Shown here in pieces: positions 1 through 64,000 of a stretch of DNA of 64,000 nt (position 1 is the stretch's first letter; each line of letters opens with the position of its first letter). The stretch covers positions 1 to 64,000 of the forward strand of contig PXRE01000034.1 in the NCBI GenBank assembly GCA_003021085.1, read 5' to 3'. The notes below the pieces were generated by a model. That model saw nothing but the letters and a program-made list of their open reading frames with translations, did no database searches and was not told the DNA's origin. This stretch comes from Halobacteriales archaeon QS_1_68_20 (GTDB lineage: Archaea > Halobacteriota > Halobacteria > Halobacteriales > PXRE01). The position numbers and the translations under genes are program-made.

Positions 1-2
1 AG

Positions 3-218
3 GCCAGGTACTGGGCCGGATTCTTCGCGTTCAGTGCCGCGGTGCTCGCATACTTCCACATCAGTCCGTGGGCCGTGGAACCACCACAAGACGTGATGGG
101 ACCCTACGCGAACCCCATCGTCGGCTATCTCGCGTTCGGAATCGTGCTCGCACTCATCGCCTCAGTCGTCATCGGGTCCATATACGGGGCAGTTCTGTGG
201 TACCGGAACGCCCCATGA
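3..218 (+). CDS. Membrane protein, C-terminal part only
   Basis: The reading frame is open from the window edge to a TGA at 216-218, so the N-terminus lies outside. The visible 71 residues hold two hydrophobic segments: one near the edge (ARYWAGFFAFSAAVLAYF) and one of about 24 residues ending in a short cytoplasmic-looking tail (LWYRNAP). The loop between them contains WAVEPPQDVMGPYANP. It looks like the last two helices of a small haloarchaeal integral membrane protein. I do not recognise the family. Base composition is somewhat less G+C-rich than the biosynthetic genes downstream. Confidence 0.55.
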   Translation, partial: ARYWAGFFAFSAAVLAYFHISPWAVEPPQDVMGPYANPIVGYLAFGIVLALIASVVIGSIYGAVLWYRNAP

Positions 219-271
219 CCAGCGGTCCCGGAGCGGTCAAGCCGGGAACGTGAACCCCGTGACACGGGATA

Positions 272-934
272 GTGGGGAGATCTGTGGTGCTACTGGGCGG
301 GTGCACGAGTGGAAAGGAAGCCCCGTGCGAAGATTCGACGAGGACGAGGACGCCGAATACAGAGGAAACCCGAACGAACTGTCCCACCGAGCCGGAACCG
401 TCAATCGATGCGGCAACACCGATCAACGACCCGGAGACGCCAACCCCGAACCGTCCACGGTCCTCCGATGCCACGCTCGGACTCGCTCCCCTTCGAGGCG
501 ATCTAGGACAACGAGACTGGCCGGTGGGCCGGTTCCGACGACCGTCGGCAGTTGCCGACCACGAGGGACTCGAGATGGCGTACCTCCGGTCGGCAGACGA
601 CGTGGACCGGCTCGACGCGGAGACGTCGACCGACGAACAGCGGGCGTTCCTCGACGACACCGACTTCGGGGCGTCAGCGGTCGTGTCGGTCAGTTTCCGG
701 TTCCCGACCACGGACACCGAGGCGCGAGTCCTCGGCGCCCTGCGGCGGGCGGAGAACCTGGATGTCCGCGTCTGGATCGAGCACCGGGGCATGGTCAACG
801 GCGAGGATTACGATCTCTTCCTCGTGCGCGTGTCCCCCGGGAACGACCTCCCGGACGACGTGACGGTCGTGCTGGAGAACGACCCGTATGCGGATGGCGA
901 ACCGTCCGTGTTCGGGACGGCCGATGGGAACTGA
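272..934 (+). CDS. Putative lipoprotein, function unknown
   Basis: This is a 220-residue frame starting at GTG 272. A stop at 260-262 excludes an earlier in-frame start. Residues 7-11 (LLGGC) resemble a lipobox, followed by a Thr/Pro/Glu-rich linker typical of haloarchaeal surface lipoproteins. The hydrophobic part before the Cys is unusually short, so the N-terminus may be damaged or the true start lost. From about residue 95 the sequence looks globular (acidic, with a beta-rich pattern such as VVSVSFRFPTT and DVRVWIEHRG). No enzyme motif is visible. Codon use in the second half is clearly haloarchaeal. The first half is less convincing, and a frameshift near 480-560 is possible. Confidence 0.5.
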   Translation: MGRSVVLLGGCTSGKEAPCEDSTRTRTPNTEETRTNCPTEPEPSIDAATPINDPETPTPNRPRSSDATLGLAPLRGDLGQRDWPVGRFRRPSAVADHEGLEMAYLRSADDVDRLDAETSTDEQRAFLDDTDFGASAVVSVSFRFPTTDTEARVLGALRRAENLDVRVWIEHRGMVNGEDYDLFLVRVSPGNDLPDDVTVVLENDPYADGEPSVFGTADGN

Positions 935-988
935 TTCGCTCACGCCAGACTCGAATCGTCACGGTCCGCCGCGCGCGCGAAAATCACC

Positions 989-1036
989 GGCCCCTTACGG
1001 AGAAAATTTACTGGCCCCTTACGGAGAAAATTTACT
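989..1036. repeat. Perfect 24-bp tandem repeat, two copies
   Basis: The unit from 989 to 1012 (GGCCCCTTACGGAGAAAATT plus TACT) is repeated exactly at 1013-1036. It lies in the gap between the lipoprotein gene and leuA. The rest of that gap (935-1225) shows no gene I can support. Confidence 0.9.
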
Positions 1037-1192
1037 CGGATCCGAGTTTCGAGGCAGTCGTGTGAGCCCCACCCATAGGGAATGTTAAAGGACCATTAGA
1101 AACCTTCGCCACGTCGACGTCTTGGGGTTTTGGACTCCGGACGCGCTCGCCAGGTCGCGCTGATCGTCGACGGGGCTGTCAGGGGGCAAGCC

Positions 1193-1199
1193 TTAAATA
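1193..1199 (+). promoter_or_regulatory. TATA-like box for leuA
   Basis: TTAAATA is centred 30 bases before the ATG at 1226, the spacing seen for leaderless haloarchaeal transcripts. It implies transcription starts at or next to ATG 1226, not at the first start codon in the main leuA frame (TTG 1290). Confidence 0.6.
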
Positions 1200-1289
1200 C
1201 TCGTTCCGGCCTCCGTTCGGGCACCATGTCCAACGACAGCATGGCCGCCTCTGGCACCCGCCAGGGGGGTCGAGTTCTTCCAGGGCACG

Positions 1290-2462
1290 TTGAGCGCCAC
1301 GGACGAAATTGACGACGCACGGATCTTCGACACGACGCTGCGCGACGGCGAGCAGTCCCCGCGCACCTCGTTCTCGTACGACGACAAGCGAGAGATCGCC
1401 GCCGTCCTCGACGAGATGGGGACCCACGTGATCGAGGCGGGGTTCCCGGTCAACTCGGACGCCGAGTTCGAGGCCGTCAGCGACGTCGCCGAACACACCG
1501 ACGCCACGACCTGCGGCCTGGCCCGCGTGGTCGAGGCGGACGTCGAGGCGGCGCTGGACGCCGGCGTCGAGATGGTCCACGTCTTCGTCAGCACCAGCGA
1601 CGTACAGATCGAGGACTCGATGCACGCCACCCGCGAGGAGGTAATCGAGCGGGCGGTCGAGAGCGTCGAGCGAGTGAACGAGGCCGGCGCGGAGGTGATG
1701 TTCTCGCCGATGGACGCCACCCGTACGGACGAGGCGTTCCTGGTCGAGGTGCTCGAGGCCGTCGACGCGGTCGATGTCGACTGGATCAACGTCCCGGACA
1801 CCTGCGGGGTCGCCACCCCCGGGCGGTTCGGGGACCTGATCGGGACGGTCCACGAGCACACCGACGCCCGCGTCGACGTCCACACCCACGACGACTTCGG
1901 GATGGCGACCGCCAACGCCATCGCGGGCTACGAGGCGGGCGCCGACCAGGCGCAGGTGTCGGTCAACTCCATCGGCGAACGGGCCGGCAACGCCGCCTAC
2001 GAGGAAGTGGTGATGGCGCTGGAGAGCGTCTACGACGTCGACACCGCCGTCGAGACCACCCGTATCGCCGAACTGAGCAAACTGGTCGAGCGGCGCAGCG
2101 ACGTCCCGGTCCCCGGCAACAAGCCCGTGGTCGGGAACAACGCCTTCGCCCACGAGAGCGGCATCCACGCCGCCGGCGTCATCGAGAACAGCGACACGTT
2201 CGAGCCTGGCGTCATGACCCCCGAGATGGTCGGCGGCGAGCGCGAACTCGTGCTGGGCAAGCACACGGGCACCCACTCGGTCCGCGAGCGACTGCGGGAG
2301 GTCGGCTTCGACCCGACCGACGCGGAGGTCCGCGAGGTCGCTTCCCGGGTCAAGGAGTTCGGCGCCGACGGCCGTCGCGTGACCGTGGAAGACCTGCGGC
2401 GGTTCGCCCGCGAGGCCGGCGTCGACCGTACCGACGTCGAGCGCGAGGAGGTCGGTGCCTGA
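1290..2462 (+). CDS. leuA: 2-isopropylmalate synthase / citramalate synthase, catalytic domain only
   Basis: Condenses acetyl-CoA with a 2-oxo acid (2-oxoisovalerate for leucine, pyruvate for isoleucine by the citramalate route). The TIM-barrel signature FDTTLRDGEQSPR is at residues 13-25, the metal-binding VHTHDD near 195, and GERAGNAAYEE near 229. At 390 residues it lacks the C-terminal leucine-binding regulatory domain of about 520-residue bacterial LeuA. The call of LeuA over CimA rests on its place before ilvBNC-leuCD. The start is problematic. The frame upstream of TTG 1290 still reads like protein (RGVEFFQGT), while the promoter and ATG 1226 lie in another frame. Dropping one G from the G6 run at 1264-1269 joins them, giving MSNDSMAASGTRQGVEFFQG as the N-terminus. 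Either a one-base insertion or a sequencing error is likely. Confidence 0.9.
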   Translation: MSATDEIDDARIFDTTLRDGEQSPRTSFSYDDKREIAAVLDEMGTHVIEAGFPVNSDAEFEAVSDVAEHTDATTCGLARVVEADVEAALDAGVEMVHVFVSTSDVQIEDSMHATREEVIERAVESVERVNEAGAEVMFSPMDATRTDEAFLVEVLEAVDAVDVDWINVPDTCGVATPGRFGDLIGTVHEHTDARVDVHTHDDFGMATANAIAGYEAGADQAQVSVNSIGERAGNAAYEEVVMALESVYDVDTAVETTRIAELSKLVERRSDVPVPGNKPVVGNNAFAHESGIHAAGVIENSDTFEPGVMTPEMVGGERELVLGKHTGTHSVRERLREVGFDPTDAEVREVASRVKEFGADGRRVTVEDLRRFAREAGVDRTDVEREEVGA

Positions 2463-2530
2463 TGGGTGTGCCCCACCGTGCCGTGGTACGGCCGCGGAGT
2501 TGGCGCAACCGTTGCCCGGCACGGAAGAGC

Positions 2531-2536
2531 TTTATC
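2531..2536 (+). promoter_or_regulatory. TATA-like box for the ilv leader ORF / ilvBNC
   Basis: TTTATC is centred about 28 bases before ATG 2562, so the transcript should be leaderless for the small ORF. No comparable box precedes ilvB itself at 2790, so this is the best candidate promoter for the ilvBNC-leuCD operon, giving it a transcribed leader of about 230 bases. Confidence 0.55.
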
Positions 2537-2561
2537 CCGCAGGTGTCTGAGTCGGTCGGTA

Positions 2562-2648
2562 ATGACGCGGTCCGCACTCGCCTGGTTCGCACGTGCGGCC
2601 AGCGACCGGACCGCTGGGCTCGTTCTCCCGGTCGTAGGGGCGTCCTAG
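2562..2648 (+). CDS. Candidate leader peptide upstream of ilvB (28 aa)
   Basis: A 28-codon ORF with ATG placed for leaderless translation from the TATA-like box at 2531-2536. The first half is basic and aromatic (MTRSALAWFARAASDR) and the end is rich in branched-chain residues (AGLVLPVVGAS), including LVLPVV just before the stop. It ends 141 bases before ilvB. That composition resembles bacterial ilv leader peptides that sense branched-chain aminoacyl-tRNA. The stretch after it (2649-2736) is C-rich and G-poor (43 C against 18 G) with no obvious stem-loop. Translation and function are inferred. It could equally be a conserved micropeptide or a chance ORF. Confidence 0.45.
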   Translation: MTRSALAWFARAASDRTAGLVLPVVGAS

Positions 2649-2736
2649 CCCCGACAGCCACTACCTCCCGACCGACGCCGACCCGCCCGCGAACCAGGAC
2701 GCACCACCTGCCGACCACAACCCACGATTGATAGCG

Positions 2737-2793
2737 ATGACACGATCAGCGACGCGCGAACGACCGATGGGGGTCCGGGGGGAACCGCCGTGA
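2737..2793 (+). other. Short ORF overlapping the ilvB start
   Basis: A 19-codon frame (with stop) whose TGA at 2791-2793 overlaps the GTG of ilvB, so ribosomes finishing here could restart on ilvB. It opens with M-T-R-S-A, the same five residues as the leader ORF at 2562, encoded with a different third base in all four codons after ATG. One extra G in the run at 2777-2782 would fuse it to ilvB. Coding status is unproven. Confidence 0.25.
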
Positions 2794-4736
2794 CCGGTCC
2801 CGACTCGACGCCCCCCGGGGACGCCGATTCGACGGCCGAGCCGGCGGATCCGGCGACCGATCACGGAGCGACCGACGAATCGCCCGACGGACGAACCGAC
2901 CGACCACGAGACCGGCGACAGCGCCGAGACGCAGCGACCGACGGCGGGATCGCGGCGACCGAGGCCCCGGCACCCGAGGAGCGGCCGACGGACGACGCCG
3001 TGGCCGAGGACGTATCGACCGGCGCCGAGGCGGCGGTCGCGGCCCTCGAAGCCGGGGGCGTCGAACACGTCTTCGGCGTGCAGGGCGGCGCCATCATGCC
3101 CGTCTACGACGCGCTGTACGACGCCAGCATCCGCCACGTCACGATGGCCCACGAGCAGGGCGCCGCCCACGCCGCGGACGCCTACGGCATCGTGTCGGGG
3201 CGACCTGGCGTCTGCATGGCCACCTCGGGGCCGGGCGCGACGAACCTCGTGACCGGCATCGCGGACGCCGACATGGACTCGGACCCCCTCGTCGCACTGA
3301 CGGGGCAGGTCCCGACGGAGTTCGTCGGCAACGACGCCTTCCAGGAGACCGACACCACCGGCGTCACGACGCCGGTCACGAAGGCGAACTACTTCGCCAG
3401 CGACCCCGACGCAGTCGGCAACGACGTCGGCGAAGCGCTCGCCCTGGCGGCCAGCGGCCGGCCCGGCCCGACGCTGGTCGACCTCCCGAAGGACGCGACG
3501 AACGGCGAGATCCCGAAGGACGCGACGAACGGCGAGACCCGGTCGGCCCCCGGTGAGCCGGAGCCGCCGGACTCCTACGAGGTCACCGAGACGGCCGACG
3601 CCGAATCCGTCGAAGCGGCCGCACGGCGAATCGAGGAGGCCCGCAAGCCTCTGCTGTTGCTCGGCGGCGGCGTGATCAAGGCCGAGGCCAGCGAGGTCTG
3701 CCGCGAGTTCGCCACCGAGCACGGGATTCCGGTCGTGACGACGATGCCCGCCGTGGGCGCGTTTCCGGAGGACCACGACATCGCGCTGGAGATGGCGGGG
3801 ATGCACGGCACCGGGTACGCGAACATGGCCGTCACCCACTGCGACACGCTGATCGCCGTCGGCTGCCGGTTCGACGACCGTCTCACGGGCGGCATCGAGA
3901 CGTTCGCGCCCGACGCGGAGGTCGTTCACGTCGACGTCGACCCCGCGGAGATCAGCAAGAACGTCCACGCGGACTACCCGCTGGTCGGGGACGCGAAGGC
4001 AGTGATGGCGCAGTTGGCCGACGAGGTGAAGGCGTTCCCGCGCGCCGAGGAGTGGCGCGAGACCGTCCAGGGGTGGAAAGACGAGTACGCGATGACGTAT
4101 GTCGCTCCTGACGACGAGCCCGTGAAACCGCAGTTCGTCGTCGAGGCGCTGGACGAGGCGACGGCCGACGACGCCATCGTGACGACGGGCGTCGGCCAGC
4201 ACCAGATGTGGGCCGTCCAGTACTGGACGTTCACGGAACCCCGGTGCTGGGTGTCCAGCCACGGCCTGGGCGCGATGGGCTACGGCCTCCCGGCCGCCAT
4301 CGGCGCCCGCCTGGCCGCCGACGCGGAGGGCCGAGACGACGCCCCGGTCGTCTGCGTCGACGGCGACGGGTCGTTCCTGATGACGCTCCAGGAACTGTCG
4401 GTCGCGGTCCGCGAGAGCCTCGATATTACCGTCGCCGTCCTGAACAACGAGTACATCGGAATGGTCCGCCAGTGGCAGGACGTCTTCTTCGACGGCCGTC
4501 GGATGGCCTCGGGGTACGACTGGTGCCCCCAGTTCGACGTGCTCGCGGCGGCGTTCGGCGCGGAGGGCTTCCGCATCGACGACTACGACGAGGTGGCCGA
4601 GACGATAGAGGCGGCGCTGGCCCACGACGGCCCCTCGGTGATCGACGTCCACGTCGACCCGGACGAGGACGTCTACCCGATGGTCCCCAGCGGCGGCGAC
4701 AACGGCCAGTTCGCACTCTCGGAGGACCACCTATGA
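2790..4736 (+). CDS. ilvB: Acetolactate synthase, large (catalytic) subunit
   Basis: Thiamine-diphosphate enzyme joining two pyruvates (valine/leucine) or pyruvate and 2-oxobutyrate (isoleucine). The catalytic Glu lies in [13 protein letters not shown] near residue 122. The ThDP/Mg motif runs from GDGSF (about 524) to NNEYIGM (about 550), and [13 protein letters not shown] begins the Pyr domain. GTG 2790 gives 648 residues. The first 75 or so are a low-complexity acidic tail not found in bacterial enzymes, so the exact start is uncertain. A 9-residue tandem duplication (PKDATNGE repeated) sits near residue 235. The ilvN ATG overlaps its stop (ATGA), suggesting coupled translation of the two subunits. 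Confidence 0.96.
3484..3537 (+). repeat. 27-bp tandem duplication inside ilvB
   Basis: The 27 bases from 3484 to 3510 are repeated exactly at 3511-3537, duplicating nine residues (PKDATNGEI / PKDATNGET) in a surface-like linker after the Pyr domain. Absence of any base difference suggests a recent event. Confidence 0.9.
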
Positions 4737-5377
4737 GCGGCGGAATGCCAGGCCCCCCACCCGAGGAACGCCCGACGCCCGACGGCCGTCGCAACGCCCA
4801 GGGCATCCGGGTCGACCCCGAGGTGGCGGCCGAACCGCCGGTCCGCAGGGCGGTCATCTCCGTGCTGGTCGCCCACGAACCGGGCGTCCTCTCGGAGGTG
4901 TCCGGCCTGTTCAGTCGCCGGCAGTTCAACATCGAGAGCCTCACCGTCGGCCCGACGGCCGACCCCGACCGTGCGCGGATCACCGTCGTCTGCGAGGAAC
5001 CCGAACCAGGCGTCGACCAGTTGAAGAAGCAACTGCGGAAACTCCTGCCGGTGGTCGACGTCCGGGAACTGCCGGACGACGCCGTGCGGCGGGAACTGGC
5101 GCTGATCAAGGTCGACGCCGACGATCCCGCGGAGGTCCGGGCCGTCGCGGAGATGTACGACGGCCGGACGGTCGACGCCTGCCCGGAGACGGTCACCGTC
5201 GAAGTGACCGGCAGCCGGCAGAAGGTCGGGGCGGCAGTCGAGACGCTTGGCCGGTTCGGCGTCCGCGAGGTCGTCCGGACCGGGACGACGGCGCTGGCGC
5301 GAGGAACGGACACGACGACCGACCAGACGAGCACCGAGCAAACGACGAACGCGAGAGAACCCACGACAGAACCATGA
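4733..5377 (+). CDS. ilvN: Acetolactate synthase, small (regulatory) subunit
   Basis: Regulatory partner of IlvB that binds valine and raises catalytic activity. After a haloarchaeal N-terminal extension of about 35 residues comes an ACT domain ([20 protein letters not shown], then NIESLTVG), followed by the second ACT-like half ([11 protein letters not shown] onward, near residue 120). The last 30 residues are Thr/Asp/Glu-rich and probably disordered. Start and stop overlap ilvB (ATGA at 4733-4736) and ilvC (ATGA at 5374-5377), a tight translationally coupled trio. Length (214 aa) is longer than the usual 160-170 because of both tails. Confidence 0.95.
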
Positions 5378-6423
5378 CAGACGAGTTCACGACACCGATC
5401 TACCACGAACGAGACGCCGACGAATCGTACATCCAGGACAAGACCGTGGCCGTGTTGGGCTACGGGAGCCAGGGCCACGCCCACGCCCAGAACCTCGCCG
5501 ACAGCGGGGTCGACGTGATCGTCGGTCTCCGCGAGGGCTCCACGTCCCGCCAGGCAGCCCGCGAGGACGGCCTGGACGTGACCACGCCCGCGGAGGCGAC
5601 GGCACAGGCGGACGTTACCTCGGTCCTCGTTCCGGACACCGTCCAGCCGGCGGTGTTCGAGGAGATCCGGGACGGCCTGGAACCCGGCGACACCCTCCAG
5701 TTCGCCCACGGGTTCAACGTCCACTACAACCAGATCAGGCCGCCCGAGAACGTCGACGTGACGATGGTCGCCCCGAAGGGCCCGGGCCACATCGTCCGCC
5801 GGGACTACCGGCGCGGCGAGGGCACGCCCGGCCTGCTGGCTGTCTCCCAGGACTACACCGGCGAGGCGACCGAGGAGGCGCTGGCGTACGCCCAGGCCAT
5901 CGGGTGCACCCGCGCGGGCGTCGTCGAGACGACGTTCCGCGAGGAGACCGAGACCGACCTGTTCGGCGAGCAGGCCGTCCTCTGTGGCGGCGTCACGGCC
6001 CTCGTGAAGGCGACCTACGAGACGCTGGTCGAAGAGGGCTACGCCCCCGAGATGGCCTACTTCGAGTGCATGAACGAGCTGAAACTGATCGTCGACCTGC
6101 TGTACGAGGGCGGCCTCTCGGAGATGTGGGACTCCGTCTCGGACACCGCCGAGTACGGCGGCCTCACCCGCGGCGACGAGGTGATCGACGAGGGCGTCCG
6201 CGAGAACATGCAGGCGGTGCTCGCGGATGTCCAGGACGGCACCTTCGCCCGCGAGTGGATCAGCGAGAACCAGGCCGGCCGGCCGAGTTACACCCAGATC
6301 CGCCGCGCCGAGCAGAACCACGACATCGAGGACGTCGGCGAGCGCCTCCGCGAGCTGTTCGCCTGGGCCGACGAGAACCAGCCCGGAGCAGGGCAACCGA
6401 CCGAAGCACCGGCAGACGACTGA
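5374..6423 (+). CDS. ilvC: Ketol-acid reductoisomerase
   Basis: Mg- and NAD(P)H-dependent isomerisation and reduction of acetolactate/acetohydroxybutyrate. The dinucleotide-binding loop GYGSQG is at residues 29-34, [14 protein letters not shown] follows near 130, and the all-helical C-terminal domain carries the metal ligands ([12 protein letters not shown] and [12 protein letters not shown]). At 349 residues it is a class I enzyme with a short acidic haloarchaeal tail. ATG 5374 overlaps the ilvN stop. Confidence 0.97.
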
Positions 6424-6442
6424 ATCACATTACCCTCCAACG

Positions 6443-6667
6443 ATGACCGAAACCACCCGACGCGATTCCGACCGAGACGCACAGACCGACCGAGAGAACG
6501 ACGACCGACCGACCCTGAAAGACGTCGACCACACGCCCCCGGCTGGGGCCGCCGACGCCAGCCGCGTGTTCGCGCGCGGCGGCGAACGCCCGGCGGCGAC
6601 GACCGACGGCGGAGCGACACGGGGGCGCACCTCCGACGACGAGGACGGCGAACCCGCAGAGGCCTGA
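6443..6667 (+). CDS. Small acidic protein between ilvC and leuC
   Basis: A 74-residue hydrophilic protein with no membrane segment. It starts 19 bases after ilvC and ends 2 bases before leuC, so it is cotranscribed. The core LKDVDHTPPAGAADASRVFARGG stands out between low-complexity acidic ends. From memory, a short protein with a related core occurs at this operon position in other haloarchaea, suggesting a conserved role near LeuC or IlvC. No function is known to me and no catalytic motif is visible. Confidence 0.7.
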   Translation: MTETTRRDSDRDAQTDRENDDRPTLKDVDHTPPAGAADASRVFARGGERPAATTDGGATRGRTSDDEDGEPAEA

Positions 6668-6669
6668 CG

Positions 6670-8133
6670 ATGAGCGGGGGAACGCTGTACGACCAGGTGT
6701 GGGAACGCCACCGGGTCACGACCCTGCCGAACGGCCAGGACCAGTTGTGCGTCGGCCTCCACCTCGTCCACGAGGTGACCAGCCCACAGGCGTTCTCGAT
6801 GCTCGACGAGCGCGACCTGGAGGTGGCGTTCCCCGACCGAACCTTCGCCACGACCGACCACATCGTCCCGACGACGACCGACGGGCGGGACCGCCCGCTG
6901 GCCGACGACCAGGCCGAGGAGATGCTGTCGGCGCTGGAGGAGAACGTCGACGAGAGCGGCATCACCTTCTTCGGCCTGGACTCGGATCGGCAGGGCATCA
7001 CCCACGTCGTCGCGCCGGAACTGGGACTGACCCAACCGGGGATGACCGTCGCCTGCGGCGACTCCCACACCGCGACCCACGGCGCGTTCGGTGCCATCGG
7101 CGTCGGCGTCGGCACCTCCCAGATCAGGGACATCTTCGCCACCGGGTGCATCGCCGCCGAAAAGCAACAGGTGCGCCGGATCCAGGTCGAGGGGTCGCTC
7201 GGCGACGGCGTGTACGCCAAAGACGTGATCCTGCAGATCATCCGGCAGTTGGGCGTCGACGGCGGCGTCGGCCACGTCTACGAGTACGGTGGCCCCGCCA
7301 TCCGCGAACTGGACATGGAAGGCCGACTGGCCATCTGCAACATGTCCATCGAAGGCGGCGCCCGCGCGGGCTACGTCAACCCCGACGAAACCACCTACGA
7401 GTACCTGCGCGGCCGCGAGTACGTCCCCGAGGGCGAGGAGTTCGAGGAACTGAAGGCCTACTGGGAGTCCATCAAGTCCGACGAGGACGCCGAGTACGAC
7501 GACGTGGTGACGGTCGACGTCGACGACCTTGACCCGCTGGTGACCTGGGGGATCAACCCCGGCCAGGTCGTTGAACTCTCCGACCCCGTCCCGGCGCCCG
7601 GATCGTTCGAGACCGAGACGGAGCAGGATGCCGCCTGCCGGGCGCTGGACCACATGAACCTCGAACCGGGCGACTCGATGCTGGGCTACGACGTGGACGT
7701 GGCCTTCCTCGGCACCTGCACGAACGGCCGCGTCTCGGACTTCCGGCAGGCCGCCGCGGTGCTTGCAGGCCACACCGTCGCCGACGACGTGCGGGCGCTG
7801 GCGGTCCCTGGTTCGGAGACGGTCCGCCGGACGTGCGAACAGGAGGGAATCGACGAGGTCTTCGGCGAGGCCGGATTCGAGTGGCGCCGCGCCGGGTGCT
7901 CGATGTGCTTGGCGATGAACGACGACTCGCTGGTCGGCGACGAGGTCTGTGCCTCCTCCTCGAACCGCAACTTCGTCGGCCGGCAGGGAAGCAAAGAGGG
8001 CCGCACGGTGCTTATGAGTCCCGCGACGGTCGCGGCCGCCGCCATCGAGGGTGAAGTGGCCGATTGCCGTCGGTTCCTCGACGACTCGCCCGCCCACACC
8101 GCCGCCGAGGACGTCTCGGAGGTGGCCGACTGA
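6670..8133 (+). CDS. leuC: 3-isopropylmalate dehydratase, large subunit
   Basis: Aconitase-family subunit holding the 4Fe-4S cluster that isomerises 2- to 3-isopropylmalate. Cluster ligands are the Cys in GTCTNGRVSDF (near 349) and the pair in AGCSMCLAMN (near 409-412). TTDHIVPT and CGDSHTATHGAFGAIGVG are the usual substrate-site motifs. 487 residues. Its TGA shares one base with the leuD ATG (TGATG at 8131-8135), consistent with the heterodimer being made from coupled translation. Confidence 0.96.
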   Translation: MSGGTLYDQVWERHRVTTLPNGQDQLCVGLHLVHEVTSPQAFSMLDERDLEVAFPDRTFATTDHIVPTTTDGRDRPLADDQAEEMLSALEENVDESGITFFGLDSDRQGITHVVAPELGLTQPGMTVACGDSHTATHGAFGAIGVGVGTSQIRDIFATGCIAAEKQQVRRIQVEGSLGDGVYAKDVILQIIRQLGVDGGVGHVYEYGGPAIRELDMEGRLAICNMSIEGGARAGYVNPDETTYEYLRGREYVPEGEEFEELKAYWESIKSDEDAEYDDVVTVDVDDLDPLVTWGINPGQVVELSDPVPAPGSFETETEQDAACRALDHMNLEPGDSMLGYDVDVAFLGTCTNGRVSDFRQAAAVLAGHTVADDVRALAVPGSETVRRTCEQEGIDEVFGEAGFEWRRAGCSMCLAMNDDSLVGDEVCASSSNRNFVGRQGSKEGRTVLMSPATVAAAAIEGEVADCRRFLDDSPAHTAAEDVSEVAD

Positions 8134-8723
8134 TGGACGACCCGCGGATCACGGAGGTTGCGGGATCCGGCGTCCCCATCTACGGCGACGACGTCGACAC
8201 CGACCGGATCCTCCCGGCGCGGTTCCTGAAGGAGACGACCTTCGAGAACATGGCCGACTACCTGTTCTACGACGCCCGCCGGGACGAGGACGGGTTCAAC
8301 GACCACCCGCTCAACCGCTTCCCGGATGCGGAGATCGCGGTCGTCAACGAGAACTTCGGGTGTGGGTCCTCTCGCGAGCACGCCCCGCAGGCGATGTTGC
8401 GCTGGGGCATCGACGGCGTCGTCGGCGAGTCCTTCGCGGAGATCTTCGCGGACAACTGTAAGTCCCTGGGAGTTCCCACCGCGACCGCGGACGCCGAAAC
8501 CGTCGAAGACCTGCAGGCCTGGATCGAGGCCAACCCCGACGGCGAGATACCCATCGACGTGGAAGCGGAGACGGTCACCTACGGCGGAGAAACGGTCGCC
8601 GTCGACATCGACGACGCGACCCGGGAAGCGCTTGTCGACGGAATCTGGGACACGACCGCGCTGATGCGGGCCAACGTAAACCGCGTGGCCGAGACGGCCG
8701 CCTCGCTCCCCTACGTCGACTAG
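8133..8723 (+). CDS. leuD: 3-isopropylmalate dehydratase, small subunit
   Basis: Swivel-domain partner of LeuC. GDDVDTDRILPARFL near the N-terminus and NFGCGSSREHAPQAM near residues 73-87 are the family signatures. 196 residues, slightly longer than thermophile homologues, with an acidic C-terminal half. The stop codon overlaps the stop of the convergent gene at 8720. Confidence 0.96.
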   Translation: MDDPRITEVAGSGVPIYGDDVDTDRILPARFLKETTFENMADYLFYDARRDEDGFNDHPLNRFPDAEIAVVNENFGCGSSREHAPQAMLRWGIDGVVGESFAEIFADNCKSLGVPTATADAETVEDLQAWIEANPDGEIPIDVEAETVTYGGETVAVDIDDATREALVDGIWDTTALMRANVNRVAETAASLPYVD

Positions 8724-9250
8724 GCGGACGCCAGCACGTCGAAGGAGTCCGGGGTCGCCCGGTCGACGTGCTTCAGGAGCAGGGTCGCCTGCCGCCGGTA
8801 GGCGTCGGCCTCGTCGTCCGGACTCCGGTAGCGTTCAAAGGCATGCAGGAGAGCCAGTGCCATCAGCACGCAGTCAGCCACGTCGAATTCGAGCGTCATC
8901 GAGCGGTTCCGCCGCCGGACCCCCTCCAGTGGGCACTCTAGTGAGACTTCGAGGCCGACGGCCGCGTACTCGATCTGCCTCGGGACGGCCCCGTCCGTCG
9001 AGAGACGCCGGAGCGCGACCCGCGCGCGCTCACAGTCCGCTTCGTCGACGGTGATCGCCACCGACCGACCGGCGCTGGGCCGTGGCCGCGATTCGCTGGT
9101 GTGGTGCAGGAGGTACTGCGTCAGCGTCCGTTTCCGGGTCGCCTCCGGACCCTCCGCCTCGACAGACCGGGGAAGTTGCCCCCCAACCGCGTTCGCACTC
9201 CTCCCCATAGCAGACCTGGTACCGTCAGTCGTGTACTGCTCCCCTGTCAT
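8720..9250 (-). CDS. Uncharacterised haloarchaeal protein
   Basis: Start taken as ATG 9250; ATG 9265 in frame is also possible. 176 residues with no membrane segment. The middle has alternating hydrophobic strands (SVAITVDEADCERARVALRRL, MTLEFDVADCVLMALALLHAF) and the C-terminus is helical. I do not recognise the family. It is convergent with leuD and divergent from leuB, sharing the A+T-rich region at 9317-9332. Not obviously part of leucine synthesis. Confidence 0.6.
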   Translation of the reverse strand: MTGEQYTTDGTRSAMGRSANAVGGQLPRSVEAEGPEATRKRTLTQYLLHHTSESRPRPSAGRSVAITVDEADCERARVALRRLSTDGAVPRQIEYAAVGLEVSLECPLEGVRRRNRSMTLEFDVADCVLMALALLHAFERYRSPDDEADAYRRQATLLLKHVDRATPDSFDVLASA

Positions 9251-9316
9251 GCCTACTCCGTACAAGTACGGCCAGGGGGGTTACCCTACCGGGTGAAGGG
9301 GTCCCCGAGGGGCGAA

Positions 9317-9332
9317 ACATAATATATAAAAC
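9317..9332. promoter_or_regulatory. A+T-rich promoter core between 8720-9250 and leuB
   Basis: CATAATATATAAAAC is the only A+T-rich block in the 233-base divergent gap and contains TATATAAA (9323-9330). Read on the plus strand it would start a leuB transcript near 9354, leaving an untranslated leader of about 130 bases. It could also serve the minus-strand gene. Confidence 0.5.
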
Positions 9333-9483
9333 TTTCCATCCCTGGCAGTTCGACTCGGGTTCCACCGAGTGATACAACCGATAGTGGTTGTTCTATTGGG
9401 GTCGGTTACGCAGGGCGGCCTCCGTCGTGAGTATCGCCTGTTACACCGACACCCTGATTCCGCCGGGGGTCCGATGGACGACG

Positions 9484-10461
9484 ATGACTCACGAGGTCGC
9501 GGTGATCCCCGGCGACGGAATCGGTCGGGGGGTCGTCCCGTCGGCGGTGGACGTACTGGAAGCGACCGAGGCCGACCTGACGTTCGTCCACGACGAGGCC
9601 GGTGACGCCGTCGCAACAGAGTGCGGCGACCCGCTCCCGGCGGAGACGGCCGACCTCGCCCGGCGGGCCGACGCTACGCTGTTCGGGGCCGCCGGCGAGA
9701 CGGCGGCCGAGGTCGTGTTGCCGCTCCGTTCTGCGGTGGACTCGTTCGTCAACGTCCGGCCCGCCCGCGCGTACCCTGGCGTCGACGCGCTCCATCCCGA
9801 CGTGGACGTCGTCTTCCTCCGGGAGAACACCGAAGGGGTGTACGTCGGCGACGAGACCCGCGAGGACGGCCGCGCCACGCTTACCCGCGTCGTGACCGCA
9901 GACGCCTCCCGCAAACTCGCCGAGTTCGCCTGCGAGTTCGTCGCCGAGCGCGGGTTCGACGGACTCACGGTCGCACACAAGGCCAACGTCATGCAGGAGA
10001 CGGACGGCTTGTTCCTCGAAACGGTCGAAGCAGTCGCCGACGAGCGCGGGGTCGCGGTCGACCCGGTGTTGATGGACGCACTGGCGACCCACCTCTGTCT
10101 GCATCCCGAGGAGTACGACGTTATCGTGACGCCCAATCTGGCCGGTGACGTGCTGTCGGACCTGGCCGCCGGACTCGTCGGGGGGCTCGGCCTCCTGCCC
10201 AGCGCCAACCTCGGCGACGAGCGCGGCCTGTTCGAACCCGTCCACGGGACGGCACCGGACATCGCCGGCGAAGGGGTCGCCAACCCCGTCGCGGCCGTGC
10301 TCTCGGCCGCGATGATGCTGGAGTTCCTGGGTTACGACGAGGAGGGCGAACGCGTCCGGACCGCCGTGGAGGACGTGCTGGCGGACGGGCCGCGGACGCC
10401 GGACCTCGGTGGAGAGGCAGGTACCGACGAGGTCACCGGGGCCATCGTCGAGCGACTCTGA
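9484..10461 (+). CDS. leuB: 3-isopropylmalate dehydrogenase
   Basis: NAD-dependent oxidative decarboxylation of 3-isopropylmalate, the last specific step before transamination to leucine. [12 protein letters not shown] opens the Rossmann-like fold, [11 protein letters not shown] is the substrate loop, and [25 protein letters not shown] plus the [15 protein letters not shown] cofactor region are intact. ATG 9484 was chosen because the protein then begins [12 protein letters not shown], the normal position of this motif; open frame upstream has no good start. 325 residues, shorter than bacterial enzymes (about 360) as usual in archaea. Confidence 0.95.
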
Positions 10462-10541
10462 TCGGTAGTGGACGGCGCTAGAGACCATCGTTCACTGCCG
10501 TCACCGCGGAATACATACGCCTCCCGACCATACCGGCGAGC

Positions 10542-11087
10542 ATGAGAGACGTGGAAACAGCGACGTTCGGCGGCGGGTGCTTCTGGTGCGTCGAGGCGGC
10601 CCTGAAAGAACTCCACGGCGTCGAGGCCGTCACCTCGGGGTACGCCGGCGGCCACTCGGACGATCCGACGTACAGAGAGGTCTGCTCGGGCAAGACGGGC
10701 CACGCCGAGGTCGTCCAGGTCGAGTACGACCCCGACCGACTCGGGTACGAGGACCTGCTGGAGGTGTTTTTCACCATCCACGACCCGACGCAACTCAACC
10801 GCCAGGGGCCGGACGTGGGTACGCAGTACCGGTCCATCGTCCTGTACCACGACGACCGCCAGCGCGAACTGGTCGAGGCGTACGTCGAGACGCTGGAGGA
10901 GGAGGACGTCTACGACGACGAGATCGTCACCGAGATCGAACCCCTGGAGCGGTTCTACGAGGCCGAGGAGAAACACCAGGACTACTTCGAGAAGAACCCC
11001 AACGACGCCTACTGCACGATGAACGCGGCGCCGAAGGTGGAGAAGGTCCGCGAGAAGTTCGCCGAGAAGGTCGCGGCCGGCGACTGA
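10542..11087 (+). CDS. msrA: Peptide methionine sulfoxide reductase A
   Basis: Repairs S-methionine sulfoxide. The catalytic Cys is at residue 13 in FGGGCFWCVEAAL, followed by GVEAVTSGYAGG and GHAEVVQVEYDP. 181 residues, full length. Weak box ACATAC about 27 bases before ATG 10542 suggests leaderless expression on its own promoter. A T6 run (11124-11129) after the stop may act as terminator and also lies at the promoter position for the next gene. Confidence 0.95.
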   Translation: MRDVETATFGGGCFWCVEAALKELHGVEAVTSGYAGGHSDDPTYREVCSGKTGHAEVVQVEYDPDRLGYEDLLEVFFTIHDPTQLNRQGPDVGTQYRSIVLYHDDRQRELVEAYVETLEEEDVYDDEIVTEIEPLERFYEAEEKHQDYFEKNPNDAYCTMNAAPKVEKVREKFAEKVAAGD

Positions 11088-11154
11088 ACCGACCCCTGTT
11101 TTCGCGCCGTCACCGCCCGAACGTTTTTTGTCCACCTGCCGAGACGACCGTGAC

Positions 11155-12134
11155 GTGCGTTCCACGGTTCGGCGGTTCGTGGCCGCCCTCTGTGTCCTGG
11201 CGCTGGTAACCTTCCTTGCCACCGCGGCGGTGGGAACCGTCCTCCTCCAGGCGAGCGGGACGGCACCTGCTCCCGTCGAGCCGAAACAGCTGGCGTACGA
11301 CGAACCGCCCCAGGAGGTCGTGGCCGATGCACTGTACAACCTCCAGGCGGCCGAGTACACGCTGGACGTGCGCAACGTCGACACCGGCGACCGGGCCGAC
11401 GTGAGCCTCCGCGAAGGGACGGGCCGGCAGTACGACGCGGAGGGGCCGGTGACGACGCTGGTGATGCACGTCGAGGTGGACAACCCGGCCAGGCGGTACG
11501 CCTCGTCGATAGCGATGCCGGCGCTCACCGGCAGCGAGGACGTGAAAATCCGGTACTACGGGGATCGACGTTCGTCGGCTATCAGTACACGCCGCGGCCG
11601 GTGGACGGGTCCACGGGCTGGGAGTCGGACCGCGGACTCGGGTACCGACCGATGCGGAATCAACTCGGCCCGACCGAAGGCCTCCGTGAGGCCGACGCGA
11701 CGGTCGTCGCGAACGACGAGACGACGTACGTCGCGCGGATCACCGACGACAGGATTGCGACCCAGGCCGGCCACGAAGGGACCCCCGGCCTGTTCGGGAC
11801 GACCGACCCGCCGTTGTCGGGCGCGAACGCCGACTTCACCGTCGTCGTCGACAAGCGGACCGGCCACGTCCGGAGCGCGACGTACCGCTACTACCACGCC
11901 GGCGGCGACCGCTCGATCACGACGACCCACGAGTTCAGCGACTACGGCGACACCACCGTCGAGCGGCCGCTGGGGACGCTCCCGCCGAGTCCGCTGACGA
12001 TCCTGTACCGACTCGACCTCGGACTGTGGGCCGTCGACCTCCGGAACTGGGTCGGTGCAGTGCTGGGAGTGGGCGCGTTCGTGGGTTTCGCTGTTGCGAC
12101 GTATCGCACCTCCGGGCGGTGGTCGTCGTGGTAG
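11155..12134 (+). pseudogene. Membrane-anchored extracellular protein, frameshifted
   Basis: Starts at GTG 11155, about 28 bases after the GTTTTTTG box. One N-terminal helix (FVAALCVLALVTFLATAAVGTVLL), an extracellular part (VVADALYNLQAAEYTLDV) and a second helix near the C-terminus (WVGAVLGVGAFVGFAVATY). The frame breaks near 11563: reading RYYG then STFVGYQYTPRPVDG needs one more G in the GGGG run there. From 11566 the next frame continues to TAG 12134. The protein is paralogous in layout to the gene at 12128. Function unknown; the DALxNL-type ectodomain resembles haloarchaeal outer lipoprotein-like proteins. It may be intact if the missing base is a sequencing error. Confidence 0.6.
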
Positions 12135-12975
12135 ACCGCGAGCGACTGGCGACGTGGCGGGGGGACGCCGTCTTCGTCCTGAAGGGGTACGCCGTCGTCC
12201 TGAGCGTCGTCTGGTTGCTCGTGTTCGGTCTACTCGTCGCAGGGTACTTCGTGGGTCCGGCGCCGACGCCCGACCCCGAGACGCCGGCCATCGACTTCGA
12301 CGAGGCACCCGAAGAGGTGGCGGCCGACGCGGTGGCGCAACTGGATCACCGCGATCACACCGTCGAGAAGCGCCTCGTCCACGAGAACCTGACCGACGGA
12401 ACTGTGAGCGGTGGCATCGTGTACCGGTCCCGCGTGAACCACACGACCGAGCGGGTCCACATGCAGGTTACCCGACGGTGTTCGACGAGAGCTACACCAC
12501 GGCCGACGACCCCCACTACGTGTACTACGGGTCGGGGACTGCGACCTGGCAGCGGTACTGGTCGGACGGGGCGTGGGTCCGCATCGACGGGGCTGGTGGG
12601 ACCTACGTCGAGAACGAATCGGCTGTCGACGTCGACCCCGCGACGATACGGCAGAGCGAAGCGGTCGTCCGGTCGGAGAACGAGTCGACGATGGTCGTCG
12701 AGGTGACCGACGGGCCCACGCTGGACACGCTCGGCGACTCCGACGACGCCGAGGCCGAGTTGCTGTTCGTCGTCGAGAAGGGGCCGACGCCCCACCTCGC
12801 ACGGATCGAGTACACCGGGCAGTCTGAGAAGTTGGCCGTCGAAGTGACGCTCGACGTCGTGAACGTCGGCGCCTCGCCCGTCGAACACCCGGACGGGGTT
12901 CCACGCGCCGGCGCGACGAGTGCGTTCGAGCGGGCGTTCGCGGGCGCCGAACGCATCCTCGGGTGGGTGTTCTGA
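12128..12975 (+). pseudogene. Membrane-anchored extracellular protein, frameshifted paralogue
   Basis: GTG 12128 overlaps the stop of the preceding gene (GTGGTAG), so the pair is an operon. Residues 15-45 form one helix (VVLSVVWLLVFGLLVAGYFVG), then a Pro-rich spacer and an ectodomain with EEVAADAVAQLDHRDHTVEK, closely parallel to EEVVADALYNLQAAEYTLDV-like text in the neighbour. The frame is lost near 12465 after RVHMQ and resumes one base out at AGYPTVFDESYTT, running to TGA 12975. One missing base explains it. It lacks the second C-terminal helix of its neighbour. No function can be assigned. Confidence 0.6.
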
Positions 12976-12993
12976 TCCGGCCACTCCCTGGCC

Positions 12994-13022
12994 CTTATAT
13001 GCATCTGCCGTGATCATATAAG
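12994..13022. promoter_or_regulatory. Inverted repeat of TATA-like elements
   Basis: CTTATATG (12994-13001) and CATATAAG (13015-13022) are perfect inverted copies separated by 13 bases, in the A+T-rich gap before the zinc-ribbon gene. Each arm looks like a TATA box, so it could be a bidirectional promoter or an operator. Confidence 0.5.
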
Positions 13023-13107
13023 CCAATATAAGGCCACTAGCATGGTTAGACGGATAGGGAGGATATATGGGTTACCATTTTAAGGCCCGTCAGCGTAGGA
13101 TACGGTG

Positions 13108-13239
13108 ATGAAAGCGAAAATGGAATCCCGTTCTCCGGACCCGACCAGGGTGGCCGACGCCTGTCCCCGCTGTTCGACGTACGTCGTCAACGTTCAGGGC
13201 ATCCTCGACTGCCCGGACTGTGAGTGGACTGCGCGGTAA
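13108..13239 (+). CDS. Tiny single zinc-ribbon protein (43 aa)
   Basis: A 43-residue protein ending in one CPxC...CPDC pair (ACPRCSTYV, then LDCPDCEW), the four Cys spaced to bind one zinc. TTTTAA at 13077-13082 is 27 bases upstream of ATG 13108, supporting leaderless expression of exactly this ORF. Small CPxCG-type zinc-finger proteins are abundant in haloarchaea and several affect biofilm or swarming in Haloferax. The role of this one is unknown. Confidence 0.8.
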   Translation: MKAKMESRSPDPTRVADACPRCSTYVVNVQGILDCPDCEWTAR

Positions 13240-13510
13240 AACGGCATGGGATCACCCACCTCTCCTTTTGCCCGATTCATCGAATCATATATCCGTTGCT
13301 CGGTAATAAAAATCGGTGGAGAGTTCAATACCGGCTAGTGGTTTAAACTTCGAACCCCATATCCATTACAATCTTAACTATCTATATTCAATAGTAGTAG
13401 TCGTTCCGCGCGCGACGCGGGCGCACGCCCGCGCTTTCCGGCGATTTCTGCCGAAAGCTTTACCAGCGGAACTGGCCTATTCCAGCGCGATGACTCCCCG
13501 TCCCGTAGCC
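13240..13510. other. A+T-rich gap before topA, no gene seen
   Basis: Much lower G+C than its surroundings, with several TATA-like stretches (ATATATCC, TAATAAAAAT, TTTAAAC). A box GCTTTAC near 13458 lies about 28 bases before an ATG at 13490 that opens a 14-codon ORF overlapping the topA start, so the topA message probably begins there. No RNA gene or protein-coding gene could be supported. Confidence 0.5.
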
Positions 13511-13518
13511 GGAGGTGA
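13511..13518 (+). promoter_or_regulatory. Strong Shine-Dalgarno site for topA
   Basis: GGAGGTGA matches the anti-Shine-Dalgarno end of archaeal 16S rRNA over eight bases and sits 6 bases before ATG 13525. Most genes here look leaderless, so this is unusual and fixes the topA start. Confidence 0.75.
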
Positions 13519-13524
13519 GCCGCG

Positions 13525-16101
13525 ATGGAGCTGATAATCACCGAGAAGGACAACGCGGCGCGCCGCATCGCAGACATCCTGAGCGACGGCACCGCCAGCA
13601 CGGAGCGCGAGCGCGGCGTCAACGTCTACCGGTGGGGCGGCACCCGCGTCGTCGGGCTCTCGGGCCACGTCGTCGGCGTCGACTTCCCGCCGGAGTACAG
13701 CGACTGGCGGGACGTCGAACCGGTCGAACTCATCGACGCCGGCGTGGTCAAGTCGCCTACCCAGGACGACATCGTGGCGGCCCTGCGGTCGCTCTCCCGC
13801 CGCGCCGACCGCGTCGTCATCGCCACCGACTACGACCGCGAGGGCGAACTCATCGGCAAGGAGGCCTACGAGATCGTCCGCGAGGTGGCCGAGGACGTCC
13901 CCGTCGACCGGGTGCGGTTCTCCTCGATCACCCAGACCGAGGTCAAGAGCGCGTTCAACGACCCCGAGGAACTGGACTTCGACCTCGCGGCCGCCGGCGA
14001 GGCCCGGCAGGTGATCGACCTCGTCTGGGGCGCGTCGCTGACGCGGTTCCTGTCGCTGTCGGCCGGCCAGCTGGGCGACGACTTCATCTCCGTGGGACGG
14101 GTCCAGAGCCCGACGCTGAAACTGCTGGTCGACCGCGAGCGCGAGATCCGGGAGTTCGAACCCGACGACTACTGGGAACTGTACGCCGACCTCGCCAAGA
14201 ACTCCGCCGAGCGAAGCTCGGCTGATCCCCGAGAAGCCGAGGCTTCTCGGGACGACCCGGAGTTCGAGGCGCAGTACTTCTACGACGACGACGGTAGCGA
14301 GGCCGAGCGCGTCTGGGACGGGGACGTGGCCCAGGAGGTGTTCGAGGCGCTCCAGTCCGCCGACGCCGCGACGGTCCAGCGGGTCTCCCGGCGGACCCGG
14401 ACCGACCGCCCGCCGGCACCGTTCAACACCACGCAGTTCATTCGCGCGGCCGGCGCCCTGAACTACTCCGCCCAGCGGGCGATGAGCATCGCCGAGGACC
14501 TGTACACCGCGGGGTACATCACCTATCCGCGGACGGACAACACCGTCTACCCCGACGACCTGGACCCGGAGGCGCTGCTCGACGAGTTCGTCGGCCACCA
14601 CACCTTCGGCGAGGACGCCGAGTCGCTGCTTGAACTGGACATCGAACCGACCGAGGGCGACGAGGAGACGACCGATCACCCGCCGATCCACCCCACCGGG
14701 GAGATTCCGGCGCGGTCGGACCTCTCCGAGGACGAGTGGGAAGTCTACGAACTCGTCGTCCGGCGCTTCTTCGCCACCGTCGCGGAACCGGCCCGCTGGG
14801 AGCACCTCAAGGTCGTCGCGGAGGCCGCCGGCCAGCAACTCAAGGCAAACGGCAAGCGCCTGCTCGAACCGGGCTACCACGGCGTGTACCCGTACTTCTC
14901 GACCAGCGAGAACTACGTGCCCGATGTCGAGGAGGGCGAGCAGCTGGCGGTCGGGGACGTCCGCATGGAGGACAAGCAGACCCAGCCACCCCGTCGGTAC
15001 GGCCAGTCGCGACTGATCGAGACGATGGAGGATCTGGGTCTCGGGACGAAGGCGACCCGCCACAACATCATCGAGAAACTGTACGACCGCGGGTACGTCG
15101 AGGACGACCCGCCGCGGCCGACCCAACTCGCCATGGCGGTCGTGGAGGCGGCCGAGGAGTACGCCGACCACGTCGTCAGCGAGGAGATGACCCGGCAACT
15201 CGAGGAGGACATGACCGCCATCGCGGAGGGCGAGGCCAGTTACGAGGACGTGACCGAGCAGTCCCGCGAGATGCTGGCGAAGGTCTTCGACGAGTTGACC
15301 GACTCCCGCGACGAGGTCGGCGAGCACCTCCGGGAGTCGTTGAAGGCCGACAAGACCCTCGGGCCGTGCCCGGACAGCGGCGACGACCTGCTGGTCCGCC
15401 AGAGCAGGCGCGGGTCGTACTTCGTCGGGTGTGACGGCTACCCCGACTGCACGTATACCCTCCCGCTCCCGAGCAAGGGCAAACCGCTGGTCATGGAGAA
15501 GGAGTGCGAGAAACACGGTCTCCGGCACGTCAAGATGCTCGCCGGGCGGAACACGTTCGTCCACGGGTGCCCGCTGTGCAAGGCCGAGGAGGCCGACGAG
15601 CAGGACGACGAGGTCATCGGACCGTGTCCCGAGTGCAGGGAAGGCGCGGCGACGGAGTCACCGCGAGGCGAAGGCGGTGAAACCGCCGAAGCGGGCGGCG
15701 AACTCGCCATCAAGCACCTCCGCTCGGGGTCGCGGCTCGTGGGCTGCACCCGTTACCCCGACTGTGACTACTCGGTCCCGTTGCCCCGCCGGGGCGAAGT
15801 CGAAGTGACCGACGCCATCTGCGAGGAGCACGACCTGCCCGAACTGATCGTCCACGACGGCGACGAGCCCTGGGACCTCGGCTGTCCGATCTGTAACTAC
15901 CGGGAGTACCAGGCCCGCGAGAGCGAGTCCGGCACGGACCTGGAGACGCTGGACGGCGTCGGCGAGAAGACCGCCGAGAAACTGGTCAACGCCGGCGTCG
16001 AGAGCGTCGACGACCTCCGGGACGCCGACCCCGAGGCCGTCGCCGGTGACGTCGACGGCGTGAGTGCCGAGCGGGTGCGGGAGTGGCAGGCGAAGGCCTG
16101 A
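13525..16101 (+). CDS. topA: DNA topoisomerase I (type IA)
   Basis: Relaxes negative supercoils by a transient 5'-phosphotyrosine break. The N-terminal Toprim domain carries ATDYDREGELIG near residues 100-111. The active-site Tyr is near 334 in GYITYPRTDN, followed by HPPIHPTG and GLGTKATRHNIIEKL. After about residue 605 come three Cys4 zinc ribbons (CPDSG/CDGYPDC, CEKHG/CPLCK, CPECRE/CTRYPDC and a further CEEH/CPIC pair), then a C-terminal helix-hairpin-helix (LDGVGEKTAEKLVNAGV). 858 residues. Two segments, near residues 228-243 and 709-722, are low-complexity and encoded by DNA palindromes absent from the conserved core. Confidence 0.96.
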   Translation: MELIITEKDNAARRIADILSDGTASTERERGVNVYRWGGTRVVGLSGHVVGVDFPPEYSDWRDVEPVELIDAGVVKSPTQDDIVAALRSLSRRADRVVIATDYDREGELIGKEAYEIVREVAEDVPVDRVRFSSITQTEVKSAFNDPEELDFDLAAAGEARQVIDLVWGASLTRFLSLSAGQLGDDFISVGRVQSPTLKLLVDREREIREFEPDDYWELYADLAKNSAERSSADPREAEASRDDPEFEAQYFYDDDGSEAERVWDGDVAQEVFEALQSADAATVQRVSRRTRTDRPPAPFNTTQFIRAAGALNYSAQRAMSIAEDLYTAGYITYPRTDNTVYPDDLDPEALLDEFVGHHTFGEDAESLLELDIEPTEGDEETTDHPPIHPTGEIPARSDLSEDEWEVYELVVRRFFATVAEPARWEHLKVVAEAAGQQLKANGKRLLEPGYHGVYPYFSTSENYVPDVEEGEQLAVGDVRMEDKQTQPPRRYGQSRLIETMEDLGLGTKATRHNIIEKLYDRGYVEDDPPRPTQLAMAVVEAAEEYADHVVSEEMTRQLEEDMTAIAEGEASYEDVTEQSREMLAKVFDELTDSRDEVGEHLRESLKADKTLGPCPDSGDDLLVRQSRRGSYFVGCDGYPDCTYTLPLPSKGKPLVMEKECEKHGLRHVKMLAGRNTFVHGCPLCKAEEADEQDDEVIGPCPECREGAATESPRGEGGETAEAGGELAIKHLRSGSRLVGCTRYPDCDYSVPLPRRGEVEVTDAICEEHDLPELIVHDGDEPWDLGCPICNYREYQARESESGTDLETLDGVGEKTAEKLVNAGVESVDDLRDADPEAVAGDVDGVSAERVREWQAKA
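14206..14251. repeat. Paired palindromes inside topA
   Basis: Two adjacent hairpins: GCCGAGC-GAA-GCTCGGC (14206-14222) and CCCGAGAAGCC-GA-GGCTTCTCGGG (14228-14251, 11-bp perfect arms). They encode the low-complexity piece AERSSADPREAEASR in the topoisomerase. A weaker pair (TCACCGC/GCGGTGA and GGCGGT-GAA-ACCGCC) lies at 15658-15687 in the zinc-ribbon linker. Confidence 0.85.
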
Positions 16102-16464
16102 CTACTCCTCGCCCGACCGGTCTTCGCCTTCTAGATGCTCGCGTGCCCAGTCTGACAGCGACTCCCACCCGGTCGCCTCGCCCACCTCCTCCAGCACCTC
16201 GCCGAGTTCCTCCTTTGCGCCGACCGACCGTTCGGTCTCCGGGGCAGGTTCCAGGCGCTTCATGTCCTCGTTGACCTTGGCGGCGAACACCTTGTCGTCG
16301 GGTTCCGAGTAGAAGTACGGCTGGGTCTTGTCGTCGCCGATGTACTGGACGTCGTCGCGTTCGTAGTCCTGGAACCCGTAGTCGGGAAACCGGTCGGCGC
16401 CGGAGGGGGCGTAGCTCAGGGGTCCGTTACGGGATCGATCCGGAAAAGCCGTCTGCCGACTCAT
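16102..16464 (-). CDS. Conserved acidic haloarchaeal protein
   Basis: 120 residues, soluble and acidic, with an aromatic-rich N-terminal half (FPDYGFQDYERDDVQYIG, QPYFYSEPDDKVF) and a helical C-terminal half. No metal-binding or catalytic motif is visible. It is convergent with topA, the stops being adjacent. The haloarchaeal codon pattern and clean start (MSRQTAFPDRS) make it a real gene of unknown function. Confidence 0.7.
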   Translation of the reverse strand: MSRQTAFPDRSRNGPLSYAPSGADRFPDYGFQDYERDDVQYIGDDKTQPYFYSEPDDKVFAAKVNEDMKRLEPAPETERSVGAKEELGEVLEEVGEATGWESLSDWAREHLEGEDRSGEE

Positions 16465-16494
16465 TTGTGATCGGAGCCTGGACTACGGTACACC

Positions 16495-16773
16495 TCACTC
16501 GGCGTACAGCGAGTAGAGGATGACGCCGAACCCCAGGATCGTCAGGGCGCTCTCGACGGTGAGCGCGTAGTCCTGGTGCCCCAGTAGCACCTGGTCCACG
16601 GCGCCGGCCACCAGTGCGCCGAGGGTGACGACGGCGAACCCCAGCGCCAGCACCCCGAGCGGCCGGGCGCCAGTGCGTCGGTAGGCCTTGTGCGCGTAGT
16701 AGGTCACGAGGCCACCCATCACCAGCGAGAGCGTCTTGAACGCGACGACGGCGGAGGTGACGAGTTCGCTCAC
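16495..16773 (-). CDS. Small three-helix membrane protein (DUF7521-like)
   Basis: 92 residues with three hydrophobic helices (VAFKTLSLVMGGLVTYYA, LGVLALGFAVVTLGALVAG, ALTILGFGVILYSLY) separated by a basic cytoplasmic-looking loop (HKAYRRTGARP). The pattern matches the gene at 44331, which pairs with an HTH gene; this copy has none next to it. The DUF number is from memory. Likely a signalling or regulatory membrane partner, function not established. Confidence 0.75.
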   Translation of the reverse strand: MSELVTSAVVAFKTLSLVMGGLVTYYAHKAYRRTGARPLGVLALGFAVVTLGALVAGAVDQVLLGHQDYALTVESALTILGFGVILYSLYAE

Positions 16774-16851
16774 GATGCCACCCCCGTCGGCCGTCGATTG
16801 CCGGTCCGTCTGCGCCCCGAGTCGCGCCGGTCAGTCGGCCGGGTCGTGGAG

Positions 16852-19305
16852 TCAGTCATCGTCGATCACCTGCCTGGAAGAGTTGGCGACCACGAGGAGA
16901 CTGCTGGCAGCCATCGCCACCGCGGCGACCAGCGGGTTGAGCAGTCCCAGCGCCGCCGTCGGGAGCGCGACCGCGTTGTAGAGGAACGCCCACGCGAGGT
17001 TGCCGCGGACCCGGCGCTTGGTGGCCGCCGTCAGCGCGAACGTCCGCGGCACTGCGTCGAGGTCGTCCCCGACCAGCACGGCGTCGGCCGCGTCCGTCGC
17101 AAGGGCCGTCCCGCCCCCCATGGCGATGCCCACGTCCGCGGCCGCCAGCGCGGGCGCGTCGTTGCTCCCGTCGCCGACCATCGCTATCGTCCCCTCCGTG
17201 CGCAGGCGCTCGACGACCTCGGACTTCGCTTCCGGCGGGACGCCCGCGAACACGTCGTCGACGGCCGGATGGTCCGCGAATTTCGCGGTCGCCTCCGGAC
17301 TGTCGCCTGAGACGACGACCACGTGCCGGTCCTCGGCCAGTTCGGAGACGACCGCCTCCCACCCCTCGCGGGGTTCGTCGCCGGCGACGACGACGGTGCG
17401 CGCGCGGCCGTCCCACCCGACGAGCGCGGGGACCTGCCCGGCGTCACGGGCGCGCTCGCACCGTGCGGCGAGGTCGTCGGGGACCGACCAGCCCTCGGCC
17501 GCGAACAGCGTCTGACTGCCGACCAGCACGCGCACGCCGTCGACGCGGCCACCGACGCCGCGGCCCGGGTAGTTCCGGAAGTCCTCGACCCCGGACGCGG
17601 CCGATTCACCGGACGCGGCCGAATCGGTGGCCCCGGAGTCGGCCTCGCCTACGACCAGGCCACCGTCCGCGGCCGCTCGCTCGTCCGCGGTCCCCACCTC
17701 GTCGGCGAACTCGGCGATGGCGTCCGCGACGGGGTGGTCGGCGAACCGCTCGACGGCCGCCGCGCTGGCGAGGCCGGCCTCGTCGCCGGCCACGTCGACG
17801 ACCGCCATCTCGCCGGTCGTGAGCGTCCCGGTCTTGTCCAGGGCCACGACGTCGGCGTCGGTCGCGCGCTCGAACAGCGCGGTCGACGCGACGACGACGC
17901 CCGATCGGAGCGCGTCGCGGACGCCCGCGGCGACCGCCAGCGGGGTCGCCAGGCCCAGCGCGCACGGGCAGGAGACGACGAGCACGGCGAGGCCGGTCAG
18001 CAGGGCCCCGGTGAACTCGGCGCCGAGCGCCAGGTGGACGGCGGTCGCGGTCACCGCGAGGACGACGACCACGGGGACGAACGCCGCCGCCAGGCGGTCC
18101 GCGAGTCGCTGGACGCCCGGTCGCGTGCTTGCAACCTCCCAGACAGTCGAGAGCAGCCGGTCGACCGTGTGCTCGCCGTCGGGGGCGGGAGCCACGACCA
18201 GGCGACCCTCGGTCACGACCGCGCCACCGATTACCTCCTCACCGGGGTCGACCCGGTCAGGCAGCGACTCGCCGGTCACCAGCGACCGGTCGACCGCCGC
18301 GGTCCCCTCCAGCACCTCGCCGTCGGCCGGGACCCGCTCGCCGGACCCGACGACCACCTCGTCGCCCGGCCGCAGGTCCTCGACGGGGACCGTCTCGGTC
18401 CCATCGGCGGTGCGCCGTCGTGCCTCGTCGACCCGGCCCTCTGCGACGTCGGCCAGGCGGCCGGTCGCCCGTTCGCGGATGCGGTCCTCGTAGTATCCGC
18501 CCAGCGTGACGGCCAGCACGACGACGACGCTCACGTCGAAGTAGACGTGTTCGTGGCCGACCAGCACGGCGACGGCACTGTAGACGTACGCCGTCGTGGC
18601 CGCCAGCGCCACCAGCAGGTCCATGTTCGGCCGCCCGGCCTGGAGGCTGACGTACGCCCCCCTGAGGATCGGATAGCCCGTGTACCCCAGCACGACCGTC
18701 GCCATCGCCCATAGGTTCCACCGCAGGTAGGTGCCGACGGTCCCCGAGAGGTCCGCCAGGAGGACGTCCTCGGGGAGTCCGAGGTACGCCGGGTACAGGA
18801 ACAGGACGTACCACGCCATCGTCATCATGCCGAACAGGCCGCCGACGAGCAGGCGCCCGAGTTCCGCCTGGTCGTCGTCCGGCGGATTCTCGGCCAGTCC
18901 GGCCCGGTAGCCCAGTCCCTCGACGACTCCGGGGAAATCGTCGGGGTCGGCTTCGTCGGGGTCGTAGGTCACCTTCAGCACGCCGGAGGCGTAACTGGCC
19001 TCGGCGTGGTGGACGCCGTCGTGGTCGGCGGCGACCGATTCGAGGAACGCCTCGCAGGTCGTGCAGTGCATTCCGTCGACCCGGAGGTAGACGTCTTCTG
19101 CGTTCGCTGGCCCATCTCCGGACGATCCGAGGCCAGACTCGTCACGCTCTGCCAGTTCCTCCCGGACGGCGCTGGCGTCGGCGGTCGCGGGGTCGTCCAG
19201 CGTCCGGGCCACCTCCAGGCAACCCCGACAGCAGAACTCTCCGGCCACGTCGTCGTCCGTGAGCGGCGGGTCCGGCGTCGGCAGGTCACAGAGCGTGCAG
19301 GGCAT
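16852..19305 (-). CDS. copA: Copper-translocating P-type ATPase
   Basis: P1B-type ATPase moving Cu(I) across the membrane. The N-terminus has two Cys clusters ([15 protein letters not shown]) typical of oxidase-assembly ATPases, then a heavy-metal domain with [10 protein letters not shown] near residue 75. The transport motif [11 protein letters not shown] is near 445, the phosphorylated Asp in [10 protein letters not shown] near 485, the HP motif in [10 protein letters not shown] near 523, and [10 protein letters not shown] near 707. The SafE-like gene follows directly upstream and a ba3-type oxidase lies across a divergent gap, so delivery of copper to the oxidase (a CcoI/FixI-like role) is more likely than simple detoxification. 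Confidence 0.93.
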
Positions 19306-19308
19306 GGG

Positions 19309-20106
19309 TCACAGGGGCTGGTAGATGGGTATCTCCACGTGCGGCACCGTGATCCCGAGAAGCGCCAGGCCGTGCAACAGCGGGATGGTACCGAGCGCGA
19401 CGAAGGCGGCCCCGAGCGCCCGGTTGAGCCTGGTCCGCCACCCGGTCGGCACCGACCCGAACGCGGTCCCGAAGGCGAACAGCGCCGGGAACGTCCCCAG
19501 GCCGAGCGCGGCCAGCGACGCCGCCCCAACCAGTGGTGACCCCCGCGCGAGCGCGTAGAGGTACGCCGGGTACAGGAGCGGACAGGGGAGCACCGCGTGG
19601 ACCGTCCCGAGCGCGACGATACGAGAGCCGCGCGCCCAGGCGTCTACGCGCCCGACCAGCAGGCCGTGGACGCGGCCGAAGAGTCGCCCGAGGACGGGCG
19701 AGGCGTGGCTCCCGCTCGCCCGCCCGCGGACGAGGTAGCCCAGGCCCGCGAGGACGACGACCGCCCCTACGGCGACCCCGGAGACAGCGCGGACGGCGTC
19801 GGCGACCCGGAGGACGGCGGCTGCGTCGAAGACCAGGGCGCCGACCGCGCCCAGCATCGCACCGACGGCTGCGTACCCCAGCGTCCGTCCCAGGTTGAAG
19901 GCGGCGTGTTGCCGGAGGTCGTACCAGGTGACGCCCTTGCTGTCGGGCATCCGGTCGGCGTACAGCGTCACCAGCGGGCCGCACATCCCGAGGCAGTGGG
20001 CGCCGCCGAGCAGTCCGACGAGGAAGAACACCGCCAGGCCCGCTTCGGCGTCGGCCGGGAGGCTCACGGCGGCGGCGATTGGTGCGGTGGGTCCAGGTTG
20101 GAACAT
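19309..20106 (-). CDS. SafE/TauE-like membrane protein, oxidase-associated
   Basis: Start set at ATG 20106 so that the protein opens MFQPGPTAPIAAAVSLP before the first helix; open frame continues upstream. The first helix bears GGAHCLGMCGP (residues 35-44), the Cys-containing signature of the DsbD/SafE-like group that partners with copper ATPases in oxidase assembly. Six or more hydrophobic segments follow, with LPCPLLYPAYLYAL near residue 180. The stop lies 3 bases before the copA start, so they form an operon. Likely a copper or thiol handling role in the membrane. Confidence 0.85.
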   Translation of the reverse strand: MFQPGPTAPIAAAVSLPADAEAGLAVFFLVGLLGGAHCLGMCGPLVTLYADRMPDSKGVTWYDLRQHAAFNLGRTLGYAAVGAMLGAVGALVFDAAAVLRVADAVRAVSGVAVGAVVVLAGLGYLVRGRASGSHASPVLGRLFGRVHGLLVGRVDAWARGSRIVALGTVHAVLPCPLLYPAYLYALARGSPLVGAASLAALGLGTFPALFAFGTAFGSVPTGWRTRLNRALGAAFVALGTIPLLHGLALLGITVPHVEIPIYQPL

Positions 20107-20140
20107 GGTCGGAGCCTGTCCTGCAGTGTGGCGGTTCAAG

Positions 20141-20320
20141 TCAGTGCGCGCTGCCGTCGGCCCCGGACGTCGAGAGCATTTTGAAGAAGCTCCCGACGAT
20201 CAGCAGGACGCTCACGACCGCGACGTACCCGGTCGCGCTACGGGCGAGCGCGTACGCGAGCACGGGCGCCAGCGCCGCGAGTCCGAGCGACGCGAGCGGT
20301 GCGGGTCGATCCAGTGCCAT
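20141..20320 (-). CDS. Small membrane protein beside oxidase genes (59 aa)
   Basis: The start ATG reads from 20320. 59 residues with two hydrophobic helices: PLASLGLAALAPVLAYALA and TGYVAVVSVLLIVGSFF. It begins the minus-strand operon with the SafE-like protein and CopA, 34 bases upstream of SafE. From memory, a similar short protein accompanies haloarchaeal cytochrome oxidase clusters. Probably an accessory or assembly factor; no motif proves this. Confidence 0.65.
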   Translation of the reverse strand: MALDRPAPLASLGLAALAPVLAYALARSATGYVAVVSVLLIVGSFFKMLSTSGADGSAH

Positions 20321-20482
20321 CGCCCACCGGTTCGGACGTTAGTACGTTAACCGTCGTCCCGATTCCAAGAACCTGAAAATCGGCTCCGTCGTTTACGGGG
20401 TGACCGTCCGGACTCCCGGGCGTATGACGGAAACGTCGATGGGACCGAGCGGGTGCACGACGAGCGCGCCCGGTGGTGAACC

Positions 20483-21370
20483 GTGAGCGTCGATTCCGGG
20501 GGGCCTGCCCCCGACGGGGTATCGAGGCGGAGCGTCCTGCGACGCGGCGCCGCCGCCTCGGTCGCCCTGGCCGGCCTGGGAACCGGCGTCGCCAGCGCCC
20601 AGCCGTACGGTGGCTGGTTCACGGACGACGCGCCGGGCGGCGCGACGAGCAACTACGACGGGACCACCGTCGACCGAACTTGCGAGGACTCGATCACGAT
20701 CACGGTCGGCGCGGACGGCAACGACGGGTCCTTCGCCTACGACCCGCCGGCCGTCAGGATCGACCCCGGGACCGAGGTCGTCTTCGATTGGGCTTCGGAC
20801 ACCCACAACCTCGTCCTGAAGGACGGCCCCGACGGTGGCTGGAGCGGCTACGACGAGATCCAGGACGCCGGATTCGAGCACAGCCACACCTTCGAGACGG
20901 AGGGCGTCTACAAGTACTACTGCGAACCCCACCTGACGCTGGGGATGAAAGGCGCCGTCGCCGTCGGCAGCGACGTGCCGACGGTCACTCCGACGCCCGC
21001 CCCGTCCGGTGACGGCGAATCGGACGGTGACGACGGCGGGGGGCTGGTCGGTCCGTTCTTCGACGGCAGTTCGCCCATCGTCAGCGCCACGCTGGGCTTC
21101 CTGACGGTCAGCGTCGGCGCGGTGTTCGCCGGGGAGTTGCTCGGCGCACTGGACGAGTGGCGGGCCGAGGCCAGGGCGGCAATCGAGGAGACCGACGGCG
21201 AGGTCGTCGAAGCCCCCGAGACGGAATCGGCGCGCGAACTGGACCACGACTCGTTCGTCCCCCGGGGCACCTGGACGCTGGTCCTGGTGTACCTGCTGAT
21301 CCTGGCGACGATGTGGGTGTTCACCTACTTCGTCGAGTTCCTGGGGCGTGAACCGACGGTGATCGGGTGA
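20483..21370 (+). CDS. Halocyanin-like protein fused to two C-terminal membrane helices
   Basis: Starts at GTG 20483. SRRSVLRRG at residues 14-22 is a Tat signal. A blue-copper domain follows, with ligands in SDTHNLVL (His near 108) and YYCEPHLTLGM (Cys, His and Met near 148-156). After a Pro/Asp/Gly linker come one helix (ATLGFLTVSVGAVFAGELLG) and, at the end, PRGTWTLVLVYLLILATMWVFTY. That last part resembles the single-helix subunit IIa (CbaD) of ba3 oxidases. It starts the operon with subunits II and I, so it probably donates electrons to the CuA site while staying tethered to the complex. The fusion reading is an inference. Confidence 0.85.
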   Translation: MSVDSGGPAPDGVSRRSVLRRGAAASVALAGLGTGVASAQPYGGWFTDDAPGGATSNYDGTTVDRTCEDSITITVGADGNDGSFAYDPPAVRIDPGTEVVFDWASDTHNLVLKDGPDGGWSGYDEIQDAGFEHSHTFETEGVYKYYCEPHLTLGMKGAVAVGSDVPTVTPTPAPSGDGESDGDDGGGLVGPFFDGSSPIVSATLGFLTVSVGAVFAGELLGALDEWRAEARAAIEETDGEVVEAPETESARELDHDSFVPRGTWTLVLVYLLILATMWVFTYFVEFLGREPTVIG

Positions 21371-21374
21371 TACG

Positions 21375-21893
21375 ATGGAGGTACACAGGTACGAGAAAAT
21401 CTGGATCGGCATCTCTTTGCTGGTGATCGTCGGGTGGATCGCGACCGTGGTGTTCGGGGCCGTCGGCCCCGGAATCGCCATGGTGGACGACTCGGGCGGC
21501 CAAATCGCCGATCCCTCGAACCCGACCGAGAGCGACGCCTTCCGCGACCCCGGCGTCTACCAGGTCGGGGAGAACGAGTACGAGGTGTACGTGCTCGCCC
21601 GGCAGTTCGCGTTCCAGCCGGGGACCAGCGAACCGATCCGGGTGCCCGCCAACAGCACCGTCACCTTCTACGTGACGAGTCCGGACGTGACCCACGGGTT
21701 CGAAGTGGTCGGCACCAACGTCAACACGATGGTCATCCCCGGCCAGGTCGCGGAACTGACCGTGGAGTTCGACGACCCCGGCCGGTACGGCATCGTCTGC
21801 AACGAGTACTGCGGGTCGGCCCACCACACGATGGAGGGGACCATCGAGGTGGTCGAACAGGACGAGGTCAACGGTACGGAGGGTGACACATGA
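21375..21893 (+). CDS. cbaB: ba3-type cytochrome c oxidase subunit II
   Basis: One N-terminal helix (WIGISLLVIVGWIATVVF) anchors an outward cupredoxin domain. The CuA ligands are visible: His in DVTHGFEVVG, and Cys, Glu, Cys, His and Met in CNEYCGSAHHTM near residue 142. 172 residues, the short form typical of ba3 (B-type) oxidases. It starts 4 bases after the halocyanin-like gene and its stop overlaps the subunit I ATG (ATGA), so all three are coupled. Confidence 0.95.
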   Translation: MEVHRYEKIWIGISLLVIVGWIATVVFGAVGPGIAMVDDSGGQIADPSNPTESDAFRDPGVYQVGENEYEVYVLARQFAFQPGTSEPIRVPANSTVTFYVTSPDVTHGFEVVGTNVNTMVIPGQVAELTVEFDDPGRYGIVCNEYCGSAHHTMEGTIEVVEQDEVNGTEGDT

Positions 21894-23638
21894 GCGGAGT
21901 CGTGGACGCGACGGAGACCGAGACGCGCACGGACCGTGACAGAGACGAGAGCCTCGCAACGGGGGTGTTCCTCGAAGCGTACCCACGGGAAGCGAAGGTC
22001 GTCCGCATCTGCTTCGGCGTGGCGTTGGCGGCGCTGGGGTTGATCGGCGTCTTCGGCCTGGTCCAGGCCCTGCACCGGACCGGCTTCTACCGCGGGTTCG
22101 TCAGTTCCGCGGACTACTACACCGTCCTGTCGGCCCACGGCGTGCTGGTGGCGTTCGTGTTCACGACGTTCTTCGTCGCCGGCCTGTTCACGTGGGCGGT
22201 CACGCTGAGCCTCGACCGACCACTACCGCACCCGCGACTCACCTGGACGTGGCTCGGGATGCTGTCGCTGGGGACCGTGATGGCGGTTTCGGCAGTGCTG
22301 GGCGGCCTGCTGGACTTCGTCCCGATGGAGGCGGACGTGCTGTTCACGTTCTACGTGCCGCTGGAGGCCCACCCCGTGTTCTACGTGGGTGCCGCGCTGG
22401 TCATCGTCGGCTCCTGGCTCGCCGGGGCGTCGTACTTCCTGGCGTACCGCGAGTGGCGCGAGGACAACCCCGGCGAGCGTATCCCGCTGCAGACGTTCAT
22501 GGTGCTGACGACGTTCCTGATGTGGTACCTCTCGTCCGTCGGGGTCGCCGTCGAGGTGGTCGTCTTCCTGATCCCGTGGTCGCTGGGCATCGTCCCGCAG
22601 GTCGATCCCCTGCTCACCAGGTCGCTGTTCTGGTACTTCGGCCACCCGGTCGTGTACTTCTGGCTGTTGCCGGCGTACCTGCTGTGGTACACCGTGTTGC
22701 CGAAACTGGCCGGCGGCCGACTCCTGTCGGACCCGCTGGCTCGCGTCGTGTTCGTGCTGTTCCTGCTCCTGTCGACGCCGACCGGGTTCCACCACCAGTA
22801 CCTGGACCCCGGCATCGCCGAGGGGTTCAAGTTCGTCGCGATGACGAACACGATGTTCCTGCTGTTGCCGAGCCTGCTCACCGCGTTCACGGTGGTGGCG
22901 AGCATGGGACACGGCGCACGCCAGCGCGGCGGGTCGGGTCGCCTGGGCTGGCTCCGGGCGTTGCCCTGGGACGACCCGGCGTTCTCGGGGCTGGCGCTGG
23001 CCGGCCTGATGTTCGCGGCCGGCGGGTTCTCCGGCATGGTCAACGCCGGGATGAACCTCAACTACCTCGTCCACAACACCCTGTGGCTGCCGGGGCACTT
23101 CCACCTCACCGTCGGAACGGCCACCGCGCTGTCGGCGATGGCCATCGCCTACTGGCTGGTGCCACAGCTGACGGGCAAGCGGCTGCGGTTCCACGGCCTG
23201 GCGGTCGTCCAGCCGTACCTCTGGTTCGTCGGGATGACGCTGATGTCCAACGCGATGCACCGCGGCGGCCTGGCCGGCCTACCGCGGCGGACCGCCGAAC
23301 CCCAGTACGACCAGGTCAGCTTCGAGGGCGTCGTCGGGACCGTCGGCGAGATGCAGTTACAGATCGCCGTCGGCGCGGTCCTGCTGTTCGTCTCGCTGGC
23401 GCTGTTCCTGACGGTGATAGTCGGGACCTGGCTGGGCCCCCGCGGCGGCCAGTTGCGGGTCAACGGGGACATTCCGGAACCGCTGTCCGGCCCCGAGAGC
23501 GCTCCGAGGGTGCTGGACAATCTCCGGCTCTGGTTCGCCATCGCCGTCGTGCTGGTGGTGCTGGCGTACGCGCTCCCGCTGTGGGACATGGTCGCCGACG
23601 GCGTGTTCCAGCCGGGGACCCCACCGCTCTCGCCCTGA
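21890..23638 (+). CDS. cbaA: ba3-type cytochrome c oxidase subunit I
   Basis: Reduces O2 to water and pumps protons. 582 residues with about 13 hydrophobic helices. Heme and CuB ligands are recognisable: SAHGVLVAFVF near 82 (low-spin heme His), GHPVVYFWLLPAY near 250 (CuB His with the cross-linked Tyr), TGFHHQYLDPG near 300 (CuB His-His) and LPGHFHLTVG near 401 (heme His pair). The D-channel Asp motif of A-type oxidases is absent, in keeping with a B-family enzyme using only a K-type pathway. Confidence 0.95.
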   Translation: MSGVVDATETETRTDRDRDESLATGVFLEAYPREAKVVRICFGVALAALGLIGVFGLVQALHRTGFYRGFVSSADYYTVLSAHGVLVAFVFTTFFVAGLFTWAVTLSLDRPLPHPRLTWTWLGMLSLGTVMAVSAVLGGLLDFVPMEADVLFTFYVPLEAHPVFYVGAALVIVGSWLAGASYFLAYREWREDNPGERIPLQTFMVLTTFLMWYLSSVGVAVEVVVFLIPWSLGIVPQVDPLLTRSLFWYFGHPVVYFWLLPAYLLWYTVLPKLAGGRLLSDPLARVVFVLFLLLSTPTGFHHQYLDPGIAEGFKFVAMTNTMFLLLPSLLTAFTVVASMGHGARQRGGSGRLGWLRALPWDDPAFSGLALAGLMFAAGGFSGMVNAGMNLNYLVHNTLWLPGHFHLTVGTATALSAMAIAYWLVPQLTGKRLRFHGLAVVQPYLWFVGMTLMSNAMHRGGLAGLPRRTAEPQYDQVSFEGVVGTVGEMQLQIAVGAVLLFVSLALFLTVIVGTWLGPRGGQLRVNGDIPEPLSGPESAPRVLDNLRLWFAIAVVLVVLAYALPLWDMVADGVFQPGTPPLSP

Positions 23639-23641
23639 CCG

Positions 23642-24232
23642 ATGAGCGACTCGCCACCGTCGGACGACGGGCCGACGAACGGTGATCGACCCTCGGATGC
23701 CGACGGTGCGGACGGGACGAGTCGCAGGCGGGTGATCCGTGTCCTGGTCGGCCTGGGGCTGGGACTCCCGATCCTGATCGAACTGCGGACGTTCCTGAGT
23801 CTCGTGACCCCCTGGATCGGGGGCGACGACGGCGAGGACACGCCCTCGGGCACGCCGCCGGAGGAGGCCGTCGGCGTCGGCGACGAACTCCTGCCGGGGA
23901 CCGAACCGGTCGAACGGTTCACGGAGCTGACGGTCACCACGTCCGACGGCGACACCTGGCCGTTCACGGCGGTCCTCGAGGTCGAGAACGGCGGGAAGGT
24001 CCCGTACGCCATCGAACTGGGCGCGGTCACGACCGGCGACGGGACGGTCGTGGAGGGCGGCGTCTCGTCAGACCGGATCCTCCCCGGGGAGACGAAGACG
24101 GTGGCGACGACCTGGCCGCTCCCCGAGGGTGCGACCCCGCGGTCGGTCGCCGTCAGGGCCGAAGTGTTCCGAGAGGAGCCGGAAGTAATCGAGGGCGACG
24201 TCACGCTGCGCGGCGTCGCGGTCGACGGCTAA
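23642..24232 (+). CDS. Membrane-anchored oxidase-operon protein, function unknown
   Basis: Begins 3 bases after cbaA, clearly in the operon. Residues 1-32 are low-complexity and acidic, one helix follows (IRVLVGLGLGLPILIELRTFLSL), and the outward part (about residue 85 onward) has a beta-sandwich pattern (FTELTVTTSDGDTWPFTAVLEV, KVPYAIELGAVTTGDG). It has no copper-binding His/Cys/Met cluster, so it is not another cupredoxin. It may stabilise the oxidase or dock the halocyanin domain. Confidence 0.7.
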   Translation: MSDSPPSDDGPTNGDRPSDADGADGTSRRRVIRVLVGLGLGLPILIELRTFLSLVTPWIGGDDGEDTPSGTPPEEAVGVGDELLPGTEPVERFTELTVTTSDGDTWPFTAVLEVENGGKVPYAIELGAVTTGDGTVVEGGVSSDRILPGETKTVATTWPLPEGATPRSVAVRAEVFREEPEVIEGDVTLRGVAVDG

Positions 24233-24270
24233 AGGAAACCGTTTTTCGCGCGCCCGGCGAACCGCCAGTC

Positions 24271-25545
24271 ATGGACGTACAGCGGATCGCGGACCTCCGG
24301 CCGGGCGAGCGCGCCGCGCTGTTCGACCGGGACGCGGGCATCGAATCGGCGCGGGCGGACGTGCGGGAGGTCGTCGACAGGGTGCGCGACGAAGGCGACG
24401 TCGCAGTCCGGGAGTTCACCCGCGAGTTCGACGACGTGGAGGTCGGCAACCTCGACGTGACCGACCGCGCCGAACGGGCCTACGACGAGGTCGACGACGA
24501 CCTCCGGGAGGCCATCGAGACGGCCGCCGAGAACGTCCGGGCGTTCCACCAGCGGCAGGTCCCCGAGGACTGGCGCGTCGAGCACGACGGCGTCGAACTG
24601 GGCCGGCGGTTCCGCCCGCTGGACCGGGTGGGCGCCTACGTCCCCGGCGGGGCGGCGGCGTACCCCTCCAGCGCGCTGATGAGCGTGATTCCAGCGAAGG
24701 TGGCCGGCGTCGAGCACGTGGCCGTCGCCACCCCGCCCGCCGACGAGATGAACCCGGCGACGCTGGCGGCGATCCACGTGGCCGGGGCGGACGCGGTGTT
24801 CTCCGTCGGCGGTGCCCAGGCCGTCGCGGCGCTGGCGTACGGGACCGAGACGGTCACCCGGGTCCAGAAGGTCGTCGGGCCAGGCAACCGCTGGGTCACC
24901 GCAGCGAAGGCCGAGGTCCGCGGCGACGTGGAGATCGACTTCCTCGCGGGACCCTCCGAGATCCTCGTGGTCGCCGACGAGACGGCCGACCCCGAGTTCG
25001 TCGCCGCCGACCTGGTCGCGCAGGCAGAACACGACGAGGCCGCGCGCGTCGTCGCCGTGACGGACGACGAGGACCTCGCGGAAGCCGTCGCGGAAGCCGT
25101 CGACCGCCAGGCCGGCGAGCGCGAACGTGAGGACACCATCCGGGCGGCGCTGTCCGCCGACGCCTCCGGCGTGTTCCTGGCGCGGTCGATGAGCGAGGCG
25201 ATCACCTTCGCCGACGAGTTCGCCCCCGAGCACCTGTCGATCCAGGCCGACGACGACGAGTCGATCCTCGACCGCATCGGCAACTACGGCAGCGCCTTCC
25301 TGGGGCCGTACACGCCAGTCGCGGCCGGCGACTACGCCTCCGGGACCAACCACGTCCTCCCGACGGCGGGGCTAGCGAAGGTGAGCGGCGGCCTCTCCGT
25401 GGACGAGTTCCTGCGGGGCCAGACCGTCCAGCGACTCTCGCGGGACGGCCTCGCCGGCCTCTCGGACGCCATCGAGACGCTGGCTGATGCGGAGGGCCTC
25501 CAAGCCCACGCCGAGAGCGTCCGGACGCGCCTGCGCGAGGACTGA
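24271..25545 (+). CDS. hisD: Histidinol dehydrogenase
   Basis: Zinc-dependent NAD oxidoreductase for the last two steps of histidine synthesis. Motifs in order: RRFRPLDRVGAYVPGGAAAYPS near 110, KVVGPGNRWVTAAK near 205, DFLAGPSEILV, AQAEHDEAA (zinc-site residues) and the C-terminal TNHVLPTAGLAKVSGGLS. 424 residues, complete. GTTTTTCG at 24241-24248 lies 27 bases before ATG 24271, so it has its own leaderless promoter apart from the oxidase operon. Confidence 0.96.
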   Translation: MDVQRIADLRPGERAALFDRDAGIESARADVREVVDRVRDEGDVAVREFTREFDDVEVGNLDVTDRAERAYDEVDDDLREAIETAAENVRAFHQRQVPEDWRVEHDGVELGRRFRPLDRVGAYVPGGAAAYPSSALMSVIPAKVAGVEHVAVATPPADEMNPATLAAIHVAGADAVFSVGGAQAVAALAYGTETVTRVQKVVGPGNRWVTAAKAEVRGDVEIDFLAGPSEILVVADETADPEFVAADLVAQAEHDEAARVVAVTDDEDLAEAVAEAVDRQAGEREREDTIRAALSADASGVFLARSMSEAITFADEFAPEHLSIQADDDESILDRIGNYGSAFLGPYTPVAAGDYASGTNHVLPTAGLAKVSGGLSVDEFLRGQTVQRLSRDGLAGLSDAIETLADAEGLQAHAESVRTRLRED

Positions 25546-25623
25546 CCCTCCCTCCGAGCCGCTCTGTGGCCCACCTGTCACTCATACGGAACGTTCTTGT
25601 CAGACCGATCCGACGTTCCGCCG

Positions 25624-26130
25624 ATGGCTCCGCGGAGCGAGAGCAGGGACCGTGTGGACGGCGAGGACGCGCCCACGGGCCGACGGCCGTCCGGATCCGA
25701 CGCTTGGGCAACCGGTGCGGGGGCTGGTCGGGCCGTTCCTGCTCGGTGGGTTGTTCGCGGGCATCCCGGTCGGCGCGGTGGCGCTGTTCCGCCCGGCGAC
25801 CGCGATTCCGCTCGTGGGCGGCCTAGTGTAGGTCTTCGCGCTCGCGGTCCCCGCGGAGGAACTGGCGAAGTGGCTGGCCGTCAGGCTGACCGCCTCCGGT
25901 CGGCGGACTTCGGGTCGGTCGTCGACGGCGCGGTCTACGGCGCGATGGCGGGCCTGGGCTTCGCCACCCTGGAGAACGCGGTGTTCGTCGGCCTCCCGGT
26001 GATAAGGTCCGCGGGCGCGGTCACGCTGGCCGACGCCGCGGGCGTCGCCACCGGACGGATGCTGGCCGGTCCGGTCCCCCGTCTCGATGCGGTCGCCGGA
26101 AGAAGACTCCTCCCCCATGTGACTCGGTAA
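25624..26130 (+). pseudogene. Decayed prsW-like membrane protease
   Basis: Fragments of a PrsW (M82-type) intramembrane metalloprotease are spread over two frames. A helix (LVGPFLLGGLFAGIPVGAVAL) is cut by TAG at 25829. The same frame then carries the active-site EExxK in VPAEELAKWLAVRL. The next frame carries VVDGAVYGAMAGLGFATLENAVF, the second signature. The N-terminal text fits the other frame again. At least two frameshifts, one stop and loss of the C-terminal helices make it a pseudogene. It borders a repeat-rich gap. Confidence 0.75.
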
Positions 26131-26218
26131 CGCCCACAGCGGGTTAAAGCGTGGGCCGGGGTAGTGGTGATCAGATTAGCTGGATCCGTGGTCGTGTTCG
26201 TCCAGAATGCTCTCGCGT

Positions 26219-26265
26219 CCTCTCTGGACGGTAGCTTGGCCGTCAACACGCGGAAAGCCCCCGCG
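26219..26265 (+). repeat. Dispersed repeat family, copy A
   Basis: 47 bases beginning CCTCTCTGG and ending GGAAAGCCCCCGCG, with GCTTGGCCGTCAAC in the middle. It aligns with the two 49-base copies at 42514 and 42564, sharing the ends CTCTCT and GAAAGCCCCCGCG and the central TTGGC.CAA core. Confidence 0.75.
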
Positions 26266-26445
26266 GGCTCGACTCGGGGGGCTCGCTGCGCTCCTCGCTT
26301 CGCTGCGCGGGCTGCGCCTGGCGGAGCGTCGCTCTCGCTGGCCTTCGCTCGGTACCTCGCGAAGAACTCGCCGCGTCCCGCTCGCCTCGCTCGCGGGAAC
26401 GGCACGGCGGCCGCGCCAGTGCGCGCCACCGCCGGCTGTGCGGGC

Positions 26446-26475
26446 TATATGAATATATGCACATATATTCATATA
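26446..26475. repeat. Perfect 14-bp inverted repeat
   Basis: TATATGAATATATG (26446-26459), a CA spacer, then CATATATTCATATA (26462-26475). In a G+C-rich genome such a long A+T palindrome is unlikely by chance. It could be a regulatory operator, a cruciform-forming site, or the end of a lost mobile element. It is followed by the 3' end of the minus-strand gene at 26536. Confidence 0.9.
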
Positions 26476-26535
26476 CAGTCTCCTGGCCGGCCAGCCGTCC
26501 AGCGATCAGGTTCGAGGCTCCCCGAAGAGCACCGC

Positions 26536-26751
26536 TCAATTCTCGCGCCGGTGAACGACGAGTGCGCCCACGGTCGTGAACGCGGACAGGAGGGCCAGCG
26601 CGATCAGCGACGGGTCGACGGGGTCGCCAGAGGCGGCACCGTGCAGTTCGAGAGCGACGACGACTGTGGCCGAGACGCCCGTGACCGCGGCCCCTCCGAC
26701 GAGGAACCCGTCAACGTGGTCGTCATCGATGAACGACGTTTCGTTCGACAT
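26536..26751 (-). CDS. Small two-helix membrane protein
   Basis: 71 residues: an acidic N-terminus (MSNETSFIDDDHVDG), one helix (FLVGGAAVTGVSATVVVALEL), an extracytoplasmic loop and a second helix (LIALALLSAFTTVGALVVH) ending in basic RREN. No family recognised. The positive tail suggests both ends are cytoplasmic. Lies downstream of nothing obvious and is followed by the repeat-rich gap. Confidence 0.6.
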   Translation of the reverse strand: MSNETSFIDDDHVDGFLVGGAAVTGVSATVVVALELHGAASGDPVDPSLIALALLSAFTTVGALVVHRREN

Positions 26752-26821
26752 GTCAGGGAGTCGTTTAGCTTCCCCGAAAAGGATTCCGGATCGACGGCAC
26801 GGAACCCGTCAGCGCAACGTT

Positions 26822-28630
26822 CTACCGGGCGACGGCGTCAACGTACCCGTCGAACGCCTCGGCCGCACGCTCGTAGGGCGTGGCCGTCGTCAGGTCACAG
26901 CCGAGACGTTCGAACAGCGCGAGCTGGTCCTCCCGGCCCGTACTGCGGAGGAACTGCCGGTACTCCGATGCCGTGAGGTCGCCCGAGCGGAGCCGTTCGC
27001 GGGCCGCCAGCGCGCCAGAGGCACCGAGCACGTACTGGTAGTTGCTGTAGACCTCCCGCTTGCCCTTTCCCAGCCAGTTCCGGCCGGCCCTGTCGTCGTA
27101 CACGACGGGCGCCTCGAACTCCGACTGGAGGTTCGACCACGCCTCGCGGGCGCGCCCGGGAGTGACCTCCTTCCCGTTCTCGACGACCCGTATCAGTCGG
27201 TGGGTGAACGCGGACCCCCACGCGGCGCGATAGAAGTTGCCGCCGAGAAACTCCAGTAGTCGGTTCCTGGCGGCCGCGGCCAGCGCCCCGTCCTCCGCCA
27301 GAAAGTGCTCGGCCAGGAGCAGTTCGTGCAGGATCGAAGGCACCTCCGAGACGGGTTCCGGACAGGCCGCGTAGCGGGTCGGCCCCTCGCGGTTGTACTC
27401 CACGTTGATGGCGTGGCCGAGTTCGTGGACGACGTAGAACGTCGTCCGGACGTCCTCCCGGAAGTTCGCCAGGACGAACGCGCCGTCGGCGGCCGAAGAG
27501 GGACAGTACGCCGGGATGTCCGTTCGCTTGTCCTGGGTCGGGAACACGTCGACGCGGCGCTGGTCGAAGAACGACCGGACGCGGTCGACGTACTCGTCGC
27601 CCAGGGGTTCGAGCGCGGCGACGACGTGCTCGCGGGCTTCCTCGTAGGACAGGTCGGGCGGGTCGTCGTCCACGATGGAGACCGACAGGTCCCAGGGCCG
27701 GAGTTCGTCCACGCCGAGGCGCTCGCGGCGAACCTCCCGCGCGCGATGGTACGCCCCCAGGTTGTCACGGACGGCGTCGACCATCGCCTCGTGGGCCGTC
27801 GTCGGCAACTCGAAGGTGAGGCCGGACTTGGGGTAGACGTCGCCGTGGAAGGTCCGGTCCAGGGCGGAGTCGTACCCCCGGAGGTCGGCTTCCGCGGCGG
27901 CGACCTGCAGTTTCTCCGCGTACGCACGGGTGAGGACGTGCTCGAAGCGGTCCATCTCGGCGTGGTAGGCTTCGTACACCCGCCTGCGGTAGTCCCGGTC
28001 TTTCCGTGAGAGTTCGGTCCGGAAGTTGCCGTCCCGGACTTCGGCGGCGTCGCCGTCCGGACCCTCGACCGTCGGCGGGTCGAAGTCCCCCGTCGTGACC
28101 TCGCGGACGATTCGCACCGGGGCCGTCCGTGCGTCCTCGAACGTAGCGACCGCCTCCTCCACCTCGGCAGAGCGGGCGTGGCTCGCACTCTCGCGGAGCC
28201 GTTCGGCGTAGCGCCGCCACCCCGGAGATTCGGCCGTCGCGTCGACGTCGTCCAGGCAGGCGTCGAACCGGTCGCCGTCGAGTGCGACGATGGCCCGGCG
28301 GGCCGCCGCGACTGTCGGTTCGAAGGTCGATTCGAGGTCGCGGTAGCGCCGCAGCCTGTCGTCGGCGTCCTCGTCGTTCGTGGCGACGTTGCGCGAGAGG
28401 CGGGCGTACAGTTCGAGGCGCTGTTTCCGGCGGTAACAGTCCTCGGTCGTTTCCAGCAGCGACCGGAGGTCGGCCGCCGAGTCCGGCGGGTCGGCGGCCG
28501 CCGCGTCCAGGTCGGCCAGCCGCGTCTCCAGTTGCTCGCGGGCGGACTCCCAGTCGGCCGGCGTCTCGTAGATGCGGGTCAGATCGAAGCGGTACTCGGG
28601 GTCGACGTCGTCTCTGGATGGCAGACTCAT
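26822..28630 (-). CDS. pepF: Oligoendopeptidase F (M3 family)
   Basis: Zinc metallopeptidase cutting short peptides in the cytoplasm. The HExxH motif is in VVHELGHAINVEYN near residue 400, with the third ligand region in SEVPSILHELLLAEHFL shortly after. The N-terminal helical lobe (YRRKQRLELYARLSRNVATN) is typical of M3B enzymes. 602 residues, full length. A G8 run lies just upstream in the promoter region. Confidence 0.93.
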   Translation of the reverse strand: MSLPSRDDVDPEYRFDLTRIYETPADWESAREQLETRLADLDAAAADPPDSAADLRSLLETTEDCYRRKQRLELYARLSRNVATNDEDADDRLRRYRDLESTFEPTVAAARRAIVALDGDRFDACLDDVDATAESPGWRRYAERLRESASHARSAEVEEAVATFEDARTAPVRIVREVTTGDFDPPTVEGPDGDAAEVRDGNFRTELSRKDRDYRRRVYEAYHAEMDRFEHVLTRAYAEKLQVAAAEADLRGYDSALDRTFHGDVYPKSGLTFELPTTAHEAMVDAVRDNLGAYHRAREVRRERLGVDELRPWDLSVSIVDDDPPDLSYEEAREHVVAALEPLGDEYVDRVRSFFDQRRVDVFPTQDKRTDIPAYCPSSAADGAFVLANFREDVRTTFYVVHELGHAINVEYNREGPTRYAACPEPVSEVPSILHELLLAEHFLAEDGALAAAARNRLLEFLGGNFYRAAWGSAFTHRLIRVVENGKEVTPGRAREAWSNLQSEFEAPVVYDDRAGRNWLGKGKREVYSNYQYVLGASGALAARERLRSGDLTASEYRQFLRSTGREDQLALFERLGCDLTTATPYERAAEAFDGYVDAVAR

Positions 28631-28796
28631 CTGTGGTCGGTGGGGGGGGGTGGTCGGTAGTCGGGAACGGATAGGAACCTCTGGCCGGGCGGGCGAACGC
28701 CGGCCGGAGAAGGGTTACCGGGTCATCGGTCGCCTGCCGTTGGATGCTCCGTCGGAGACGACCGGCAAAATTCTACCGGTCGTTCGTGAACGGTTC

Positions 28797-29093
28797 TCAG
28801 TCCATCAGGTGCCGCGCGAGGAAGCCGGCCGCGAGGCCGACGAGGAACCCCGCCGACACGAGTTGTCGCCGCCGCTGTGCCGCGACCTGCGGGAAGTACT
28901 CCTCCCCGAGGTCGAACAACCGTTCGCCGAGTTCCATCTTCGTCTCGTCCGTCCGACGCTCCAGTTCCTCGCGGACCGTCTCGGCACGTTCGTCCAGACG
29001 CTCGCGTGCGACGCCCTCGATTCGCTCCCGGGCCCCGGTCGGTTCGCTGTCGCCGACTACGCGCCCCAGTCGGGATTCCGTGTCCTCTATCAT
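28797..29093 (-). CDS. Coiled-coil protein with C-terminal membrane helix
   Basis: 98 residues. Residues 15-70 are strongly charged and helical (RIEGVARERLDERAETVREELERRT), a likely coiled coil. The end (LVSAGFLVGLAAGFLARHL) is one membrane segment. A CTTATC-like box on the minus strand at 29120-29126 sits about 30 bases upstream of the ATG, so expression is probably leaderless. The layout resembles membrane-tethered YqjD/ElaB-type proteins, but no homology is claimed. Confidence 0.65.
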   Translation of the reverse strand: MIEDTESRLGRVVGDSEPTGARERIEGVARERLDERAETVREELERRTDETKMELGERLFDLGEEYFPQVAAQRRRQLVSAGFLVGLAAGFLARHLMD

Positions 29094-29167
29094 ACGTCAA
29101 AATAGGCAGTGGCGAGAGATAAGCCTTGCGGGTGGTTCACAAGGACGGGTCGTCCATTCGACAGCAA

Positions 29168-29896
29168 TCAGCCGGAGTCCGCGTCGCCCTCGGCGTACTG
29201 GCGGGCGCGCCGCACGACGCCGGTGAGGGTGATCGCCTCCCGGCCAGTGAGGTGCGCGCGGCCGAACACCCGCCGGAGCATCCGCATCGTCTTCGAGCGC
29301 TTCTCCTCGGGGTGGTTCGTTGCGTCCAGCAGGTCCGCCCACTGGTCGTAGAGGCGCTCTATCTCGTCCTCGTCGGCGCGCTCGCGGTCCACGTCCGGCA
29401 ACTGCGTCTGTTCGACGGTCAACTCCCGGAGTTCGTACAGCACGACGGTCGCCGCCTGCCCGAGATTGAGGACGGGGTACTCCTCGCTGGCCGGGATGGC
29501 ACAGACCTCGTCCAGGCGGGCGAGTTCGTCGTTGGTGAGCCCCACGTCCTCCCGGCCGAACACCAGCGCCGTGTCGGCCTCGACGTCCCGGAGGCTGTCG
29601 GCCAGTTCCGCGGGCGTCCGGAACGGGAACCGGACGTGACTCCGGGCGTCCTCGTTGGTGATGGCGGTGAACCCGACGGTGTGGAAGTTCTCGACGAGGT
29701 AGTCGAAGGTGACCTCGCGGGCGTTCGGGAGCACGTCCTCGCGGGCGTGGCCGGCGAAGCCGTACGCCTCCCCCTCGGGATCCAGTTCCGGGGGGTCGAC
29801 CAGCAACAGGTCCGAGAAGCCGAAGTTCTTCATCGACCGGGCGACGGTACCGACGTTGCCCGGACTCCGGGCGTCGACCACCGCCACCGCGATCAT
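29168..29896 (-). CDS. trmJ: tRNA/rRNA 2'-O-methyltransferase, TrmJ-type SPOUT
   Basis: Start chosen at ATG 29896 because the protein then begins [21 protein letters not shown], the usual SPOUT opening; its ATG overlaps the upstream stop (ATGA). Motif 2 ([15 protein letters not shown]) and motif 3 with the knot ([15 protein letters not shown], near residue 140) are intact. 242 residues including a helical C-terminal region. Archaeal TrmJ methylates tRNA position 32; the exact RNA target here is an inference. Confidence 0.9.
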
Positions 29897-30498
29897 GACG
29901 GGTAGTCCTGCGAGAGGTCGACGTCCGCGTCGTCCAGTTCGACGTCCTCCGCCTCGTCGGCGTCCTCGTCGCGGTCGGCCTCCTCGCCGCGGTAGACCTC
30001 GCCCTCCCGGAGGTCGATGCGTTCGCGTTTCTCCTCCGGCAGTTCCACGTCGAGGACCGAAGGGTCCGGTCCCTGGACGTCCGGCAGGTCCTCCGGCGCG
30101 GTCCGGACGTGTTCGATGCCGCCGTAGTCCTCCGGTGCCCGTCCGCCGTCGACGAACCACTCGTGGAATGCGTCCTGTAACTCGGGGTCGCCGCGGTACT
30201 CGTCGCCGCCGCGCTCGCGGTACCAGTAGACGAAGTCCGCCTCGTGGCCGTCACACAACAGGACCTCCGAGAGCGGTTCCCCGTAGACGACCCGGGCGAC
30301 GTTGCACTCCTCGACGTTCTCGTCGCCGTGGATCAGCCAGCAGGCGTGACAGGGCGAGTTCACCAGCGCCGTCAGCCGCGAGATGCGGTCGCTGGCGTCC
30401 TCGGGCATCTCCTCCAGCGGCCGGAGTTTGCCGTCGTCGCTGAAGACCTCGTCCTCGTCGAACCGCCACCCCCGCAAGCCGATGCTGACCTTGCCCAT
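29893..30498 (-). CDS. Haloarchaeal protein coupled to trmJ
   Basis: Start set at the Met opening [15 protein letters not shown] (30498), 26 bases after which the first conserved-looking segment begins. 201 residues. A Cys/His-rich core ([44 protein letters not shown]) could bind zinc. The C-terminal third is highly acidic and probably disordered. Overlap with trmJ suggests a link to RNA modification or translation. Similar proteins are, to my memory, widespread in haloarchaea without assigned function. Confidence 0.75.
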
Positions 30499-30587
30499 GC
30501 CCGGCGGTACTCCACGCTCCCCCAAAAGGGGCGCGACTCGCTACCGGGAACGAGGCGCTTATCTTTCGGGCGGTCCGGTGGGCGACC

Positions 30588-31778
30588 ATGCGAACGGTCG
30601 ACGCCGGAGGACTGCCCATCGGCGACGGACACCCGCCGCGGATCATGGGCGTGTTGAACGTCAGCGAGGAGTCGCCGTACGACCCCAGCGTCTTCGCGGA
30701 CCCCGCGGAGGCTGCCCGCTACGTGGACCGGGAACTGATCGACGAGGGCGCAGACGTCGTCGACGTCGGCCTCGAGTCCGCCAACAAGCGCTACGAGGTC
30801 CTCCCGCCCGAGGAGGAACTGGCCCGCCTGGACACGGCCGTCGAGACCATCGAGCGCGTGGCGGGCGACGCCGTCTTCTCCATCGAGACTCGCTACGCCG
30901 AGGTGGCCGACGAGGCGCTGTCGCGGGGATTCGACATGGTCAACGACGTCTGCGGGTTCGCCGACCCGGAGATGCCCGAGGTCTGTCGCGACCACGACGC
31001 GGCCGTCGTGAAGATGGCCAGTCCGCCGGACCTCGAACGGCCAGGTGCCGTCGAGGAGACGCCCTGGGCCGAACGCAAGGACGAAGGGTGGGCCGAATCG
31101 GCGGATTACGTCGGCGAGGTGTACGAGGCGCTGAAGCAGAACGGGGTCACCGACAAGACCATCGTGGACCCGGCGTTCGGGAGCTGGAGCGAGGCCCAGG
31201 GCGTCGAAGAGGACCGCGAAACCTTCCGCCGACTCCGGGAATTCCGCGGTCTGGGGCGACCCATCCTGGTGTCGATCAACCGCAAGAACTTCCTCCGGAT
31301 GCTAGCGGACCGCTCGACCGAAGAGGCCCTGCCCGTGAGCCTGGCGGCGACCTCAATGGCCGTCGAGCGCGGCGCACACCTTATCCGCACCCACGACGTC
31401 GCGGAGACCCGGGACGCCGCACTCGTCGGCGACGCCTTCACCCGCGACCGGCACCGTCACGACGACGAAGTGCGCGTCGAGGAACTGGACGTGACGACGC
31501 CAGGCGAGGCCGACCGCCACCTCGAACGGGTCGGCGCGGACCGGTCGCTCCCGCCCGAGACCACCACGCGAGTCTACGACGTTTCGGGACTCTCGGAGGC
31601 CCAAAGGGGCCGCCTCGCCGACGCCGCGGGGGACGTCGGCGCGACGCTCGCCGCCGGCACGTCGGGCGCCCTCCTGTTCGGGACCGAGGGGGCACTGGAC
31701 CGCCTGGCGGCGAAACTGGCAGACGCGAGCGGGGGCCTGGCCGCCGTCCGCGAGGTCGTGGGAAGACGTGACGGGTAA
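30588..31778 (+). CDS. folP: Dihydropteroate synthase
   Basis: Joins pABA to the pterin diphosphate in folate synthesis. IMGVLNVSEESPYDP near residue 20 corresponds to the DHPS pterin-loop signature, and EGADVVDVGLESANKR is the following substrate motif. DVCGFADPEM and LGRPILVSINRKNFL continue the barrel. At 396 residues it carries about 120 residues beyond the usual fold (from about 280). CTTATC at 30558-30563 fits a leaderless promoter for ATG 30588. The next gene is the matching pterin kinase. Confidence 0.88.
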   Translation: MRTVDAGGLPIGDGHPPRIMGVLNVSEESPYDPSVFADPAEAARYVDRELIDEGADVVDVGLESANKRYEVLPPEEELARLDTAVETIERVAGDAVFSIETRYAEVADEALSRGFDMVNDVCGFADPEMPEVCRDHDAAVVKMASPPDLERPGAVEETPWAERKDEGWAESADYVGEVYEALKQNGVTDKTIVDPAFGSWSEAQGVEEDRETFRRLREFRGLGRPILVSINRKNFLRMLADRSTEEALPVSLAATSMAVERGAHLIRTHDVAETRDAALVGDAFTRDRHRHDDEVRVEELDVTTPGEADRHLERVGADRSLPPETTTRVYDVSGLSEAQRGRLADAAGDVGATLAAGTSGALLFGTEGALDRLAAKLADASGGLAAVREVVGRRDG

Positions 31779-31908
31779 GAGAAAACTTATGACCCCGGCA
31801 CGGGAAACGTCGCCCGGAAGTCGGAAGGGCACTACGGGTAGGGGTACACGAAGTGCCATTCCGACCCACAACAGCGGTCCTCTGGTACCAACCTGACCAG
31901 CGACAGCT

Positions 31909-32601
31909 ATGGAGTTCGAAACCTGGGAACCCGTGTACGACGCTATCCTCGCGGACTTCGGCTACGGCCGCGCGGGCGACGAGCGCGCCCGTGACGTCCT
32001 CGCCGACCTCGCTGAGCCGTTCGACCCCGACCGTCTCGACGTCGCCGGAGAGTCCGTCGCAATTGCAGGCGCAGGCCCTTCACTGGCGGGCGAACTCGAC
32101 GCGGCCCGGGACGCGGACGCCGTCTTCGGGGCCTCGACGGCAGCGGACACCCTCCGGGAGGCCGGAATCGAGGTGGACCTGATGGTCACCGACCTCGACA
32201 AGAACCCCGGCACGGCACGGGACCTGACCCGCGAGGGCGTTCCGGTGGCGGTCCACGCCCACGGCGACAACGTCTACGCCCTCCGCGAGTACGTCCCGAC
32301 CTTCGACCGCGAGCAGGTCCTGGCGACCACCCAGGCAGCGCCCGTCGGCCCCGTCCGGAACTTCGGCGGTTTCACCGACGGCGACCGTGCGGCGTTCCTG
32401 GCCGACCACCTCGGGGCCGCCGAACTCGTCTTCCCCGGGTGGGACTTCGACGACCCCGACGTGGACGTCGAGAAGGCGACGAAACTCCGCTGGGCCGAGC
32501 GGTTGCTCTACTGGCTGGAGATTCGACGCGACGAGCGGTTCTCGGTGCTGGACGGGCGGCGCGAGAACGTCGACGCCAGTCCGATTCCCCCTGATCGTTA
32601 G
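31909..32601 (+). CDS. mptE: Archaeal 6-hydroxymethylpterin diphosphokinase (MptE-like)
   Basis: Makes the pterin diphosphate used by FolP. It belongs to the archaeal MptE/COG1634 family rather than bacterial FolK. VAIAGAGPSLAGELDAARDAD near residue 50 and DLMVTDLDKNP near 87 are the nucleotide/metal motifs. FPGWDFDDPDVDVEKATKLRWAERLLYWLE near the end is characteristic. 230 residues. The 130-base gap after folP shows no gene. Symbol by analogy with the methanogen enzyme. Confidence 0.85.
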   Translation: MEFETWEPVYDAILADFGYGRAGDERARDVLADLAEPFDPDRLDVAGESVAIAGAGPSLAGELDAARDADAVFGASTAADTLREAGIEVDLMVTDLDKNPGTARDLTREGVPVAVHAHGDNVYALREYVPTFDREQVLATTQAAPVGPVRNFGGFTDGDRAAFLADHLGAAELVFPGWDFDDPDVDVEKATKLRWAERLLYWLEIRRDERFSVLDGRRENVDASPIPPDR

Positions 32602-32640
32602 TGTCATTTCACACTTGGTTTTCCGGGATGACGACTAACG
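32596..32640. promoter_or_regulatory. Inverted repeat, probable vapBC operator
   Basis: CGTTAGTGTCAT (32596-32607) and ATGACGACTAACG (32628-32640) are inverted copies differing by one extra base, with 20 bases between. They flank the promoter position of vapB, whose ATG is 8 bases further on. AbrB-fold antitoxins commonly repress their own operon by binding such sites. Confidence 0.65.
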
Positions 32641-32647
32641 CTCAGGT

Positions 32648-32890
32648 ATGAGCAACCCGGAACTAGTCGGCGAAGGTCGGGTTTCCGGCGATCAGGTAGC
32701 TATCCCGGCGAGCGTGCGCCGAGCGCTCGAAATCGAGGATGGCGACGTGTTCCGCTGGCACGTCGAAGACAGTGAACTCCAGGTCGAGGTGATCCGTCAA
32801 CGGCAGGGGGTCTTCGAGGACTTCGAACCGGGCGAGAGTGACGAACCGGTCGATGCGGTGGAGGCACACGATACGTTCGGTCTGGAGTAA
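32648..32890 (+). CDS. vapB: VapB-type AbrB-fold antitoxin
   Basis: 80 residues. The N-terminal swapped-hairpin DNA-binding fold is recognisable (GEGRVSGDQVAIPASVRRALEIEDGDVFRWHVED). The C-terminal acidic tail with several Asp/Glu and VDAVEAHDTFGLE probably wraps the toxin. Two bases separate it from vapC. Base composition of the pair is visibly less G+C-rich than neighbouring genes, suggesting acquisition. Confidence 0.85.
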   Translation: MSNPELVGEGRVSGDQVAIPASVRRALEIEDGDVFRWHVEDSELQVEVIRQRQGVFEDFEPGESDEPVDAVEAHDTFGLE

Positions 32891-32892
32891 CG

Positions 32893-33324
32893 ATGGGAAC
32901 TGCGCTCGTCGACACGACTGTTCTATACGCTGCTGGTAATCGTCGAGCAGCCCAGCACGAACTGGCGCACGAAATCGTCCGTCGTGCTGACGAAGGGGAG
33001 TTACCCTCGCTCCGGGTTCCAGGCGTCGTACTCACCGAGACGATGAACGGATTACGCAGGGACGTCGGCCACGACACTGCCGTCGGCATATTGAAACGGC
33101 TCCAGGAGGGGAAATACGTCGACTTCGAACTGGAGCCACCTGCAGTGTGGAAACGAGGTTTCGCCACGTTCGAGAAGGTCGAACGACTCTCGTTCGCTGA
33201 CGCCGTACCGATCACAAGTACTCGACACCACGGCATCGAGTACGTCTACACGTTCGACGACGACTTCGACGGAATCGACGGTATTGGCAGATTGGCAACA
33301 CCAGACAATCCCTTCGCCCCTTAG
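32893..33324 (+). CDS. vapC: VapC-type PIN-domain toxin
   Basis: PIN-domain ribonuclease, 143 residues. The acidic metal-binding residues are in place: VDTTVLYAAGN at the N-terminus, LTETMNGLR near residue 50, LSFADAVPI near 98 and FDDDFDGIDGI near 120. All needed for Mg-dependent cleavage look present, so it should be active. The stop overlaps the stop of the convergent oxidoreductase by three bases. Confidence 0.88.
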   Translation: MGTALVDTTVLYAAGNRRAAQHELAHEIVRRADEGELPSLRVPGVVLTETMNGLRRDVGHDTAVGILKRLQEGKYVDFELEPPAVWKRGFATFEKVERLSFADAVPITSTRHHGIEYVYTFDDDFDGIDGIGRLATPDNPFAP

Positions 33325-34292
33325 GGTTCCAGCACGACCTTCCCGACGCTCCCGCGGCCTTCGAGGTGAGCGTGCGCCTCGGCGGCCCCGTCCAGGTCGA
33401 ACGTCTCGCCGACGACGACCTCCAGGTCACCCTCCGTGAGCAGTTCGGTCAGTTCCGGGACCGCCCCGAGGACGCGACCGGGGTCGTGCCGGACGGCGTT
33501 GCCGAGGTGGAACCCGATAACGCGCTTGTTCTCCATGAGGAGTTTCGTCGCCGGTGCGGCGGGCGGGTCGCCGCTGGCGACGCCGATGGTCACCAGTCGC
33601 CCGAAGTGCGCCAGGGCGTCGAGGCTGTCGTCGAAGACGTTCCCGCCGACACCGTCCAGCACGAGGTCGACGCCCGCACCGTCGGTGATCTCGTCGACCC
33701 GCTCGCCGAAGTCCTCCTCGGTGTAGTTGATCGGGTGATCGACGCCGAGTCGTTCCGCGAGGTCCAGTTTCTCGGCGGTGCTGGCGGTGCCGAACACCTC
33801 CGTGCCCTCGTGGGCGGCCAACTGGACCGCAGCCGTGCCGACGCCGCCCGCGGCGGCGTGGACCAGGACGCGTTCACCTTCCTCCAGGCCGTCCCAGCCG
33901 AACAGGCTATTGTGCGCGGTCAGGAACTGGACCGGGAAGCCAGCGGCCTCCGCGAAGGACATACCCTCCGGGATCGGGAACAGCGAGTCGGCGGGCGCGA
34001 CGACCTCCTCGGCGTAGGAGTCGCCGGTCGTCATCGCCACGACCCGCTGGCCCTCCGGGAGGTCGACGCCCTCGCCCGTCTCCGCGACGGTCCCGGCGGC
34101 CTCCATCCCGGGGACGAACGGCGGTTCCGGACCGCCGGGGTAGTGGCCGCGGCGCATCTGCACGTCCGCGAAGTTGATCCCCGCCGCCTCCACCGTGATG
34201 CGGACCGCTCCCTCGCCCGGCGACGGCGCCTCGCGGTCGACGACCGACAGCGCGTCCGCGTCGCCGTACTCGGTGACCTCGATTGCTCGCAT
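33321..34292 (-). CDS. Zinc-type alcohol dehydrogenase / quinone oxidoreductase
   Basis: Start at ATG 34292 (MRAIEVTEYGDADAL); open frame extends far upstream but is not gene-like. MDR-superfamily: VPGMEAAGTVAETGEG near 60, cofactor motif VLVHAAAGGVGTAAVQLAA near 140, and GVDLVLDGVGGNVFDDSL. It lacks the structural-zinc Cys cluster, so it is a zeta-crystallin/QOR type NADPH reductase acting on quinones or activated alkenes. 323 residues. Confidence 0.88.
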   Translation of the reverse strand: MRAIEVTEYGDADALSVVDREAPSPGEGAVRITVEAAGINFADVQMRRGHYPGGPEPPFVPGMEAAGTVAETGEGVDLPEGQRVVAMTTGDSYAEEVVAPADSLFPIPEGMSFAEAAGFPVQFLTAHNSLFGWDGLEEGERVLVHAAAGGVGTAAVQLAAHEGTEVFGTASTAEKLDLAERLGVDHPINYTEEDFGERVDEITDGAGVDLVLDGVGGNVFDDSLDALAHFGRLVTIGVASGDPPAAPATKLLMENKRVIGFHLGNAVRHDPGRVLGAVPELTELLTEGDLEVVVGETFDLDGAAEAHAHLEGRGSVGKVVLEP

Positions 34293-34354
34293 GCCACCGG
34301 CTACCGGCGGCAGGGGGTTAAAGCTGTGAGAATGGGCGAAAACGGGCCGGCGGT

Positions 34355-35362
34355 TCACCCCGGCGCCAGCGCGTCCATCGTGTCGGCGATGTCCGACTGG
34401 TCCGCACCGCGAGGGAAACTGACCGCGACGGCGTCGACGCCGTCGATTTCCGCGAACTTCTGCACTTGCTTTCGGGCGCGCTCGGGCGTCCCGGCGGTGG
34501 CGAACTCGTCCAGCAGGTCGTCGTCGACCAGTTCGGTCGCGCGCTCCTTGTCGCCGCTGGCCCAGGCCGAGACGATGTCGTTGGCCACCTCCTCGTAGCC
34601 CTGGCGGGCCAGCGACTTCCGGTAGAACGTTCCCATCGCGCCGACGTAGAAGGCGGTGTGTTGCTTCGTCAGTCGGCGGGCGCGTTCGCCGTCCTCCAGC
34701 GCACAGCAGGTCAGCGTCAGCGTCACCTTCACGTCCTCGGGGTCGCGGTCGCCCAGGTCGGCACCGCGGCGCAGGTCCGCCAGTCGATCCCGGAGACCTT
34801 CTGGCGAGAGCATCAGGGCGTGCCACCCGTCGGCGAAGCGGCCGACCAGTTCGACCGACTTCGGCCCCATCCCGGCCACGTCGATGGGCGGTCTGGGCTC
34901 CGGCGGGTCACAGCGGAGGTGGAACCCGGACACCGAGAACACGTCGCCCTCGTAGTCGACCTCCTCGCCGCTGGTGACCAGACGGATCACCTCGACCGCC
35001 TCGCGGGTGCGCCGGAGCGGCCGGTCGAAGGACTCGCCGTGCCAGCCCTCGATCACGATGGGTCCGCTTGGGCCGATACCGAGGCGGAACCGGCCGTCGG
35101 AAACCTCCTGCAGGGTGACGGCCGTCTGCCCCAGGAGCGCGGGCGACCGCGAGTACACGTTGAGGATGCTGGGGCCGATGCCGACCTCCTCGGTGGCCTC
35201 GGCCATCAGCGCCAGCGTGGTCACCGCGTCCCGGCCCCAGGACTCCGGAAGCCAGACGCGGTCGTAGCCCCGCTGTTCGGCGCGCTGGGCCTGCTCGACC
35301 AGGGTGTTCACGGTCGGCTGTGCGGCGACAGGCAGGTGGACGTCCAGGTTGGCGTCCGCCAT
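34355..35362 (-). CDS. F420-dependent LLM-class oxidoreductase
   Basis: Start at ATG 35362 (MADANLDVHLPVAAQ). 335 residues with a bacterial-luciferase-like barrel: RVWLPESWGRDAVTTLAL near 38, IGPSILNVYSRSPALLGQTAVTLQ, and RFRLGIGPSGPIVIEGWHGE near 90. PPIDVAGMGPKSVELVGRFADGW near 175 is the coenzyme F420-site region of this family. Substrate unknown. It is 2 bases downstream of the SDR gene, in one operon. Confidence 0.87.
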   Translation of the reverse strand: MADANLDVHLPVAAQPTVNTLVEQAQRAEQRGYDRVWLPESWGRDAVTTLALMAEATEEVGIGPSILNVYSRSPALLGQTAVTLQEVSDGRFRLGIGPSGPIVIEGWHGESFDRPLRRTREAVEVIRLVTSGEEVDYEGDVFSVSGFHLRCDPPEPRPPIDVAGMGPKSVELVGRFADGWHALMLSPEGLRDRLADLRRGADLGDRDPEDVKVTLTLTCCALEDGERARRLTKQHTAFYVGAMGTFYRKSLARQGYEEVANDIVSAWASGDKERATELVDDDLLDEFATAGTPERARKQVQKFAEIDGVDAVAVSFPRGADQSDIADTMDALAPG

Positions 35363-35364
35363 GC

Positions 35365-36135
35365 TTACGGCGTCTCCATCACGTCGGGAACTCCGCGGGC
35401 GGTGATCGTCTCGCCGACGATGAACGAGGAGGCCTCGGAGGCGAGGAACTGAACCAGATCGGCGATCTCTTCGCTTTCGCCGATCCGCCGGTCGACCTCC
35501 TCGCGGTCGACCTCGTCGGCGGAGACGCCCATCTGCTGTTCGACGCCCGGCGTCGCCACGAACCCCGGCGCGACGCAGTTCACCCGGACGCCCTTGCCGG
35601 CCCACTCGTAGGCCAACGAAGTGGTGAGGTTCGACACCCCGGCCTTGGCAGCGCCGTAGTGGCTCATGTACGGCGACCCCTGCTGGCCGGCGACCGAGGA
35701 GAGGTTGATCACCGTTCCGCCGCCGTCCTTGAGGTGCTCGGCGGCGGCCTGCGTGCAGTGGTAGGTGCCGGTGAGGTTGATGTCGACGATGGTCCCCCAG
35801 CCGTTGGGGGAGATGTCGTCGAACCCCGCCATGAACGAGGCGCCGGCGTTGTTGACCAGGCAGTCGATGCCGCCGAACTCCTCGACGGTGGCCTCGACCA
35901 GCGCCTCGACGGCCTCGCGGTCGGTCACGTCACACTCGACCGCCAGCGCCTCGCCCGGACGGTCGCTCTCGGTTATCTCCTCCGCCACGGGGTCGACGTT
36001 GTCCTGCTCGCGCGAACAGACGGCCACGTCCGCGCCGTCCTCGGCGAACCGCTCGGCGATGGCGCGGCCGATGCCGCTGGACGCGCCGGTGACGATGGCC
36101 GTCTGCCCGGCGACGGCGAACCGGTCGGTCGTCAC
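35365..36135 (-). CDS. Short-chain dehydrogenase/reductase
   Basis: 256 residues. TGASSGIGRAIAERF gives the NAD(P) site (residues 16-30), NNAG is near 90, the catalytic Ser is in NLSSVAGQQ and the Tyr/Lys in YGAAKAG. GTG 36135 fits the start before MTTDRFAVAGQTAIV. A 17-codon ORF from ATG 36184 ends on that start (GTGA) and may be part of the true N-terminus. Operon with the F420 enzyme suggests a shared oxidation pathway for a secondary substrate. Confidence 0.88.
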   Translation of the reverse strand: MTTDRFAVAGQTAIVTGASSGIGRAIAERFAEDGADVAVCSREQDNVDPVAEEITESDRPGEALAVECDVTDREAVEALVEATVEEFGGIDCLVNNAGASFMAGFDDISPNGWGTIVDINLTGTYHCTQAAAEHLKDGGGTVINLSSVAGQQGSPYMSHYGAAKAGVSNLTTSLAYEWAGKGVRVNCVAPGFVATPGVEQQMGVSADEVDREEVDRRIGESEEIADLVQFLASEASSFIVGETITARGVPDVMETP

Positions 36136-36286
36136 CGCGCACCACCCCCCGGACCGTCGATCCGCTCCACGTCGGTCGGTGACATAGCACGGGATTGGCC
36201 ACGCCGGCTAATAAAGGTGGACAAACGGCGAGGAACCCGCCGTGGATTGCTGGAGCGAACCAGCGGCGGGGGCAGTCACTGGCATT

Positions 36287-37255
36287 CTACAGCGTCGGGA
36301 CGACGTCGTCCGCCGCGGCCGGGGCACCGACGGTGGCCGCGTATCCCTCGTCGGTCTGCTCGACCAGTCCCTCCCGGCGGAGGTGTTCGAGGTGCGCGTA
36401 AGATTCGCCTGGCCCGTGGATGATGTGAACGCCTTCGAGGTCACCGAACAGGGCCGAACTGACCGTCCAGGCGTCCGTGGTGCCGCGCTCGCCCAGGATC
36501 TCGATCACCCGACGGGCGCGGTCCCGGTGGTGGTCGAGGATCTCCCGCGCGCGAGCCGCCGGGTCGTCGATGGGGTCCCGGTGGCCGGGATAGGCCCTGT
36601 CGTAGCCCGCTTCGACCAGGTCCACGAGTACGCCGAGGTACGTCCCCAGGGGGTCTTCGACGCGGGGGTCGGACCCACCGACGTTGGGCGTGTAGGAGGG
36701 CAACAGTGCGTCCCCGGTGAGGATCGTCCCATCCTCCCGGACGTAGCACGTCATCCCCTCGGTGTGGCCGGGAGCGTGGACCGCCCGCAGGGTATCGTCG
36801 CCAACCTGCACCGTCTCGCCGTCGGAGAGGGAGTCGACGGTAGCCGGGGCGCCCGCTTTGTCCTCGCTGGCGTCGAGGAACGCGACGAGGGCGTCTCGCT
36901 GGTCCTTGGGCGTCCCCCAGGCTTCGAGGAGTCGGTCGCGGGCGTCCTCCAGTCGGGCCACCTCCCCCTCGTCGCCGGACACGAGACCTGCGTCGTCGGC
37001 GTGGACCCGGACCGTCGCGTCGCTCTCGCGCTGGAACGCGGCCGCGAGGCCGGCGTGATCGTGGTGCCAGTGGGTGAGCAGGATCAGGTCGAGATCGGTC
37101 ACGTCGACGCCACGGCTGGCAAGTTCGGCTTCGAGGTCTTCCCGGACCGCCGGGGTCGACAGTCCCGTGTCCACGAGCGCCGTCCGGTCGCCGGTGAAGA
37201 GATAAGCGTTGTTCCGACCTTCGAATTCGGTGTTGCCCAGCGAGATGCGCTCCAT
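36287..37255 (-). CDS. MBL-fold metallo-hydrolase
   Basis: Metallo-beta-lactamase fold with the full HxHxDH (LLTHWHHDHAGLA near residue 60), later His in HAPGHTEGMTCYV and Asp in LTGDALLPSYTP. Length 322, with a C-terminal helical extension (DRARRVIEILGERGTTDAW onward) as in LACTB2-like hydrolases that act on RNA or thioesters. Substrate is not determined by sequence. Confidence 0.88.
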   Translation of the reverse strand: MERISLGNTEFEGRNNAYLFTGDRTALVDTGLSTPAVREDLEAELASRGVDVTDLDLILLTHWHHDHAGLAAAFQRESDATVRVHADDAGLVSGDEGEVARLEDARDRLLEAWGTPKDQRDALVAFLDASEDKAGAPATVDSLSDGETVQVGDDTLRAVHAPGHTEGMTCYVREDGTILTGDALLPSYTPNVGGSDPRVEDPLGTYLGVLVDLVEAGYDRAYPGHRDPIDDPAARAREILDHHRDRARRVIEILGERGTTDAWTVSSALFGDLEGVHIIHGPGESYAHLEHLRREGLVEQTDEGYAATVGAPAAADDVVPTL

Positions 37256-37399
37256 CGTTCGATCGTTTCACTTCGATGAAGTTGAAGGTTGCCTTGCGGC
37301 GGACGCGACGTTGAAACGAATCCCAGGAATCGTCGCGTTCGACGTCGGACCAGTCATACCCGACGCCACGCTTTTGCCCCGCCGGGGCCTGGCCCCGAC

Positions 37400-37642
37400 A
37401 TGGGACTCACGCTGTACCAGCTAGATGGCTGTCCGTACTGCGAGGCAGTGGCCGACACGCTGGCGGACCTGGACCTCGACTACGAGAGCGTCTGGGTGGA
37501 GGGGTTGCACTCGGAGCGGGACGAGGTCAAGCGGGTGAGCGGCCAGCGGCAGGTCCCCGTCCTGGTGGACGACGAGTACGGCGTCACGATGGCCGAGTCC
37601 GAGAACGTGATCGAGTACCTGGAGCGGACCTACGGGTCGTGA
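37400..37642 (+). CDS. Glutaredoxin-like / GST N-terminal domain protein
   Basis: 80 residues. The thioredoxin-fold redox motif CPYC is at 11-14, cis-Pro in QVPVLVDDE near 55 and the GSH-site ESENVIEYLE at the end. A CTTTTGC box at 37371-37377 lies 27 bases before ATG 37400, so this Met is preferred. Haloarchaea use gamma-glutamylcysteine in place of glutathione, so a role with that thiol is likely. Confidence 0.88.
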   Translation: MGLTLYQLDGCPYCEAVADTLADLDLDYESVWVEGLHSERDEVKRVSGQRQVPVLVDDEYGVTMAESENVIEYLERTYGS

Positions 37643-37694
37643 ACGACGCCGCTGGTCACAACGATCATTACCCCCTGGCCCCTGAGAGGATCAA

Positions 37695-38576
37695 ATGGGC
37701 GACGACCTCGCCGTCCTCTGTGTGGACGACGATCCCGAGATCGTCGACCTGACGGCAACCTACCTCCGGAGAGAGCTTCCGGGCGCGACCGTCCGGACCG
37801 CCACCGGCGCGGAGGAGGGACTGGCGGTGCTGGAGTCCCACTCCGTCCACTGCATCGTCAGCGACTACGAGATGCCGGGGACCAACGGACTGGAGTTCCT
37901 CAGGACCATCCGGGAGCGCGACCCCGACCTGCCGTTCGTCCTCTTTACCGGGAAGGGGAGCGAGGAGATCGCCAGCGAAGCCATCTCCGCGGGCGTCACC
38001 GACTACCTCCAGAAGCAGGGGACCGAGCAGTACGAGTTACTGGCCAACCGGATCGACAACGCCGTCTCGCAGTGGCGGGCCGAACGAGACCTCCAGCGGA
38101 CCCGGGAGAAACTGGCCCAGCTCCACGAGACCGCGATCAGGCTACGGGATGCAGGCGACGAGGACGCCGTCTTCGAACACGCCGTCGAGGCCGCCAACCA
38201 GGTGCTCGCGTTCGACATCTGTGGGTTCTTCACGGTCGAAGACGGGGAGTTCGTCCCGGAGGAGGTGTTGAACTTCCCGCTGGACTTCGAGCGCCTCGCC
38301 GTGGACGAGGGCGTCGTCGGGGAGACCTACCGGACGAAGGAGTCGATCCGCGTCGACGACGTGACCGACTCGGAGGCGGCCACGCCCGTCGAGGAGACCT
38401 TCCGGAGTTGCATCAGCGTCCCCGTCGGCGACCACGGGGCGTTCCAGGCCATCTCCACGGAGGCAGGGTCGTTCGACGAGAGCGACGTCGAACTGGCGGA
38501 ACTGCTGGTGGCCCACGTCGCGGGGGCGCTCGACCGCATCGAGTACGAGCGGGAACTCGAACGCGCCGACGAGTGA
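37695..38576 (+). CDS. Response regulator receiver plus GAF domain protein
   Basis: Receiver domain at 1-120, with phosphoacceptor Asp57 in IVSDYEMPG, acid pocket DDD at 11-13 and Lys in LFTGKGS near 106. A helical linker (EKLAQLHETAIRLRDAGDED) joins a GAF domain (about 145-290) with FDICGFFTVEDGEF and SCISVPVGDHGAF. No histidine kinase or HTH output follows, although related haloarchaeal proteins usually continue into HisKA/HATPase or a bacterio-opsin-activator-like domain. It may act as a sensor subunit or a truncated kinase. Confidence 0.85.
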   Translation: MGDDLAVLCVDDDPEIVDLTATYLRRELPGATVRTATGAEEGLAVLESHSVHCIVSDYEMPGTNGLEFLRTIRERDPDLPFVLFTGKGSEEIASEAISAGVTDYLQKQGTEQYELLANRIDNAVSQWRAERDLQRTREKLAQLHETAIRLRDAGDEDAVFEHAVEAANQVLAFDICGFFTVEDGEFVPEEVLNFPLDFERLAVDEGVVGETYRTKESIRVDDVTDSEAATPVEETFRSCISVPVGDHGAFQAISTEAGSFDESDVELAELLVAHVAGALDRIEYERELERADE

Positions 38577-38807
38577 TCCCGACCGGGCCGGGTCCGTCAC
38601 CACAGTTCGATGCCGCGAGAACAACGACCACCTGACAGTTCTCCGGGGTCCGGTGGAGGGAAAACCGGTAGCCGTCGCCGTTTACCCGCGCAAGAGTTAA
38701 ACGTGTGCTCTGCTTACTTGAAGTGAGGATGGCCCGAGGGACACGTCACCCGTGACCCCCGGGTACGACTCCCGGTCAGCCCGCCCGACCGGACCCTTCC
38801 CCCCACC

Positions 38808-39679
38808 ATGAGCGACCGAGATATCATCGTTTCAGAACGAGAAGCGGAGAGCGACACCCGCGAGCGCGAGCGCGACGAAGAGGTGGACGTCTGTCCGGAG
38901 TGTGGCGGCCGCCTGGTCAGCGACGAGGAACACGCCGAGACCGTCTGTGCGGAGTGCGGCCTGGTCGTCGAGGAAGACGCCATCGACCGCGGGCCGGAGT
39001 GGCGCGCGTTCGACCCCTCGGAGAAAGACGAGAAGAGCAGGGTCGGCGCGCCGACCACGCAGATGATGCACGACAAGGGGCTGTCGACGAACATCGGCTG
39101 GCAGGACAGGGACGCCTACGGCAAGACGCTGTCGTCGGCCCAGCGCCAGAAGATGCAGCGCCTGCGCACGTGGGACGAGCGGTTCCGTACCCGCAACTCC
39201 CGCGAGCGCAACCTGAAGCAGGCGCTCGGGGAGATCGACCGCATGGCCTCCGCGCTCGGCCTGCCGGAGGACATCCGGGAGACGGCCTCCGTGATCTACC
39301 GCCGCGCGCTGGAGGAGGACCTGCTGCCGGGCCGCTCCATCGAGGGCGTCGCCACGGCGTCGCTGTACGCCGCGGCCTGCAGGTCAAGCCCGCCGACCCC
39401 GTGAGCTACGTCCCACGGTTCGCCAACGAACTCGACATCTCCGAGGAGGCCGAGCGCCGTGCCCGCGAACTGCTGGAGACCGCCAAGCGCCGTGCGCTCC
39501 ACAGCGGCAAGAACCCGGTCGGCCTCGCGGCCGCCGCCGTCTACGCGGCCGCGTTGCTGACCAACGAGCAGGTCACCCAGGCCGAGGTCAGCGAGGTCGC
39601 CGACGTCTCCGAGGTCACCATCCGCAACCGCTACCAGGAACTGCTGGAAGCCGACGGCGCCGCCGGCGCTACCGCTTGA
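38808..39679 (+). pseudogene. tfb: Transcription initiation factor TFB with internal deletion
   Basis: Archaeal TFIIB. The N-terminal zinc ribbon (CPECGGRL and VCAECGLV) and B-reader/linker (PTTQMMHDKGLSTNIGWQD) are complete, and the first cyclin fold runs to LYAAACR (39383). The frame then terminates at 39404. In another frame it resumes as LQVKPADPVSYVPRFANELD and carries the second cyclin fold (IHSGK-like LHSGKNPVGLAAAAVYAAALL) to TGA 39679. About 35 residues expected between are missing. The junction contains GGCCTGCAGG once, and both ends of the missing stretch would encode it, so a deletion between direct repeats of 3n+1 bases (about 106) fits. It could also be an assembly collapse. If real, no functional TFB is made from this copy. 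Confidence 0.85.
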
Positions 39680-39742
39680 TCCTCGCAGCGACCCACCGAC
39701 CGAAATCGTCCCGTCGTTCTTTCGACGACGTTCGTGTTCCCC

Positions 39743-40141
39743 TTACGGAGCGGCCGCCTCGTCGGCGTGTTCGCGCAGGACCTCCCGTAGCGCGCTTGCC
39801 ACCTCCTCGAAGCGGTCCACCTGGAGTTCGTCCGTCGTCACGAACGCGCCGTGGTCGCCGACGATGGCCCGCGTGAGGTAGCCGTACTCGAACGCCCGGA
39901 CGGTGAACAGGTAGTCGCCCAGTTCCGTGTCCCCGTAGGTCTGGTCGGACTGGAACCCGAGGCGCTCGTTGGCGACGAACGCCGCCATGTTCGCACTCTG
40001 TTCGAGGTCGTCCCGGATGTAGACCTGCTCGTAGGCGTCCCGCGTGAAGTAGGTCGCGCTTCGGAGTTCGTCCCCCACCGCCGTCCGGAGCGTGCTCACG
40101 AGTTCCTCCGCGAACTCCTCGGAGATCGGTCCGCCAGACAT
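39743..40141 (-). CDS. Haloarchaeal conserved protein (DUF7522-like)
   Basis: 132 residues, soluble. Pattern: ISEEFAEELVSTLRTAVGDELRSATYFTRDAYEQVYIRDDLE is helix-rich, then beta (YLFTVRAFEYGYLTRAIVGDHGAF), then a C-terminal helix. I recall this family as common and uncharacterised in haloarchaea. Domain number is from memory. No catalytic motif visible; convergent with tfb. Confidence 0.7.
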   Translation of the reverse strand: MSGGPISEEFAEELVSTLRTAVGDELRSATYFTRDAYEQVYIRDDLEQSANMAAFVANERLGFQSDQTYGDTELGDYLFTVRAFEYGYLTRAIVGDHGAFVTTDELQVDRFEEVASALREVLREHADEAAAP

Positions 40142-40249
40142 ACGTTCACGTACGCCACGGAAGCCAATAAGCCGTCCGTCGGCGCCGGGTGGCGGTGGCG
40201 GACGCGGGCGTAGTCGGAATCGCCCGGAGAGCGAACCGCCGTCGCGGAG

Positions 40250-41350
40250 TCACCCGAGGTAGTCCGCGAGGCGCTGGGCGGCCTCCTCCACGCGGGGGCT
40301 GACGAGCGCGAACCGGAGCCACTCCCGGCGGGACTCCCCGAACGCCTCGCCGGGCATCCCGGCGACGCCCGCCTCGTCGATGAATCGCTCGACGTTCTCC
40401 AGCGTGCCAGGGTAGCCGTCGAACCGCGCCATGACGTAGAACGCGCCGTCGGGGGTCGTGTACTCCGCGCCCGCCTCGTCCAGCGCCGCCGTGAACGTCT
40501 CGATGCGCTCCTGCAGGAGGTGGCGGTTGTCCTCGTAGTACTCGGGCGGCGTGTTCCGCAGGGCCTGCAGGACGGCGTACTGCGACGGCCTGGGGCCGGC
40601 GACGTTGACCAGCATGTGCCGGGCCTTGGCGTTCTCGACGAGGTACTCCGGGAAGATGGCGTAGCCCACGCGGAAGCCAGTGATGGCCAGGGACTTCGAG
40701 ACGGCGCCGGTGACGACGCGGTGGTCCGAATCGAACGACAGCGCGCTGGTGAACCGGCCGGAGAAGTCGAAGTGGTCGTACACCTCGTCGCTGACCAGCA
40801 GGGCGTCGTACTCCTCGGCGACGGCGACCAGTTCTCGCATCGTCTCCTCGCCGTAGACCGCGCCCGTGGGGTTGTTCGGCGTGTTAACGACGATGGCGGC
40901 GGTGTCATCGCTGGCCGTCTCCCGCACGTCCTCGGGGTCCAGTTGTCCAGTCTCGTCGGCCGCGACGTATCGCGGGGTCGCGCCGAGCATTCGCGTCTTG
41001 CCCGGGTAGTATGGGTAGACGGGGTCGGTCAGGACGAACTCGTCGCCAGCGTCGAGTTCGAGCGCGCGGGCCATCGCCAGGTAGTTGGCCTCGCCCCCGC
41101 CGTTGGTGACGACCACCTGCTCGACGTCGACGTTCCGGCGGGCGGCGATCTCCTCGCGCAACTCGCGGAGGCCCTCGCTCGGCGGGTACTGGAAGTCCGC
41201 GCCGCCGAGGTCGGCGTACTCGTGCAGGCCCTCGGCGAGTGCGTCCGGTGACCCCCAGTCGGGGTTACCGCTCACCATGTCGACCACGTCGCGGTCCGCG
41301 GAGGCCGCGTAGCCCATCACGTGGAAGAACAGCGGCGTCTCGTACTCCAT
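40250..41350 (-). CDS. Class I/II pyridoxal-phosphate aminotransferase
   Basis: Aspartate/aromatic aminotransferase family, 366 residues. VVTNGGGEANYLAMARAL (PLP phosphate binding) near 85, VNTPNNPTGAVYGEE near 155, VSDEVYDHFDFSG near 192 and the PLP Lys in VTGAVSKSLAITGFRVGY near 222. The Arg binding the substrate carboxylate is in REWLRFALVSP near the C-terminus. ATG 41350 was preferred as the open frame upstream is not conserved-looking. Amino-acid specificity cannot be deduced. Confidence 0.92.
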   Translation of the reverse strand: MEYETPLFFHVMGYAASADRDVVDMVSGNPDWGSPDALAEGLHEYADLGGADFQYPPSEGLRELREEIAARRNVDVEQVVVTNGGGEANYLAMARALELDAGDEFVLTDPVYPYYPGKTRMLGATPRYVAADETGQLDPEDVRETASDDTAAIVVNTPNNPTGAVYGEETMRELVAVAEEYDALLVSDEVYDHFDFSGRFTSALSFDSDHRVVTGAVSKSLAITGFRVGYAIFPEYLVENAKARHMLVNVAGPRPSQYAVLQALRNTPPEYYEDNRHLLQERIETFTAALDEAGAEYTTPDGAFYVMARFDGYPGTLENVERFIDEAGVAGMPGEAFGESRREWLRFALVSPRVEEAAQRLADYLG

Positions 41351-41443
41351 GTGGCCGCCGTCGGGACCGGCGACCGTCTTTCTTTCGCCCAGGGAACACT
41401 CGCCGGCCCAAATCACTACCTCGGTTGCGTGCCAGTTGGTTCC

Positions 41444-41800
41444 ATGGCCAGGGGGAAACTAGCAGACAGGGTTCGCGCGTACTACGACCGCATCGACGCC
41501 GAGGACTACGAGGCCGTCTTCGACCTGTTCGCCGACGACGTGACCTACCACCGGCCGGGCCAGGAACCGATCGAGGGAATCGACGACCTCCGGACGTTCT
41601 ACCTGGAGGAACGGCCGCTCTCCGACGGCGAACACGAGGTCCGGGAGGTCGTCGTCGACGGCGACACCGCGACTGTCCGCGGCCGGTTTACGGGCGAGCA
41701 GGCCGGAGAGACCGTCGCCTTCGGCTTCGCTGACGTTCACCGGTTCGAGGACGGGGTGATCGTAGAGCGACACACCTACACCGACCGGGACACCGTCTGA
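41444..41800 (+). CDS. NTF2-like (SnoaL family) protein
   Basis: 118 residues with the cone fold of the NTF2 superfamily: [37 protein letters not shown] at the start, then beta strands ([37 protein letters not shown]). Such proteins act as hydrolases, isomerases or ligand binders. Nothing identifies the ligand here. Divergent from the aminotransferase gene. Confidence 0.85.
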
Positions 41801-41873
41801 TCGGCCGCGGGACGAGACCGATATTGCTGGCGACGGATCGAACCCTGACGGTCCGAGAGATACCCTCACCTTC

Positions 41874-41902
41874 ATGCCCGGACGCGACCACCATCCGGGC
41901 AT
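41874..41902 (+). promoter_or_regulatory. Hairpin covering both candidate starts of the CinA gene
   Basis: ATGCCCGGA (41874-41882) and TCCGGGCAT (41894-41902) are perfect 9-base inverted copies with an 11-base loop. Each arm includes one in-frame candidate start (ATG 41874; the AT of ATG 41901), so the folded mRNA would hide both. Confidence 0.7.
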
Positions 41903-42422
41903 GACCAGTCTCGACCAGCCGGACATCGTGCCCTCGCTCGGACAGCGCGTCCACGCCGCCCTGCGGGACCGCAAGGAGACGCTGGCGGTCGCGGAGTCGG
42001 CCACTGGCGGCCTCGTCGGGTCGCGCATCACCGACGTCCCGGGCGCCAGCGACGTCTTCGACCGCGGCGTGGTGGCGTACTCCTACGACGCCAAACGGGA
42101 CCTGCTGGCGGTCGACCGCGAGGCGCTGGACGAACACGGTGCCGTCAGCGAACCCGTCGCCCGGCAGATGGCGAAGGGCGTCCGGGACACGGCGGACGCG
42201 ACCTGGGGCCTGGCGACGACGGGCATCGCCGGCCCCTCCGGCGGCACCGACGAGAAGCCGGTCGGCACGGTGTTCGTGGGCGTCGCCTACGCCGGCGAGT
42301 GGGGGTCCGGCGACTCCTACGCAGTCGTGAAGCGCCACGAGTTCGAGGGGGATCGAACGGAGCTGAAAGACGAGTTCGCCACGCAGGCGATGCGGGACGT
42401 GCTCGGCGAAACCGGCGAGTGA
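41874..42422 (+). CDS. CinA C-terminal domain protein (NMN amidohydrolase type)
   Basis: 182 residues from ATG 41874, or 173 from ATG 41901. CinA C-terminal signature: [23 protein letters not shown] near 40, [14 protein letters not shown], and [22 protein letters not shown] near 125. Standalone members deamidate nicotinamide mononucleotide in NAD salvage. Lacks the N-terminal MoaB-like domain. The two start codons lie in the arms of a perfect inverted repeat. Confidence 0.9.
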
Positions 42423-42513
42423 CCGCAGACGGCGGCGTGGCTGATGATTTACTCTCGGGTCGCGTATTCTTCGGCAACCGTCTCCTGGTTTCCACCAATC
42501 AGCAAGCCATAGC

Positions 42514-42562
42514 GCTCTCTACGAACGGTTGTTTGGCAAGCAATGCGTGGAAAGCCCCCGCG
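42514..42562 (+). repeat. Dispersed repeat family, copy B
   Basis: 49 bases starting GCTCTCT and ending GTGGAAAGCCCCCGCG, with GGTTGTTTGGCAAGCAA inside. It lies one base before copy C and aligns with it without gaps. Confidence 0.8.
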
Positions 42563-42563
42563 C

Positions 42564-42612
42564 ACTCTCTGTCGGCGGTGGCTTGGCCGGCAACAGCCAG
42601 AAAGCCCCCGCG
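42564..42612 (+). repeat. Dispersed repeat family, copy C
   Basis: 49 bases starting ACTCTCT and ending AGAAAGCCCCCGCG, with GGTGGCTTGGCCGGCAAC inside. Shares both ends and the TTGGC..GCAA core with copies A and B. Confidence 0.8.
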
Positions 42613-42708
42613 CGCGAGCACCGCGCGCGAGGGGCGAGTAACGCAACGGAGTGAGTAACACAAGCGGTTAAGGAGGACAAGGTGCGGTCGGGTGGGACTG
42701 AAAGGGGC

Positions 42709-42799
42709 TGGGCGGCTTCGGGAAGCACGACGACGTAAGCACCGCAGGAGCGACTGAGCGGAGCGAAGAAGCGACGAGGCGCGCGACCGAAGCCGCCCA
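42709..42799 (+). ncRNA. Candidate structured RNA with 13-bp terminal stem
   Basis: TGGGCGGCTTCGG (42709-42721) pairs perfectly with CCGAAGCCGCCCA (42787-42799), closing a 65-base loop that has further self-complementary pieces (GAGCGGAGCGAAGAAGCG). Could be a structured RNA or only a repeat-derived palindrome. No promoter was identified. Confidence 0.35.
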
Positions 42800-42878
42800 A
42801 GGGCTTTCTGTGTCGTGGCAGACGAAACACTCCATCAGCAAAGCGAAGACTACCAAAAAAGACGCCCGTAACGAACGT

Positions 42879-43640
42879 TCAGTAAACGCTGACCTCGTCG
42901 AACCGACCGTCGTAAGCGACGTGCTCGGGGTGGGTCGGTTCGGTGCCCGAGAGGAAGACCCGGTCCAGTTTCTTCCAGGAGTTCTCCCAGAACAGGTGCG
43001 AGAACTCCGCCAGACAGCGCGCCTCGTGGGCGACGCCGCCGCGGTGGACCGGCCGGAACTCGCCGGACGCGATGGCGTCCAGCAGGGTCGCCTCGTCTGC
43101 AATCTCGCGGTCGAACTCCGTCCAGGCCTCCCCGATGGTCCCCCGGAGGTGGGCGTACGACGACGAGTACCCCGGCAAGTCCAGGTCCGCGGCGATCTCC
43201 CGGGCGCGGCGGTTGTGGTGCGGGAAGTGCTTCGGGTTGTACACCTCCACGGCGCCGACGAGGTCGCGGTACCGCTCGATCTCCTCCGCGCCGAGGCTGA
43301 CGGTCGCGAACGTCGGATGCGGGATCAGCACGGTCGCGTCCTCCCGGCGGAGCTCGTTCATCAACCCCTCCAGGCTGATGAAGTCCGGGATCGGATCGGT
43401 GAGACCGAGCGCGAGGACGTGCCGGCGGGTCTGCCAGTGGCCGGTGAACACCTCGCGGGCGGGGACGACCAGCAGGTCGTCGTCGGAGAACCGCTCGGCG
43501 CGGCGCTCGATTTCGGGGAGCCGCGTGAAGTGGGGCGCGTACACCAGGGCGTCGAGGCCGCGGCGCTTCGCGCGCGCGACCACCCGTTCGTCCAGCACCT
43601 TGACGTGGAGGTCGACACGGGACGGCTCGGGGGCGGTCAC
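42879..43640 (-). CDS. PHP-domain phosphoesterase-like protein
   Basis: Start at GTG 43640, where the text changes to protein-like (VTAPEPSRVDLHVKVLDERVV); open frame upstream is not. 253 residues. DLHVK is the first metal-binding motif (with Val in place of the second His), followed by LVYAPHF, VLIPHPTFATVSLG and a Tyr/His-rich HFPHHNRRAREIA. PHP proteins hydrolyse phosphates of nucleotides or histidinol phosphate, but the changed first motif makes activity uncertain. Confidence 0.82.
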   Translation of the reverse strand: MTAPEPSRVDLHVKVLDERVVARAKRRGLDALVYAPHFTRLPEIERRAERFSDDDLLVVPAREVFTGHWQTRRHVLALGLTDPIPDFISLEGLMNELRREDATVLIPHPTFATVSLGAEEIERYRDLVGAVEVYNPKHFPHHNRRAREIAADLDLPGYSSSYAHLRGTIGEAWTEFDREIADEATLLDAIASGEFRPVHRGGVAHEARCLAEFSHLFWENSWKKLDRVFLSGTEPTHPEHVAYDGRFDEVSVY

Positions 43641-43739
43641 GGCCCGTCGTTCGATTGGCCGGTAGTTAGTGGTTTCCAATCCGACCGACCGGGGAAGCGT
43701 TCCGAAATCGTTTTCGGGCGTCCCGAACACCCCCGAACG

Positions 43740-43937
43740 ATGGTTTACGAGCAAGGCGCCGTCTTCGGCGGGATCATGCTTGTGACGGGTCTGCTATCGG
43801 CGTGGATCTCCCGGCCGGTGACCGAGGACGGCAGTTTCGACAGCAGTCCGGGCCTGCGAACCCTGCTGGCGTTCGCGGGGGCGATCCTCGTGACGCTGGT
43901 CGGGGCCGCGATCCTCGTTCTCTCCCTGCTGGAGTAG
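43740..43937 (+). CDS. Small two-helix membrane protein
   Basis: 65 residues starting at ATG 43740: MVYEQGAVFGGIMLVTGLLSAWI, a short loop with acidic and Ser residues (SRPVTEDGSFDSSPGL), then LLAFAGAILVTLVGAAILVLSLL. Divergent from the PHP gene. Family not recognised. Confidence 0.65.
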   Translation: MVYEQGAVFGGIMLVTGLLSAWISRPVTEDGSFDSSPGLRTLLAFAGAILVTLVGAAILVLSLLE

Positions 43938-43977
43938 TGCGAAGGGTTTTAGCGGCCGGGACGCGACCCCCTCTATA

Positions 43978-44265
43978 ATGACCGGCTGGGTATGCGGCAT
44001 CGACGGGTGCGGACTCGCCTTCGAGACCGTCGAAGAGGTCATCCTCCACCAGACGAACGAACACGAACGCCACGAGTGCAAGGTCTGCGGAACCATCGTC
44101 CCCGACGGCTACCTGGCGATCCGCCACGCGTTCGAAGAACACACCCGCGCGGAGTACGTCCGCGCCTACGGCGCCTCCAGCGAGGAGGTCCGCGAACGCG
44201 AAGAGGTCAAAGAGGAGATAGAGGCCGTGGCCGACCTCCAGGCCATCGCCGAAAAACTCTCCTGA
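43978..44265 (+). CDS. C2H2-type zinc-finger protein (95 aa)
   Basis: Two Cys/His pairs: CGIDGCGLAFETVEEVILHQTNEH (C-x4-C...H-x4-H) and CKVCGTIVPDGYLAIRHAFEEH. The C-terminal third is charged and helical (SSEEVREREEVKEEIEAVADL). TTTTAG at 43947-43952 is 28 bases before ATG 43978, a leaderless promoter. It belongs to the small haloarchaeal C2H2 proteins of unknown role (DUF7565-like, from memory). Confidence 0.85.
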   Translation: MTGWVCGIDGCGLAFETVEEVILHQTNEHERHECKVCGTIVPDGYLAIRHAFEEHTRAEYVRAYGASSEEVREREEVKEEIEAVADLQAIAEKLS

Positions 44266-44330
44266 TCGGGCGCGGAGCCGGGTGATCCCGGGCTACGTCT
44301 CGGCGACTTGTTCTTCGCGGTGAGTCGGCG

Positions 44331-44633
44331 TCAGCGGTACAGCGAGAGGTACAGCATGCTGAAGCCGACGATGAACGGGATCGTCCGCGCGACCTCGAAG
44401 TACAGCAGTTCCGCCGTCAGGTCCGTCACCATCGTGCTCATCCCCACGCCCATGCTGATAAACGCGAAGCCGATGAACGCACTCTTGAGCCGCTCGGACT
44501 GGCGCTGACGGTACGCCTGGAAGCTGATGACCGTCATCCCCAGCGCGAGGGCGAACTGGACCAGCCACAGCACCTGCAGCACCAACCGCATGGCGCTCTG
44601 GACCGTCGATCCGTCGAGTCCCATCTGTAGCAT
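44331..44633 (-). CDS. Three-helix membrane protein (DUF7521-like), paired with HTH gene
   Basis: 100 residues with three hydrophobic helices (LVLQVLWLVQFALALGMTVISF, FIGFAFISMGVGMSTMVTD, ARTIPFIVGFSMLYLSLY) separated by a basic loop (QAYRQRQSERLKS). Same plan as the gene at 16495. It lies 35 bases downstream of the HTH gene at 44669, so the two are probably an operon in which the membrane protein and the regulator act together. Confidence 0.78.
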   Translation of the reverse strand: MLQMGLDGSTVQSAMRLVLQVLWLVQFALALGMTVISFQAYRQRQSERLKSAFIGFAFISMGVGMSTMVTDLTAELLYFEVARTIPFIVGFSMLYLSLYR

Positions 44634-44668
44634 GTGTTACCGCGAGACGGAGCCGCGTTCGTTCATCG

Positions 44669-45043
44669 TCACTCGCCGCTGAGTTCGTCCCACAGGCCGC
44701 CGAACCGGTCCGGGAGGTTCTCCTCTCGGTAGATGCGAACGTCGTACTCGTCGTCCTCCAGCGAGATCAGCGCGCTGTTGAAGTTCGACTCGTAGACGTC
44801 GTAGTGGTTGCCGTCGTCGGAGATCACCGTCCGCGACGTGACCAGGTTGTGGTTCTCCAGGAGGTCGATCCGACGGTAGATCGTCTGGATCGAGTGGTCG
44901 AGGTCTTCGGCGAGATCTTGGGCCGACCTGGCCTCCCGACAGATCGACGCCAGCACGTCACGCGCGTACGGGTCGCCGATCGTGTCGAGGATGTCCTCGA
45001 TTGGAGTGTCGTCGTCTATCTCCCCAGCAGTGTTGCTCGCCAT
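44669..45043 (-). CDS. ArsR-type winged-helix regulator
   Basis: Start ATG 45043 (MASNTAGEIDDDTPIED), since a TTTTTATAT box (45069-45077 on the minus strand) is 27 bases upstream. 124 residues: a winged helix (LDTIGDPYARDVLASICREARSAQDLAEDLDHSIQTIYRRIDLLENHNLVTSRT) and an acidic C-terminal domain. Typical of haloarchaeal regulators paired with small membrane proteins. Target unknown. Confidence 0.85.
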   Translation of the reverse strand: MASNTAGEIDDDTPIEDILDTIGDPYARDVLASICREARSAQDLAEDLDHSIQTIYRRIDLLENHNLVTSRTVISDDGNHYDVYESNFNSALISLEDDEYDVRIYREENLPDRFGGLWDELSGE

Positions 45044-45189
45044 CCGTGAAAGAAAGGGGCGCAACAGCATATAAAAATCTTTGGGCATTTCCGGGCAATC
45101 CGGACATCACTTAAAAACGGAGGCCGTTCTCTCTACGAGAGACCGCTCGTCGGGGACTAAGTTAGCCTGGGGAGTAGTGGCCGTCGGAA

Positions 45190-45753
45190 ATGCAGGACAT
45201 GGACACGCCGGCGACGGTCCTCGTCGTCGACGACGAGCGCGAGGTCGCCGACCTCTACGCCGCTTCCCTCGACGGCGAGTACGCCGTCCAGACCGCCTAC
45301 AGCGGCGAGGAGGCGCTCGAACTGCTGGTGTTCGAACCGGACGTGGTCTTGCTCGACAGGCGAATGCCGGGGCTGTCAGGGACCGAAGTCCTCGAGGAGA
45401 TCAGGGCACGGGACGCCGACGTCAGGGTGGCGATGGTGTCGGGGGTCGAACCCGACTTCGACGTCGTGGAGATGCCGTTCGACGACTACCTCGTCAAGCC
45501 CGTGGGGCCGACCGACCTCGGGGAACTAGTCGAGCGACTGCTCGTCCTGGACCGCTTCGAAGAGAAACGGGTCGAACTCAGTTCCAAACGGGTGACCCGG
45601 AACGTCCTCGAAGTCGAGAAGACCGACGCCGAACTGGAAGCCAGCGAGGAGTACGCCCGACTGGTCGAAGAGATCCAGCGACTGGAAGCGGAGATCGACC
45701 GCCTCAAGTCCAGGCTCGGCGACAGGTATCCCCAGGTCGCCGCGCCGAACTGA
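45190..45753 (+). CDS. Response regulator with HalX domain
   Basis: Receiver domain 1-120: acid pair in VVDDEREVADL, phosphoacceptor Asp56 in LLDRRMPG, Lys in DDYLVKPVGP near 108. A C-terminal helical HalX-type region (EEKRVELSSKRVTRNVLEVEKTDAELEASEEY) and a coiled coil follow. HalX domains are haloarchaeal outputs that probably mediate protein contacts. No kinase is adjacent. Confidence 0.85.
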   Translation: MQDMDTPATVLVVDDEREVADLYAASLDGEYAVQTAYSGEEALELLVFEPDVVLLDRRMPGLSGTEVLEEIRARDADVRVAMVSGVEPDFDVVEMPFDDYLVKPVGPTDLGELVERLLVLDRFEEKRVELSSKRVTRNVLEVEKTDAELEASEEYARLVEEIQRLEAEIDRLKSRLGDRYPQVAAPN

Positions 45754-45848
45754 TCGACGCCGGACCGTCGCTCCTGCACACGATTCGGAAACGGGGTCGT
45801 CGCACTGACGACCGTCGTCGTCCGCCAGAAATCGCTCGTCGTCCAGAC

Positions 45849-46286
45849 CTACCGTTCGTCGCTGTCCAGCACGCGGATCTGGTCGCCGCGGACGGTCACC
45901 GGGATGGGGACCGTCGCCTCGTACAGTTCGACGGTGACCTGGTCTTTGGCCTCGTCGATGCGCTGGACCTGCGCCTTCTCGCCCTTGAACGGGCCGGCGA
46001 TCAGTTCGACGATGTCGCCCTCGGCGATGCCTTCCACGTCGGGCTTGGGCGACAGGAAGTGTTCGACCTCGCTGATCCCCGACTCACCGGGGACGATGGA
46101 GCGGGCATGGGGAATCTCGTCCAGCACGCGCTCGATGGGCGCGGTGTCCTCGGCCTCGACCATCACGTAACTGGTCAACTGGTCCGGGGCGAGCACGGCG
46201 TGGATGCCCGGCTCCTCCCGGTTGACGATCATGTCCGCGACCGTCCGTTCCTGGCTCGCGGTCGTCTTGACGGCGTACATCGACAC
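45849..46286 (-). CDS. spt5: Transcription elongation factor Spt5 (NusG)
   Basis: Binds RNA polymerase to keep elongation going and link it to ribosomes. GTG 46286 gives [20 protein letters not shown], the normal opening; ATG 46280 is the alternative. The NGN domain covers 1-80, and the C-terminal KOW ([24 protein letters not shown]) runs from about residue 90. 145 residues, complete. It starts 1 base after the secE stop, the standard archaeal secE-spt5 pair. Confidence 0.95.
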
Positions 46287-46287
46287 G

Positions 46288-46461
46288 TCAGATCGCCCCC
46301 GGCATGAACGTCATGAACAGGTAGATCAGGAAGCCGAGCATTCCGACCAGCAGCACGCCGGCGCCGGCGATCTTGGCGACCTGGGAGAACTCCTCCCAGG
46401 AGGGGGTGCTCGCCAGCTTCAACACCCTGACGTACGACGAGAGTTCGAGCGGCAGGTCCAT
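46288..46461 (-). CDS. secE: Protein translocase subunit SecE (Sec61 gamma)
   Basis: 57 residues. N-terminal amphipathic region [27 protein letters not shown], then one tail-anchor helix ([21 protein letters not shown]). Matches archaeal SecE in length and in position before spt5. ATG 46461 is the only start with this layout. Confidence 0.93.
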
Positions 46462-46528
46462 GTCCGGTCGTTGGCGAAGGGGCTTTTTCTATCTGTTGTT
46501 TGCCCGGCCGCCCGCTACTCCCGTTCGG

Positions 46529-46759
46529 TCACCTCGACTGGGCCGGCCCCCGTCTCGGATTCCGCCTCGGATACCCCGGCGTCGTCACGCGCGTCGACGT
46601 CGAAGACGTCGCAGTCGGCGAAGGGTCGTCGACCGACTGTCGCCATTGCTCGAAGTCCCGCCGGAGTCTCCAGTGGCTGGCGCCGACGCCGACCAGTGCG
46701 AGGAAGAAGACGGCGTACAGGGTCCAGAGTACGCCTGCGGTGAGTTCGGCCCCGATCAC
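46529..46759 (-). CDS. Small membrane protein with probable C-terminal frameshift
   Basis: GTG 46759 overlaps the stop of the preceding gene (GTGA). One helix (LTAGVLWTLYAVFFLALVGVGAS) is followed by HWRLRRDFEQWRQSVDD. After that the text turns Thr/Arg/Pro-rich and un-haloarchaeal (SPTATSSTSTRVTTPGYPRR). In the next frame the same DNA reads FADCDVFDVDARDDAGVSEAESETG to a stop at 46515-46517, which is the expected acidic tail. One base missing from a CCC run near 46628 explains it, so the gene probably ends at 46515. Family not recognised. Confidence 0.65.
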   Translation of the reverse strand: MIGAELTAGVLWTLYAVFFLALVGVGASHWRLRRDFEQWRQSVDDPSPTATSSTSTRVTTPGYPRRNPRRGPAQSR

Positions 46760-47235
46760 GGGACGGTCGACTCGCCGCCGAGCGTCCGCCCCGCGTAGGC
46801 GGCGAACAGCCCGTAGGTCACCAACCCGAGCGCGTAGTTCATCACCGACGGGAAGACCCTGCTCGACCAGGGAACCTGGAACCCGAGCAGGGTTCGCGTC
46901 TTCGCCCCAGGCGTCCGGCAGTTGGGCCGGACCAGGCCGCTGAAGTCCTGCGTCCACGAGAACCCGTCGACGGGCAGTTCGCGTTCGATCCGGTAGCACT
47001 GCCAGTCCAGGTAGTAGACGTTGTTGGCCTCCTGGACGTGGGCGACGAAGATCAGGCCCACGATGACGGGGATGAACGCAAGCAGCCACGGGTTCGTCTG
47101 CGAGACCCCGTAGCCGGCGACCGCGGCCAGCACCACCGTCCCGCCGACGATCCGCCGGTGGTAGATGGTCTTGTACTGCTGGATCCGGTCCTGGAGGACT
47201 TCCCACTGGGTCAACAGGGCTTCGTCCTCGTCCAT
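46756..47235 (-). CDS. Membrane protein between ftsZ and secE
   Basis: 159 residues. Helices: IVGGTVVLAAVAGYGVS, WLLAFIPVIVGLIFVAHV and FPSVMNYALGLVTYGLFAAYAG. An amphipathic start (EDEALLTQWEVLQDRIQQYKTIYHRR) precedes them and a Cys (RPNCRTPGAK) lies in the exposed loop. Coupled to the next gene by GTGA. Its position between ftsZ and secE could hint at division or secretion, but no family is recognised. Confidence 0.7.
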   Translation of the reverse strand: MDEDEALLTQWEVLQDRIQQYKTIYHRRIVGGTVVLAAVAGYGVSQTNPWLLAFIPVIVGLIFVAHVQEANNVYYLDWQCYRIERELPVDGFSWTQDFSGLVRPNCRTPGAKTRTLLGFQVPWSSRVFPSVMNYALGLVTYGLFAAYAGRTLGGESTVP

Positions 47236-47457
47236 GGGCTTCGTTCCTCCCCGGATAAATCTATCCGCCTCGGTGTGGTCGTCCCGAGCGAGGAGACGGT
47301 CCGAGCCAGCGAATGCCCGGGATCACCGTCCCCGGGACACGAGGGAGAAACGAGTGACGTCCGCGAAACGAGAGAATCGAGAGTCCGCAGGCGATCACGG
47401 AGGGCGTCGAGACGCGGGTCCGGCGGGCGGCCCGACCGTCGACGACGACCTGCGGCC

Positions 47458-48591
47458 TTACTCCACGTAGTCGATGTCCTGGACGGCGCCCTTGGCCGCC
47501 TCCTGGGCCTCGTCGTTGCGGCCGTAGATCTGCGGGGAGGCGACGCCCGTGACGACGATCATCGTCCGCATCTGGCCGTCCAGTTGCTCGTCGATGGAGG
47601 TCCCCCAGATGATCCGGGCGTCGGGGTCGATCCGGTCGTAGATTTCCTCGACGACGCCCTCGGCCTCCTCGATGGACATGTCGGGACCACCGGTGACGTT
47701 CACCAGCGCGGAGTTGGCTCCGGAGATGTCGACGTCCAGAAGCGGTGACTGCAGGGCGCTCTTGACGGAGTCGGCGGCCTTCGCCTCCGAGTCGGACTCC
47801 CCGAGACCGATCATGGCGACGCCGCCTTTCTCCATCACCGTACGCACGTCAGCGAAGTCCAGGTTGACGAGGCCGGGCTTGGTGATGAGTTCGGTGATGC
47901 CCTTGACCGAGCGCATCAGCACCTCGTCGGCCACCTTGAACGCCTGTCGGACGGGAAGTTTGCCGACCGAGTCCAGCAGGCGGTCGTTCGGTACGACGAT
48001 GACGGTGTCGGAGACGTCCCGGAGGCGCTCCAGGCCCGCCTCGGCGTTGGTCCGGCGGACCTCGCCCTCGGCCGTGAACGGCGTCGTGACGATGGAGATG
48101 GTGAGGGCACCGATCTCGCGGGCGGCTTTCGCGACGACGGGCGCAGAACCGGTACCGGTGCCACCGCCGAGCCCGCAGGTGACGAACACCATGTCCGAGC
48201 CCTCGATGGCGTCGTAGATCTCGTCCTGGCTCTCCAGGGCCGCCTCCTCGCCGATCTGGGGGAGCGATCCGGCACCCCGGCCCCCGGTCTTCTGCTCGCC
48301 CATCAGGATCTTCGTGTCGGCCTCGATCTCGACGAGGTGCTGGACGTCCGTGTTTGCCGCGACCAGGTTCGCGCCGTGGATGCCCTCCTCGTGCATCCGG
48401 TTGACGGTGTTGCCGCCCGCACCGCCACACCCGACGACGGTGATGTTCGTCTGCAGGTCCTGCAGCATCTCGGCGAGTTCCTCGTCGGTACCGTCGAGGT
48501 CGGTACCCCCGGCCCCGGCTCCCGCTCCGGCGCCCTCGTCGAGGGCCCCGTCGGCGTCCTCGTCGATGGCGTCGTCTACGATCGAATCCAT
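47458..48591 (-). CDS. ftsZ: Cell division protein FtsZ
   Basis: Tubulin-like GTPase. [11 protein letters not shown] near residue 58, [14 protein letters not shown] (the GTP signature) near 141, NAEAGLERL near 180 and the T7 catalytic loop [14 protein letters not shown] near 240 are all intact. 377 residues with an acidic, Gly/Ala-rich N-terminal extension of about 45 residues and a short C-terminal tail. Position next to secE and spt5 marks it as the FtsZ1 type. A box AATTAGG-like near 48618 is at the leaderless spacing. Confidence 0.95.
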
Positions 48592-48715
48592 CCTTGAACC
48601 ACCCTAGCAGATGCAGCCTAATTATCTTTGTCCCCGGCGTCTGACGGGTGCAAGACGCTAATACGCAGAAATTGAATTTGGAATTAATTAATCGTTACCG
48701 GTCAGCCGGGTTGCG

Positions 48716-50101
48716 TTAATAGACTCTTAACCGGCGCGTCCGCTCCTCCGTAACCGATTTCGGGGAGACAGTTTCGCCCTCGACCTCGACCGGTTTCCCG
48801 TCCGCCAGCGCCCCGAACTTGGGGCCCTCTGGTACCCCGAGTTCGCGGGCCCGCTCGGGGGCGAACGCCCGCTCGGTGACGACGACTGCGTCGCCCTCGC
48901 GGCCGACTGACTCGTACTCCTCGGCCAGGATCGAAACCAGTCGATCCACGAGCGTTTCGCGGTCGCCTTCGCCCCGGACCGCCGCCTCGCCCCGTGGCCG
49001 GTTACCGTTCTCCTCGGTTTCGTAGGCAACGGTCGTCTCCCTGACGGCGTTCAGCGTCCCTTCGGCGTCGACGGCCCCGGCTTCGTCCAGCAACTCGTCC
49101 GGCAGGGAGACGACCGTGACGTCGTCCGGTTCGACGGCGCCACGCGTCGCCAGGTCACCGAATCGCAGGCCCGAATCGACCGTGCAGATCGCATCTTCCA
49201 CGGCGTCGGCCAGCGCCAGGGGAACGCCGTCGACTTCCCGGATCCAGGTCTCGCTCACCGTCCGGTAGCCGAGTTCCTCGACGACGGCTCTCAGGTCGGC
49301 GTCCTCACCGTCGAGGCAGGCGTGGGTCGCACCGCTCCGCTCGAACGCCTGTCCGACGGCGTCGCGGGCCGTCTCGGGGTCGCCCATGGCGTCCAGCGCC
49401 CAGTCGGCCGCGACGTGGCCGACCGACCAGTCCGTCTCTCGAAGCACCCGTTCGAACCGCGGTGCGTAGTGGCCGCCGCCGAACCCGACGACGGTCCGTT
49501 CGTCACCGGTCCTGATCCCCTCGTTGCCGGCCAGGGCTTCCAGCGCCAGGATCGAACGGGCCACCGCCCGTGCCCCCTCGGGGTCTTCCCACTGGGGTTC
49601 GTCACTGCCCAGTTCGACGAACAGCGACGGCGCACCCACGTCGCTGGGGCCGTGGTGAGTGCACTCGACGCCGGCGTCGTATCCCTCCGGGGCGTACTCG
49701 TCGAAGGCGGCGACCACGGCCTCCAGCGCCGCCGGGGCCGCCTCCGCGAGTTCTCCGTCCGCGCCACCGAACTCGGCGGGGCCGAAGTTACCCGTGAAGT
49801 GGGCGGTCAACAGCGGGCCCGTCTCCCCGGAGTGCCGGGACGCGAAGACGACGAGGTCGACCTCCTCGTCGGTCTCTGAATCGGCGTTCACGTGTCCGAA
49901 CGCCTCTGGGACTCCGTCGAGATGGAGGTGTAACTCCTCGAAGGTCCGCAACTCGAAGGGGTCCGAACGGTAGACTGAGCCGCCGCCTGCCGCGTCCGGG
50001 CGAGCCTCGTCCGTTCGCTCAGCCCACTCCCGGAGGTCCAGCAGGTGATCGCCGAGGTGCTCGGACGCCGAGTCCGCACGACTGACGACGACGCCGATCA
50101 C
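48716..50101 (-). CDS. dtdA: D-aminoacyl-tRNA deacylase
   Basis: Archaeal DtdA removes D-amino acids from mischarged tRNA. 461 residues from GTG 50101. VVFASRHSGETGPLLTAHFTGNFG near 85, ECTHHGPSDVGAPSLFVELGS near 150 and VGFGGGHYAPRF near 205 are family motifs, all with the zinc-binding His residues. A C-terminal half that haloarchaea carry beyond the archaeal core (about 280 residues) is included. It begins one base downstream of the CaCA exchanger stop. Confidence 0.93.
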   Translation of the reverse strand: MIGVVVSRADSASEHLGDHLLDLREWAERTDEARPDAAGGGSVYRSDPFELRTFEELHLHLDGVPEAFGHVNADSETDEEVDLVVFASRHSGETGPLLTAHFTGNFGPAEFGGADGELAEAAPAALEAVVAAFDEYAPEGYDAGVECTHHGPSDVGAPSLFVELGSDEPQWEDPEGARAVARSILALEALAGNEGIRTGDERTVVGFGGGHYAPRFERVLRETDWSVGHVAADWALDAMGDPETARDAVGQAFERSGATHACLDGEDADLRAVVEELGYRTVSETWIREVDGVPLALADAVEDAICTVDSGLRFGDLATRGAVEPDDVTVVSLPDELLDEAGAVDAEGTLNAVRETTVAYETEENGNRPRGEAAVRGEGDRETLVDRLVSILAEEYESVGREGDAVVVTERAFAPERARELGVPEGPKFGALADGKPVEVEGETVSPKSVTEERTRRLRVY

Positions 50102-50102
50102 G

Positions 50103-51494
50103 TCAGTCGGCCTCCGGCGCCGGCGACCGACCGATGGCCTGGCGGGCGGTGGCGCCGGCGATGGTCACCAGTTCCGCGACGGCCTTCCGGCGGCGGACGA
50201 ACAGCGCCGTCCCGAGGAGGACGTAGACGACCGTGTAGGCCTCCAGCGTGAGGTGGCTGAGCGCCTCGCCGGCGTGTTCCGGGGCCGTCCCGAGCAGCGG
50301 GCCCGTCGGGAGCGCGGCCAGGATACTCTCCAGGGTGCCCTCGGGGAGCAACCGCAGGAAGGCGAACTCGAGGAGCACCTGCGAGACGAACAGCACCAGC
50401 AGCGCGACCGCTTCCCGGCCGGAGATGTTCAGGTTCGACAGGATCGCCAGCGCGAAGTACGACTGCGCGGCGGTGATCCAGATCTCCAGCGACTGCTTGA
50501 ACTCGAACTCCAGCACGCCGTATCCACCCAGTGCGATGGAGTACACGACCGCCAGGGTGCCAATCAGCAGCGTCCACTGGTTGAGTTTCGAGGAGATGAG
50601 CGCGTTGAACCCCGCGGTGGAGCGGGACTTCAACACGAGGACGGTCACGACGATCAACTCGGGCGACTCGCTGGCCAGCGGGGCGATCCACTGGATCATG
50701 AAGAACTTCGGGACGCCCACGGCGACCCCGAGGCTCTCCAGTCCGTGGGCGAACGGTTCCACCGCGATCATGATCATCGCGCCGGAGTACAGGAACAGTC
50801 CGAGCACCGTCGCGATCCGCTTGGGTCTGCGGTAGGTCTGGAGGTACGCCGGAACGCCGATGTGTTCCTCTTCCACCTCGATTCCCGCACGCAGGATGAT
50901 GACGATGTAGAGTGCGTAGAGGCCGACCAGGATGACGGTGTCGACGGCGTCGATGCCGCCGCCGAACGGGACGAAGAACGCCCACAGCGTCGCGGCCGCC
51001 AGGAAGCATATCTCGATGGCGATGCCGCGGTCCAGCGAGACGACGTCCGCGAGGAACCCGTCCCTGTGCTGGACCGAGACGTCGGCCACCCGTTTCGCCC
51101 GCCAGAGGGTGAACAGGGCGATGCCCGACCATCCCAGACCGATGAGGATGCGGTTGGCACCGGTCATGTTCGCGACCGCGAGGTTGCCCGCCTCGACGCC
51201 CCGGGCGGTGCCGGCCTGCGCGCCCGCCGTCCAGGCGTAGAGTGCGTCGACGGCGTACTCCGGCGCGACCGCCAGTACCGCGAGCACGGCGATGGCGAAC
51301 GACCGCGGCACGTCCTTCTCCGCGGTCTCTGCGGCCCACGCCAGCAAGAACGACGCACCGAGGACCGCGAGGCCGCTCAACATGACCGTGAGTCCGGTCG
51401 TGGGGTGGGCACCGGTCAACACGACCGCGACCCACGGAACAGTCAACAGTCCGGCGCCCCCGACAGCCACGAGCGGATGACGTAGGTCGATCAC
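50103..51494 (-). CDS. Sodium/calcium exchanger family protein
   Basis: Start GTG 51494 (VIDLRHPLVAVGG); upstream frame is not conserved-looking. 463 residues with about 11 helices. The two CaCA alpha-repeats are recognisable by VAPEYAVDALYA near residue 90 and IAPLASESPELIVVTVLVLKS near 270. Ion specificity cannot be read from sequence; Ca2+/Na+ or Ca2+/H+ exchange. Stop is one base from the dtdA start, so the two share a transcript. Confidence 0.88.
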   Translation of the reverse strand: MIDLRHPLVAVGGAGLLTVPWVAVVLTGAHPTTGLTVMLSGLAVLGASFLLAWAAETAEKDVPRSFAIAVLAVLAVAPEYAVDALYAWTAGAQAGTARGVEAGNLAVANMTGANRILIGLGWSGIALFTLWRAKRVADVSVQHRDGFLADVVSLDRGIAIEICFLAAATLWAFFVPFGGGIDAVDTVILVGLYALYIVIILRAGIEVEEEHIGVPAYLQTYRRPKRIATVLGLFLYSGAMIMIAVEPFAHGLESLGVAVGVPKFFMIQWIAPLASESPELIVVTVLVLKSRSTAGFNALISSKLNQWTLLIGTLAVVYSIALGGYGVLEFEFKQSLEIWITAAQSYFALAILSNLNISGREAVALLVLFVSQVLLEFAFLRLLPEGTLESILAALPTGPLLGTAPEHAGEALSHLTLEAYTVVYVLLGTALFVRRRKAVAELVTIAGATARQAIGRSPAPEAD

Positions 51495-51585
51495 TACGGC
51501 AGGGTTCACGGGATCGGAATGAATGTCTTGCGAAGTTGCCCGGCGGACCGCCGCGGTTATTGTCCTCCCCCCTCTGCCCCGGAAC

Positions 51586-52419
51586 ATGGACGTGTACGGT
51601 CTCGTCGGCAATCCGGTCGGTCACTCGCTGTCCCCGCCCATGCACGAGACCGCCTACGAGGAACTCGGGATGGACGCCGGCTACGTGACGTTCGAACCCG
51701 ATCCCGACGACCTCGCCGCGGCGATAGCGGGCGCCGCCGCGCTCGGCGTCCGGGGGTTGAACGTCACCATCCCGTTCAAGGAGGCCGTCCTGGAATACGT
51801 CGATCCCGACGACCTCGCGGCACGGATCGGCGCCGTCAACACCGTCGACTTCGGGACCGACCCGCCGACTGGCTACAACACCGACGCGGCCGGCGTCCGG
51901 CGCTCGTTCGAGGCCCACGACGTCGCACTGGACGGCCGGTCGGCCGTCGTCGTCGGCGCCGGCGGTGCGGGCCGGGCGGTCGCGTTCTCGCTGGCTGACG
52001 CCGGCGCCGAGGTCGCCATCGCAAACCGGACGGTCGAGCGCGCACGCGACCTCGCAGCCGACGTCGACCGGTACAGTGGTAGCCGGGTGGCCGCCCACGA
52101 ACTCGACGAACTCGACACCCTGGTCGGCGACGCCGACGTCCTCGTCAACGCCACCAGCGTCGGGATGGAGGAAGACGCGACGCCCGTCCCGGCCGAGGCA
52201 CTCCACGGCGACCTCGCCGTGCTGGACGCCGTCTACCGGCCCCTGGAGACGAGGCTCCTCCACGACGCCGCCGCGGCCGGCGCGACGACCATCGACGGGG
52301 CCTGGATGTTGCTGTACCAGGGCGCGGAAGCGTTCGAGCGATGGACCGGCCGGGACGCCCCGGTCGACGCGATGAACCGACGACTCCGAGCGGCCCTCGG
52401 ATCGGCCGAACGGGTTTAA
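51586..52419 (+). CDS. aroE: Shikimate dehydrogenase
   Basis: NADPH-dependent reduction of 3-dehydroshikimate in the shikimate pathway. [17 protein letters not shown] near residue 5 (substrate binding Ser), [12 protein letters not shown] near 58 (catalytic Lys), [15 protein letters not shown] near 125 (NADP site), NATSVGM near 180 and a C-terminal [15 protein letters not shown] 51586 is preferred, with a GTTATTG box at 51556-51562 upstream. 277 residues. It feeds chorismate to the downstream pabB-A-C. Confidence 0.95.
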
Positions 52420-52444
52420 GTTCTCGAAGCCGTAGCGCCTCATA

Positions 52445-53161
52445 ATGTCACTCTTGGACAAGCTGAAGTCGTTGCTCGGCTTCGGGTCGTCGACCCAGCG
52501 ATCCGAGGATCAGCACGACGTCGGCGTCACCGTCGAGCACGAACCAGATGGCACCGACGGCCGCGTAGAGACTGCGGGCACCACGAGTGCGGGGGTCACA
52601 CCGGAGTCGGAAGCAAAGACGCCCGGCCGGGACGTCGACCCCACCGAACCGGCGGACGAATCGGCGGTCGAGATTCCCGACGCCGAGGAACTGGGCGGGG
52701 AAGACGAAACCGACGAGTCCCCGTCGGAGGACCCGCCCGTCGAGATTCCCGACGCCGAGGAACTGGCCGGCGTCGACGAACCGAAACGCGACGCCGAGAT
52801 CATCGACGGCGACGACGAAACCGCGGCGACGGAACCGGCGGTCGAGGAGTCCACAGACGAGGCCGAACCCGGAGAACCGGAGGCAAAAGAGTCCGAAGCC
52901 GAGGAACCCGAGGGCGAGGAGTCGGTCACCGAACAACCGGAAGCAGAGGAGCCCGAGACGGAGGCTCCCGAACCGGACGCGGCCGACGAACCGACCGACA
53001 CCATCAAGGGCATCGGGTCGACCTACGCCGAGCGGCTATCGGCGGCCGGCATCGAGACCGTCAGCGACCTGGCGGCCGCCGATCCGGCCACCGTCGCCGA
53101 GGAGGCGGACATCTCCGAGTCCCGGCTAGAGCGGTGGGTCCAGCGGGCCAGGGAGAGCTAA
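52445..53161 (+). CDS. Acidic protein with C-terminal helix-hairpin-helix
   Basis: 238 residues. N-terminus MSLLDKLKSLLGFGSS, then an acidic low-complexity linker (mostly D, E, P, T) of about 150 residues with a twice-repeated VEIPDAEEL motif, then an HhH domain (DTIKGIGSTYAERLSAAGIETVSDLAAADPATVAEEADISES) of the type that binds DNA without sequence preference or forms protein contacts. TTTAAG at 52415-52420 (overlapping the aroE stop) is 27 bases before ATG 52445, so it is transcribed separately. Function unknown. Confidence 0.8.
   Translation: MSLLDKLKSLLGFGSSTQRSEDQHDVGVTVEHEPDGTDGRVETAGTTSAGVTPESEAKTPGRDVDPTEPADESAVEIPDAEELGGEDETDESPSEDPPVEIPDAEELAGVDEPKRDAEIIDGDDETAATEPAVEESTDEAEPGEPEAKESEAEEPEGEESVTEQPEAEEPETEAPEPDAADEPTDTIKGIGSTYAERLSAAGIETVSDLAAADPATVAEEADISESRLERWVQRARES
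52667..52766 (+). repeat. 28-bp direct repeat within the acidic HhH gene
   Basis: GTCGAGATTCCCGACGCCGA and eight following bases at 52667-52694 recur exactly at 52739-52766, spaced 72 bases, encoding VEIPDAEEL twice. In a disordered linker this looks like a short linear motif duplicated. Confidence 0.85.
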
Positions 53162-53200
53162 CCGGAAGCACAAAGGTCGTGGGGGCCGGGAGTCAAGCCA

Positions 53201-54745
53201 GTGATGGCGAGGGTAGTGACCGGAGAAGCCGCCTTCGAGGAGGCGGTACAGACCGCACCTCCCGGAGCGCGCGTCCCCGTCGAGATACGGTGTCGGGTGG
53301 CCGACCCGTTTCAAGCCTACCGCCGCGCTCGCAACGGGACCGGTCCGGACGACCGCGAGTGGGGATTTTACCTCGCGACCACCGGCGGCCAGTCTGGCTG
53401 GGGGTACTTCGGGGTCGACCCCGTGGAACGACTGCAGGTCGGCCCCGAAGCCGCTGTGCGCCAGTCCGGGGACCGCAACTCCGACTCCGCTACCCACGAC
53501 AGTCCGTCGCTGGCTGCCCTGGAGGGGCTGCTCGACGACGAGACGCTCGTCCGGGGGGAGTGCGACGTGCCGTTTCCCTGTGGGGCGTTCGGCTGGCTCT
53601 CGTACGACGTCTCCCGGGAACTGGAGGACTTCCCCGAGGACGCCGAGGACGACCGGGGGTTACCCCGGCTGCAGGTCGCCGTTTACGACGCAGTGGTCGC
53701 CTGGGAGGAGCCTCGCGGCGACGAGGTCACGCTAAGGGTGACTGCCTGTCCGCGCGTCGACGCCGACGGTGACCGCGGTCTCGACCCAGAGACGGCGTAC
53801 GACCAGGGGGTGGCCCGCACGAGGGAACTGGCGAAGCGGGCCGTCGAGGGTGATCCGCGCGTCGGGTCGCCGCCAGTGCCGTCTGACCGCGTCGAGTTCG
53901 AGAGCGAAGCCGAACGGACGCAGTACGCCGAGCGAGTCGAACAGGTCAAAAGGTACGTCCGGGACGGCGACACCTTCCAGGCGAACGTCTCCCACCGGCT
54001 CGTCGCCCCGGCGGCCGTCCACCCGGTCGAGGCGTTCGACGCAGTGCGGACGGCCAATCCGGCGCCGTACTCGGCCTTGCTTGAGTTTCCGGGCGTCGAC
54101 CTGGTGAGCGCCAGTCCCGAACTCCTCCTGTCGGTGGACGGCGACCGCGTCGCGACCGAACCCATCGCCGGGACTCGTCCGCGTGGCGATACTCCGGCGG
54201 CCGACGAGGAGTTCGAGGCGGGCCTCCGGAGCGACCAGAAGGAAGCCGCCGAGCACGCGATGCTCGTCGACCTCGAACGCAACGACCTGGGAAAGGTCTG
54301 TGAGTTCGGCAGCGTCGAAGTGAGCGAGTACCGTGGGGTCGACCGGTACGCCGAGGTCATGCACCTGGTCTCGATGGTCGAGGGAACGCTCCGGGACGAC
54401 GCCTCGACGATGGACGCCGTCGCCGCACTGTTTCCCGGTGGCACGATCACCGGCGCACCCAAGCCACGGACCATGGAGATAATCGACGAACTGGAGGCGA
54501 CACGACGGGGTCCGTACACCGGGAGCATCGGTGCGTTCGGATTCGACGGGCGGGCCACGCTGAACATCGTCATCCGGACGCTCGTCCGGTACGCCGACGA
54601 GTACCACCTCCGCGTCGGTGCTGGGGTCGTCGACGATTCCGACCCCGAACGCGAGTACGACGAGACGCTGGACAAGGCCCGGGCGCTGATCACTGCACTC
54701 GAGGACGTGACAGAACGGGACCTCGCCGTGGAGGTGCGACGGTGA
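53201..54745 (+). CDS. pabB: Aminodeoxychorismate synthase component I (PabB-like)
   Basis: Chorismate-utilising enzyme, 514 residues. The C-terminal catalytic domain has [19 protein letters not shown] near 325, [18 protein letters not shown] near 355, [12 protein letters not shown] and [18 protein letters not shown] near 415. The residue that is Lys in E. coli PabB (PIKGT) is Ala here, as in anthranilate synthase. The pabA and pabC neighbours argue for pABA synthesis nevertheless. ATG 53201 (MMARVVTGE) is plausible, with the stop overlapping pabA. Confidence 0.88.
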
Positions 54746-55362
54746 TCCTCGTCGTCGACAACTACGACTCGTTCGTGTACAACCTCGTGCAGTACGTGGG
54801 CGAAGCTACGAACGACGTCGTCGTTCGACGCAACGACGCGATTTCGTTGCGCGACGTCCGCGACCTGGATCCGGACGGCGTCGTCGTCTCACCCGGCCCA
54901 GGACGCCCGGAAGACGCGGGCGTTTCTGTAGACCTGTTCGCCGAGACGGACTACCCGGTATTGGGCGTGTGTCTCGGACACCAGGCACTCTGTGTGGCCA
55001 ACGGCTCGGATGTCGGCCACGCCCCCGAGGTGGTCCACGGCAAGTCCTCGACGGTCCGCCACGACGGCCGGGGAATCTACGGTGGACTCCCCGACCGGTT
55101 CCAGGTCGGCCGGTACCACTCGCTGGCAGTCGACGAGTCGGACCTCCCCGACTGCCTGGTTGAGACAGCCGTCACCGACGACGACCGGGGCGTCGTGATG
55201 GGGGTCCGGCATCGCGATCGGCCCCACGTCGGCGTCCAGTTCCACCCCGAGAGCATCCTCACCGGGCGAGTCGACGAGACGCCAGCAGGTGGAGAACCGG
55301 CATCGCTCGCGCTGGGCAAACGACTCGTCACCAACTTCATCGACGTATGCTGTACCACGTGA
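54742..55362 (+). CDS. pabA: Glutamine amidotransferase subunit (PabA)
   Basis: Supplies ammonia from glutamine to PabB. GTG 54742 overlaps the pabB stop (GTGA). Class I GATase: [17 protein letters not shown] at the N-terminus, nucleophile Cys in [10 protein letters not shown] near 78, and the His/Glu pair in [12 protein letters not shown] near 165. 206 residues. The last 16 bases overlap pabC, a tight operon. Confidence 0.93.
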
Positions 55363-56216
55363 ACGGCGACCTGGTTCCGGAGGACGACGCGACGGTCAGC
55401 GTCCGCGACCGCGGGTTCACGTACGGCGACGCGGCGTTCGAGACCCTCCGGGCCTACGGCGGCGCCCTGTTCCAGTGGGAGGCCCACGCCGACCGCCTGA
55501 CGGAGACGTGCGACCTCCTCTTGCTGGACCACGGCCTCGACCGCGAGGACCTCCGCAAGCGCGTCAGAGAGACGCTGGAGGCGAACGGCCTCGAAGACGC
55601 CTACGTCCGGTTGTCGATCACGCGGGGGGTCCAGCCGGGGAAGCTCACGCCTGCGCCCAAGGTGGACCCGACGGTGGTCGTGATCGTCAAGAAACTCCCC
55701 CGCGGTGGCGTCGACGGATCGTCGACGTGGGCGGGCCCGGCACGCGTCCGAACGGTCGGGACCCGACGCGCTCCCGACGAGGCAATTCCGGCGCGCGCGA
55801 AGACCCACAACTACCTGAACGGGATCCTGGCACGCCTGGAGCTGCGCGGAACCGACGCCGACGATGCGCTCATGCTCGACACGGACGGCTACCTCGCGGA
55901 AGGAGCGACCAGCAACCTCTTTTTCGTCGCAGACGGCGCGCTCCGTACGCCCAGCCGTGAGGGACCGGTCCTGCCCGGTGTGACCCGGTCCGTCGTGCTC
56001 GACCTGGCCCGGTCGGAAGACATCCCGGTCGAGGAAGGGACCTACGGCCCGGAGGCGCTGTATCGCGCCGACGAAGCGTTCCTCACCAACACGACGTCGG
56101 AGATTCGCCCCGTCCAGTCGGTCGACGGCCGCGAGGTCGGTGGCGGCCCGGTGACCGACCTGCTTGCGTCGCTGTTCGACCGACTGGTCGAGGAGCGTCA
56201 CTACGGCGACGGGTGA
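55347..56216 (+). CDS. pabC: Aminodeoxychorismate lyase (PabC), class IV PLP
   Basis: Fold-type IV PLP enzyme that releases pABA and pyruvate; related to branched-chain and D-amino acid aminotransferases, so those are alternatives. PLP Lys is residue 152 in ARAKTHNYLNG, with DRGFTYGDAAFETLR near 22, GYLAEGATSNLFFV near 180 and EAFLTNTTSEIRPV near 250. 289 residues. Position after pabB-pabA decides the call. Confidence 0.87.
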   Translation: MLYHVNGDLVPEDDATVSVRDRGFTYGDAAFETLRAYGGALFQWEAHADRLTETCDLLLLDHGLDREDLRKRVRETLEANGLEDAYVRLSITRGVQPGKLTPAPKVDPTVVVIVKKLPRGGVDGSSTWAGPARVRTVGTRRAPDEAIPARAKTHNYLNGILARLELRGTDADDALMLDTDGYLAEGATSNLFFVADGALRTPSREGPVLPGVTRSVVLDLARSEDIPVEEGTYGPEALYRADEAFLTNTTSEIRPVQSVDGREVGGGPVTDLLASLFDRLVEERHYGDG

Positions 56217-56453
56217 TCGAGAGGGGCGAACAGGCGGCACGGCGGACCGGGCACCGTCACCCGGTCGATCGTCGGGGGTTTGCGAACCGGTGTGCCGCAC
56301 GCTTCGGGAGCGAAGGCTCCGAGGACCCGCCGAGGCGAGTCACGGGACGGTTCACAGCATTCGTCAGGTCACGGCGAGGCTGGTCGCCCCTTCGGCCATA
56401 AAATCTCGGGCGGATCGGGAGGTTGAAACCGGACGGTCGGCAACACGGGGACG

Positions 56454-56870
56454 ATGGACGGCGACCGGATCACGATGGTGGATCGAGTCCGAGCTGAGTC
56501 GACGTTCCTGTTCACGGTCGAGGAGGCCGAGACGGGCGACCACCGGGAAGCCATCCTGATCCGGTTAAACGGCGAGATTGCCGGGTGGCTCAACTACTGC
56601 CAGCACCTCACGCACATCAAACTCGACAAGGGATCGGGTGCGCCGGTCCGGGACGGCGAGATCATCTGCACCAACCACGGGGCGATGTTCGAGCAGGATT
56701 CCGGGCTGTGTACGTTCGGGCCGTGCGAGGGTGCGTACCTCGACGGCGTCGAGGTGGCCGTCGAGGACGGCGACGTGTACCTCGTCGACGACGACTACTC
56801 GTTCGTCTCGGAGGGCCCGATGGACGACGATGACGACGACCTCACTTCGACCTCGAACGTGGAGTTCTGA
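56454..56870 (+). CDS. Rieske [2Fe-2S] protein
   Basis: 138 residues. Cluster ligands CxH in NYCQHLTHIK and CxxH in ICTNHGAMF are spaced 32 residues apart as in Rieske ferredoxins, and FGPCEGAYL follows the usual third loop. The C-terminal 25 residues are very acidic. A second Met (MVDRVRAE) 7 codons in is the alternative start. No membrane helix, so a soluble ferredoxin rather than a bc1 subunit. No oxygenase is nearby. Confidence 0.85.
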   Translation: MDGDRITMVDRVRAESTFLFTVEEAETGDHREAILIRLNGEIAGWLNYCQHLTHIKLDKGSGAPVRDGEIICTNHGAMFEQDSGLCTFGPCEGAYLDGVEVAVEDGDVYLVDDDYSFVSEGPMDDDDDDLTSTSNVEF

Positions 56871-56897
56871 CGGACACTCGTTGCGGACCGCCTGGAC

Positions 56898-57182
56898 TCA
56901 CTCGATCCGGAACGCCGGGTCGTCTACCGCCTCGCTCTTGCACTCGGGACACCGCGACGGGAGGTTCGCCGGGTCGTCGAACCGGTCGAAGCCACAATCC
57001 TCGCACTCGGGGGGCGCGACCAGCAGTTGTTCGTCGGCTTCGGCCAGCGACCGGGCGAGGTGCTGGACGTGACTGACGGCGGTGGCCGGCGTCGTGTCGA
57101 ACTCGCGTGCCAGGCCGCTGGGCGTCGCCGCCCGCTCCCTGAGGACGGCGGCGATGCGCTGGCGGGTAGTCGCCTCCTCCAT
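56898..57182 (-). CDS. HTH regulator with C-terminal zinc ribbon
   Basis: 94 residues. Winged helix (TRQRIAAVLRERAATPSGLAREFDTTPATAVSHVQHLARSL) followed by a Cys4 zinc ribbon (PECEDCGFDRFDDPANLPSRCPECKSE). Plus-strand GGTTTACG at 57205-57212 is its minus-strand TATA-like box, 27 bases upstream. Divergent from the sugar nucleotidyltransferase gene, with a shared inverted repeat (57225-57256). Probably a local regulator. Confidence 0.88.
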   Translation of the reverse strand: MEEATTRQRIAAVLRERAATPSGLAREFDTTPATAVSHVQHLARSLAEADEQLLVAPPECEDCGFDRFDDPANLPSRCPECKSEAVDDPAFRIE

Positions 57183-57224
57183 GCCCCGGCGTTCGCCCCG
57201 GCGCGGTTTACGTGTGCCGGGCGC

Positions 57225-57256
57225 CCAACCGGTTGCGCGGTCGTGAAACTGGTTGG
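57225..57256. promoter_or_regulatory. Imperfect inverted repeat between divergent genes
   Basis: CCAACCGGTT (57225-57234) and AACTGGTTGG (57247-57256) match at 9 of 10 positions, 12 bases apart. It lies between the divergent HTH gene and the nucleotidyltransferase gene, near both promoters, so it could be the operator of the HTH protein. Confidence 0.45.
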
Positions 57257-57302
57257 CGGAAAATGGAAAAAGGACTTAACACGCGACGGAAAATCCGACG
57301 GT

Positions 57303-58271
57303 ATGGACGCAATCGTCCTCGCTGGGGGTTACGCGACGCGGCTCTGGCCGATCACGAAACATCGGCCCAAGATGTTCCTTCCGGTCGGTGACTCGACGGT
57401 CGTCGACCTCGTCTTCGGGGAACTGGAGTCCGACGACCGGATCGACGACGTCTACGTCTCTACCAACAAGCGGTTCGCCGACGACTTCCGCGAGCACCTG
57501 GCTGACCGGTCCTATGAGAAGCCGACCGTGAGCGTGGAGGAGACCACCGAGGAGGACGAGAAGTTCGGGGTCGTCGGGGCACTCGCCCAGCTGGTCGACC
57601 GCGAAGACATCGACGACGACACCATCGTGATCGCGGGGGACAACCTCATCAGCTTCGACGTCGGCGAGTTCGTCGACTTCTTCGAGGACATGAGCGCGCC
57701 GTGCCTGGCCGCCTACGACGTCGGGAGCCGTGAGAAGGCCAAGTCCTACGGCCTCGTCGAACTGGATGGCGAACGGGTCGTCGACTTCCAGGAGAAGCCC
57801 GAGGACCCCAACAGCACGCTCGTCTCCATCGCCTGCTACGCGTTCCCCGCCGAGACCCTCTCGCTCCTGGACGAGTACCTGGCCGGGGACAACAACCCCG
57901 ACGAACCGGGATGGTTCCTCCAGTGGTTGCAGGACCGCGACGACCTCTACGCGTTCACATTTGACGGCGCCTGGTTCGACATCGGCACCCCCGAGAGCTA
58001 CCTGGAGGCCGTCGCCTGGCAACTCGACGGCGACAACCTCGTCGCGGACTCCGCGACGGTCGAGAACACCACCGTCGGCGAGAACGTCCACGTCCTCCCC
58101 GGCGCGGAACTGGTCAACTCCAGCGTCGACAGCGCGGTCGTCTTCGGGGACGCGACCGTCCGGGACTGTGACATCCGCAACTCCATCATCGACGAGAAGA
58201 CCCACGTCGAGAACCTCGACCTCGCGGACGCGCTCATCGGCGCCCACACCCAGATCACCAACGGGCAATAG
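57303..58271 (+). CDS. Sugar-1-phosphate nucleotidyltransferase
   Basis: Forms an NDP-sugar from a sugar phosphate, for glycosylation or surface polysaccharide. 322 residues: LAGGYATRLWPITKHRPKM at residue 6 (nucleotide loop), VVIAGDNLISFD-like IAGDN near 110, YGLVELDGERVVDFQEKP near 150. The C-terminal region from about 245 is a left-handed beta-helix (ENTTVGENVHVLPGAELVNSS). Box ACTTAAC at 57274-57280 fits the ATG 57303. Sugar not known; glucose-1-phosphate thymidylyl/uridylyltransferases are the nearest group. Confidence 0.9.
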   Translation: MDAIVLAGGYATRLWPITKHRPKMFLPVGDSTVVDLVFGELESDDRIDDVYVSTNKRFADDFREHLADRSYEKPTVSVEETTEEDEKFGVVGALAQLVDREDIDDDTIVIAGDNLISFDVGEFVDFFEDMSAPCLAAYDVGSREKAKSYGLVELDGERVVDFQEKPEDPNSTLVSIACYAFPAETLSLLDEYLAGDNNPDEPGWFLQWLQDRDDLYAFTFDGAWFDIGTPESYLEAVAWQLDGDNLVADSATVENTTVGENVHVLPGAELVNSSVDSAVVFGDATVRDCDIRNSIIDEKTHVENLDLADALIGAHTQITNGQ

Positions 58272-58340
58272 GCGAGTATCGATCACCTGCTGGCAACAGT
58301 CGACTCGTTTGGGAGTCGAGTCCCCGGTCACTCGTCGTTT

Positions 58341-59453
58341 TCAGTGCTGGACATGCCGGACCAGCAGATAAACCAGAGTTCCGACGGTCGTTGCGAGGAA
58401 TCCCCAGATAGTGGTGACCCAGAACGGGGAATCACCTGTCGTTACGACGACCGTGATCGAGACGAGACCCGACGTGCCGACCATGGCGACGAGAACCGGC
58501 CAGTGGTAACCAGCTTCCGAATCGGCGACGATGGCGAGGACTGCGAACAACAACACCGGCACGACCAGCACCCCAAATGAGCCGACACCGGCTGCGAGTG
58601 TCGACGCCGAGATCAATATGAATGCGGCCCCGAGGGCAATGATTCCTGCACTTGCGAGCGCCCGCTTCGACGGGGGAAACGGCAAGTGGCCTCGTGACTG
58701 CTCGACCAACAGCAAACCCACGGTGACCATGACGGACGCAGAGGCAAAAGTACCGACGAGTACCGGTCGGGCCAGCCACGTTGCGACCTCCCAGCCGGTT
58801 GCCCCATTGACAGCGATTCGGGACGCCCGTGATCGATCAGGGTCGAACGCGACGTACGTCCGTCGGTCGACGGACTCCGTCCAGGCGACGGCCCCGTCCT
58901 CTACTCGCCCGTTCGGGGGTCGATTTGCGAGCACCCACCCGTCCGGTGGCCGGAGGACGATACGGTCGACGTCCACTTCGTAGCCAAACTGGGTACCGTC
59001 AGATTGCCGATGGAATGTATCGAGGACGAGACCGTCTCCTGGGTATCGGTCCGCCATGTCGCGGACCTCGTACTGGACGACCAGTGTCTCGTTTTCGAAT
59101 GCGGTCGAAACGTTGTGAATGTTTTCCGACGGGACCAGACCCCAGTTCCGTATCCGCTCGTTCGTCACCTCCTCGACGACTGAAGCGTTCGTCCGAAGTG
59201 CATCAGCGTCGGGACCGTCGAGATTCGTCCGGATCGTCCAGCGAGCAGACCCGTCCGCCCTGACGTCGATAACTGCCGTCGTATTGGCCTGTGAGACGTT
59301 GTACCCGCGATCCTGGGCGGAGTGTTCGATCTCACACGGTTCGCAGACGTTCGGGACGGTGTACGAACACCCCGCCAGGAACGGCAAGACGAGGAAGAGG
59401 CCGAACCCCAGCGAGTGACGACGGGACCCGGACGAATCCTCCGTAGCCCACAA
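58341..59453 (-). CDS. Tat-type lipoprotein with C-terminal membrane helices
   Basis: 370 residues. RR at 11-12 and lipobox LAGC (Cys29) suggest Tat export and lipid anchoring. The outer domain follows with a Cys-rich start (CSYTVPNVCEPCEIEH) and a beta-rich body. From about 215 onward there are about five hydrophobic helices (LVGTFASASVMVTVGLLLV, AGIIALGAAFILIS, FGVLVVPVLLFAVLAIVA and others). A combination of lipid anchor and polytopic domain is unusual. G+C is lower than in neighbouring genes. Function unknown. Confidence 0.72.
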   Translation of the reverse strand: MWATEDSSGSRRHSLGFGLFLVLPFLAGCSYTVPNVCEPCEIEHSAQDRGYNVSQANTTAVIDVRADGSARWTIRTNLDGPDADALRTNASVVEEVTNERIRNWGLVPSENIHNVSTAFENETLVVQYEVRDMADRYPGDGLVLDTFHRQSDGTQFGYEVDVDRIVLRPPDGWVLANRPPNGRVEDGAVAWTESVDRRTYVAFDPDRSRASRIAVNGATGWEVATWLARPVLVGTFASASVMVTVGLLLVEQSRGHLPFPPSKRALASAGIIALGAAFILISASTLAAGVGSFGVLVVPVLLFAVLAIVADSEAGYHWPVLVAMVGTSGLVSITVVVTTGDSPFWVTTIWGFLATTVGTLVYLLVRHVQH

Positions 59454-59566
59454 TTAGACAGTTCGATTACCAAGATTAGGTCGGCGGCAGGTACGACTAT
59501 CCTGACGTCGGAATCCGGTCCGGCCGCGGTCGAATCGCCTCCAGAGACCGAACAGCGCCCGGGACC

Positions 59567-60610
59567 TCACACCGGCCCGTTGCCGGGCAGGCGGTAGAAC
59601 TCGAAGCGGCGCTGGACGGCGTCCTCGACGTAGGTTCGCGGGTACTCGACCGACCACGACGGCCGGTAGTTGCGCTCGTCGAGGCCGGGCGTCCACTCCA
59701 GGCCGCCACCGGTGTCGTACCCGGACGTGTCGTCGCCCTCCTTCGGCATGCTCTGGGGTGAGTAGAAGTGGGTCGCGCCGCCGCTGTTGTCGGGGACCGA
59801 GCAGGAGAGGACGTCGCGGGCGAGGTCCAGGCTCTCGCTGGAGGGGTCCTTGCCGTGGGCGTAGGCGTCCCACTCGTCGGTCACCCGGGTCGTGCCGTTG
59901 CGGTCCATCCGGTTGAGGACGCTGTAGGCGACGGCCCGCCGCTCGGCGTCGTTGGCGACGTACCGGCCGGCCTCGGACGTGACGATCTTGCCGAGCGCCC
60001 AGGCGTTGTCGTCGGTGTACCAGGCCGACCGGCACCCGGAGAGGGTGCCCGACGCCAGCCACCCGTCGTCGGCCGACCAGCCGGTCCGGTGGTCGTGGTA
60101 CTGGAGCTTCCACCACACGTAGCCGTCGCTCCAGGTCGGTCCCCCGACGATGGTGCCCGTCGCGCCGGTGGCGGCCGTGTCGATGACGTCGTAGTCGGTC
60201 CCCGGACCGTTGCGAACGTTCAGCCGGGTGGTCGTGTGGACGCCGTCGTACCGCAGGAACTTCCACCCGGAGTAGTCCTTGCCGGACCGGAGCCAGCCGT
60301 CGCCTTTCGCGCACCACCCCGTCGCCGTGTCCTCGACGCGGTCGTCGTCGAACTCGACCTCGTACCAGTCGTAGCCGTCCGCCGCGACCGGACCGTCGAA
60401 CACCTGGCCCCGCATCCGCGCCGGTTCGGTGTCGATCACCGAGTACCCCGTCCCGGGGCCTGTCCGGACGTTCAGCGTGTTCGTCGTGTGGACGACTTCA
60501 CCGAGCGCGAACGTCACGGCGCTCGCTCGTTCGACCGATACCGTTCCCAGTCCGGCCCCGGCGGTCCCGACCGCCGCGACCGTCCGCAGGTAGTTCCGTC
60601 GACTCGGCAT
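59567..60610 (-). CDS. Secreted SH3b protein with SleB-like cell-wall hydrolase domain
   Basis: 347 residues. Tat signal SRRNYLRT at 3-10. Two bacterial-type SH3 domains follow: about 36-115 (TLNVRTGPGTGYSVIDT) and about 125-195 (LNVRNGPGTDYDVIDT). The C-terminal 140 residues match the SleB/CwlJ hydrolase pattern, including IVTSEAGRYVANDAERRAVAYSVLNRM near 208 (Glu near 212 in the expected catalytic place) and GGATHFYSPQSMPK near 290. In bacteria this domain cuts peptidoglycan. Archaea have none, so the substrate may be bacterial walls; the domain assignment is from memory of the family. Confidence 0.82.
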   Translation of the reverse strand: MPSRRNYLRTVAAVGTAGAGLGTVSVERASAVTFALGEVVHTTNTLNVRTGPGTGYSVIDTEPARMRGQVFDGPVAADGYDWYEVEFDDDRVEDTATGWCAKGDGWLRSGKDYSGWKFLRYDGVHTTTRLNVRNGPGTDYDVIDTAATGATGTIVGGPTWSDGYVWWKLQYHDHRTGWSADDGWLASGTLSGCRSAWYTDDNAWALGKIVTSEAGRYVANDAERRAVAYSVLNRMDRNGTTRVTDEWDAYAHGKDPSSESLDLARDVLSCSVPDNSGGATHFYSPQSMPKEGDDTSGYDTGGGLEWTPGLDERNYRPSWSVEYPRTYVEDAVQRRFEFYRLPGNGPV

Positions 60611-60633
60611 GTACGGACGACCGACTCCCGGAT

Positions 60634-60652
60634 GTTTAAATTTAATTTAAAC
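60634..60652. promoter_or_regulatory. 19-bp palindrome upstream of the SH3b hydrolase gene
   Basis: GTTTAAATTTAATTTAAAC is a perfect palindrome about a central T, 24-42 bases before the start codon at 60610, where the promoter should be. Could be TATA box and operator combined. Confidence 0.6.
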
Positions 60653-60697
60653 TAGTCGAATAAAGTAAAGAGTTGGTCGGTCGGCGTCGTCGACCCT

Positions 60698-61417
60698 TCA
60701 ACCGAGTCGCGCGTCGGTGATCAGCAACCGGCCGCGGGTACCGTCCCACTCGGTCTCGTAGTCGAGTTCCATGGGACGGTCCATGTGGGGGCCGTCGGTG
60801 ACCAGCGTCTCGAACTCCCCGCCTTCGCCCAGCAGGTGGACGCTGTACCGGTCGTTGAGGTCCTGGAGGTCCGCCAGCGCGTCGCGGTCGAGCGTCCGGC
60901 CGAGCCAGGACTCGTCGAGGCCGCCCGCTGCGACCTGCACGACGGTAATCTCGAATCCCGCCGAGAGCATCGCGTCGGCCAGTTCCTCGGGGTCTTCCTG
61001 CCACAGCGGGGCGAACAGGTCGATACCCAGGCGCTCGCACATCGCCTCGATCCTGCTGGTCTGGTACTCGCTCTCGACGGCGCCGGCGGTGACGCCGGCC
61101 AGGCCGCCGTCGAGTTCGTCGTCCAGGTCACGGAGGGCGGCCTCCAGCGGTTCCACCTCGGCGTCGCCCTGGGCGGACGAGTCGGTCGTCCCCGCCGCGC
61201 CGAGGTCGCCCGGGTCGACCTCGACCAGCGGGATGCCGACGCTCTCGGCGGCCTGGGCCGCGAGGTCGGTCGCGGGGACGTGGTACATGTAGGAGTCGTC
61301 GCCCGGGTGGACGGTCACCAGGCGGGCGACGTCCAGGCCTTCCTCCAGCGCGCGGTACAGCGCCCACGAGGAGTCCTTGCCCCCGGAGAACAGGCTCACC
61401 CACCGTCCGTTGGTCAT
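60698..61417 (-). CDS. dph6: Diphthine--ammonia ligase
   Basis: Last step of diphthamide formation on translation factor aEF2. PP-loop LFSGGKDSSWAL at 9-20, and LWQEDPEELADAMLSAGFE near 145. C-terminal motifs YSVHLLGEGGEFETLV near 190 and GPHMDRP are typical of this family. 239 residues. Length and PP-loop exclude a tRNA thiolase. Confidence 0.92.
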   Translation of the reverse strand: MTNGRWVSLFSGGKDSSWALYRALEEGLDVARLVTVHPGDDSYMYHVPATDLAAQAAESVGIPLVEVDPGDLGAAGTTDSSAQGDAEVEPLEAALRDLDDELDGGLAGVTAGAVESEYQTSRIEAMCERLGIDLFAPLWQEDPEELADAMLSAGFEITVVQVAAGGLDESWLGRTLDRDALADLQDLNDRYSVHLLGEGGEFETLVTDGPHMDRPMELDYETEWDGTRGRLLITDARLG

Positions 61418-61456
61418 ATCCCGGCTTCGCGGGGGTCGAACTTACCACCTGTGGAA

Positions 61457-62632
61457 CTACTCGGTCGCTTCCTCGGGGCGGTCGACCTCCTCGACTTCTT
61501 CGACCTCCTCGATGCGGCCGCCGGCGACGGTGGTGGCCACCTGGACGCCGACGAAACTGACGACGATGCCCGAGACCACGTACAACGCGAGGCGGTGACT
61601 CGGCGCCAGTGCGAACTGTTCGACGGTCACGGGCCCGAGTTCCAGCGTCGGCACGACCAGCGGGTCGACCAGTTCCGCGACCTCCAGGAAGTACCCCGAG
61701 AAGCCACGTACGACGAGGCCCAGGCCGATGACGCCGAACGGGAGGTTGAGGTAGGAGTTGCGGATGCGGTCCTCGCGGATGGCCTCGTCGAGCAGTCGTC
61801 CCGCGGACGCGACCAGGGCGGCCATCGCCAGCCACGGGACGGCGTCGTGTGTGAACCGCATCGCCGGTATCAGGTACCCGCGTTCGGCGAACGACAGGGA
61901 CGAGACCCCGAGCGCGCCGAAGAAGACGCCGATCAGCGCCAGGCCCGCGGCGACGACGTACGTGATCAGCGACACCTGCCCCGAGTACAGGGCGTCCCGG
62001 ACCTGTGCCGGCAGGTCGGCGGCGTGCTCGTCGAGGCCGTACCCCTTGTACAGCAGGAACACGCCGATGGCCGCCGTCAGTGACGCGATGGCGACCGCCG
62101 GGCCCTGGGCCGCGAGGATGGCCGGGAACACCAGCAGGGCGACGCCGATGGGCACCAGCACCGCCTGCCGGAGTTCCTCGTCGGCCAGGAACTGCTTGAG
62201 CAGGTAGTAGGTCGATTCGAGGTCGCGGGCCTGCCGAACGACGACGCGGTCCACCGCGTCGACGGGGACGCGGCTCTCGACGATGGGGACGAGTCGCTCG
62301 TCCTGTGCCGAGTCGAGGACGACCACCGCCGAGTCGGGGTCGTACTGCTCGATCAACTGGTCCATCTGGGCAGCGACGGCCCTGTCGACGCCGACGACCG
62401 AGTCCCCGCCCCCGGAGACGACCGCCACCTCCGCGTCCTCGTCCTCGTCGCGGAGTTGCCGGGTCACCCGGAGGGCCTCCAGCAGACTGTTGACGTGGCT
62501 GTCCTCCGGGTCCGCGAGGCCCACGTCCGTCACCAGCGCGCGGACGGCTTCCCACCCGACGACCGGCGTCTCGACGTCGGCCGTCCGGCCGATGTCGTTT
62601 GCGCGGTCGACGCACACGACCAGCGTACTCAC
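61457..62632 (-). CDS. DUF373-family membrane protein
   Basis: 391 residues. An N-terminal soluble half (about 150 residues) begins MSTLVVCVDRANDIGR and has VVSGGGDSVVGVDR and VVVLDSAQDERLVPIVESR. It is followed by seven or so helices (AVLVPIGVALLVFPAILAA, VFLLYKGYGLDE and on). Highly acidic C-terminal tail (EEVEEVEEVDRPEE). DUF373 is widespread in archaea and its function is not known. ATAAAAAC at 62656-62663 (minus strand) is the expected TATA box for ATG 62632. Confidence 0.92.
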   Translation of the reverse strand: MSTLVVCVDRANDIGRTADVETPVVGWEAVRALVTDVGLADPEDSHVNSLLEALRVTRQLRDEDEDAEVAVVSGGGDSVVGVDRAVAAQMDQLIEQYDPDSAVVVLDSAQDERLVPIVESRVPVDAVDRVVVRQARDLESTYYLLKQFLADEELRQAVLVPIGVALLVFPAILAAQGPAVAIASLTAAIGVFLLYKGYGLDEHAADLPAQVRDALYSGQVSLITYVVAAGLALIGVFFGALGVSSLSFAERGYLIPAMRFTHDAVPWLAMAALVASAGRLLDEAIREDRIRNSYLNLPFGVIGLGLVVRGFSGYFLEVAELVDPLVVPTLELGPVTVEQFALAPSHRLALYVVSGIVVSFVGVQVATTVAGGRIEEVEEVEEVDRPEEATE

Positions 62633-62819
62633 TGTTGGTACGATGATGGTTCGGGAATAAAAACCTAACCCGCCCTCGCCGACGACGGGGTTCGGAGGTC
62701 GAAACCGGTGGACTCGACGGCGACACCCCGGCGGAAACGCCGGCTGGCCTTAAGTACGTTCGAGAGCTTATAAGAGCGAGTCGGGAAAGCGTGGTCGCGG
62801 TGGCCCCATCGGCGGCGCC

Positions 62820-62837
62820 CCGAGAGCGTGCTCTCGG
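62820..62837 (-). terminator. Stem-loop after sppA
   Basis: CCGAGAGC-GT-GCTCTCGG forms an 8-bp perfect stem 13 bases beyond the sppA stop. It lacks a U-run, so termination is a guess; it may instead stabilise the mRNA end. The rest of the 217-base gap holds two TATA-like boxes for the minus strand (near 62769 and 62656) and no gene. Confidence 0.4.
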
Positions 62838-62849
62838 CCCCGGATGGGT

Positions 62850-63854
62850 TCAGACCCGTACGTCGACCTCCGTATCGTCGTCCACGACGGCGCTGGCGAT
62901 GCCGGCGCCCAGCGCGTACGCGACCGACCGCGCGCCAGCGCCCATCCGCTCGGTCAGGCCCCGCCGGGGTTCGAACTCCCCGACCGCGATCTCGTCGACG
63001 CCCAGGCGGTCGGCCAGTCGTTCCTCCATCTCCTCGCGGGAACCGCACCTGTCGACCAGGCCGATCTCTTCGGCGCGTTCACCGTGGTAGACGCGGGCCT
63101 CGGTGTCCCTGACGAACTCGGGGTCCATGTCCCGACCCTCGACGACGGTGTCGACGAACTGCTCGTACCAGGCGTCCATCAGTCCCTGGTAGTACTCTTG
63201 CTCCTCCGGGCGCAGTTCTCGCCACGCCGAGGGACTGTCCTTGAAGTCGCCGGAGACGAACCGCCGGTAGTCCAGACCGACCTTGTCGGCCAGTTCGGAC
63301 CGCCCGAGTTGCGACCCGATGACGCCGATGCTACCCACCATGCTCCCCCGGCGGGCGTGGAACTCGTCGCACCCGCTGGCGATCCAGTAGCCCCCGCTGG
63401 TCGCCTTGTCTTCGGCGTAGGCGACGGTCGGTCCGTCGAAGTCCGCGGCAGCTTTCCGGATGTCCTCGCTGGGGACGACCTGCCCGCCCGGCGTGTTCAG
63501 TTTCACGATCAGCGCCTCGGCGTCGCCGTCCTCGTCGCCCCGTTCGATCTGTTCGACCAGGTCGTTCGCGGACGCGGCCGCTCCCGAGACCGGCAGGCCG
63601 CCGGGTCTGCCGTCCCGGGTGATGACGCCGTCGACCTCGACCTCCGCGACGTCGTAGTCGGCGACGACCGCGTCGGCCACCCGGCCCGAGAGCCAGAGAC
63701 CGACCGTGGCCAGCGCGAGTACCAGCACCACGTCGGCCAGCCCCAGGGTCGTCTCCTCGGGTACCAGTCCGAACAGCAGGATTCCGACGCCGAGGGCGAC
63801 GGCTGCCCCGACGAGAACGATGACGAGTTTCGATATCGCACGCGCGTCGACCAT
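62850..63854 (-). CDS. sppA: Signal peptide peptidase SppA (S49 family)
   Basis: Membrane serine protease removing leftover signal peptides. 334 residues: two N-terminal helices (LVIVLVGAAVALGVGILLFG, VVLVLALATVGLWLSG), then the S49 domain. KLNTPGGQVVPSEDIRKA near 115 and nucleophile Ser in DKATSGGYWIASG near 150, with the general-base Lys region in RRFVSGDFKDSPSAWR near 205. ARVYHGERAEEIGLVDR near 260 closes the fold. Half-length form, as in archaea and B. subtilis. Confidence 0.92.
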   Translation of the reverse strand: MVDARAISKLVIVLVGAAVALGVGILLFGLVPEETTLGLADVVLVLALATVGLWLSGRVADAVVADYDVAEVEVDGVITRDGRPGGLPVSGAAASANDLVEQIERGDEDGDAEALIVKLNTPGGQVVPSEDIRKAAADFDGPTVAYAEDKATSGGYWIASGCDEFHARRGSMVGSIGVIGSQLGRSELADKVGLDYRRFVSGDFKDSPSAWRELRPEEQEYYQGLMDAWYEQFVDTVVEGRDMDPEFVRDTEARVYHGERAEEIGLVDRCGSREEMEERLADRLGVDEIAVGEFEPRRGLTERMGAGARSVAYALGAGIASAVVDDDTEVDVRV

Positions 63855-63953
63855 GCCGCCAACTGGTTACCTTGTGGCTATAACTGTTCCCCCGAGGGGC
63901 GGGCTTGCCGGCGAATCAACAGTTTAAGGCGGCGAGGGGGCTAGCGTCCAGCC

Positions 63954-64000
63954 ATGGACGCCAGCGTGGTGCTGCTGAACTTCGGAGAACCGCCCGAACC
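63954..64000 (+). CDS. hemH: Ferrochelatase, N-terminal start only
   Basis: Only 15 codons are visible before the window edge. They read MDASVVLLNFGEPPE, and VVLLNFGEP is the opening of ferrochelatases (the enzyme inserting iron into protoporphyrin or coproporphyrin). TTTAAG at 63923-63928 is 27 bases before the ATG, a leaderless promoter. Confidence 0.75.
   Translation, partial: MDASVVLLNFGEPPE

Follow-up and report, generated by a model that had tools for sequence, protein, structure and literature searches.

Archaeal peptidoglycan hydrolases that kill bacteria have already been published, as the first-pass annotation of the locus described here had noted; the enzymes are Woldo and Danwoldo of Halogranum salarium B-1 (PMC12352652). 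The second reference point is the family of spore cortex-lytic enzymes SleB and CwlJ, which carry the Hydrolase_2 domain (PF07486; PDB 4f55, 4fet). In SleB, the catalytic glutamate is essential for the lytic transglycosylase activity of the enzyme (PMC12331253). The window analysed here, a stretch of 64,000 nucleotides from the Halobacteriales archaeon QS_1_68_20, encodes a protein in which a domain related to that of SleB follows two SH3b domains. Its features are as follows:

59567–60610, minus strand: whole gene, encoding a 347-residue SH3b-SH3b-SleB-like protein predicted to be exported
60518–60610, minus strand: twin-arginine (Tat) leader, MPSRRNYLRTVAAVGTAGAGLGTVSVERASA, based on its sequence and its homologues
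60296–60493, minus strand: SH3b domain 1, residues ~40–105 (PF08239 match 60302–60478, 28.2 bits)
60065–60235, minus strand: SH3b domain 2, residues ~126–182 (PF08239 match 60071–60226, 32.3 bits)
59570–60025, minus strand: SleB/CwlJ-like (Hydrolase_2-related) catalytic domain, residues ~196–347
59972–59974, minus strand: codon of the invariant E213, which in the alignment falls on the glutamate of GEARGE/GESRGE in canonical Hydrolase_2/SleB
59693–59779, minus strand: GATHFYSPQSMPKEGDDTSGYDTGGGLEW, in which MPKEGDDT...GGGLEW forms a conserved loop specific to the subfamily, ahead of the last strand
60634–60652, no strand assigned: palindrome GTTTAAAT-TTA-ATTTAAAC, with TTTAAA at 60635–60640, the centre of which lies ~27 nt before the ATG

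The ORF, which runs from an ATG to a stop codon included in the coordinates, is a real, intact gene. Its GC3 of 0.94 is like that of its neighbours, and its overall composition likewise matches the neighbouring haloarchaeal genes. Full-length relatives with 59–61% identity occur in two other haloarchaeal genomes, and the SleB-like ORF is intact in five; apparent internal stops that had raised the question of pseudogenes in G105 and G316 proved to be terminal stops only, and both ORFs are intact. Over the catalytic domain, dN/dS is 0.09/0.38 for L003–L011 and 0.12/0.64 for L012–L013, well below 1 in these close pairs, which indicates purifying selection on the SleB-like gene.

Against the window protein, Hydrolase_2 scores 15.7 bits (E 0.023), below the curated cut-off of 27. 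A SleB claim would thus be unsafe from the Pfam library alone, and the domain is described here as a divergent relative rather than filed as a Pfam member. On sequence comparison, its common ancestry with Hydrolase_2 and SleB/CwlJ is secured through its relatives, which are found in Halorussus ruber (L003), in three more haloarchaeal genomes (L011, L012, L013) and, beyond the haloarchaea, in an alphaproteobacterial MAG (L004) and a Methanothrix MAG (L005). PF07486 matches the Methanothrix protein with 48.8 bits and further archaeal relatives with 41.4 and 42.7 bits, all above the cut-off, and the alphaproteobacterial protein with E 1.5e-4. The profile A2, built from the C-terminal domain, retrieves canonical Hydrolase_2 proteins from other genomes of the same alphaproteobacterial order (66–82 bits with PF07486 in the four scanned) and aligns with the canonical Hydrolase_2 profile at 97.3% probability (hhalign, E 2.2e-11); the canonical set in turn matches the solved SleB structure 4f55 (E 3.5e-16). 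The SleB-like domain named in the first-pass annotation, sub-threshold as it is in the window protein, is upheld by these comparisons.

The catalytic-looking glutamate that had been placed near residue 212 is E213: it is invariant across nine diverse members, aligns with the catalytic glutamate of SleB in the GE(A/S)RGE motif and, in the predicted model, sits where the first long core helix ends. Over its last third, the domain departs from canonical SleB through a conserved stretch of ~35 inserted residues; the hallmark of the subfamily is the conserved stretch MPKEGDDT...GGGLEW...RNYRPSW inserted ahead of the last strand, the PKEG and GGL columns being invariant within the subfamily alignments and the loop absent from canonical members. 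An AlphaFold model of the SleB-like domain alone (pLDDT 72, shallow alignment) has SleB 4fet_A as its top PDB match, but the match is weak (E 0.44, probability 0.69, TM 0.47/0.58, with 0.58 on the target). For the whole protein, the model is of low quality (pLDDT 47, SH3b part unusable), and a fold search returned no match.

The sub-threshold Pfam score, together with a rare and patchy distribution among relatives (of 394 genomes of the order, five have a clear SleB-like domain and a sixth, G301, only a marginal one), would also suit a gene taken up from bacteria that has since decayed or lost its catalytic activity. We regard such a relic as very improbable, given the intact ORFs in five genomes, the invariant glutamate, the purifying selection and a locus that is conserved in two families. 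The adjoining genes (Diphthami_syn_2, DUF373 and NTP_transferase) stand in the same order in Halorussus, and two of them are 67% and 76% identical to their Halorussus counterparts. These haloarchaeal house-keeping neighbours also speak against a lysis gene of viral or prophage origin and against bacterial contamination of the assembly, explanations that are already largely refuted and to which we give next to no weight: phage lysins often contain SH3b and SleB-type domains, and the protein has PHROGs matches to lysis families through SH3b, but relatives are absent from IMG/VR, INPHARED phages and PLSDB plasmids, which argues against phage or plasmid origin, and the synteny with Halorussus argues against assembly contamination.

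Both proposed SH3b domains exceed the Pfam cut-off for PF08239 (SH3_3, 27 bits), the two stretches adding up to 53.6 bits. The N-terminus, MPSRRNYLRTVAAVGTAGAG, is a twin-arginine leader, and the arginines at residues 4–5 are nearly invariant among the 113 haloarchaeal SH3b proteins introduced below; in a crude count, an RR motif lies near a possible start in 98 of 112 of them. The NCBIfam TAT model, in contrast, gives the window protein 9.9 bits, below its cut-off of 16.7. The proposed Tat export thus finds its backing in the near-invariant twin arginine and not in the model, and we infer that the protein leaves the cell by this pathway. Upstream of the gene, the palindrome is exact, and shuffled sequences lead one to expect none by chance, even at two mismatches. 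It is not conserved in relatives, which rules out a conserved operator. The known spacing of TATA boxes in haloarchaeal promoters is the basis for reading its TTTAAA half as probably the TATA box of a leaderless mRNA, and the case for regulation that had been built on the palindrome is accordingly weak.

The SH3b module reaches far beyond this gene. With the whole window protein as query, matches were found in 55 of 344 genomes of the order searched, nearly all via SH3b; 112 SH3b proteins were extracted from the matched loci and, together with the window protein, scanned against Pfam. These 113 proteins were thus picked by SH3b similarity and not by catalytic domain, the SleB-like ones matching over the catalytic domain as well. 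A peptidoglycan-lytic catalytic domain is present in 107: Amidase_2 in 42, M23 in 41, a transglycosylase domain (SLT) in 15, a SleB-like domain in five and glucosaminidase alone in four (glucosaminidase occurs in eight altogether, three times with amidase and once with M23). The remaining six carry GH18 (two), S15 (two) or no other domain (two). Two more genes with the module lie in the window's own genome. One encodes M23+SH3b (G000:C11); in the other (L039 3938–5782, G000:C37), an S15-like peptidase with two SH3b domains is split over several frames by either frameshift errors or pseudogene formation, while its relatives L059 and L060 are intact. The occurrence of SH3b on S15, GH18 and lone proteins, and in these broken frames, implies that the module does not always go with peptidoglycan.

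Several architectures were seen along the way. L014 and L028 encode GH18 family enzymes with two SH3b domains each and with chitin or peptidoglycan as candidate substrates, and the 727-residue haloarchaeal ORFs of L015 and L016 join Amidase_2, four SH3b domains and glucosaminidase in an architecture like that of bacterial bifunctional autolysins. An 871-residue protein (L025 127–2739, minus strand) combines a DUF900 alpha/beta hydrolase, four SH3b domains and Amidase_2. In another archaeal family of the phylum, a large protein (L136 1–3297, minus strand) contains Amidase_2, a SleB-like domain, fn3 and PKD repeats, with Amidase_2 joined directly to the SleB-like domain, and an archaeal polysaccharide deacetylase is fused to a SleB-like domain in L135 (388–3102, plus strand).

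The best reading of the window protein is a predicted exported peptidoglycan lysin acting against bacterial walls, with a probability of about 77%; it is well supported by the 107 of 113 module proteins with peptidoglycan-lytic domains, which favours the secreted lysin first proposed, of antibacterial or scavenging use. The lysin could work in the following manner: The protein would be exported by the Tat pathway, and its two SH3b domains would bind bacterial peptidoglycan. The C-terminal domain may then cleave the glycan strand with E213 as general acid, as a lytic transglycosylase or a muramidase, judging by homology. Haloarchaea are without peptidoglycan. Because the producer has none, it would not need an immunity gene, and the enzyme presumably targets the walls of dead bacteria or of bacterial neighbours. 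As expected for such an archaeon, murA has no match above cut-off in the 81.5%-complete genome (best 55.9 vs 392.7 bits); a search of the same genome with PF07478 is uninformative, since this profile matches all control genomes. The SleB-like domain may be one interchangeable warhead of a module whose other fusion partners are amidase, M23, SLT, glucosaminidase and, rarely, GH18.

The lack of peptidoglycan in haloarchaea can also be turned the other way: the domains might have lost their action on peptidoglycan and taken on a task at the surface of the archaeon itself (S-layer glycans, biofilm matrix, mating), which would agree with the SH3b domains on haloarchaeal S15 peptidases and with the lineage-specific insertion in the catalytic domain. 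This reuse, raised as an option by the first-pass annotation, is disfavoured and unlikely: the module is nearly always paired with muramoyl amidase, SLT, M23 or glucosaminidase, hence with peptidoglycan-type chemistry, and a clear SleB-like domain in so few genomes would be odd for a house-keeping surface enzyme.

Within a genome, SH3b domains from different catalytic classes often resemble each other closely: those of an amidase and an M23 protein in G060 share 86% identity, and those of an SLT and an amidase protein in G284 share 94%. In the SleB proteins with a single SH3b domain, L012 and L013, this domain is 80–83% identical to amidase-linked SH3b domains and 74% identical between the two proteins. 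These identities suggest that a SleB domain was swapped onto an amidase-type SH3b; a tree test gives no proof, since a single clade of SleB-linked SH3b domains is not rejected with the first SH3b of the window group (p 0.36) and marginally rejected with the second (p 0.045).

Some of the module genes lie side by side. In L055 (5329–8886, G060:C23), four adjacent genes on the same strand encode an alpha/beta hydrolase (DUF900-like, with an RR leader), Amidase_2+SH3b, M23+SH3b and glucosaminidase+SH3b, a set that looks like a haloarchaeal bacteriolytic gene cluster. SH3b-linked SLT, M23 and amidase genes stand in a row in L085 (1719–4124, G284:C1), and SH3b-linked SLT and M23 genes are adjacent in L089 (G328) and L078 (G340); the SH3b domains of adjacent genes are closely similar in these three loci. 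Tentatively, and at somewhat less than even odds, the proteins may form a shared haloarchaeal bacteriolytic arsenal, in which one SH3b module is placed on six or more catalytic domains, sometimes in clusters (transglycosylase, endopeptidase, amidase, glucosaminidase and perhaps a lipase-like hydrolase), for the extracellular dismantling of bacterial prey, with the SleB-like enzyme as a rare warhead. The complementary bond specificities found together in L055 and L085 would suit complete digestion and hence a scavenging role for the same enzyme, with carbon and nitrogen gained from the digested peptidoglycan of dead cells instead of the killing of live competitors. Scavenging is left open by PMC12352652 itself, but the two haloarchaeal hydrolases of that study kill live bacteria; we consider this role possible, though less likely than not.

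Set against the described systems, the predicted lysin resembles Woldo and Danwoldo in being haloarchaeal and modular, with tandem wall-binding domains, exchangeable catalytic domains and Tat export (predicted for the window protein); whereas those enzymes combine PG_binding_1 with M23 or glucosaminidase, the window protein, a predicted hydrolase, joins a SleB-like domain to two SH3b domains. By the rule of PMC12352652, at least one Pfam catalytic and at least one Pfam wall-binding domain, SH3_3 lies above its cut-off and Hydrolase_2 below. SH3_3 is detectable at E 0.001 in only 38 of the 113 haloarchaeal SH3b proteins, so that counts based on Pfam probably underestimate the antibacterial enzymes of archaea, and the SleB-type warhead belongs to a repertoire that surveys at Pfam thresholds probably miss in part. 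In the literature searched, we found no description of a SleB-type domain on an SH3b pair or of the broad haloarchaeal SH3b repertoire, part of which may stand in the supplementary lists of PMC12352652. With SleB and CwlJ, the protein has in common the core helices, the catalytic glutamate, a GATHF-like strand and a terminal FYR-like strand; it differs in its score below the Pfam cut-off, in the conserved insertion and in its N-terminus, an SH3b pair instead of the three-helix binding domain of SleB, and its host is not a spore former. A third comparison is with the Tat-exported haloarchaeal SH3b proteins with Amidase_2, M23, SLT or glucosaminidase, which have a homologous SH3b module and leader and the same presumed target, but other catalytic domains, and are far commoner than the SleB-like type. 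Wall-cutting attack on bacteria by archaea was shown only recently, and for PG_binding_1 enzymes; the module described here is an SH3b module, widespread in haloarchaea and with a broader catalytic set, including the SleB type missed at Pfam thresholds, and its clusters of complementary enzymes are relevant to a question raised in PMC12352652, whether the antibacterial genes of archaea lie in clusters.
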